From: Chamaesiphon sp. GL140_3_metabinner_129_sub
GTDB lineage: Bacteria; Cyanobacteriota; Cyanobacteriia; Cyanobacteriales; Chamaesiphonaceae
NCBI GenBank assembly: GCA_025358725.1
Contig: JANYIT010000253.1
Span: forward strand, 1 to 33,731
Reading direction: 5' to 3'
DNA: 33,731 bases
Position numbers and translations under genes: made by a program. The notes beneath the pieces are model-generated. The model did not search any database. It was not told the origin of the DNA and saw only the letters and a program-made list of their open reading frames with translations. Numbering within the stretch: the first letter of the stretch is position 1; each line of letters opens with the position of its first letter. Shown piece by piece: positions 1-33,731 of the stretch.

Positions 1-213
1 CTAAAACACTGCCAAAAATATTTAGAAGAAATCCGCGCTGATATCATTTACACATATCCAAAATCTTCAGGGAAAGAATCTAAGCAGTTGGAAGTAGCTA
101 TTGAAAAGATTAAACTCGCTCAAACATCTCTGCATGGCAGATTGTCCGCCGAATATGCTGAGAAAGATGATGAGGAATTATTACCCGTTTACTTGGGAAG
201 GTTAAACCCGTAA
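1..213 (+). CDS. C-terminal fragment of an unknown protein (5' end outside window)
   Basis: Frame 1 is open from the first base to a TAA at 211-213, giving 70 residues ending in VYLGRLNP. It is rich in Lys and Glu and has no in-frame ATG, so the start lies outside the window. I recognise no family. It is convergent with the polymerase gene at 408, and a bidirectional hairpin at 237-272 sits between them. It may belong to the same mobile element or to its left flank. The short length and the lack of motif leave some chance that it is not coding. Confidence 0.5.
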   Translation, partial: LKHCQKYLEEIRADIIYTYPKSSGKESKQLEVAIEKIKLAQTSLHGRLSAEYAEKDDEELLPVYLGRLNP

Positions 214-236
214 ACATCTAACAAGTAGATAAATAA

Positions 237-272
237 AATCCCCCTTCATTCAATTAAGAGTGATGGGGGATT
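237..272. terminator. Bidirectional hairpin terminator between convergent genes
   Basis: AATCCCCC (237-244) pairs with GGGGGATT (265-272), and the stem continues inward with one mismatch. Read leftward it is followed by TTTTATTTA, so it best terminates the polymerase/primase transcript. It may also end the rightward fragment that stops at 213. Confidence 0.65.
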
Positions 273-407
273 ACTTTCGATCAAGAGATTCTTCAATCAA
301 ACGGGATTCTCAAATTTCAGTGACCCTGAATGATATTCCAGAATTATCGATGTGATTTGGGAGAGTTTTATTAATCTGGATGCTTACTACCCTGAAAATT
401 GAGAAAA

Positions 408-2429
408 TTAAGAGAGTAACGAATGATTGATAACATCCCGCACGTTTCCGGTGGTTAGGTCAAGTTTTAATTGGTGTTTATTGCCGATTGTGTGAGTTTC
501 CTCAATACCAAGAATCGATCGATAAACCTCATCGAGTTCTGTCACATAATATTCAGACCAATATTCACCGCTGTTAGTTTCTACTGGTATCGATTTTAAG
601 GGTTTACCCGTTTTAGAGTGGTATCGATCGAACCGCTTATACCAATAACTAACCCGTTCCCCTGCCTTACCGATTCCCAACTCAACTAGATTCTTTTCAT
701 TGGTGGATATTTTGCGGGTGATGGTGAGATCTTTAACTGAGATATCACCACTAGTTAAGAGCGATCTAACTTCCTGGTAGTAAGCCTTAGCCGCTTCTAT
801 TCCTTGTGTGAAATATCGCTTAATGAACTTGATCGGGAAGTCATTCTGAAGCGGGTATCGATTTCGCTTCCTGAATAAACCCTTAACGCTGGTCTTGCCC
901 TCTGGACTGACTAAAACGTAACTCTTAGCCTTTGGAGCGTATAACCCGCAATGTTTAAGTTCGATTTCGATTTCGATGCCATCTGGTAGAGCATCAGCCA
1001 CAGCCTTAGAGACAGTCTCAGGATCGTTATGGCTGAAGAAAATACCATCAGTATCGATCTCGATCGTAATACCGCCGCAACTTTCGACTACTGAAACCAT
1101 CAAGTCTAGAATCTTTCTCCCATAAGCCGTAACCAGTGCAGCCGCTTCATAGTCATTGAAAGTATAGTAACCAGTACCAAAGAATCCATAGCTACCATTT
1201 ATCAAGACTTTGAGGGCTTTCTCTTGGAAGCTTGCGGACTTGTCACCAGACTTACCTAAAGCTTTCAGTCTGAGTCTTTCCGCTCTCATGTAGTCCAATA
1301 CCCCTAGAAAGCGATTCTCGGTGTCTTTCCGGCTACAGATGCCATATCTAAGCATGATGCTGGGATAGAGGCTAGAAACGTCTATTTTAGCAACGTTAGA
1401 GTGTAAACCAAGTCTGAGTAGTTCGACAGTTCCACCATCAAACCCCGAACGACCATCAGCGTTGGGGTGTAGTCTTGGTAGTAATTTCTCATGAATCTTT
1501 TGGGCTTTGAGCGCGGGGGAAGCGATCGCTATCGTTTGGAAGTTCAGATTAGGCACATAGTTCATCTGATAGTAGACAACTGGTAGCAGAAAATTAGCTA
1601 ATAGTTGAGTGTCGTCTAAGTCGAACTCTAGATAGTCCTGAATCGTCGCTAAGTCTCCAGTCTCCCAACATTCTCTAATCCTTTCTACCGACAGCTCTAA
1701 CCGTCTGTCTTCTCTCAGACCCAAGGCGATAACACTATTCTTCAAACCGTAGCTAGTCAGTTTAGCGGCGGCTTTATCCCAGATAGCGATCTGTTGATAT
1801 GTGTCGAGAATATCGGTTCCTCTCCAATATACGGGCGTGAATTCGATTGGTTGACCATTCACACTACTAGATGTGATTCTGGTGGTTTTAGATGCCTTGG
1901 TGAAAGGATGAGAGATTTTATTAATTCGGCATCTGGTAACGATGAAGGGGACATCGAAGTTAATTAGGTTGTGACCGACGAGACATTCTGGTTTGTTGGC
2001 TTTCAGGTAGTCGATCGTTTTAGTTAGAGTCACTTTCTCCTCAGGGTCGGTAATGATGACCTTCTCACCTGTTTGAGACATTACCCCCACCATCAACACT
2101 CGATCAATAGTCGGGTCTAAACCCGTTGTCTCGATGTCGATGTAGAGCTTAGTCAGTTCTTCATAAGGTTTAACGCTGGTGTTCGGTTCCCATGATGGCG
2201 TAGTAACAAAGGGTCGGTAGTCCAGTGATAACCGATCTAGATCGACTTCTATCCGTCCTGACTTGTGGATTACTGCATCTCTGGGATTTGTGATGAGAGA
2301 TGTGATGTTAACCAGTCTAATCCCCACATTTGTCATGATTCCGACACTATTGCCATCTACTGACATTACCGTCGCTCTGGTGCCCTTCTTGCTATAAACA
2401 GTTGACCCGATCTTAATTCCATTCATCAT
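408..2429 (-). CDS. Family-B DNA polymerase of a mobile element
   Basis: DNA-dependent DNA polymerase with 3'-5' proofreading, 673 residues. Exonuclease motifs: DIETTG at about 98-103, NLINFD at 154-159, YLEFD at 266-270. Polymerase motifs: A, DVSSLYPS at 350-357; B, KVLINGSYG at 407-415; C, DTD at 459-461; plus a KxY-like KSY near 502-504. Only about 50 residues separate motifs A and B, so the large TPR2 insertion of protein-primed polymerases and pipolin piPolB is absent; a primer made by the neighbouring primase is the natural inference. The first ATG at 2429 is preceded by AAGGGG at about 6 nt spacing and overlaps the primase stop by 17 bp, suggesting translational coupling. The motif C segment reads EIDTDGIFF, where many family members have Ser after DTD. 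The family assignment is very strong; the role in element replication is inferred from context. Confidence 0.93.
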   Translation of the reverse strand: MMNGIKIGSTVYSKKGTRATVMSVDGNSVGIMTNVGIRLVNITSLITNPRDAVIHKSGRIEVDLDRLSLDYRPFVTTPSWEPNTSVKPYEELTKLYIDIETTGLDPTIDRVLMVGVMSQTGEKVIITDPEEKVTLTKTIDYLKANKPECLVGHNLINFDVPFIVTRCRINKISHPFTKASKTTRITSSSVNGQPIEFTPVYWRGTDILDTYQQIAIWDKAAAKLTSYGLKNSVIALGLREDRRLELSVERIRECWETGDLATIQDYLEFDLDDTQLLANFLLPVVYYQMNYVPNLNFQTIAIASPALKAQKIHEKLLPRLHPNADGRSGFDGGTVELLRLGLHSNVAKIDVSSLYPSIMLRYGICSRKDTENRFLGVLDYMRAERLRLKALGKSGDKSASFQEKALKVLINGSYGFFGTGYYTFNDYEAAALVTAYGRKILDLMVSVVESCGGITIEIDTDGIFFSHNDPETVSKAVADALPDGIEIEIELKHCGLYAPKAKSYVLVSPEGKTSVKGLFRKRNRYPLQNDFPIKFIKRYFTQGIEAAKAYYQEVRSLLTSGDISVKDLTITRKISTNEKNLVELGIGKAGERVSYWYKRFDRYHSKTGKPLKSIPVETNSGEYWSEYYVTELDEVYRSILGIEETHTIGNKHQLKLDLTTGNVRDVINHSLLS

Positions 2430-5325
2430 CTATTTCCCCTTGTATTGCTGCAAATTCTTCGGCTGATGCGATCGTGAACAGTTCTGGATGTCCGCCGATG
2501 AGATTTTTATCTTTATCCAAACCAGATATGTAATTCTCTTTGACCTCAGTTATAACTACAATGCTGTTCCCTGTTTTGACATAATCTCCAATTTTCAAAA
2601 TATTTTTATTAGGAAAAGTAGTCAAAGTAGTCACAACATCGCTAGAATCTTGACTAGATATGGTGTTGATACTGTGACTACCAGTAGTCACAGATTTTAG
2701 AGATGAATCGCTGCAATGACCGTTTACCACTGGTTCGGAGTTGTGACTACTTTCATGACCATTAGTAGTCACAGATTCTAGTGGCTCATCAGAAATACCC
2801 TTGTCAATCGATTCAGGGAAACTGTGACTACTTTCATGACTCTGAGTAGTCACAACATTCAAACCCTTATCCAGTCCCGTTCGAGCTTTTTCATTTTGAG
2901 AATCTGTGACTACCGATAGTCGCTCTTGAATAGAATGCTGAGTATAGGTTTCAGTGTTTTTGTGACTACTTTGACTACTTTTCTCTAGAATTTTTATTTG
3001 ATATTTGGAAGATTCGATCGACTCGTCGTTATCGATCGCATGTCCGAGCGATACAACTTTCGACATAAACGCCTTGAGTTCCTCGAAAGATGGTTTCGGT
3101 TTAGTAGTCCACCATGCCCGTGCCTCGTTAGGTTTAACCCATTCCTTCCCAGTGAACTTGTCGATAAACTTCAGGATTCGGGATAGTTCTGGGTCATTGG
3201 TCAAACCAAGTAGCTGATACTGAAGCAACGTTTGGGATAATTCCCATTTAGTCCAAGCGATCGCCAATTCCATCACAGAGACACTAATTAACTGCTCTGG
3301 CTCCTTCTCTCCGATAGCTGCTAGTGTCCGATGAAGGATTAGAGCGTTACGTCCAGCTATACCGTGAAATTTGGAGTAGGTGCCCTTAACTAGTCCTGTC
3401 GAACCAGATAAGGTCTTATCTTCAATCTCGTTATGCCAAGCTTCCCAGAGTGGTTTAGATTCGATCGCTAAACAGTGAATCTGTTCTGGTTGTCTTGATA
3501 ATGCCCTGTAAACCCTGTCTAGTTCTATTCCTAGATCGGCGGGGGTGTCAGTGAATGCTGATGTTTTAAACTGTGGTAGACCGACGAATGAGAATCGATT
3601 CCATAGTCCATCAAACTGACTATCATCGCCGCTCACCATGTTTGTAATAGTTTCAGGCTGAATACCTCCGAGGATCGAGATTGACGTTTGGGGGAGGACA
3701 ATAGTACCCGATGTTTTTCGATTATTTTTTACACCGTTGCCATTCCAAATTGTCAGCCACTGCTGGCGATCGCTACCCTTCCCGCCGCGATACATATCCA
3801 GCGATTTATAGAACTGTGCCAATTCATCCAGCATCAACATACAACCGTCATTGGGGTGGTGTTGGATGGAGTCTACTAGAGCTTCGATGGTGAAGTTGGA
3901 GAAATATAGATCGAGCATTGGTGTAGGTGCCTTTGGTTCCTCACCTCTGTCCGCTGGTTTAGTATTTTTCCAGTTGGTAAACTCGGCATCATAGTCGAGT
4001 TTTTTCTCTTTGTATTCGTCGTATAACTCTATCTGCTGACTGCTAAGGGGTTCGGTTAAGAGACTCAATACAGGGCTTTTCTTACTGCCAGTGTCGCCAA
4101 CTAGTCCACACCACCGGATAGCTGGTACTTTGAAATTAGTACCAGGGCTAATCATTAGTTTGGTACGGGAATCGATTCGACTTCCCAGAATCGGCAGTAG
4201 ACAGAAGTTCAATATCTCTACTGGGATGTTGAAGTTACCCGCCGCGATCGATAGTAAGTTTCCCAACTCACCACCAAACAAAATAGGAGCTTTCCCATTC
4301 TTAAGATTCAAAGATTCGTTAATGCTGTGGCTTAATTCAGCGTCTACCGATACCGATTCAAATCGATGACCAGCCGCAATAGCAAGGGTCTTAGCCTCGT
4401 TATAAACCATCGAAGGGTTACATCCAGAATGGCAGATAAAACCACCTGTCTGAGAGTCAATATGAAGGCTGTCTGATGATTCCCCGTTGTGAGCTGGACA
4501 CTTCGCTGTTATCCATCCCTTCCGACCGTCTGGGTTGTATCCTTCTAAATACTGAGCGAACGAACGCATATCTCGATCGTCAGCATCGGATTCGGTAATC
4601 TCTAGCGAATCTTTACACCATCGATCTACAGCTAGATCTGGCAAGGTTATATCGAATTCTTTTATTCTGTAGATGGTACTATGATTCAGTTGTAGCAACT
4701 GACACTCGACTCGATCGAAGTCATTAATCTCATGATTCCAAGCTACATGATCGAATCCTGGCAGTCTCATTAATTGGGCTGGATCGGCTAGAGACTGGTC
4801 ATCACAGTTCGAGTACTGCAACCATCGTCTCTGGTATGTTGGCAGCTCATCGATCTGGATATTCTGGGATTCCCAATAAGCATGTAGTGATTTCTTGGTC
4901 TTAACTACCGCTGTGGGTTTGCCAAACTCTTGAGTAATCCTGTCAATTTCTACTTGCTGCTCATCGAATGAAGCTCGATCTGATTCATGAAACAAACAAG
5001 TTCCATGCGTGATGTCTGTATTCTTCTCACCACCATGATGAACCACGAAGTAGATACCATAGCCTTGCTTATTCAGCCCTTGCAGGTGTCCCCAGCCGTC
5101 GGTAAACGGTTTATGGTCTTTTCCATAACGACGGTACAATTCACCCGTCTGTAAGTCGATATAGCCGTTAACTGTCGATTTATTGACCTTGCTGCTCTTC
5201 TTGTCGATATAGGTCATATCCCGTGCTTCTAATTCTGGCAGCGGGGTATTTTTTGGAGCTAGACAACGAATGTAAACGCGATCATCATGCCCGATCGCTT
5301 TGAGAAACTCGATAGATGTTTTCAT
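2413..5325 (-). CDS. Fused AEP (RepB-like) primase and DUF3987 ATPase/helicase-like protein
   Basis: A 970-residue replication protein. The N-terminal part (about 85-195) looks like a RepB-type archaeo-eukaryotic primase: an acidic motif LFHESD at 111-116, SLH at 146-148 and the typical ADPAQLMRLPG at 180-190. A CHC2-like zinc knuckle follows (C276, H279, C298, C302). The DUF3987 ATPase has a Walker A segment GDTGSKKS at 410-417 and Walker B-like MLMLDELAQFY further on. The C-terminal quarter (about 781-905) is a low-complexity linker with about 27-residue repeats containing VTTxxHESSH, followed by a short conserved-looking end domain. It is immediately upstream of, and overlaps, the family-B polymerase gene. 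ATG at 5325 has no clear Shine-Dalgarno, and a long hairpin lies just upstream. It probably primes and unwinds DNA for the polymerase. Family calls come from motifs read by eye. Confidence 0.88.
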   Translation of the reverse strand: MKTSIEFLKAIGHDDRVYIRCLAPKNTPLPELEARDMTYIDKKSSKVNKSTVNGYIDLQTGELYRRYGKDHKPFTDGWGHLQGLNKQGYGIYFVVHHGGEKNTDITHGTCLFHESDRASFDEQQVEIDRITQEFGKPTAVVKTKKSLHAYWESQNIQIDELPTYQRRWLQYSNCDDQSLADPAQLMRLPGFDHVAWNHEINDFDRVECQLLQLNHSTIYRIKEFDITLPDLAVDRWCKDSLEITESDADDRDMRSFAQYLEGYNPDGRKGWITAKCPAHNGESSDSLHIDSQTGGFICHSGCNPSMVYNEAKTLAIAAGHRFESVSVDAELSHSINESLNLKNGKAPILFGGELGNLLSIAAGNFNIPVEILNFCLLPILGSRIDSRTKLMISPGTNFKVPAIRWCGLVGDTGSKKSPVLSLLTEPLSSQQIELYDEYKEKKLDYDAEFTNWKNTKPADRGEEPKAPTPMLDLYFSNFTIEALVDSIQHHPNDGCMLMLDELAQFYKSLDMYRGGKGSDRQQWLTIWNGNGVKNNRKTSGTIVLPQTSISILGGIQPETITNMVSGDDSQFDGLWNRFSFVGLPQFKTSAFTDTPADLGIELDRVYRALSRQPEQIHCLAIESKPLWEAWHNEIEDKTLSGSTGLVKGTYSKFHGIAGRNALILHRTLAAIGEKEPEQLISVSVMELAIAWTKWELSQTLLQYQLLGLTNDPELSRILKFIDKFTGKEWVKPNEARAWWTTKPKPSFEELKAFMSKVVSLGHAIDNDESIESSKYQIKILEKSSQSSHKNTETYTQHSIQERLSVVTDSQNEKARTGLDKGLNVVTTQSHESSHSFPESIDKGISDEPLESVTTNGHESSHNSEPVVNGHCSDSSLKSVTTGSHSINTISSQDSSDVVTTLTTFPNKNILKIGDYVKTGNSIVVITEVKENYISGLDKDKNLIGGHPELFTIASAEEFAAIQGEIDDEWN
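2613..2983. repeat. Nested palindromic repeat array inside the primase gene
   Basis: Nine exact copies of the 9-mer TGTGACTAC/GTAGTCACA. The GTAGTCACA orientation starts at 2627, 2684, 2765 and 2846; TGTGACTAC starts at 2673, 2742, 2823, 2905 and 2961. They pair as palindromes: arms of 10 bp with 2-bp spacing at 2672-2693, and 9-bp arms with exactly 14-bp spacing at 2742-2773 and 2823-2854. The array is closed by a perfect 24-bp inverted repeat, 2613-2636 against 2960-2983. Unit spacing is mostly 81 bp, which keeps the reading frame. This could be an iteron origin inside a replication gene (as in lambda O), a protein-binding array or a recombination site. Confidence 0.85.
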
Positions 5326-5333
5326 GTTATAAT
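5325..5333 (+). promoter_or_regulatory. Candidate extended -10 promoter, rightward
   Basis: TGTTATAAT fits the extended -10 consensus (TGnTATAAT). It overlaps the primase start codon on the other strand and points toward the hairpin and terminator at 5337-5488. No good -35 is present at 17 bp. It is a candidate only. Confidence 0.3.
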
Positions 5334-5336
5334 TTG

Positions 5337-5390
5337 CACATAAAAAGAGCTAAAACGTTATAGCAACAACTGTCCAGCTCTTTTTATGTG
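5337..5390. repeat. Perfect 15-bp inverted repeat upstream of the primase gene
   Basis: CACATAAAAAGAGCT (5337-5351) and its exact complement (5376-5390) are separated by 24 nt. It begins 11 bp upstream of the primase ATG. In the leftward mRNA it would fold just before the start codon and could act as an attenuator or translation control element. As DNA it could be an operator or replication site. Confidence 0.7.
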
Positions 5391-5488
5391 GCTACAGTCA
5401 GGGAAACTACAACGATTTGGATAGTGGATCTCTGAAGAGTGATTTTTTCTTGGTCGCTCGTGGGCTTTCTCCCAGGGAGCGATTTTTT
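5340..5488 (+). ncRNA. Candidate antisense RNA over the primase leader
   Basis: A rightward transcript starting after the extended -10 at 5325-5333 would begin in the 5337-5390 hairpin and end at the strong intrinsic terminator 5454-5488, making about 150 nt. It would be fully complementary to the 5' leader of the primase mRNA, like antisense copy-number regulators of plasmids. There is no ORF in it. The call is inferred from promoter, hairpin and terminator arrangement; no known RNA family was recognised. Confidence 0.3.
5454..5488 (+). terminator. Intrinsic terminator, rightward
   Basis: TCGCTC (5454-5459) pairs with GAGCGA (5477-5482), with an inner GGG/CCC pairing, and is followed by six T (5483-5488). 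No annotated rightward gene precedes it, which is the main reason to suspect a small rightward RNA here. Confidence 0.65.
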
Positions 5489-5598
5489 GTTGCCTTTGCA
5501 GCTTGGGGTAGAGTAGCAAGTCTCGTTAATATCGAAATTTATCGGCTCTCAGCAACGAAAAACACGAGATGAGATTGATTAGTGATTTTTAGATCCTC

Positions 5599-5910
5599 CT
5601 ACAATGATATTTTTTTGTGGTTTGCCGCCGTGTGTTTATACTCATCAGAACTCGGTAGACTGGCTAAATATTTCTCGATCGCCCTTTGGTGAGCCGGAGA
5701 GTTGCCATTGACTATGTAGTCTCGAACCAGATCCTTCACCCAAACGATATTGGGAGAGTCTGGCAGATTATGCCAATAAATCCCACGGGTCAGGAGTTCA
5801 TTAACCCTCCAGTTCTTGAGAGTATCAGTTGATACTCCGGCACAAAGGCACATTTCACGGGTCGGGACACATTCCCATGTCAACAAAGGACGCTTGATTC
5901 TGTGTGTCAT
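5599..5910 (-). CDS. Excisionase-like helix-turn-helix protein
   Basis: Small DNA-binding protein, 103 residues from the ATG at 5910 (start MTHRIKRPLLTW). The core CAGVSTDTLKNWR looks like a helix-turn-helix recognition unit, followed by GIYWHNLPDSPNIVWVKDL, a pattern typical of small proteins next to cyanobacterial integrases. An upstream in-frame ATG at 5982 would add 24 residues rich in Pro and Ser; I prefer the internal start because the added part looks non-coding. It lies between the zinc-cluster gene and the primase leader in the same direction as the integrase, which suits a recombination directionality factor or element regulator. That function is inferred. Confidence 0.7.
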   Translation of the reverse strand: MTHRIKRPLLTWECVPTREMCLCAGVSTDTLKNWRVNELLTRGIYWHNLPDSPNIVWVKDLVRDYIVNGNSPAHQRAIEKYLASLPSSDEYKHTAANHKKISL

Positions 5911-6049
5911 TTTGCAGTTGGTTGGTAGCGTTGGGATAGGAGAGATAGGCACTAGACAGGGTGGAAAAGAGCTTATCTCCATTAACTCGCGGAAGCTGCG
6001 AAAAGTCTGTGGAGTTCTGCGGCTAATTTCAAGATCTGCCAGCAGAGAT

Positions 6050-7027
6050 CTAGGTCTTTCCTCTGGTTTTTATGCTCAGACCAAGACTGTCGGGGGACTT
6101 CCCTTGTCTTTCCAAAGCTGTTATCCAGTTTTTGTGATTTTGCTTGCATTTCTTATCGGTACAATAGCGAGAATAGTTATTAGCCTTCCCTTTCGGCAAT
6201 TCATAGAACTTCCCGCAGAACCAACATTGACAAAGCTTGAAATCACCATAAAATATCGGACTAAGTTTGTTACTATCTTTTGCAGCTCTTGTTCTATCAT
6301 TTTTGTGTTTAGTACTTTCCGCAAAAGTAGCTTCACTCTCTTTCCCAAGTAGTTGAATCGATTCCCTGCCTTCCTCTGACAGCCAGAAATGATAGAGCAT
6401 TCCTGCTGTGCTTTTATCAGCAAATTCGTACCAAGCAAACCTTGATTTCAATACATTCTGTTTGTAATTTTTGATTTTATCTTCGATTCCTGTAATCAAA
6501 TCTAGCTCTTTATCTAATTTCTCATAACCACTTTTAACTAATCCCTTACCCTCGCGAATTGATTCCCATTGATCGGCTATGTGTCTGGACATTGGTGGTA
6601 AAGAACTACGATCAAAAGGGATAGGACACATCATTTCAAAATATAGCTTGATTAGTAAATAGAACTCATAATATTCATAAATCTGTGAATTTTGCGAGAA
6701 AAATTTTCTTAGTAATTCCCCATGCGTTATCAATCCATGTGAAGGATTTTGGTAATGTAGTAAAATCTTTTGCACAGCATAATTACTATGTCTTTGCAAG
6801 ACACGAGTAGATTCTACATCGAGATTTTCTGGTGGAGTGATGTATTTTTCTAATAGATATTCGGGTGGTATTCCTCTATGCCATGGATAAAGCAGCTCCA
6901 TTAGAGCTGACTGATCTGGAAAAATGGTAATCTTTTTGTCTTGGTAATCGTCGCTAATGAGGGATGGGTCAAAAACAAAAAGATTCCAGCCATTTTCTGA
7001 TATTAGCTTGGGGATGAAACGAGTCAT
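6050..7027 (-). CDS. Unknown element protein with C-terminal cysteine cluster
   Basis: 325 residues from ATG 7027 (a TTG at 7039 in frame would add four residues). No family recognised. The N-terminal 200 residues are predicted helical and rich in aromatic residues, with no transmembrane segment. The C-terminal part carries CQCWFCGKFYELPKG and then YCTDKKCKQNH, a C-x2-C ... C-x4-C-x2-H arrangement that could bind zinc as a treble-clef or ribbon. It sits between integrase and excisionase-like genes and is co-oriented with them. DNA binding is a reasonable guess from the cysteine cluster, not more. Confidence 0.72.
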   Translation of the reverse strand: MTRFIPKLISENGWNLFVFDPSLISDDYQDKKITIFPDQSALMELLYPWHRGIPPEYLLEKYITPPENLDVESTRVLQRHSNYAVQKILLHYQNPSHGLITHGELLRKFFSQNSQIYEYYEFYLLIKLYFEMMCPIPFDRSSLPPMSRHIADQWESIREGKGLVKSGYEKLDKELDLITGIEDKIKNYKQNVLKSRFAWYEFADKSTAGMLYHFWLSEEGRESIQLLGKESEATFAESTKHKNDRTRAAKDSNKLSPIFYGDFKLCQCWFCGKFYELPKGKANNYSRYCTDKKCKQNHKNWITALERQGKSPDSLGLSIKTRGKT

Positions 7028-7093
7028 AATGATAGTCAAGAAATTATAGTTTTTTCCTAGCGTTAATCGACTTAATTAACTCTGAGTATTTTA

Positions 7094-8176
7094 TTATTCA
7101 AACGACTTGAGGACGCTATCCTGTTGAATAGAGTCACCATAGTATTTGTGCATTGTATGAGCGTCATGACCTGCTGCTGCTGCCACTTCGATGTAATTGG
7201 CACCACTAAGTAATGAATGCCTAATTGATGTCTTCCTGGTGGTGTAGGGCTTGCGATAAGCTACTCCCACATCTGCTAATACTTTTCCCCACAACCGCCT
7301 AAAATTACCGTTATCGATGGGTAAACCTTCGCGGCTAGTGAATACTAGTTCATCATCCGAGACTGGTTTGAGGCGTTCTTGTCTGGTACTGAGCATTGAA
7401 GCGATCGAATGGTCTAAAGGCACAGTCCGCCCCTTTTTAGTCTTGTTGCTAGAGAACCAGATCGAACCAAAATCAGCCGATATATGTTTCCACTTCAGAT
7501 CTCGAACTTCCTGCGGTCTGGTCGCCATCGACAGCCGAAACCGAACGTAATCGAGATAGTTGGCGTAGTAGGGACTAGCGCGGAAGCCATCGAGAATTTT
7601 CTTGACTTCATCCTGACTGAATGCGGGGACGGGTTGCACAGGGATAGACTTAAACCGCTCTGCTATCCCCTCCCACGGGTTTAAATCGGGTAATTGAAAC
7701 TTATCCCGTCCCCAATCCCACGCGGCTTTAAGGAGCCATATTCGCTGTTTGGCGGTATCTGGCTTAATTTTTCGGCATACCAGCACAAATCCATCGATCG
7801 TCTTTCGATCGATATCAGCCGCAGGGATGTTCAGATGCTTCTCTAGCATCGTCAACAGATACTTATAGCGAGTATCGATCGAGGCTTTGCTCAATCCTCC
7901 ATGCTTCTGCTGGTACTTAGTGAAACGATCTAATAACTCGACAGTGGTTATCTCGCTAGCATTCTTCCCGATGGTCTTGGGTCGGTATTTAACCAGAGTC
8001 GAATCGTAGTAACCATGTTTGGTATCATTCTCTATTCGATCTTTGATTGTGGATGCAAAAGCTCTGCCAGTCGTTGAGTCCTCCACACCTAAAGATAAAT
8101 TCTTCCGCCTGCCCGTCTCTGGACAAGTCCAGCGCAACCGTAATTTATGCTGATGCTTCTCGATCGTGATTTTCAT
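7094..8176 (-). CDS. Tyrosine recombinase (site-specific integrase)
   Basis: 360 residues from ATG 8176 (MKITIEKHQHKLRLRW). An in-frame ATG at 8239 would add 21 residues encoded by short repeats, so I prefer 8176. Catalytic features: Arg in MATRPQEVRDL, Lys in NKTKKGRTVPL, the box II Arg in YTTRKTSIRHSL, His in AAAAGHDAHT and the nucleophile Tyr in MHKYYGD. Box II has Tyr where the canonical HxxR His is expected and Lys after the Arg, so it is slightly divergent. The N-terminal half holds an arm-type and a core-binding SAM-like domain (about 70-170). The gene ends with the tRNA-Pro 3' end about 140 bp upstream of its start, the usual arrangement for integration into a tRNA gene. Confidence 0.94.
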   Translation of the reverse strand: MKITIEKHQHKLRLRWTCPETGRRKNLSLGVEDSTTGRAFASTIKDRIENDTKHGYYDSTLVKYRPKTIGKNASEITTVELLDRFTKYQQKHGGLSKASIDTRYKYLLTMLEKHLNIPAADIDRKTIDGFVLVCRKIKPDTAKQRIWLLKAAWDWGRDKFQLPDLNPWEGIAERFKSIPVQPVPAFSQDEVKKILDGFRASPYYANYLDYVRFRLSMATRPQEVRDLKWKHISADFGSIWFSSNKTKKGRTVPLDHSIASMLSTRQERLKPVSDDELVFTSREGLPIDNGNFRRLWGKVLADVGVAYRKPYTTRKTSIRHSLLSGANYIEVAAAAGHDAHTMHKYYGDSIQQDSVLKSFE

Positions 8177-8220
8177 AGGGGTAAAAATAGGGGTAAAACT
8201 GTCATGTCTAAACACCCCTA
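8177..8220. promoter_or_regulatory. Short repeated boxes upstream of the integrase start
   Basis: AGGGGTAAAA occurs at 8177-8186 and 8189-8198, and the inverted box ACCCCTA at 8214-8220. They lie between integrase start and the tRNA, where arm-type binding sites for integrase or excisionase, or an operator, would be expected. Confidence 0.35.
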
Positions 8221-8315
8221 ACCACCCTTTCATTGTCAATAAGACAACAAAAAAGATTCCAACAAAGTCGCGTAGACCTTGCCGAAACCCTTTTCTAATG
8301 CTGTTTTTCCCCTAG

Positions 8316-8389
8316 TCGGGATGAGAGGATTTGAACCTCCGACCCCTGCTTCCCGAAAGCAGTGCGCTACCAAGCTGCGCTACATCCCG
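8316..8389 (-). tRNA. tRNA-Pro(CGG)
   Basis: Cloverleaf of 74 nt on the minus strand. The acceptor CGGGATG pairs with CATCCCG; anticodon loop is TTCGGGA (anticodon CGG); the T arm contains GTTCAAATC. The CCA end is not encoded. Its 3' end faces the integrase, so it is the probable attachment site of the element to its left. Confidence 0.95.
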
Positions 8390-8442
8390 ACGATCTAAAG
8401 ATACAAGTATAGAATCATATCATAAATACATGATAGTTAATT

Positions 8443-8474
8443 AAAAAAAAGCTCTCATATATGAGAGCTTTTTT
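8443..8474. terminator. Bidirectional terminator downstream of ndhD
   Basis: GCTCTC-ATATAT-GAGAGC (hairpin core 8451-8468) is flanked by A8 on the left and T6 on the right. Read leftward it gives a strong stem followed by eight T directly after the ndhD stop at 8493. Confidence 0.85.
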
Positions 8475-8492
8475 AATTAACGATGGGTTGAA

Positions 8493-10073
8493 TTAATCAA
8501 TAATTTTGGGTGCATTGAGGAACTCGCCCAGAGCTACTGGAGTGGACTGTCTGTGTGCGACAATCGTGGGGACAGCATCCCGCAATCGAGCGGTTAATGT
8601 GGTAGTTGTGGCATCATAAATCTGGGTGAGGAGTTTGGGATAGAAGCCCACACCGATAATCGGTACCAGTAGACAGGCAATAATAAATACCTCTCTAGGT
8701 TCGGCATCGATTAGCTCTTCATGTTCGACTAACTCTTTATTTTCGGCACCGTAGAAGATTTCCCGCAGCATCGAGAGCAAATAAATCGGGGTCAGGACGA
8801 CACCGATCGCGGCGATTAAGACCATGATCACTTTAAACTGGAGATTGTAAGCATCGCTAGTGGCAAAGCCGACAAATACCATCAATTCAGCCACGAAGCC
8901 GCTCATCCCTGGTAATGCGAGGGATGCCATTGAACAGGCGATAAACATCGCAAAGATCTTCTTCATCTTTTGACCGACACCGCCCATCTCATCTAGCATC
9001 AGGGTATGGGTTCGATCGTAAGTAGCTCCAACCAGGAAAAATAAACTCGCGCCAATTAAGCCGTGCGAGACCATTTGCAATACTGCACCACTCATCCCTA
9101 AGTCGGTAAAGGAGGCAATCCCAATTAGGACAAATCCCATGTGCGAAATTGAAGAATAAGCAATCTTTCTTTTGAGATTTCGTTGAGCAAAAGAAGTTAA
9201 TGCAGCGTAAACAATATTCACTACCCCCAACACGATCAGCAATGGTGCAAAGGTGGCATGAGCTTCAGGCAACATACCAGCATTCATCCGAATTAGGGCA
9301 TAACCACCCATCTTCAGCAATACCCCTGCTAGCAACATGTGGACGGGTGCTGTTGCTTCGCCATGTGCATCGGGGAGCCAGGTATGGAGGGGGATAATCG
9401 GTAATTTTACCCCGTAGGCGATCAATAACCCTGCATACATGAATAGCTGAAAATTGTGAGTATAATCTTTCGCCGCCAATGCCCGCATATCAAAGGTAAT
9501 TGTATCGCCATAAAATCCCATCGCTAAGGCGGCTACCAGGATAAATAAGGAGCCACCAGCGGTATAGAGGATGAATTTAGTCGAAGCATATAATCGCTTC
9601 TTACCGCCCCAAATTGACAGGAACAAATAAACAGGTAAAAGCTCCAGTTCCCAGACGAGGAAAAATAGCAACATATCCTGAACGGCAAAGACGGCAATTT
9701 GTCCGCCGTACATTACCAACATTAGAAAGTAAAATAATTTTGGCTTGAAGGTAATCGGCCAAGCTGCTAAAATTGCCAGCGTACTCACAAAACCTGTGAG
9801 CAAGACTAATGGCATCGAAAGTCCATCTACCCCAACAGACCATTTGAGATCTAGTTGTGGAATCCAACTATAACTCTCGACCAATTGTAACTGGTCGGTA
9901 TGAATGTCATAGTGATTCGCAAATGTATAAACAATTAGGACAAAATCAATCAATCCCACGATCAGAGCATACCAGCGAACTGTCCGACCGTTTTTGTCTG
10001 GAATGATAGGAATCGCTAGGGAAGCGAGCACGGGAAATAAAATAATCGTCGTCAGCCAAGGAAAGTTAGTCAT
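8493..10073 (-). CDS. ndhD1: NAD(P)H-quinone oxidoreductase subunit 4 (NdhD1)
   Basis: Proton-pumping membrane subunit of the cyanobacterial NDH-1 complex in the thylakoid membrane, used in respiration and cyclic electron flow. 526 residues with about 14 hydrophobic segments. It carries the antiporter-like family signature including [47 protein letters not shown] and [15 protein letters not shown]. Similarity is to the D1/D2 respiratory type rather than the CO2-uptake NdhD3/D4, judged by eye. ATG start at 10073. No ndhF is next to it, although ndhF1-ndhD1 is a frequent pair. A strong terminator follows. Confidence 0.95.
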
Positions 10074-10408
10074 AGGCAGTAAAATCGGGGTATGCCCAAT
10101 AGATTAATTAATATAATTAGTGGCGATCGAAAATTCGGCTGTTAACAGGTCTAGAATTTGAAGGATTGTCGCAATTCGCTAGCGCACCGATCGCGCGGAT
10201 GAGTACGATTGTTAATCAAAAAATTATGATGGCGATTCTCTCCTGTTTTCCCGTAGGTAGCTATTTTGACGCTTTGCTACTAGTTTCTAGACCTTAGCAA
10301 CCACACCTTCTAGACACTATATGCGATCCCCAGATGGTGAGAGTAGGATCGAATAATTCCTTAACAAACCTGACTGCCAGTTTTCTGCCCAAAACAATAC
10401 CCAGACAA
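10074..10408. other. Gene-free stretch upstream of ndhD
   Basis: About 335 bp without a convincing gene on either strand. It should contain the leftward ndhD promoter, but I cannot point to clear -35/-10 boxes. A 33-codon rightward ORF beginning near 10199 has no recognisable product and I do not call it. Confidence 0.5.
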
Positions 10409-10441
10409 AGAAACCCGACTTCTTCAAGAAGTCGGGTTTCT
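10409..10441. terminator. Perfect hairpin, terminator of the M48/tRNA-Leu unit
   Basis: AGAAACCCGACTTCT pairs perfectly with AGAAGTCGGGTTTCT across a 3-nt loop; leftward it is followed by TTGTCTG. It lies just downstream of tRNA-Leu. The CCCGACTTCT core recurs in the hairpin at 25198-25237, so this is a dispersed palindrome type. Confidence 0.7.
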
Positions 10442-10493
10442 GGAATACCTCAATCTGGTAAAATTTAGGTATTATTTTGGTAATTTAATGCTA

Positions 10494-10573
10494 TGGGCAA
10501 CGTCGGACTCGAACCGACACGCTTGCGCGGATGATTTTGAGTCAACTGCGTCTACCAATTCCGCCAGTCGCCC
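10494..10573 (-). tRNA. tRNA-Leu(CAA)
   Basis: 80 nt on the minus strand with acceptor GGGCGAC pairing GTTGCCC (one G-T), D loop AATTGGTAGACGC, anticodon loop CTCAAAA (anticodon CAA), a short class II variable arm and T arm GTCGGTTCGAGTCCGAC. The anticodon stem has one T-T mismatch as I fold it. CCA is not encoded. Its 5' end overlaps the 3' end of the M48 gene. Confidence 0.92.
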
Positions 10574-11430
10574 TTATTTATAGCTTGCTTATCATAGCGC
10601 ATAGTTGGGTTATTTAGCAAACATTGATAATTGGCAGTTTGTGCCCAGAGATCGATCTCCTTTGCCCGCAAGACGGGGACAGGATGGCTGAGTTGTTCAG
10701 TTTGGCTAGCCGTGAGCATTTTGCCAAAATCGGTATTGCCAATCTCTTCGTAGGCACGAGCCTGCGCTAGAAAAGCATCGACATTCAGCAATGGTGCGAG
10801 CAGGGGAGAACCACCAGAGAGTTTCATCAAGACAGAAATCACGGTTTTGGGGTCTTGGCTAACAAGTAAAGCAGCTCGATCGCAACTAAACTCGGCACAG
10901 CGCAGCCATTTCAGCATTTGAGCTTGAAGATTTTGGGCGATCGAGTTACCGATGCCTGGAACTAATCCACCTGTTACCAGGACGATTAAATTTGCGAGGG
11001 TCAGGTAGACTCCATGTTCGCATTTGAGATGCCCCAATTCATGGGCGATGACGGCTTGAAGTTCTTCAGGGGTGAGGAGATCTACGAGGGAGGTATGGAC
11101 GACGATAAACGGTTTTTTACCCCGCACTGCCATCGTATAAGCATTTGGGGCTGGGTGCTGCTTGAGATAAAGTTGCGGGACTTCTAAATCGAGAATCTGA
11201 CAGGCTTCGATTAATAATTGATAAATATGCGGGAGTTGCTGTTCGCCAATGAGAACGCTTGCCGCAATATTATTTAAGTATAAAAAGTCTTCAGTTATTC
11301 CATCTAATAAATTTCGCACTAACAGATCCAATCCAGGTAGTCGGCGCAGATTAGTTGTCGCTTCTAAGTCTAGCGGATGACGAAATCGATCGGCTTTTAA
11401 ACCGATTAATTGAGTTTTAGTATTTAACAT
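10552..11430 (-). CDS. M48 family zinc metallopeptidase
   Basis: 292-residue HtpX/Ste24-type metallopeptidase-like protein. Zinc motif HELGH at 130-134 with catalytic Glu131, third ligand Glu180 in AEFSCDRAALL. The stretch after HELGH (about 143-165) is hydrophobic and may touch or enter the membrane. A role in protein quality control is usual for the family, and the substrate is unknown. ATG at 11430 has no clear Shine-Dalgarno. The last codons and the TAG stop (10552-10554) fall inside the tRNA-Leu gene, so the C-terminal GDWRNW is encoded by the tRNA 5' half. RNase P cleavage of a shared transcript would remove the stop codon from the mRNA. Confidence 0.9.
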   Translation of the reverse strand: MLNTKTQLIGLKADRFRHPLDLEATTNLRRLPGLDLLVRNLLDGITEDFLYLNNIAASVLIGEQQLPHIYQLLIEACQILDLEVPQLYLKQHPAPNAYTMAVRGKKPFIVVHTSLVDLLTPEELQAVIAHELGHLKCEHGVYLTLANLIVLVTGGLVPGIGNSIAQNLQAQMLKWLRCAEFSCDRAALLVSQDPKTVISVLMKLSGGSPLLAPLLNVDAFLAQARAYEEIGNTDFGKMLTASQTEQLSHPVPVLRAKEIDLWAQTANYQCLLNNPTMRYDKQAINKGDWRNW

Positions 11431-11489
11431 TTTTAAAAATAACGAACTGTTAATTATAAATTAATAACTCGTATAGATAATGAGATGGA

Positions 11490-11524
11490 CAGATACCCGA
11501 ACTCTTAGAGAGTTCGGGTATCTG
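11490..11524. terminator. Perfect hairpin terminator after the TPR gene
   Basis: CAGATACCCGAACTCT pairs with AGAGTTCGGGTATCTG across a 3-nt loop. It lies between the TPR gene stop (11551) and the M48 start (11430). It resembles in design the CCCGACTTCT hairpins at 10409 and 25198. Confidence 0.7.
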
Positions 11525-11550
11525 TTGAAGTTCTAGTCTTTAACAAAGTG

Positions 11551-11985
11551 CTAGTCTTCAAATATTAACTTTTCGATTCGTTTGAGACTTGCCCAGTCGG
11601 GTTTACGAGCGAATCCATCTTTGAAATTTGCGACTACTTGTTCGTGGACTTCAGGCGCAGCTTCAACCAGACTTTTAGCCATTTCAATATGTTCTCGAAC
11701 GCCAGAGGTTTTAGTTTCTAACATTCCCGCTGCGAGATTGATGCGCGTTTGAGCATCAAAAGGATCAATTTTCATCGATCTTTGGGCAGCTTTAATCGCT
11801 AACTGCGGTTTATTATCGAGTAAATATAACCAGGACAAACATGTCCAGGCACTATCAAGTTTTGGCGATCGATTACAAACATCAATGAAAATAGGTATGA
11901 GTTTAGCCGGACTTTCACCAGCTTGATAATCTTTAATTGCATTATCAAATAATTCAGCAGGAGAGAGAGTTGTTGTTTCAGTCAT
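11551..11985 (-). CDS. TPR repeat protein
   Basis: 144 residues with two to three tetratricopeptide repeats: SAWTCLSWLYLLDNKPQLAI and AAQRSMKIDPFDAQTRINLA show the spaced W/L-G/L-Y-A-P pattern. No signal peptide or membrane segment, so likely cytosolic. TPR proteins act as binding scaffolds; partner unknown. ATG at 11985. The C-terminal part (KDGFARKPDWASLKRIEKLIF) is charged and looks conserved in cyanobacterial relatives, though I cannot verify that. It has its own terminator and heptamer repeats upstream. Confidence 0.85.
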   Translation of the reverse strand: MTETTTLSPAELFDNAIKDYQAGESPAKLIPIFIDVCNRSPKLDSAWTCLSWLYLLDNKPQLAIKAAQRSMKIDPFDAQTRINLAAGMLETKTSGVREHIEMAKSLVEAAPEVHEQVVANFKDGFARKPDWASLKRIEKLIFED

Positions 11986-11989
11986 GAAA

Positions 11990-12038
11990 TAGGTGTTAGG
12001 TGTTAGATATTAGGTGTTAGGTGTTAGACGTTAGGTAT
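11990..12038. repeat. Heptamer tandem repeat (STRR), TAGGTGT type
   Basis: Seven contiguous heptamers: TAGGTGT, TAGGTGT, TAGATAT, TAGGTGT, TAGGTGT, TAGACGT, TAGGTAT. This matches the short tandemly repeated repetitive sequences known from cyanobacteria. It lies directly upstream of the TPR gene start. Confidence 0.92.
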
Positions 12039-12053
12039 GGAATTATTTCTGTC

Positions 12054-12081
12054 CCTAAAGCCTAAAGCCTAATACCCAAAG
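12054..12081. repeat. Second heptamer tandem repeat, CCTAAAG type
   Basis: Four contiguous heptamers: CCTAAAG, CCTAAAG, CCTAATA, CCCAAAG. A different heptamer from the array 16 bp away, in the same intergenic gap and next to the iscA-like stop codon. Confidence 0.85.
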
Positions 12082-12086
12082 CCTTC

Positions 12087-12443
12087 TTAAACTGCAAAAG
12101 ATTTACCACAACCACAGCTTTGAGCGGCATTGGGGTTGGTGAATTGGAAGCCACCGCCAATCATCGCATCACTGTAGTCGAGCACGAGACCATAGACATA
12201 TAGCATACTTTTGCGATCGCAGACTAGTTTAAAACCGCCATAATCGCAGACTTCATCATCTGCACGAATTTCACTGGGATCTTCAAAATCCATCACATAG
12301 GACATCCCCGAACAACCGCCTTGGCGGACACCAACGCGCAAGCAGAGATCTTTACCTTGCTTTTCTCGCAATGCCAGCACATGCGCTTGAGCATTGTCGG
12401 TCATTTGGATGCTGGGTTTGGTGGGGGTAATTACTTCAGTCAT
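12087..12443 (-). CDS. IscA/SufA (HesB) family iron-sulfur assembly protein
   Basis: 118 residues from ATG 12443. Binds iron or Fe-S clusters and passes them to target proteins in the cytosol. The three conserved cysteines are present: C44 in RQGGCSGMSY and C110/C112 in the terminal SCGCGKSF. An upstream in-frame ATG at 12476 would add MIDRSSGVYPT, but AGGAG lies about 11 nt before the 12443 ATG and family members begin near there. It is probably monocistronic, with the TPR gene downstream in the same direction. Whether this is the SufA or IscA type cannot be told here. Confidence 0.93.
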   Translation of the reverse strand: MTEVITPTKPSIQMTDNAQAHVLALREKQGKDLCLRVGVRQGGCSGMSYVMDFEDPSEIRADDEVCDYGGFKLVCDRKSMLYVYGLVLDYSDAMIGGGFQFTNPNAAQSCGCGKSFAV

Positions 12444-12763
12444 AGTCGGATAAACTCCTGATGAACGATCGATCACAAAATTTCAGATCCAAACAAATTC
12501 AAACCTAAATCTATGTTAACTGTTGATTGCTCGGCTAGGGTGAGCAGGGGTATTCTCGGCTCGATCTGATAAAATCAGAGTCACGGGTATTCCTACCTAA
12601 AATAATAAATATATATTCCACCTATAAATTTCAGGCGATCTAAGATAAACATAGATAGCTACATGCTGTTGTCGGCTGTCGGCAAGCTGCGTTTGCTCCA
12701 GATGCTAGCTTAGTCTTAATCTTATCATCCCATTTAAGTTCGATTCCCAAGCGTAATTTGATT

Positions 12764-14368
12764 ATGACGGCGATTAGTCCTTCCACTCAACGACGGCTGC
12801 TACAACTCCCTCAACTGCCCAATGTGTGGGAGGGGGATCGACGACATGTGGCGCGATTGGTGGCAGAATTGGAGTTAGAAGACGATGATTTTCCCGTGGA
12901 TCTGCACAACCAACGGCGAGAATTGATCGTCTGGGTGGATGGGGTGGAATGTGTAGTTCGATCGATGGAAGTTGTGAATGCCACGATGGGCACAGAAGCG
13001 ATTGTCAGGGCACTAATCAAGGCGATGGAAGCACCTCAAGCTCCGTCGCAGCCAGCCCGTCCCCAAAAAATTATTGTCCGCGATCGACAATTACAATTTT
13101 ATCTCAGGGGCGTGTTGCAGAACTTGGATATCATCGTTGATTATGTCGCCGAATTGCCGATCGTCGATGAATTATTCAATCGCTTTACGGATATGGCTGG
13201 TACTCGCACCCCCAAATTACCCCGCAAGTACCAAGATTTGCTCAAAACGACAGCTAGAGAGATTTGGGATTTGGCTCCGTGGTCAATGCTAGCTGATTAT
13301 GAGGCAATCTCGATCGAGTTAGATCGGTGGGACATCCAGAAATTTTATGTCTCGGTGATGGGGATGTTGGGATTGGAGTACGGGATACTGCTCTATCGCT
13401 CGGCAGAATCTCTCCAACGATTTCGGGCAATGGCTCTCAATGAAGATGAATCGCTCCAGATGGAATCAGCGTTTCTATCTCAAGATTGTATTTTTGTGAC
13501 TTTTGATGCAATTACACCAGATTTGGAAAACGATCTGGGTACTCTAGCGGCAACATCGATCGAGCCGAACTTTGGCAACATTCATCCCATGGAGGGTATG
13601 CGCCCCTTCTTGTACGAGGAAGAAGCGATCGCGACTCAAGTAGCATTAACTGCGCTCAAGGAGTTTATAACGGCTTTTCGCAAGCAATTACAAGCAGACG
13701 ATCTACCCAATCTGACTAAACGCATCAAGGTGATGCTCCCCGATACCAATCAGATCGAGCAAGTGACGGTTGAGACACTCCCCGAACTCTCCCGAGAGTT
13801 GCTCAAGATGCATCTGGCAATGGGTGAAGATGACGATGAATTCGATCCATTGGCAATCCAACTGCGGGAGGACTTGATTCCCGATCGATCGTTTATCAGT
13901 TTGGGCGTGATGCCCTGGGAGCGAGTGGAGGCAATTCGACTAGCACCGATTTATCATCAACCTAGTCAAGTCAACGCAGCCGGGGATGGATTGCCAATTA
14001 TTCTGATCCAAACTACTCGCCCTAAAGCACAAGAAATTGTCGAGCGAATCCAACAAGCTGGAGGTTTACAGGGCATTGGCTTCCATTCGGGATCAGATCC
14101 AGACGAGGGGATTAGTTTTGACTTGGGGATTTTGCAACTAGCCGATGGTGAAATGCAGCTATTTGGTGAGTTTTACAATGACAGTGCGGTACATACGGAA
14201 GCTCGGAAAAAGTGGAACCACCGGAGCAAAAAAACTAAGGGTTATTGTGGGCTAATTCTGGCGACAGGTTTGACAGGTAAGGCTCGGGGCAATCCTGGTA
14301 TCAAGGAAACAATCGCTTTTCTCGAAACAAGGTTCTTAACCAATGATGAACTGGGATTGGAAATCTGA
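12764..14368 (+). CDS. Conserved cyanobacterial protein, DUF6930-like
   Basis: 534 residues from ATG 12764 (a TTG two codons upstream is in frame). No catalytic motif recognised. The protein looks bipartite: an N-terminal part of about 1-280 with VWEGDRRHVARLVAEL and ELIVWVDGVECVVRSMEV, and a C-terminal part of about 300-534 with VMLPDTNQIEQVTVETLPEL. The N-terminal pattern, including later YGILLYRSAESLQRFRAM, recalls the DUF6930 proteins of cyanobacteria. No signal peptide or membrane segment. It is divergent from the iscA-like gene, with about 320 bp between, and is followed by a zinc-ribbon phosphatase gene. Function unknown; the family name is tentative. Confidence 0.85.
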   Translation: MTAISPSTQRRLLQLPQLPNVWEGDRRHVARLVAELELEDDDFPVDLHNQRRELIVWVDGVECVVRSMEVVNATMGTEAIVRALIKAMEAPQAPSQPARPQKIIVRDRQLQFYLRGVLQNLDIIVDYVAELPIVDELFNRFTDMAGTRTPKLPRKYQDLLKTTAREIWDLAPWSMLADYEAISIELDRWDIQKFYVSVMGMLGLEYGILLYRSAESLQRFRAMALNEDESLQMESAFLSQDCIFVTFDAITPDLENDLGTLAATSIEPNFGNIHPMEGMRPFLYEEEAIATQVALTALKEFITAFRKQLQADDLPNLTKRIKVMLPDTNQIEQVTVETLPELSRELLKMHLAMGEDDDEFDPLAIQLREDLIPDRSFISLGVMPWERVEAIRLAPIYHQPSQVNAAGDGLPIILIQTTRPKAQEIVERIQQAGGLQGIGFHSGSDPDEGISFDLGILQLADGEMQLFGEFYNDSAVHTEARKKWNHRSKKTKGYCGLILATGLTGKARGNPGIKETIAFLETRFLTNDELGLEI

Positions 14369-14564
14369 TCACGACGATCTCCCGTTGAATGTAGAGACTC
14401 TTTGTGAATTTGAGTCGAGCAAATGGGAAATATAGATAGTAGAATATTTATTTTTGATTACATCAATCCGAGACTGACACATGGCAAACTAGATTTAATT
14501 CAGACACCTGCATCTGTCTGACTGCTCATCATAATTATTCTGCGCTCTGTTGTCATCTACCGTT

Positions 14565-16856
14565 ATGATTACCTGTCCCTACTGTCAATCAGTAAATCCC
14601 CAACACCACAATTTTTGTCAAGATTGTGGTCGATCGCTGAAGCACCGTGTCTGTCATAGTTGCGGTGGTGATGTCAAACTTGATACTGAGAATTGTCCAC
14701 AATGCCAATCGATTGGCGGTAGTTACTGGTGGGCGATTATCGAACTGACAGCAGACAAGGCAACTAACGACGTAATTGCTGTCGCTGGATTAGTCGGCGA
14801 TCCAAATGAGCTAGAAGAGTATCCACTGCTCGATCACTCTGAACAGTCACAGATCTCCACAGAACTCAATCTCAATGTCGGTGAGATCGATCGTTCAATG
14901 GAACTCGATCCCAGCCCGTGGGATCTGCCCATCACTGTTAACACCGCAAAAATTGAGACTGTAACGGATCAAACAGCACTGGTCACAACCAATGCTATTT
15001 CAGAGACTAGTAAGGGGAATATATCAAAACCACTACTAACCAACCGTAGCCCAAACAACTTATCCTTAGTGGCACCCGTTGAGTTTACACCCAATGATGA
15101 CATTACAGATGACGAAACACTAGTAGCTACTATCTATCTCGATCCTCAGTGCCACTATAGATTGCTCGATCCTGTCGTCATTCAATTATTAACGCCGAGT
15201 GATTCCAGCCAATTCCGGGTAATCGACTGTCAACCTTTCTGTAATTCCCCCTTGGAGATATTGATGGATCAACAACCCGTCACATTAGATACTGATACCG
15301 ATACCGATGCCGTTGGAGAGCCGCAAGATGAGACTGTGCCAACGCCTCCGGCAATCCAAACACCGGGACAACATCGACAATGGCAATTTTGGAATAGTCA
15401 TGGCATTCCGAAGGTAGCTCAGGCATACATTGCGCTCCAAGTAAGTTTACCAGGGACAATTCCGACTATTCGCGACACTTGGAATCATGAGGGCAAGACA
15501 GTAACGATCGTTGAGGATCGTCATGATTGGACACTCCTGGCAGATCGTTGGAACGATCCTCAAATTCCCTCCTCACAAGTGATTTACTGGCTAGACTATA
15601 CCCTCAAGCTCTGGGTAGCACTCGAACCGTGGCAAATGCGTCAAAGCTTATTGGAAATTTCCAATTTACTGCTAGATGAAGATGCGCGGATCTGCTTTCA
15701 ACGGCTATATCCAGAGCCAGTTGTTAGCGGAGCCTCGCTGCTGGCAGAAAGTTCGGCAACAGAGGCTGGCAAACTCCAGCTTGCCGATTTAGCCCGGATG
15801 TGGAAAAGTTTGTTCGATCGATCTGTGGTCATCACGGCTGCCGAATCGAACCAAATACCTTCACCATCTTTGGCAAACCTGCTGCAAGCAATGCACAGCG
15901 GCGAAGTAGTCCGAGTGGAAGAAGTGCGATCTCGACTTCAGCAAATTGCTTATGAGCTAGAACCAAAGCAACTCAGCGCGCCGCTACAATCTAATACCTC
16001 CGCCGATTTAAGTAGTAGTTACCAAGATGCGCCAACGCTTGCTTTAGCCCAAAAATTACTCGATTTGGAAGAAGCTGCGGCTACTCATACAGGTAAAAAA
16101 CGCGACCATAATGAAGATTGCTTTGGGATTGTCAGTCGGATCGATCGTCAAGATAGTCCCAAAGGCAAAAGTATCTCCGCTCAGGGTTTGTATATTCTCT
16201 GTGATGGGATGGGGGGACATGCTGGTGGAGAAATAGCCAGCTCGATGACCGTAGATTTATTAAGAGACTATTTCGCTACCCGCTGGGTTGACACTCTCCC
16301 CGATGAGCAAACGATCCGTGAAGGGATTGTGGCGGCGAATGAAGCGGTATTTGAAATCAATCAACAGAATTCAGCACATGGGAGTGGTCGGATGGGTACT
16401 ACTTTAGTGCTGGTGCTGATTCAAAATCGAGATATTGCTGTCGCTCATGTTGGTGACTCCAGATGCTATGGGATTACACCTACTCAGGGTTTGATTCAAC
16501 TCACCCTCGATCATGAAGTCGGGCAACAACAAATTTTACGTGGAGTCGATCCAGATATTGCCTATGGTCGTCCTGATTCTTATCAATTGACTCAGGCCAT
16601 CGGGCCACGCGATCGCAATTATATCGCGCCTGATATTAGATTTTTTGAATTGCAGGAGGATACACTGATTCTGCTGGCTTCTGATGGTTTAACTGACAAT
16701 CAACTGCTGGAAAATTATTGGTTGACTAATGTTGCACCGCTGCTGTCACCTAATTCCAATCTCCAACAAGGGGTCGATCGATTAATTGATTTTGCCAACG
16801 AATACAACGGTCATGATAATATTACCGCGATGGTCGTTCGAGCTAAGTTAGGTTGA
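14565..16856 (+). CDS. Zinc-ribbon PP2C-type protein phosphatase
   Basis: 763 residues from ATG 14565 (TTG at 14550 is possible). The N-terminus has two zinc ribbons: CPYC ... CQDC and CHSC ... CPQC within the first 50 residues. About 450 residues of mixed sequence follow, part of which (WNSHGIPKVAQAY, DRHDWTLLADRW) looks like a folded regulatory domain. The C-terminal PP2C phosphatase domain (about 505-763) has the metal-binding motifs KKRDHNED, CDGMGGHAGGE, VGDSRCY, LLASDGLTDN and GHDNITAMVV, all intact. It should dephosphorylate Ser/Thr sites on proteins in the cytosol using Mn/Mg; substrates unknown. The unusual N-terminal half may sense or dock partners. Confidence 0.92.
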   Translation: MITCPYCQSVNPQHHNFCQDCGRSLKHRVCHSCGGDVKLDTENCPQCQSIGGSYWWAIIELTADKATNDVIAVAGLVGDPNELEEYPLLDHSEQSQISTELNLNVGEIDRSMELDPSPWDLPITVNTAKIETVTDQTALVTTNAISETSKGNISKPLLTNRSPNNLSLVAPVEFTPNDDITDDETLVATIYLDPQCHYRLLDPVVIQLLTPSDSSQFRVIDCQPFCNSPLEILMDQQPVTLDTDTDTDAVGEPQDETVPTPPAIQTPGQHRQWQFWNSHGIPKVAQAYIALQVSLPGTIPTIRDTWNHEGKTVTIVEDRHDWTLLADRWNDPQIPSSQVIYWLDYTLKLWVALEPWQMRQSLLEISNLLLDEDARICFQRLYPEPVVSGASLLAESSATEAGKLQLADLARMWKSLFDRSVVITAAESNQIPSPSLANLLQAMHSGEVVRVEEVRSRLQQIAYELEPKQLSAPLQSNTSADLSSSYQDAPTLALAQKLLDLEEAAATHTGKKRDHNEDCFGIVSRIDRQDSPKGKSISAQGLYILCDGMGGHAGGEIASSMTVDLLRDYFATRWVDTLPDEQTIREGIVAANEAVFEINQQNSAHGSGRMGTTLVLVLIQNRDIAVAHVGDSRCYGITPTQGLIQLTLDHEVGQQQILRGVDPDIAYGRPDSYQLTQAIGPRDRNYIAPDIRFFELQEDTLILLASDGLTDNQLLENYWLTNVAPLLSPNSNLQQGVDRLIDFANEYNGHDNITAMVVRAKLG

Positions 16857-17065
16857 TCTGAATCACTACAGATCGATCGAGCCTCAAGCTGAAACCTGAC
16901 AGTTTTTAAAAATAAAATGGCTGAAACCTAATTTTTCCGTAGACTCGACTCATGAAAGTAGCACTTCCGCTGTCGCCAGCCGCCTAACCAACCAGATTGC
17001 CCTCTGCGACAGCGATCGTCCTTCCATTATAATTTAATCATCCAGATTCTAGCTCCCACAACCTA

Positions 17066-18451
17066 ATGGTATCGATCTCCGCCACCCATCCCACCAGCCG
17101 CCAGTACTTGCCCACGTCTACTCCTGACGCATCGCCCAATCAACACATTCTCCCACTCACGGCCAAAGTTAACGATCGAGACTGTCTTGAAGTTGGTGGC
17201 TGTGATGTCACCGAGTTAGTCCAGCAATTTGGTTCGCCGCTCTATATTCTCGACGAGCAATCTGTTCGTACCGCTTGTCAACAGTATCGGGATGGGTGGC
17301 AGAAATATTATCCAGGTGAATCTCTGGTAATATATGCGTCTAAAGCATGGAGTTGTCTGGCTGTATGCGCGATCGCGGGTAGCGAAGGACTAGGTATTGA
17401 TGTGGTATCTGGTGGTGAAATTATCACTGCGATTAAAGCTGGGGTAAGTGCGGATAAAATCTACTTCCACGGTAATAATAAATCAGTCGCCGAACTAGAA
17501 CTGGCAATCTCCAAAGATTGTAGGATTATTGCTGACAATTGGCTTGAACTCGAACACATCGCTAGGATTGCCAGTGCCGCAGGTAAAAACGTCCCCGTGA
17601 TGATTCGGCTTACACCAGGAATTGAGTGTCACACCCATGAATATATTCGCACCGGACATTTAGATAGTAAATTTGGTTTCGATCCCAACCAACTCGATGA
17701 AGTCTTCACCTGGTTGAGCAAACAGCCAGATATTACCTGTATCGGCGTTCATGCCCATATCGGTTCCCAAATCTTTGAACAACAGCCGCACCAAGATTTG
17801 GCTGGCGTGATGGTGGAATGGTACAAACTCGCCCTCAGTCACGGCTTACCCATTAGCGAAATTAATGTCGGCGGTGGTTTGGGCATCAAATACACCGAAG
17901 CCGACGATCCGCAGAGCATTGACGAGTGGGTAAAAAACGTCGCTACTGCCCTGAAAATCGCCTGTGACGAACATGGAGTCGCCTATCCTCGGGTATTATC
18001 AGAACCTGGACGTTCGCTGATTGGCAGCAGTTGTGTCACCGCCTATACTATCGGCGGCAATAAAACCGTACCAGGAATTCGTACCTACATCAGCATCGAT
18101 GGTGGAATGTCCGACAATCCCCGCCCGATTACTTATCAATCTCAATATCGGGCAATGATTGCCAATAAAATGTCCGCGCCAATGAGCGAAACTGTGACGA
18201 TCGCCGGAAAGCACTGCGAATCAGGTGATATCTTGATTAAAGATGCTCAAATTGCCACCTCTGTCCCTGGAGATATCTTAGTTGTTCCCGCTACTGGGGC
18301 TTATAACTATAGTATGTCATCGAACTATAATCGGATTACTCGTCCAGCGGCTGTACTAGTCAATCATGGTGAGGCAAATATCATCATCCAACGAGAAAGT
18401 TACGATGATTTATTACGGTTAGACAGATTGCCATCACGATTGGTGCGCTGA
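17066..18451 (+). CDS. lysA: Diaminopimelate decarboxylase
   Basis: PLP enzyme converting meso-diaminopimelate to lysine, the last step of lysine synthesis, cytosolic. 461 residues, ATG at 17066. The PLP lysine is K93 in YASKAW. Other family motifs: HIGSQIF, GGGLGIKY, EPGRSLIG, SIDGGMSDNPRP and CESGD, with the C-terminal ATGAYNYSMSSNYN. The first about 45 residues precede the conserved fold and are Ser/Pro/Thr rich. A perfect 14-bp stem terminator follows. No partner genes of the pathway are next to it. Confidence 0.96.
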   Translation: MVSISATHPTSRQYLPTSTPDASPNQHILPLTAKVNDRDCLEVGGCDVTELVQQFGSPLYILDEQSVRTACQQYRDGWQKYYPGESLVIYASKAWSCLAVCAIAGSEGLGIDVVSGGEIITAIKAGVSADKIYFHGNNKSVAELELAISKDCRIIADNWLELEHIARIASAAGKNVPVMIRLTPGIECHTHEYIRTGHLDSKFGFDPNQLDEVFTWLSKQPDITCIGVHAHIGSQIFEQQPHQDLAGVMVEWYKLALSHGLPISEINVGGGLGIKYTEADDPQSIDEWVKNVATALKIACDEHGVAYPRVLSEPGRSLIGSSCVTAYTIGGNKTVPGIRTYISIDGGMSDNPRPITYQSQYRAMIANKMSAPMSETVTIAGKHCESGDILIKDAQIATSVPGDILVVPATGAYNYSMSSNYNRITRPAAVLVNHGEANIIIQRESYDDLLRLDRLPSRLVR

Positions 18452-18488
18452 AGATTGCATCGTTATTTCACCAAATAAAAATATCTGC

Positions 18489-18526
18489 AAATAATCGATC
18501 GGTATCCCAACCCCGATCGATTATTT
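18489..18526. terminator. Terminator of lysA
   Basis: A 14-bp perfect stem (18489-18502 with 18513-18526) encloses a 10-nt loop; the right arm ends in TTATTTCTAT. It contains two GATCGAT/CGATCG words. Confidence 0.8.
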
Positions 18527-18738
18527 CTATGCATGGATATTTTAAAAATCAGCAGAATTTTCAGGACTAGAATTTAGAGATGCTGATTGAGATTAATTTC
18601 TTGCTCTGACCAAATTACATTTGATTTTTACCCTAGAAAAAGTAGCCGTTTTTAATTTAGAAAATTCCGATCTTAACCTCAATATAAACCACTCTTTAAC
18701 TCCATCTTATACGATGCGATCGGTGTTGAGGATTTGTT

Positions 18739-19263
18739 ATGGAAATCATCAAAGCAATTGTCGCGGCTTGGCTTTTACTTCTGCTCGGAGACTTCTTCTC
18801 GACATTTTTATATCACGTACCCGAACACGTATTTGGAAAGTTTCATACGCTCGTCCATCACGGCAAAAACCGGAGCTTCCTTCATTATGCTGTTCTGACT
18901 AGGAAACCATTAGTGTTGATTGATGGAATTCTCGGTGCCATCCCTTATTTTATCTTTACCCCGTGGTTGTGGCAACTGTCTCCAGTTGGTACTTCGATCG
19001 GACTGTTATTTGGCGAATTTCATGTGGTGTGGAGACATGTTTCGATCCTTGAATGGCAAACGCCTAAATCGATCAAATTTATCTGCAAGCTGTTATTGAT
19101 TACTACCCCTGAACGTCATTGGGAACACCATCGCAATGCCTTTGCTGCCTTTGGTGATGTTTTCACATTTTTCGATCCACCAGCTCAGAAATGGTTGATA
19201 TTTTTACGTTTTATTCGTCGTAAATTCAAGCAATACAGACAAGTTTTTGCTACTCAATCATAA
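18739..19263 (+). CDS. Membrane protein with fatty-acid-hydroxylase-type histidine motifs
   Basis: 174 residues, ATG at 18739 preceded by GAGG at about 8 nt. Three to four hydrophobic segments (about 3-20, 55-75, 80-95, 115-130). The histidine groups HTLVHHGKN (about 36-44), FHVVWRH (about 94-100) and HWEHHRNAF (about 128-136) match the eight-histidine di-iron pattern of the fatty acid hydroxylase / sterol desaturase / carotene hydroxylase superfamily. It probably oxidises a lipid in the membrane; the substrate is unknown. It is short for the superfamily, so the count of iron ligands should be checked against known members. It is followed by a terminator shared with aroA. Confidence 0.75.
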   Translation: MEIIKAIVAAWLLLLLGDFFSTFLYHVPEHVFGKFHTLVHHGKNRSFLHYAVLTRKPLVLIDGILGAIPYFIFTPWLWQLSPVGTSIGLLFGEFHVVWRHVSILEWQTPKSIKFICKLLLITTPERHWEHHRNAFAAFGDVFTFFDPPAQKWLIFLRFIRRKFKQYRQVFATQS

Positions 19264-19292
19264 GGTGTCGTAATCACCAAAATTGTTAAAAT

Positions 19293-19325
19293 AAATATCC
19301 GATTTACTGAAGAAATCGGATATTT
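19293..19325. terminator. Bidirectional terminator between convergent genes
   Basis: AAATATCCGATTT (19293-19305) pairs perfectly with AAATCGGATATTT (19313-19325), 7-nt loop, A/T-rich on both sides. It serves the hydroxylase-like gene (rightward) and aroA (leftward). Confidence 0.85.
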
Positions 19326-19355
19326 TGAATTGAAAAAATTAACTTAATTTTCAAC

Positions 19356-20690
19356 TTATTTAACGATACTGCGTAGCGAATCGAAGAATGTTGGATAGGA
19401 AATAGAGGCAGCTTCAGCGCGGTGGATCGTAGTTTTCCCAGTTGCCATAATAGCAGCGATCGCAAGACTCATGGCAATCCGATGATCAGTATAACTATCC
19501 AACTCAGCTCCGATTAACGATCCCCCACCAGTAATTTCCAAACCATCTGGTAATTCGGTAATTTTGGCACCCATTTTAGTCAATTCAGATGCCATTACTT
19601 TTAGTCGATCGCTCTCTTTGACTCTCAATTCTTCAGCATCTCTAATTATTGTCGTCCCTTGGGCAAATATCGCCGCTACCGCTAAAATTGGGATTTCATC
19701 GATTAGTCTGGGGATCAAATCGCCACTAATTTCACAAGCCTTTAATTTGCCATGTTTTACTCGCAGATCTGCTACGGGTTCTCCGGCAACTTCCCGTTGA
19801 TTTTCGAGCGTAATATCAGCACCCATTAATTCTAATGCCACCAAAATTCCTGTCCGAGTTGGATTGACCCCGACATTCTCAATATACAACTCCGATCCAG
19901 GTACAATCGCACCCGCCACTAACCAAAATGCTGCCGAACTAATATCTCCAGGGACAATTACCTGTTGTCCTCTGAGGGTGGGATAACCTGTAACTGTCGC
20001 ACTATGCGTCTCTGGATCGACATCTATATGCGCCCCAAACGCACGCAACATCCGTTCGGAGTGATCCCTCGACAACGCAGGTTCAGTGACCGTTGTCCGC
20101 CCATATGTCATCAATCCAGCAAGTAAAATTGCTGACTTCACCTGGGCTGAGGCGATCGGCGAATGATAGTGAATTGGTTGTAATGCTTGTCCCCGCACGG
20201 CTAGAGGTGCCAGGGAATTACCCTTGCGCCCCCAAATCTGCGCTCCCATCTCCGCTAGGGGTGTGACGACTCGGGACATTGGACGCGATCGCAAGGAGTC
20301 ATCACCAGTTACAGTAAAGAATCGATCGGGATGTGATGCTAAAATCCCCAACATCAGCCGCATCGTTGTCCCTGAATTTCCCGCATCAAGAATATTTACA
20401 GGTTCCTGAATCTGTCCTAAGCCAATTCCGGTAACTGTTACCAGCTCAGTATTTAGATCTGAAATCTGCGCTCCCATCGCTGTGAAACAAGCCGCTGTAC
20501 TGCGGGGATCTTCGCCTAGTAACAAGCCCTGAATCGTCGTCTCACCCTCAGCCAAAGCTCCCAGCATCAAAGCTCGATGGGAAATCGATTTATCTCCAGG
20601 AATCTGTAATGTACCCTGAAGAGATATCCCCGTAGCTGGAGGGTTGACTGTTAAACTTTGATGACGATCGAAGGGTTGGAGATTAATCAC
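19356..20690 (-). CDS. aroA: 3-phosphoshikimate 1-carboxyvinyltransferase (EPSP synthase)
   Basis: Joins shikimate-3-phosphate and phosphoenolpyruvate in the shikimate pathway to aromatic amino acids. 444 residues from the GTG at 20690; an in-frame TTG at 20753 gives 465, but the shorter start fits the usual cyanobacterial N-terminus ([18 protein letters not shown]). Motifs: [67 protein letters not shown]. The motif SRDHSERML and the [12 protein letters not shown] segment resemble class II enzymes. No Shine-Dalgarno is obvious. It is convergent with the hydroxylase-like gene. Confidence 0.95.
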
Positions 20691-21087
20691 GGCGAGTTTG
20701 GAAAAAAGTCTAGATTTTGATTGTAGAACGAAGTTTGAGTCAGATATCCTCAACTTAGTTAAGCCCTGGACATTAATCTTGTTGGATAGAGGCTTTTGTC
20801 ATTATCAGTTTTGGCAACAACGAACCCTCGCGTGATGCTCACTTCATTACTCGACTAAATAACAAAGCATCATTTACAGTCGAGTCCCGAAAATAGAGAT
20901 TTGGGAATTGTTAAATCTATTCGCAAGCCATTCAAAAAATTGATTATCGATCCCTTCCCAGAGCGAATAAACCGGGAAGGGCAATTTTTCTTTGAGCCAT
21001 CCGCTCAAACCTTCTTGACAACTGCACTCGCACCCTAACTTGTCACCAAGGGGGAAACCCGACGAGCGCGAATCGCTATCCCCGATC
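20691..21087. other. Gene-free stretch between petG and aroA
   Basis: About 400 bp. It holds one hairpin, CCCTTCCC (20952-20959) with GGGAAGGG (20974-20981) followed by five T on the plus strand. I see no convincing ORF here; the longer minus-strand ORF overlaps petG in another frame. Confidence 0.5.
20952..20988 (+). terminator. Candidate terminator with no known upstream gene
   Basis: 8-bp stem with a 14-nt loop and a T-rich tail (CAATTTTTC) on the plus strand. No rightward gene is known to feed it. It could instead be a processed 3' end of the leftward petG transcript. Confidence 0.4.
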
Positions 21088-21201
21088 TTACAAACCGAGT
21101 TGATTGCCGCGCTTGTACTGCATGTACGCCGCAACAAACAAACCGCTAAGAGTAATGAAAACTAAACCAAGGACAATTCCAGCCAGTAAAGGTTCTACCA
21201 C
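21088..21201 (-). CDS. petG: Cytochrome b6f complex subunit 5 (PetG)
   Basis: A 37-residue small subunit of the cytochrome b6f complex in the thylakoid membrane. It has the family-typical sequence with one membrane helix: begins [15 protein letters not shown], then [22 protein letters not shown]. The start is GTG (21199-21201), with CGGAG about 9 nt upstream. It is short enough to be missed by ORF callers. It is essential for assembly and stability of the complex. Its neighbours are aroA downstream and the cytM-like gene divergent. Confidence 0.95.
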
Positions 21202-21694
21202 GTTGAGACTCCGTAATTAGTTAAAATAGTTTCCTCTAGCGTATCGGGTTTAGGGGTATTGGTGCAAGATATTCGTTTTTACCTGCCGATTCGGACGAGC
21301 ATCGATGATGCGAGGGATAGATGAAGAGTCTAAGTCCCTTGATTGTCTTGATAGATCAGGATAAGAACATTGTATTTACTCACATCTTGCACCAGCGACG
21401 CGCCATACGTAGGGTTTCCCGAGGGTTTAGCGCGTCAAGACAGTTTAAAAATACTATTGCTTGGCCTAGATCAAGGGTACCCTCGGATCTCTGCTTGCAC
21501 TAGTCTTTATGTATTGGTGCAAGATGTAAGTCTATCTACAAAACTTTACAATGGGAGAAAAATCTCAATATATTTAAGAAATGTATCGCAAATCTGAGAT
21601 TTGTAGATACACTATTAACTATGGAGGTACGCCTTGAATGACAGACCTGCATTTTTACAGTCCTTAATTTAAGTTAATTTACAGCAGGCACGTC
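21202..21694. other. Intergenic region with repeats between petG and the cytM-like gene
   Basis: About 490 bp. It carries a MITE-like element (21380-21529) and an extra end-like copy TTGGTGCAAGAT near 21260-21271. It must also contain the divergent promoters. Short ORFs here read through the repeats and are not credible. Confidence 0.55.
21380..21529. repeat. MITE-like inverted-repeat element, copy A
   Basis: Ends TCACATCTTGCACCA (21380-21394) and TGGTGCAAGATGTAA (21515-21529) are inverted repeats with 14 of 15 matches. Inside is GGGTACCCTCGGATCT, which recurs in copy B at 22086-22184 with one change. It has no ORF of transposase type, so it would need a trans-acting enzyme if it ever moved. 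Confidence 0.6.
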
Positions 21695-22072
21695 TTGGAT
21701 ATCCGACTACCTAAACTCAGGCAAACATCGTGGCAACAGCGCGGATCGATCTTGATGGCTTGCTTGTCGATCTGTTTATGCGCGATCGTTGGTTGGCATT
21801 CACTTCAAGAATCTAACCCTTATACTAACAGCGTGTTAGCTAAAACTGGCGATCCAACACTCGGTCATGCCATCTTTCAGATTAATTGCAGCGGTTGTCA
21901 TGGACTATACGCAGATGGGCGAGTCGGCCCCAGTCTGCGGGAAATCTCCAAGCGCAAGTCTCCGCATAGTCTCATCGAACAAGTGACTAGTGGAAATACG
22001 CCGCCAATGCCCCAGTTTCAGCCCAATCCGCAAGAAATGGCAGATCTCCTAAGTTATTTAGCCACACTTTAG
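21695..22072 (+). CDS. cytM: Membrane-anchored c-type cytochrome, CytM-like
   Basis: Electron carrier with one haem bound at CSGCH (C65, C68, H69 in the long form) and a candidate Met ligand in TPPMPQFQP. The C-terminal MADLLSYLATL fits cytochrome cM. N-terminal hydrophobic segment near 20-34 (LMACLSICLCAIVG) anchors it to the membrane. The start is a TTG at 21695 (125 residues) or the ATG at 21755 (105 residues); the shorter form gives a length and N-terminus more typical of CytM, and neither has a strong Shine-Dalgarno. It is flanked by the two MITE-like repeats. The family call is good; the exact physiological role is debated. Confidence 0.85.
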   Translation: MDIRLPKLRQTSWQQRGSILMACLSICLCAIVGWHSLQESNPYTNSVLAKTGDPTLGHAIFQINCSGCHGLYADGRVGPSLREISKRKSPHSLIEQVTSGNTPPMPQFQPNPQEMADLLSYLATL

Positions 22073-22085
22073 GCTTTGTTTATTC

Positions 22086-22184
22086 TCACATCTCGCACCA
22101 ATACATAGATATTATTATTACTACAACTCGTGGGTACCCTAGGATCTACGCTATTACTACTGCTTATGTGCTAGCAACATGTGA
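22086..22184. repeat. MITE-like inverted-repeat element, copy B
   Basis: Ends TCACATCTCGCACCAATACATA and TATGTGCTAGCAACATGTGA are imperfect inverted repeats. The interior GGGTACCCTAGGATCT matches copy A with one change. It overlaps the 3' end of folC by 21 bp (22164-22184), so the folC stop codon lies inside the element. Confidence 0.6.
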
Positions 22185-23474
22185 GTATTCCTCCATGTAT
22201 CCCAACTTGAGGAAGTAGCCGAGGAGATATAGAGAACCACAGAGAACTGGTTGATGGATATGAGCATGAGTCATAGCGATGGTTAAGGCTGTGGTGAGAT
22301 CTGTGTAGGTGTCAATTCTTGTTCCAAGCGGCTCATCACTACAGGTAAGTCGAGCTAAATCAGCAAGCGTCGCTGGATCTGCGGAACTGTGGTCTGGAAC
22401 AGGAACAAGGTACAATCGATCGCCAGGTCGGAGTAATGCCTGAAAAATTTCTCGGTGTGATTTCGTGGAGAGCATCCCCATCACCCAGCTAATCGGGGTG
22501 TTCAAAGTATCAACATACTGGCGCAAAGCGATCGCAGCAGCGGGATTGTGGGCACCATCAATCAATAATTTATGCCCTTGCCAAGTTGTCCACTGGATTC
22601 GCCCTAACCATTGTGTATTTGCCATCCCAGCGACGATATCCGCATCGCTAATTTCCCATCCAGTTTCACGCAAGACCTGAATCGTGGCGATCGCAATCGC
22701 CGAATTGGTTAATTGCATTTCACCCAGTAAAGCCAGGGGATATTTAATCCCAGCAAATTCGACCCAAGGCAGTGAATCTTTGCTTAATGGTGGTTGTACA
22801 GATATTGCAGGTTTAACCCAGGTTGTAGGGCAATTTAGACCTGCGACACGCTCTTTTACGACAGTTATCGCATCGGGAGGTAGAGTCCCGATAATTGCTG
22901 GGCAATCGGGTTTGAGAATACCTGCTTTTTCTGCAGCGATTTTGGCAATTGTATCGCCGAGTTGCTGCCAGTGTTCGAGATCGATCGAAGTAATAATCGT
23001 CGCTAACGGCTGGTCACAGACATTAGTCGCATCCAGCCGACCTCCCAATCCGACCTCAATCACGGCGATGTCTACTTGCGACTCGGCAAAATACAACCAC
23101 ATCGCCACAGTAACAATTTCAAACTGAGTAGGGGTGGGTGTTGTAGGGTCGATTGCGGCAATGACTCGATCGAGTATTGTGAGTGCGATGTCGGTACTAA
23201 TTGGCTGATTATTAATACAGATTCGCTCGTTCCAGTCTACCAAATGGGGAGAAGTATAACGACCGACTTTGTAACCTGCGGCACTGAGGATACTAGAGAG
23301 ATAGGCACATACAGAACCTTTGCCATTTGTCCCCGCCACATGAAGGATCGGCACAGACTGATGGGGATAGCCAAGTGCCGCGAGTAAAGCTTGGATACGG
23401 CTCAGTCCTAAATTCACCCCGAATTGGTGAAATGGTGCCAAGAGCGTATCAATATTTGAGGTTAAATCAGTCAC
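22164..23474 (-). CDS. folC: Folylpolyglutamate / dihydrofolate synthase
   Basis: Adds glutamate to folates, and possibly to dihydropteroate, using ATP in the cytosol. 436 residues. ATP-binding P-loop GTNGKGS at about 47-53, with TSPHLVDWNERI and GLGGRLDATN as family motifs, and DGAHNPAAA in the second domain. The start codon is GTG at 23474 with no strong Shine-Dalgarno. The C-terminal residues EYSHVAST and the stop are encoded by the MITE-like repeat, so the native C-terminus may have been altered by repeat insertion. This tail is outside the conserved fold, so activity is probably intact. Confidence 0.95.
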   Translation of the reverse strand: MTDLTSNIDTLLAPFHQFGVNLGLSRIQALLAALGYPHQSVPILHVAGTNGKGSVCAYLSSILSAAGYKVGRYTSPHLVDWNERICINNQPISTDIALTILDRVIAAIDPTTPTPTQFEIVTVAMWLYFAESQVDIAVIEVGLGGRLDATNVCDQPLATIITSIDLEHWQQLGDTIAKIAAEKAGILKPDCPAIIGTLPPDAITVVKERVAGLNCPTTWVKPAISVQPPLSKDSLPWVEFAGIKYPLALLGEMQLTNSAIAIATIQVLRETGWEISDADIVAGMANTQWLGRIQWTTWQGHKLLIDGAHNPAAAIALRQYVDTLNTPISWVMGMLSTKSHREIFQALLRPGDRLYLVPVPDHSSADPATLADLARLTCSDEPLGTRIDTYTDLTTALTIAMTHAHIHQPVLCGSLYLLGYFLKLGYMEEYSHVAST

Positions 23475-24286
23475 ACAGAGAATAGAAAGTAGAGCAGAGT
23501 CTTAATACATACCTTGTTTTCGTAAAAAATGCCATCTTTGCACTTGAGCCTAGTTGCTTGGAACGAGCAACCATGTCAATCGATCATCTCGCGGCTGACG
23601 AGAAGAAGATCCCGATGCTTGATTTTTTGAATTGCGATGCTCTTGCTGCAACGGCTCTGCCAACTAATTGATGAAGAAAAAAAATAGCATAGTGACGCAG
23701 CATATAAGTTACGATCTTTTGGCTCTCGATCATTAAATAATGTTTTCGGATACCATCTCATCTATCGAGGTTTCATCAATTAAGATAACTAGATTGAACG
23801 CTTAAGATATTTCTTACGATTATTTGTGAATATTGATTCACGGAAATGGTGATATTTTTTACAATAAGTTTGTGACTTTTTATATATTAATGCTGATCTG
23901 CGTTGATTATTAGATAAGCATTCTCAAGTAAATTCTAATGTGAACGCAAACGCGCAAAGCCTTCCTTTACAGAGCTTTCACTATCCAAAATGGATTGAAA
24001 ATACAAGGTGTTTTCGGACTGGACACGTTTAATCTCTCATGACTTTTATATGTGTAATTTTGATTGAATTAACTTTCAACATACTGTTGACAAAGGTTAA
24101 GATACATGCAAAAGTCTTAGAGAGTTATTGAAAACCATCTTTTCAAGATTCGCAAGCTTTAATTAATTTAACTGTATTTTTCAGAAACTTTGCTGCGAGC
24201 ATTATTTTAAATATCTTTAATTGCAGCAGCCCAAATCAAACACTTTGAGATAGAAAACCAATTTTCAAAATAGGGGTTATTATTGT
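23475..24286. other. Long gene-free region, 812 bp
   Basis: No credible ORF on either strand. It contains a GTGAATATTGATTCAC palindrome (23826-23841), a TTGACA near 24082, and A/T-rich sequence. A minus-strand stretch near 23600-23680 resembles a decayed tRNA (AGTTGGCAGAGC followed by a TTCAAA-like T arm) but does not fold. It probably holds the promoter of the gene at 24287, with the Shine-Dalgarno AGGGG about 13 nt before its ATG. Confidence 0.5.
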
Positions 24287-25171
24287 ATGTTAGTCCAAGA
24301 AAGAGTTGCTGTTACAGAGTTTACGATTGAAATGTTTCATGATTTATTCGATCGGCAGGTGAACGATGCCAACATCGAAAAGACGATCGAATTAGCCGCA
24401 ACAAATCCGACGAAACTATATTATTTCATGCAGCGATATGCGTACTTTAATAGCTATGCAGGCAGCTTGGTGGCACGACTCGCCTCTTCGATCGGGATTT
24501 CTTATCAATTGTTTCGTCAAAAAGGAGTCTCAGTTGCGGATCAGTCCGATCGAGGCTTGGAGATAGCGGCTAAAGTATTCGCAGCTACTGTTGATGAACA
24601 TGCAGATGCGGGCGCAGCACAAGTACCCCATCGGACATTAGCTCAATCGACATTAAATGCGATCGGTGACTATGCAAACCTGAGCGATATCGAACTCAAT
24701 CAAGCTGCACAAACTCCAGACTGGATGCACGAGATCGTTACCGATCTGATCGATGGGTATCAGGGGAAAATTGACGATGTTGAGGCTCTAGTTACTGCTT
24801 TAGGCTTTCATATCGGATCTGAGTTGCTAGCCGATCGAGAGTATTCCCTGATTGATAAGGTAGTTCGCTATACTAATCGGGGTAGCGGATTTGATGATTG
24901 GCTCAAAGGTAAGCAAGTAGAAATTGGTGGCAAACGGTTGAGTCCTTGGTACTGGATCGTAGTTCATGGTAAGCACAACGCTGCTGGTGTCGAAGCCGAT
25001 CATTTTCAGTTCGCGCTAGATGCACTAAATTTATTGGCACAATATCGCCCCGAATCGAATGACACAATCTTGAAGTGGGCTGCTAATGGCTTTCTCAGTT
25101 TTGCCCAATTACAGCAGCGACTATTTTCGGAGATTGCTGCTGAAATCACAGTACTCACTCCATCGGTGTAA
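24287..25171 (+). CDS. Heme-oxygenase-fold protein, CADD/DUF3865-like
   Basis: 294 residues, all-helical by appearance, no signal peptide. Pattern YFMQRYAYFNSYAGSLVARL in the N-terminal third, DEHADAGAAQVPHRTLAQ in the middle, and GSELLADRE ... GVEADHFQFALDAL in the last third supply His/Glu/Asp residues spaced as in heme-oxygenase-like di-metal oxidases and the CADD-like DUF3865 proteins of cyanobacteria. If so it may be an oxygen-activating enzyme acting on a small molecule, cytosolic. Family assignment rests on pattern only. It is alone between a long intergenic region and a strong hairpin terminator. Its genomic neighbourhood includes an NRPS-like gene 3.7 kb away, but nothing shows they work together. 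Confidence 0.6.
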   Translation: MLVQERVAVTEFTIEMFHDLFDRQVNDANIEKTIELAATNPTKLYYFMQRYAYFNSYAGSLVARLASSIGISYQLFRQKGVSVADQSDRGLEIAAKVFAATVDEHADAGAAQVPHRTLAQSTLNAIGDYANLSDIELNQAAQTPDWMHEIVTDLIDGYQGKIDDVEALVTALGFHIGSELLADREYSLIDKVVRYTNRGSGFDDWLKGKQVEIGGKRLSPWYWIVVHGKHNAAGVEADHFQFALDALNLLAQYRPESNDTILKWAANGFLSFAQLQQRLFSEIAAEITVLTPSV

Positions 25172-25197
25172 GGTATTGTAGTTGCCAAGCTGAATCA

Positions 25198-25237
25198 TTA
25201 ATAGCCCCGACTTCTAAACAGAAGTCGGGGCTATTAA
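25198..25237. terminator. Perfect 18-bp hairpin after the CADD-like gene
   Basis: Arms 25198-25215 and 25220-25237 pair completely around a 4-nt loop. The core CCCGACTTCT/AGAAGTCGGG is the same as in the hairpin at 10409-10441. It probably ends the gene at 24287. Confidence 0.75.
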
Positions 25238-25382
25238 ACTTGTTGGCAATCAACAATTTATACATGATTAATTGTCGTAAAGTAGGCTTTGGGCAATTGC
25301 GATGTCATAAATTTTTAGCCGAATGAAAGATTGAGTGTCTGGATGGGTAAGCTAGAAGTAAGGACAGGTCAATAATACATAT

Positions 25383-26567
25383 ATGAATCGACTTATTGCC
25401 ACAGCCACCCAATTTTCATTTCCAGCAAGAGAGCTACCCGCAAAGCTGCTGGAGCATATTCATTGTGGTGCGACAGGTTATTGGCAACACCAATTCGATC
25501 GACTAGCAGATCGGCCGCAGCCGTTGTACTGGAATCTGGGGATCTTCAACGGTCAAATTATTTATGCGGGTAGTCGAGTCTGGTCATCACAGATGTTGTT
25601 GAGAGTTGTGGATCGATATATCCCACGTACTCGTAGCTCTGTCAAACACCAGTTTGAGTTACTCAAGCGCAAGACACAGGAAGAAAAATTAACTCCTTCC
25701 CAATTATTTGTGATGATGAAGCAATCGAACATCATCACCGAACTGCAACTGCTCGAAGCTCTGCGAACCAAAATTTTAAACGATTTAGATCTCTACTTAT
25801 TAATGGGTGGTGGATCAGCAAAATTCATTGCTGAAGATATCGAACAGCAATTCCCTGTCAATGGTTTTAGTCCGATCGATCTGCTCGATGAAGCCGAACA
25901 GCGACAATTGCAATGGACACAATTGAGACAACAGGTGCCGTCGATGAAGTTGTGTCCGATTCTCGATCGAGAGGCAATGGAGAAAGCCAATTTACCAGCT
26001 AGTCAGCAGCAGCGAATTGACACACTGGTGCAATCTGACAAAACGCTCAATTCGATCGCTGAAGAGATGGCCAAGGATAACCTAGAAGTCGCTCAGATGT
26101 TTGCAAAATTGGCAAGAATTGGCTTGATCAAGTTTAAACCACCCCAAAAACATACAGTTGCAACTGTGATGGTGATTGATGATTCGCCAGTGTTATTGTC
26201 GCAATTTAATCACTGGGTTTCGGCTCTCGGCTATGTCGTCGTAACCTGTCAGGAGGCGAAAAACGCGATCGCGGCAATTGCTAAAGTTAAGCCGTCAGTG
26301 ATTTTCATCGATATTAGCATGCCAGAAATTTCTGGATTTGAGTTGGTCAAGCAGATCCGGCAACAGCCAGATTTACGAGCAATTCCCCTCGCCATCTTAA
26401 CTGGAGAACAAAAGCTCTCCAATAAGTGGCGGGCACAGTGGAGTGGGTGTGAGTTTCTGACCAAACCACTCACTACGGCGGCAATTGGTGATTTTCAAGT
26501 TCAGCTTGAAGAGTTGATTCCCCGACTACTGAATCCATCATCTAAAGTCGAAATTCCCACAATCTAA
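25383..26567 (+). CDS. PATAN-domain response regulator (PixG/PilG/PatA type)
   Basis: 394 residues. The N-terminal about 1-250 is a PATAN (DUF4388) region as in PatA and PixG, with the helical stretch LTPSQLFVMMKQSNIITELQ. The C-terminal receiver domain (about 259-385) has the acidic pair D266-D267, phosphoacceptor D310 in FIDISMPE, T340 and K361. It is phosphorylated by a CheA-type kinase and regulates type IV pilus motility in known PixG/PilG systems. It is the first gene of a tight cluster with a CheY-like gene (10 bp downstream) and a CheW-like gene, as in the pixGHI order. Motility or phototaxis function is inferred. Confidence 0.9.
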   Translation: MNRLIATATQFSFPARELPAKLLEHIHCGATGYWQHQFDRLADRPQPLYWNLGIFNGQIIYAGSRVWSSQMLLRVVDRYIPRTRSSVKHQFELLKRKTQEEKLTPSQLFVMMKQSNIITELQLLEALRTKILNDLDLYLLMGGGSAKFIAEDIEQQFPVNGFSPIDLLDEAEQRQLQWTQLRQQVPSMKLCPILDREAMEKANLPASQQQRIDTLVQSDKTLNSIAEEMAKDNLEVAQMFAKLARIGLIKFKPPQKHTVATVMVIDDSPVLLSQFNHWVSALGYVVVTCQEAKNAIAAIAKVKPSVIFIDISMPEISGFELVKQIRQQPDLRAIPLAILTGEQKLSNKWRAQWSGCEFLTKPLTTAAIGDFQVQLEELIPRLLNPSSKVEIPTI

Positions 26568-26577
26568 GCCAAAAACT

Positions 26578-26940
26578 ATGAAATTTTTAATTATTGATGA
26601 TAGCTCGGTAGACAGACACGCTCTAGCTTCGATGTTAGAGATCCTCGGACATGATGTCGATCGCTGCGAGAGTGCTACAGGTGCTTTGAACACGGTTGAG
26701 ATTGGCAAATACGATTCGGTATTTTTAGATGTTGTGATGCCAGAACAAGATGGGTATAAGTTTTTGCGGACAGTCCGACTCAATCCTGCTACTGCCGCCC
26801 AGCATGTGGTGTTCTGTTCCAGCAAGAAAACACCGCTAGAAATCAATTATGGCATTCAGCGAGCTGGGGCAAATGACTATCTACCCAAGCCAGTCAGTCG
26901 GGAAAGTATCGAACAAGTTCTTGCCAAAATTCCCGCATAG
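26578..26940 (+). CDS. CheY-like single-domain response regulator (PixH/PilH type)
   Basis: 120 residues, all receiver domain. Acidic D7-D8, phosphoacceptor D51 in FLDVVMPEQDGY, Ser in FCSSK and K104 in YLPKPV are all present. No output domain, so it works by protein contact with a CheA-type kinase or a motor regulator. It starts 10 bp after the PATAN regulator stop with a poor Shine-Dalgarno, suggesting the two are translated from one mRNA. The CheW-like gene follows after 125 bp. Confidence 0.92.
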   Translation: MKFLIIDDSSVDRHALASMLEILGHDVDRCESATGALNTVEIGKYDSVFLDVVMPEQDGYKFLRTVRLNPATAAQHVVFCSSKKTPLEINYGIQRAGANDYLPKPVSRESIEQVLAKIPA

Positions 26941-27065
26941 CCACTCCCAACTCTCATCTCCTGATTCATAGACCTCCTGTAAAAGTAAAAATATAATCTT
27001 TTTCAGTACCTTTTTTATCTATAGTTCCCCCTATCCCCTATTCCCTGACTTTCGCAGGAAGTCTC

Positions 27066-27533
27066 ATGAATGCTACCGATCAAACTCCGCCAAGTGCCGA
27101 ACAAATATCACTAGCCAATCGGTTTATCTTAACTCAGGTCGATCGGCAAACCCTCGTGTTTCCAGCAACTTGGGTGGCAGAAATTCTGCGGATCGATCGA
27201 TCTCAAATTCTCAATTTACCATTCTACGATTCTTTACTGGTCGGCATTGCCAATTATAACGGTGTGATCACACCGTTGATTGCTGCCGCTCACCTATTGG
27301 AAATAGCACAGTTCACTGTGCCAGAGCGAGTGATGGTGGTACGGCTCAGTGAAGCGGCTGGGCAGTTGGAAAATGTTAGCATCATTATCGATCGAGCAAT
27401 TGGTAGTAGTAGTCGGGAGGAATTACCCACCGATCTGTTGACGGAGAACAGTTCTGGGGCGATGGTGATGATGCGAAATCAGTTAGTTCCTGCTAGTTTG
27501 TGGCAACCACAATACTGGTCCGTAAATAACTAG
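27066..27533 (+). CDS. CheW-like adaptor (PixI/PilI type)
   Basis: 155 residues with the CheW beta-barrel pattern: RFILTQVDRQTLVFPATWVAEILRI, then LPFYDSLLVGIANYNGVITPLI, then ERVMVVRLSE. It would couple a methyl-accepting receptor to a CheA-type kinase. The ATG has AGGAAG about 5 nt upstream. It follows the PATAN and CheY-like genes; in canonical pix/pil clusters the next genes are a receptor (pixJ) and kinase (pixL), but here the next gene is a substrate-binding lipoprotein, so the cluster looks truncated or split. Confidence 0.88.
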   Translation: MNATDQTPPSAEQISLANRFILTQVDRQTLVFPATWVAEILRIDRSQILNLPFYDSLLVGIANYNGVITPLIAAAHLLEIAQFTVPERVMVVRLSEAAGQLENVSIIIDRAIGSSSREELPTDLLTENSSGAMVMMRNQLVPASLWQPQYWSVNN

Positions 27534-27663
27534 TTATGGCACTTCGATCGTCTGATGATATTGTTAAATATTTCCAATAGATAAATAACATTTTTAGATT
27601 ACTAAGCTGAGATTATTATCATAAACCCTTGAAAAATATTCATCCTAAACCATCAAAATTATT

Positions 27664-28689
27664 ATGCGTAGAAGAACTCTGATCAAATCATCTGCTCTAT
27701 TTGGATTAGGTACTTTAGGTACCAGCATTTTTAGTAGTTGTGTTCAATCTACCAATAATCCGAGTACTAATACTGCCACTAGTAAAGGTCTCAAACCATT
27801 GAGAGTAGGTCTCTTGCCATGGTTGGGATGGGAAGGACTATACTATGCCGATCTCAAGCAACTGTTTAAGGCAGAAGGGATTGAAGTTGAACAAACAATG
27901 TTCAAATCACCTACCGATATCAATGAGGCACTATTAGCTGGGAAGCTGGACATCGGTGGCGTTGTAGCTGCCGATTTATTTGGACTTACTGCTAAAGTGC
28001 CCAATCTCAAAATTATCATGGTGACAGATTACTCTGGTGAGGTGGATGGTATTTTGAGCAACAAGAAGATCCTCAAACCAGAAGATCTCAAAGGTAAAAA
28101 ATTTGCGCGAGAAAATACCCCTTACGAGCTGGTGTTTGTCGGCGAATTTCTCAAGCGCGGTGGCTTGACAGAGAAAGATGTTCAAATTGTCTCGCTCACA
28201 GCAGAAGAAGGGGCGAAGGCGTTTATGGCGGGCAAAGTCGATGCGGTGGCAACATACGATCCGTTTATTACCAAAGCACTCAAAGTGCGGAAAGATGCTA
28301 AGCAACTATTTTCGCCAAAAGGCACTAATATTATCGCTAACTCGATCGTCGCTCATGGCAAAGTAATTGCAGAACGCCGCAATGACGTGTTGGCTTATCT
28401 GCGCGCGATCGATCAAGGTAGTAAGTTGGCCAAAGCCAATCAGCAAGAAGCTAACGAGTTGATGGCAAAATGGCTAGAATTAAGCGTTGCAGAAATTGCA
28501 GATCAGCGTTCTAAAATTTACACTTTAGATATTACTGAAAATAAGATAGTTGCCTTTAATCCTAGCAACGCTTTGAACTTGGAAAGTAGTTTGAGATCAG
28601 CCTCGAAGATTCTCTTGGATAGCGATAGAATCAAGACAATAGGTGATGCAGCCACCTTAATAGATAGTTCTTTAACTAAATCTTTATAG
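27664..28689 (+). CDS. Substrate-binding lipoprotein, SsuA/ThiY/NMT1-like
   Basis: 341 residues. N-terminal MRRRTLIKSSALFGLG is a twin-arginine-like or Sec lipoprotein signal with lipobox SIFSSC, the Cys at position 26 being the lipid site, so it sits in the periplasm. The mature part has the two-lobe periplasmic binding protein pattern of the NMT1/SsuA family (RVGLLPWLGWEGLYYADL, LLAGKLDIGGVVAAD, AFMAGKVDAVATYDPF). Ligand not predictable; relatives bind sulfonates, nitrate, or thiamine precursors. No permease or ATPase gene is next to it, so it is an orphan in this window. No clear Shine-Dalgarno. Confidence 0.85.
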   Translation: MRRRTLIKSSALFGLGTLGTSIFSSCVQSTNNPSTNTATSKGLKPLRVGLLPWLGWEGLYYADLKQLFKAEGIEVEQTMFKSPTDINEALLAGKLDIGGVVAADLFGLTAKVPNLKIIMVTDYSGEVDGILSNKKILKPEDLKGKKFARENTPYELVFVGEFLKRGGLTEKDVQIVSLTAEEGAKAFMAGKVDAVATYDPFITKALKVRKDAKQLFSPKGTNIIANSIVAHGKVIAERRNDVLAYLRAIDQGSKLAKANQQEANELMAKWLELSVAEIADQRSKIYTLDITENKIVAFNPSNALNLESSLRSASKILLDSDRIKTIGDAATLIDSSLTKSL

Positions 28690-28948
28690 ATTCTTCGATC
28701 ACACTAACTTTATCACCATCCGAACGTTTGGTTCTACTAGCAATCAATCATCAATAAATAATTTTCAACATCTTTTTATTTGTTGGTATTTTTGACCTGA
28801 GTTGGCGATATTAGGAGTGCTAATAGTATTCAAAAAATGACTAGCAGATTACCTCGCAATATTCATCTAAAACTATCCCGATTCGATCGCGCTGAGAGTG
28901 AATAAGGTTGTAGATAGATATAAAAAATATTATTTGCGAGCAAAGTCA

Positions 28949-31900
28949 ATGTCAACTACACAGTCTTGTGGCTTAATTCATCAGATGTTTGAGAGTCAAT
29001 CTGTGCAGACTCCTGATGCGATCGCCGTCACATTTAAAGGTGAGCAATTAACTTATCAAGAATTAAACCAAAAAGCGAATCAACTCGCACATTATCTCCA
29101 ATCTTTAGGTGTGAAACCAGAGACACTCGTGGGGATTTGTATCGAACGATCGCTCGAGATGGTAGTAGCTCTATTGGCTGTGCTCAAAGCAGGTGGAGCT
29201 TATATTCCACTCGATCCTAGCTATCCAACCGATCGGTTAGCATTCATGATCGCAGATGCCGAGTTACCGATTTTATTGAGCGAGCAAGCCCAACTAGCCA
29301 AACTGCCGCAAACATCGGCTCATGTGGTCGTCCTGGAAGCCGATCGAGTCGAGATCGACCAACAGAGTCTGGATCGTGTATCGAGCGAAGTAACTGCTGA
29401 CAACGTTGCCTACACTATCTATACCTCTGGTTCTACTGGCAATCCCAAGGGCGTACAGGTACTCCACGGAGCAGTAGTCAATTTTCTGGAATCCATGCGC
29501 CAATCACCTGGATTGACCGCAGCAGATACCCTATTGGCTGTCACAACGATCTCATTTGACATTGCCGTTTTAGAATTATTTTTACCCCTGAGTGTGGGTG
29601 CCAAGATTGTATTAGTAAGTAGGGAAATAGCTACTGATGGAGCGCGGCTAGCACAAATCATCGCCGCGTCTGGCACCACATGTATGCAAGCCACCCCAGC
29701 TACTTGGCGATTGCTACTAGCGACTGGTTGGCGGGGTAGTCCACAACTCAAAATTCTCTGTGGCGGGGAAGCCATGACGCGGCAGCTAGCCGATCAACTG
29801 CTAGTGCGTTGTAGCTCCTTGTGGAACATGTATGGGCCGACCGAAACTACGATTTGGTCGGCTGTTGCTCAAGTTAAGCCAGGTAGCGATCCAATATCGA
29901 TCGGTTATCCGATCGCCAATACTCAAATCTATCTGATCGACCAACATTGTCAGCGCAAAGATGATGTCCTCAAACAAGTGGAGATCGGTCAACCAGGAGA
30001 ACTTCATCTTGGGGGAGATGGACTGGCGCGAGGCTATCTCAATCGGCTAGAAATGACCGCCGAACGATTTATTCCCGACCCTTTTAGTCCCAAACGAGGT
30101 GCTCGTCTCTACAAAACTGGAGATCTAGCCCGTTTACTACCAGATGGGAGTATTCAGTATATTGGTAGAATCGATAACCAGGTGAAAATTCGCGGCTATC
30201 GGATCGAGCTGGGTGATATTGAGTCCGCGATTAGTCAACATCCAGATGTGGCAGCGGCTGCTGTTGCCGTTCGCGAAGATAATGTTGGCGAGCAACGCTT
30301 GGTGGCGTATGTTACGCCCAAATTAACCGATCCAACACCCAGTCACGAAGCATCAAAAAATGCCGACTCTCCCCTAGAGCATCAAGCTGCTACAACCAAT
30401 TGGCAGGAAGTCTGGAGCACTGCTTACCGTCATTCTGAAGTAGTTGAAGATCCCACTTTTAATTTTAGTGGTTGGGGTTCTAGTTATACTGGACAACCGA
30501 TCGCCGAAGCAGCAGTACAGGAATGGGTCGATCGGATTGTCGATCGGATTCTCGCCCTCAAACCTCAGCGGTTGCTGGAAATTGGCTGCGGTATGGGCAT
30601 GTTATTATTTCGGGTCGCCCCCCACTGTACTCAATATGTGGGAACAGATATTTCTACCGAAGCAATTAACTATGTTGAGAAAGTCTTAGCACAGAGTAAT
30701 GCCAATTGGGATCGAGTGTCGCTATTGTCAAGAGCAGCGGATGCGATCGAGGTCTCTGAAACTAGCCAGTTTGACACGATCGTGATCAATTCAGTCATTC
30801 AGTATTTCCCCAGCATCGATTACCTAGTTCAAGTCGTAGAAAATGCAGTGCAGCAGCTCACTCCTGGCGGTCGCATTTTCATTGGTGATGTTCGCAGTCT
30901 GCAATTATTGACAGCTTTTCATACATCCGTACAGCTCTACCAAGCTGCCGATGCCTTATCGGTGCCGCAATTACGCCAACGGATTCAAGAACGCATCACC
31001 CAGGACAAAGAACTAGTCATCGATCCAGCTTTTTTCACAGCACTACAACAACACTTGCCGCAAATTAGTCATGTGGAAATTCAGCTCAAGCGTGGTGTCC
31101 ATCACAGCGAACTAGTTGATTTCCGTTATGACGTGGTACTGCATGTGAGCGCGGCGATCTCTACTCCTGATGCACCGATCTGGTTGGATTGGCACCGACA
31201 AGGTTTGTCGCTTGCGAAAATTATGCAGTTACTTTCGGCACCAGAGCCAAAATTCATGGGGATTACCAATATACCCAATGCCCGACTGAGCAAAGAGTTG
31301 GCCGCGATCGATCTATTGGCTACTACCGACTGTCCCAGCACAGTAGCAGAGTTAAAAGCAGCTTTACTCGATCTGCCACCAGTGGGAATTGATCCAGAAC
31401 AACTGTGGCAAATTGGCAAAGATCTCGCTTATGAGGTCGATATTAATTGGTCTGGATTGGGTGTCGATGGCTCCTATGATGTCGCTTTTCACAAACGATC
31501 GACAACTACCGAACGCCAGATAGTTGATTTTCTCACCCCCACAGCGGCTGCTCAACCTTGGAGTGCGTATGCCAACCAACCATTCGTTACTAGTATCAGC
31601 CTTGATTTAGTGCCTCGGTTGCGAGTCTTTTTGCAAGAAAAATTACCAGAGTACATGGTACCTTCGGCGTTTGTCTTGATGGAGACATTACCCCTGACTC
31701 CGAATGGCAAAATTGATCGACGGGCATTACCTGCGCCTAGTTCGGAACGACCAACTTTAGATGAGGTGTTTGTGGCTCCTCGCAATGAGATCGAGCAAAA
31801 GCTCGCAAATATCTGGAGCCAACGTCTAGAAATTCATTCGATTGGCATCCATGACAACTTCTTTGATCTTGGCGGTCACTCCCTCTTCGTTGCCCAAATG

Positions 31901-33322
31901 ATGACCCAAGTAGCAGATACTTTTCAGGTCGTGTTACCACTGAGCTGTCTGTTCAAATCTCCGACTATTGCTGGTTTGGCTCAATCGATTCTCAGTGCCC
32001 AGCAGTCCGTAGACTCAGCCCCAGCCGACGAACCAGATCTCCTCGCCGATACTATGCTCAGCCCGAGTATTTTCCCCGAACATCTTGGTGTCGATCGAGC
32101 TAGTGCGCCGCAAAATATTCTACTCACTGGGGCAACTGGATTTTTAGGTGCTTTTTTACTCGATCAATTGCTCCGATCTACTCAGGCGAATATCTACTGT
32201 TTGGTTCGTTGTGCCAATCTGGAAGTCGGTCGAGACAAACTTCACCGGAATTTAGAGCGATATTCGTTAGATGATGCAGCTCAAAGCGATCGCATCATGC
32301 CCTTGCTGGGCGATTTAGCCAAGCCATTGTTCGGTCTGACCGAATTGCAGTTTTACAAACTAGCAGGTCAGATCGACTCGATTTACCACAGTGGCGCATT
32401 TGTCAATTTAATCTATCCATATTCGGCATTACGTGACATCAACGTGTTGGGTACTCAGGAAGTCTTGCGACTTGCCAGTCAAGTTAAGATTAAACCCGTT
32501 CATTATGTCTCGACGATTGATGTCTTTGATGCCGATTGTTATGCCCAGATGGATCTACTGGAGCAGGACGATTTTGAGGGATTTGCTGGTCCGAATGGGA
32601 GTTATGCTCAGAGTAAATGGGTGGCTGAGAAACTCTTGATGGCAGCGCGCGAACGGGGCATTCCCACCTGTATTTATCGAACTGGGATGATCGTTGGCGA
32701 TAGTCGCACGGGAGTATCCAAAACTGAAGATTTGATCTGTCGATTTATCAAGGGATTGATTCAGTTGAAAACTGTGCCCAAATTATCAGTGCAGATGCAT
32801 CTCACCCCCGTAGATTACATTAGCAAGGCGATCGTTCATCTGTCCTTAAAACCATCATCTTGGGGGCAAGCATTTCACTTGGCTAATCCCAATCCTTTGT
32901 CTCTAGCACAGCTAGCGCAGCAGATTCGATCTCTGGGCTATCCGTTGCAACAGATCGATTATCCCCAATGGCAAGCCGCTCTGCTAGGGTCAAAAATGAA
33001 TTCAGATAATGCCTTAAGCCCATTGGTGCCGCTATTCACTGCCGATCCGGCGGAAGAGTCCAACTATCTAGAGGTATTGAACCTCGAACGGGTGAGTTGT
33101 CAAAATACGATCGCGGGGTTAGTTGGTACCTCGATTGGTTGTCCAGTCATGGATACTGACCTATTAAATATATATTTCTCGTATTTTATCGATAGTGGCT
33201 TTCTTGTTGACGGAGCCGCCGCTATGCAAAATCAACCAGCACAGCCACAATTCTTGTCACTCGATCAATTGCTCAAAATGCCGCTACCACAGTCAGTTGA
33301 AGAATCATTGCTAATCAATTAG
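28949..33322 (+). CDS. Single-module NRPS-like enzyme: A(Gly)-NMT-PCP-thioester reductase
   Basis: Up to 1,474 residues (GTG at 28898) or 1,457 from ATG 28949, which I prefer. Numbering below uses the long form. Adenylation domain about 25-475 with YTSGSTGNPKG (175-185), YGPTETT (312-318), YKTGDL (405-410) and YIGRIDNQVKIRGYRIE (421-437). A SAM-dependent N-methyltransferase (about 500-755; EIGCGMGM at 561-568) is inserted between adenylation motifs A8 and A9. A9/A10 follow, with catalytic K938. Carrier protein with LGGHS, pantetheine Ser995. Thioester reductase about 1072-1460: GATGFLG 1078-1084 and YAQSK near the active site. Aligned by eye to GrsA, the pocket is D I L Q L G M I W K (D221, I222, L225, Q264, L287, G289, M311, I319, W320, K938), close to the known glycine code. 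No condensation domain. It probably activates glycine, N-methylates it and releases an aldehyde or alcohol. Substrate and product are predictions. Confidence 0.93.
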   Translation: MSTTQSCGLIHQMFESQSVQTPDAIAVTFKGEQLTYQELNQKANQLAHYLQSLGVKPETLVGICIERSLEMVVALLAVLKAGGAYIPLDPSYPTDRLAFMIADAELPILLSEQAQLAKLPQTSAHVVVLEADRVEIDQQSLDRVSSEVTADNVAYTIYTSGSTGNPKGVQVLHGAVVNFLESMRQSPGLTAADTLLAVTTISFDIAVLELFLPLSVGAKIVLVSREIATDGARLAQIIAASGTTCMQATPATWRLLLATGWRGSPQLKILCGGEAMTRQLADQLLVRCSSLWNMYGPTETTIWSAVAQVKPGSDPISIGYPIANTQIYLIDQHCQRKDDVLKQVEIGQPGELHLGGDGLARGYLNRLEMTAERFIPDPFSPKRGARLYKTGDLARLLPDGSIQYIGRIDNQVKIRGYRIELGDIESAISQHPDVAAAAVAVREDNVGEQRLVAYVTPKLTDPTPSHEASKNADSPLEHQAATTNWQEVWSTAYRHSEVVEDPTFNFSGWGSSYTGQPIAEAAVQEWVDRIVDRILALKPQRLLEIGCGMGMLLFRVAPHCTQYVGTDISTEAINYVEKVLAQSNANWDRVSLLSRAADAIEVSETSQFDTIVINSVIQYFPSIDYLVQVVENAVQQLTPGGRIFIGDVRSLQLLTAFHTSVQLYQAADALSVPQLRQRIQERITQDKELVIDPAFFTALQQHLPQISHVEIQLKRGVHHSELVDFRYDVVLHVSAAISTPDAPIWLDWHRQGLSLAKIMQLLSAPEPKFMGITNIPNARLSKELAAIDLLATTDCPSTVAELKAALLDLPPVGIDPEQLWQIGKDLAYEVDINWSGLGVDGSYDVAFHKRSTTTERQIVDFLTPTAAAQPWSAYANQPFVTSISLDLVPRLRVFLQEKLPEYMVPSAFVLMETLPLTPNGKIDRRALPAPSSERPTLDEVFVAPRNEIEQKLANIWSQRLEIHSIGIHDNFFDLGGHSLFVAQMMTQVADTFQVVLPLSCLFKSPTIAGLAQSILSAQQSVDSAPADEPDLLADTMLSPSIFPEHLGVDRASAPQNILLTGATGFLGAFLLDQLLRSTQANIYCLVRCANLEVGRDKLHRNLERYSLDDAAQSDRIMPLLGDLAKPLFGLTELQFYKLAGQIDSIYHSGAFVNLIYPYSALRDINVLGTQEVLRLASQVKIKPVHYVSTIDVFDADCYAQMDLLEQDDFEGFAGPNGSYAQSKWVAEKLLMAARERGIPTCIYRTGMIVGDSRTGVSKTEDLICRFIKGLIQLKTVPKLSVQMHLTPVDYISKAIVHLSLKPSSWGQAFHLANPNPLSLAQLAQQIRSLGYPLQQIDYPQWQAALLGSKMNSDNALSPLVPLFTADPAEESNYLEVLNLERVSCQNTIAGLVGTSIGCPVMDTDLLNIYFSYFIDSGFLVDGAAAMQNQPAQPQFLSLDQLLKMPLPQSVEESLLIN

Positions 33323-33625
33323 AGGATGTCTGAAAAGTATAATTGCTTCGTTTACAGTGGGTAAATCCTCCTTTTCAAGGGGGACTAAGATTCTGGTTCC
33401 CCCCTTAAAAAGCTACCGTGTATACACAAGTTATTTGGGTTGATGCGTAGTCCTGATACCCCACCCCAGCCCTCCCCTTGTAAAGGGGAGGGAGCGAAAG
33501 CCCCACTTTTCCAAGGGGGGGGTTGGGGGGGTAAATCAACCTACGCCGTCCCCTAAAAATTAATTCCCACTGATATCGGTGGGAATTTTTTAGGTAATGT
33601 TCTAGATCTGTGGAGAGGAGGTTAA
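33323..33625. other. Intergenic region with dispersed palindromic repeats
   Basis: About 300 bp with C- and G-runs. A perfect 10-bp stem, CCCTCCCCTT/AAGGGGAGGG (33470-33492, 3-nt loop), and the words GTAAATC and CAAGGGGG repeat across it. These look like the palindromic intergenic repeats common in cyanobacteria. A minus-strand ORF here translates the repeat and is not credible. Confidence 0.6.
33552..33594. terminator. Hairpin terminator upstream of the last gene
   Basis: AATTCCCAC (33562-33570) pairs with GTGGGAATT (33579-33587) and a T run follows; the stem extends outward through CCTAAAAA/TTTTTAGG with three unpaired bases. It could end the NRPS transcript rightward, and works both ways. 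Confidence 0.75.
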
Positions 33626-33731
33626 ATGGCACACCCAAATTCAAACCGATTGATAAACAAACCAATCACAATATCGTGCATCACAACAGATTTAGAAAAG
33701 CAGATGGTTTTACGAGCCAGTCGCTTAATTC
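33626..33731 (+). CDS. Start of an unidentified protein (3' end outside window)
   Basis: ATG at 33626 has an excellent Shine-Dalgarno, GAGGAGGT, with about 4 nt between it and the ATG. The frame stays open to the window end (35 codons). It begins MAHPNSNRLINKPITISCI and continues to KQMVLRASRLI. Not recognised. The Shine-Dalgarno and the open frame are the evidence for it. Confidence 0.6.
   Translation, partial: MAHPNSNRLINKPITISCITTDLEKQMVLRASRLI

Follow-up and report, generated by a model that had tools for sequence, protein, structure and literature searches.

A tyrosine integrase gene beside a tRNA-Pro gene, in one run with genes for a primase-helicase and a family-B DNA polymerase (PolB), raises the question of whether this locus is a mobile element that carries its own copying enzymes and, if so, to which kind of element it belongs. 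The window, that is, the whole stretch of DNA analysed, is the entire contig C244 (33,731 bp) of genome G000, which consists of 408 contigs and is 92.6% complete with 5.6% contamination; hence, the element is truncated at base 1. Read from the tRNA, the gene order is integrase, accessory gene, small HTH-like gene, primase-helicase, and PolB, and all five genes lie on the minus strand, in agreement with the co-orientation described in a first-pass annotation of this DNA. The features are as follows.

8315..8389, minus strand: tRNA-Pro(cgg), the integration target, found with ARAGORN, with a 3' half (about 8314-8362) of the element type
7094..8176, minus strand: tyrosine integrase (PF00589 3.2e-16, phrog_1 4.7e-37)
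8176-8186 and 8188-8198, no strand: direct repeats, two copies of the 11-bp TAGGGGTAAAA, at the integrase start; candidate arm sites
6050..7039, minus strand: accessory protein with a Cys-rich tail, an ORF
5599..5982, minus strand: small HTH-like protein, candidate excision factor, an ORF with homologues in relatives
2413..5325, minus strand: primase-helicase (DUF3987 4.6e-41)
2618..2978, no strand: array of the iterated motif GTAGTCA(C), candidate origin, within the primase-helicase gene
408..2429, minus strand: family-B DNA polymerase with 3'-5' exonuclease (PF00136 1.4e-13, PF03104 2e-11)
1..210, plus strand: 3' end of an ORF cut by the contig end, convergent with PolB (best Pfam match 0.016)

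The same annotation had taken position 408 as the left bound of the element; this is simply the end of the PolB gene, and the contig begins at base 1. The ORF at 1..210 would be part of the element only if the element continues leftward. The G+C of the element (0.430 vs 0.448) does not stand out. PADLOC gave only weak exonuclease- and polymerase-type matches and no defence assignment, and no terminase small subunit was found in the sequenced, integrase-proximal part of the element.

The tRNA-Pro(cgg) place was located in all nine genomes of the genus (the labels ndhD, polA, holB, hisB, and nrdR were given by eye). One 3' half of the tRNA gene, with 47-49 bases identical, was common to seven of them (G000 and G002 to G007), and the other, native 3' half was present in G001 and G008. 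In G001, polA directly followed the tRNA and the element was absent. An integrase gene followed the tRNA on one contig of G005, and the native half was displaced on the polA side on another contig (46/47 bases). The integrase after the tRNA in G003 showed 66% identity over 241 residues, and an element-type half (46/49 bases) was displaced before a holB-like gene, again on another contig. G006 carried in tandem an integrase remnant, a second copy of the half, and a second integrase; short remnants were seen at the tRNA in G002 and G008. The two types of 3' half, in seven and two genomes, and the displaced native half in G005 support the proposal of the first-pass annotation that the window's element is integrated in tRNA-Pro.

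The occupants of this place were compared as well. A Prim-Pol protein was encoded there in G005 and a D5/DUF3854 protein in G007, and the sibling element at the same tRNA in G006 encoded a VapE-type primase-helicase (4.3e-67), an SF2 helicase, and Terminase_2 (8.8e-40). In the stretches read, these three occupants had a primase-helicase without PolB. PolB gave no match in the G006 genome and was present in three of the nine genus genomes, namely G000, G003 (broken), and G007 (a 45-residue piece). Because the occupants differ among the nine genomes, tRNA-Pro(cgg) is a hot spot rather than a fixed locus. The idea that the genes form a fixed chromosomal locus with no element at all can practically be dismissed: the missing far end is all that speaks for it, whereas the same tRNA in the nine genomes has different occupants, remnants, or nothing beside it. 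The comparison with relatives thus agreed with the earlier view of a mobile element, the same gene order not being fixed.

As regards the far end, no second tRNA-Pro half was found in the 408-contig genome using native-type and element-type patterns with up to 3 mismatches. Two candidate flanks were rejected: the polA flank of G000 adjoins a hisB-like gene without a tRNA half, and the counterpart in G000 of the holB-like flank of G003 follows an nrdR-like gene, likewise without the half. These arrangements show a rearranged flank in G000. With no second half in G000 and with the polA and holB flanks lying elsewhere, we concluded that the far end of the window's element is missing. The small gene preceding the displaced half in G005 was also tried as a guide to the far end and set aside, its best match in G000 being only 28%.

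Some observations concern neighbouring sites and genomes. A small coiled-coil-like gene (TDTDIQQIKDLI) recurs at L075:3059-3487 and 6608-7036 (G005:C169) and at L076:5911-6348 (G003:C9); it directly precedes a displaced tRNA half in two cases and is perhaps a marker of the far ends of the elements. In G000, a second integrase lies at another tRNA-Pro (ggg) together with a reverse-transcriptase-like ORF and an HTH gene (G000:C223, L031, 4623-5987), and a displaced 3' half of tRNA-Pro (ggg) occurs at 1571-1668 of G000:C204 (L030), where a VirB4-like gene was also recognised by eye. In G003, similar short peptides (such as NAKRATKAV and EREARHQGGR) interrupt several genes (L019:127-1182 and 2134-2556; L076:4400-4636), which suggests a short interspersed repeat inserting into coding sequence.

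The tyrosine integrase beside tRNA-Pro, as annotated earlier, was verified by the PF00589 match and the ARAGORN call listed above. Its ORF (7094-8239) is open from a TTG at 8239, and the ATG at 8176 is the likely start. Repeat pairs resembling TAGGGGTAAAA were seen by eye at the integrase start in several sister elements, and the TAGGGGTAAAA pair may accordingly be read as candidate integrase arm sites. The zinc-cluster protein reported after the integrase was recovered as ORF 6050-7039 with a Cys-rich tail, and gave no family match in Pfam, PHROGs, or NCBIfam. It is 30% identical to the gene adjoining the integrase in G006 at another tRNA-Pro, and it occupies the place of the gene next to the integrase in PICMI elements.

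The small protein (5599-5982) had been labelled excisionase-like. The ORF itself is real, but the label is weak, as no credible HTH match of its own was obtained in a Pfam search. It aligned at 46% with a homologue, L052, whose HTH matches are 3.7e-5 and worse. Homologues were found in G005, G007, G040, G006, G003, and G000:C223; among these, HTH matches were obtained only for the G005 homologue, which matched HTH_17 at just 0.0077. A profile of this family matched no solved structure, and the AlpA domains (PF05930 or PF12728) gave no match in the window's protein, so that neither an AlpA nor a Xis identity was confirmed.

The primase-helicase consists of an AEP domain (residues 81-195), a Cys-rich stretch (about 275-301), DUF3987 (372-700), and a C-terminal linker that bears the repeats described below. 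Residues 81-195 matched the AEP domain of a solved PrimPol structure, PDB 6zp9, at 5e-4, the sole structure match up to E 5; Pfam gave only a weak RepB_primase match (0.02) for the primase part. Together with the DUF3987 match, these results substantiate the earlier description of an AEP primase-DUF3987 fusion.

The PolB gene overlaps the preceding primase-helicase gene by 17 bases. The exonuclease and polymerase motifs are intact and both domain families are matched, which bears out the proofreading PolB of the earlier annotation. Among the 60 of 139 PDB matches listed for a profile of 13 PolB relatives, archaeal replicative PolBs were found, the best at 4.6e-45. A structure model (mean pLDDT 80.8) matched an archaeal PolB structure at 2.6e-31 with a TM-score of 0.64 by query, and the best 50 matches of the model were, by their titles, family-B polymerases of the archaeal type or engineered versions of such enzymes. 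Motif A starts at residue 350, motif B at 407, and motif C at 458. In phi29, the A-B interval holds the TPR1 region and the B-C interval the TPR2 region; in the window's PolB, neither interval is long enough to accommodate such a region. The spacing argument of the first-pass annotation was mistaken in its choice of insertion, since the A-B gap, which it had assigned to TPR2, concerns TPR1.

These properties bear on the possibility that the locus is a pipolin or another element with a self-priming polymerase. In favour of it, a tyrosine recombinase and PolB occur together at a tRNA gene, an arrangement described for pipolins (PMC7385651). However, the match to PF00136 (1.4e-13) is far better than that to PF03175 (0.061), the structure matches are archaeal replicative PolBs, and a primase is encoded next to PolB, which makes this explanation exceedingly improbable. 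Judged by sequence class, from these profile and structure matches, PolB is of the archaeal-type, primed kind and is not pipolin-like, as the earlier annotation had held when it noted that a primase is supplied.

We then considered the repeats in the primase-helicase gene. The window contains nine copies of GTAGTCAC, all within 2627-2969 and in both orientations, where 0.49 was expected; this count was reached by 0 of 100 shuffles. The looser motif GTAGTCA occurs in 11 copies in the gene (2618-2978), again in both orientations. When synonymous codons were swapped, the motif count reached at most 3 in 60 trials. Since the motif runs in both orientations and is abolished by synonymous swaps, a peptide repeat was ruled out as the cause of the DNA repeats in the window. 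It was retained for a different fusion protein in genome G351, which gave 9 copies against a swap maximum of 8.

In the sister elements, the observed count and the swap maximum were 12 and 4 (G003), 18 and 4 (G295), 7 and 3 (G006), 5 and 3 (G007), 5 and 4 (G005), 4 and 3 (G353), and 4 and 3 (G040, in which a codon shuffle likewise gave 4); the excess is thus small in G353, G040, and G005. In this main test the observed sequences were scanned in 20-base steps and the swaps in 40-base steps. The gene is broken in G003, so that the swap frame is wrong in its 3' part and the swap there amounts to a shuffle only. The array lay toward the 3' end of the primase-helicase part in every element compared, and a direct pair 8-9 bases apart was present at or near the array start in seven of eight arrays (G351 aside), being absent in G353. 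Five other genes used as controls showed no repeat excess. Such arrays are not a rule for every primase-helicase gene: among 11 further primase-type ORFs, several of them cut by locus ends, three exceeded their 20 swaps, which were scanned in equal steps. We read the arrays as probable initiator-binding iterons, i.e. an origin.

A regular array, five open genes, and intact PolB motifs would hardly be expected if the locus were a dead remnant, left by an old insertion and now incapable of moving or replicating. Decayed relatives are common, including the remnants in G002 and G008, the broken PolB in G003, the 45-residue piece in G007, and the broken genes in G040; even so, we regard a dead remnant as quite unlikely for the window.

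The same gene order as in the window was found beside tRNA-Cys in G353 and, as a broken copy, beside tRNA-Gly in G040, a recurrence that makes a chance arrangement improbable. In G353, tRNA-Cys is followed by the integrase, accessory gene, small gene, a Prim-Pol/PriCT_2/DUF3987 gene, PolB, and RusA. The PolB ORF there lacks about 95 N-terminal residues, and no repeat of the tRNA-Cys was found up to the contig end, so that the element is not bounded. In G040, which belongs to another family and is 61% complete, tRNA-Gly is followed by the integrase, an HTH gene, the primase-helicase, and PolB; the primase-helicase is split into three ORFs in more than one frame, and PolB is spread over two contigs with stops.

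A bounded relative was obtained from G295, in which a 12,070-bp insert with 16-bp direct repeats splits yjbQ at position 84 of UPF0047. The N-terminal part of yjbQ matched profile positions 1-84 (5.1e-21), and the C-terminal piece matched positions 84-99, weakly when taken alone (0.047), and then reached a stop. The insert contains an integrase, an accessory gene, a 66-aa HTH ORF that is perhaps truncated, a fusion gene, a terminase-small-subunit-like gene, and small genes without assigned function. The fusion is a single protein of 1,543 residues with Prim-Pol, PriCT_2, DUF3987, exonuclease, and PolB domains. The gene after it was assigned through a PHROG match (6.5e-9), and Pfam gave only weak HTH matches. 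No capsid, tail, portal, large-terminase, or transfer family was matched in 11 of the 14 ORFs (at least 60 residues each), which were scanned against at least one library. A separate case is the G351 protein mentioned above (L105:3950-8263), in which a D5/DUF5906 primase-helicase is joined to PolB in 1,437 residues; its locus lacks a tRNA gene and matches none of the integrases compared, and a recombinase, recognised by eye, is located some 4.5 kb away.

Subsequently, the distribution and origin of PolB were examined. PolB matches were found in 9 of 148 relatives, 34 of 388 genomes in the order, and 14 of 388 in the class; G000 itself is included in each count, the samples overlap one another, and fragments make up many of the matches. 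At a threshold of 1e-8, 37 context loci were compared; PolB is absent from L155. An integrase and a primase-helicase of the window kind accompanied PolB in four of the loci (the window, G040, G353, and G295). As an observation on the remaining diversity, at least two of the clamp and clamp-loader genes DnaX, HolA, HolB, and DnaN lay beside PolB in 20 of the 37 loci, constituting a plasmid-type replisome; PolB with its own clamp and clamp-loader genes occurs on cyanobacterial plasmids and some contigs (L020, L021, L023, L108, L122, L123, and others). None of these four clamp and clamp-loader genes was matched in the window at 1e-8. A search of 72,556 plasmid records for the fusion in one piece gave 76 matches, none of which covered 80%, and among 386 genomes of the phylum 59 matched in parts, with no place among those listed spanning the fusion.

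In a tree of 36 PolB rows, the window, G003, G353, and the two G040 pieces formed one clade (99/96) with L156 and L157, and sixteen replisome-type rows formed a separate clade (100/100). Two rows, L141 and L142, bear a replisome label in this tree but have no clamp genes. The PolB of a Gloeothece plasmid (L123), with clamp genes present, fell outside the main plasmid clade. An earlier tree of 27 rows, including Deinococcus and Salinibacter rows left out of the larger one, agreed on the element clade and the main plasmid clade. A plasmid origin of PolB was not favoured by the trees. The PolB of the G295 fusion had a long branch and did not group with the window's clade; on this ground, PolB is probably a module that was captured more than once.

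An integrated plasmid or conjugative element using the plasmid-type PolB replisome would be in keeping with the occurrence of related PolBs, at about 40% identity, on large plasmids of cyanobacteria, which are often conjugative, and the second tRNA-Pro element of G000 may reach the contig with the VirB4-like gene (by eye). However, the PolBs there sit with clamp and clamp-loader genes (20 of 37 loci), which are absent from the window, and most belong to another clade; we consider this origin of the locus very unlikely.

L156 and L157 are contigs from a viral collection with tailed-phage-like genes by eye, and their PolBs are the closest outside the elements (51% and 60% identical). The L157 PolB (825-3728) aligned at 60% over residues 48-411 and has an intein-like insert at motif B. 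Together with the contig stopping before the far end, this kinship leaves room for a prophage or its remnant, in which the integrase and replication genes would be those of a temperate phage with structural genes beyond the contig end. Against this, neither viral contig had a matching integrase or primase-helicase in the stretches examined, the bounded G295 element is only 12 kb with none of the structural families in the ORFs scanned, and the G006 sibling has a small terminase subunit as the only packaging or structural gene among ten proteins scanned. A prophage is, in our estimate, unlikely. When the integrase, PolB, and the N-terminal part of the primase from the window were each used alone to search viral contigs, no relative was returned.

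On balance, we favour the reading that the window holds the integrase-proximal part of a phage-satellite-like element in tRNA-Pro(CGG) of a Chamaesiphon-like cyanobacterium, with the core order of PICMI and PICI elements and a captured replicative PolB. With its own primase-helicase, a proofreading PolB, and a likely origin in the primase gene, it looks like a phage satellite that has acquired a replication enzyme of its own. The gene set, the element-type 3' half, the related elements at the same and other sites, and the iterated motif are properties of the sequence itself; the course of events would be as follows. By analogy, the integrase, with the help of the small HTH-like protein, would carry out recombination at the 3' half of the tRNA gene and release the element in circular form. 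The primase-helicase would bind the iterons in its own gene, open the DNA, and lay primers, and the adjacent proofreading PolB would extend them, so that the element would depend less on a host or helper polymerase. Spread would probably occur by packaging in a helper phage, the basis for this step being terminase small subunits that are seen in relatives only.

Phage satellites are generally thought to depend on host or helper polymerases. Somewhat doubtfully, we also propose that these elements may form a lineage of cyanobacterial satellites with a portable replication unit (an iteron origin in the initiator gene, an AEP primase, a DUF3987 helicase, and a proofreading PolB) that is self-copied without a host or helper polymerase and packaged by a helper. 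The G295 element, with three enzymes in one polypeptide of 1,543 residues beside a terminase small subunit, would in the same reading be the most compact form of this unit, able to copy itself before packaging by a helper. An integrase-linked unit of primase, helicase, and PolB would constitute a short path from a satellite to a self-replicating element and, fused as in one case, a very compact replisome for study, and the array within the primase-helicase gene is a candidate origin open to direct testing. Word searches of the literature available to us returned no paper matching all terms, which does not imply absence from print.

Finally, the element was compared with known systems. PICI elements consist of an integrase, a small regulator, a primase or replication gene, and a gene for packaging, for example that of the terminase small subunit. 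The first three are shared by the window's element, and a terminase small subunit occurs in the relatives G295 and G006; in contrast, the window has PolB in addition and no terminase subunit in the sequenced part. Tycheposons, first described in Prochlorococcus, are portrayed in a second-hand description as tRNA-bordered cargo carriers of 4-200 kb that have a tyrosine recombinase and sit at seven particular tRNA genes (PMC10872708); within the scope of that description, the tRNA site and the tyrosine recombinase are the likeness, and the cargo role, the size range, and the set of tRNA genes are the difference.

The window PolB is 37% identical to that of phage A-1(L) and about 40% identical to those of cyanobacterial plasmids, and belongs to the same broad PolB group. 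For the cyanophages A-1 and N-1, the available part of the source reports no integrase (PMC4916379); there PolB belongs to a lytic phage, and on the plasmids to a replisome, whereas the window PolB is tied to an integrase and a DUF3987 primase. Pipolins, according to the sections available, combine a self-priming PolB and a tyrosine recombinase with att repeats, often in a tRNA gene (PMC7385651). The recombinase and the tRNA gene are shared, whereas the window PolB is archaeal-type by sequence and is supplied with a primase-helicase; of the direct repeats on both sides of PolB, one end is seen in the window and the second copy was not found. Because the type of polymerase differs by sequence, the element was not filed as a pipolin.

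The closest likeness is to PICMI, whose core order is described, in the part of the source available, as an integrase, an accessory gene, a small regulator, and a DUF3987/DUF5906 primase (PMC10803314). There, int, alpA, and the accessory gene are required for excision, and replication is reduced when prim is lost; integration adjacent to fis is optional in one of the published models and mandatory in the other (PMC10803314). The window's element has the same core order, with the integrase (PF00589 3.2e-16) and the DUF3987 primase (4.6e-41) identified by profile, and the small size and direct-repeat bounds recur in the G295 relative. The site is a tRNA or yjbQ in this family in place of fis, and the regulator was not confirmed as AlpA; on these two grounds the element was not filed as a PICMI. 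PICMI elements are induced and packaged by a helper phage, whereas no helper is known for the window's element. The first-pass annotation had proposed a distinct class of element, a designation that we do not retain, given that the core order is that of described phage satellites (as set out in the available part of PMC10803314), that the occupants of the same tRNA in G005, G006, and G007 do without PolB in the stretches read, and that PolB looks captured more than once. What sets the window's element apart from PICMI is the PolB that follows the primase, and is fused to it in G295, in cyanobacterial hosts.
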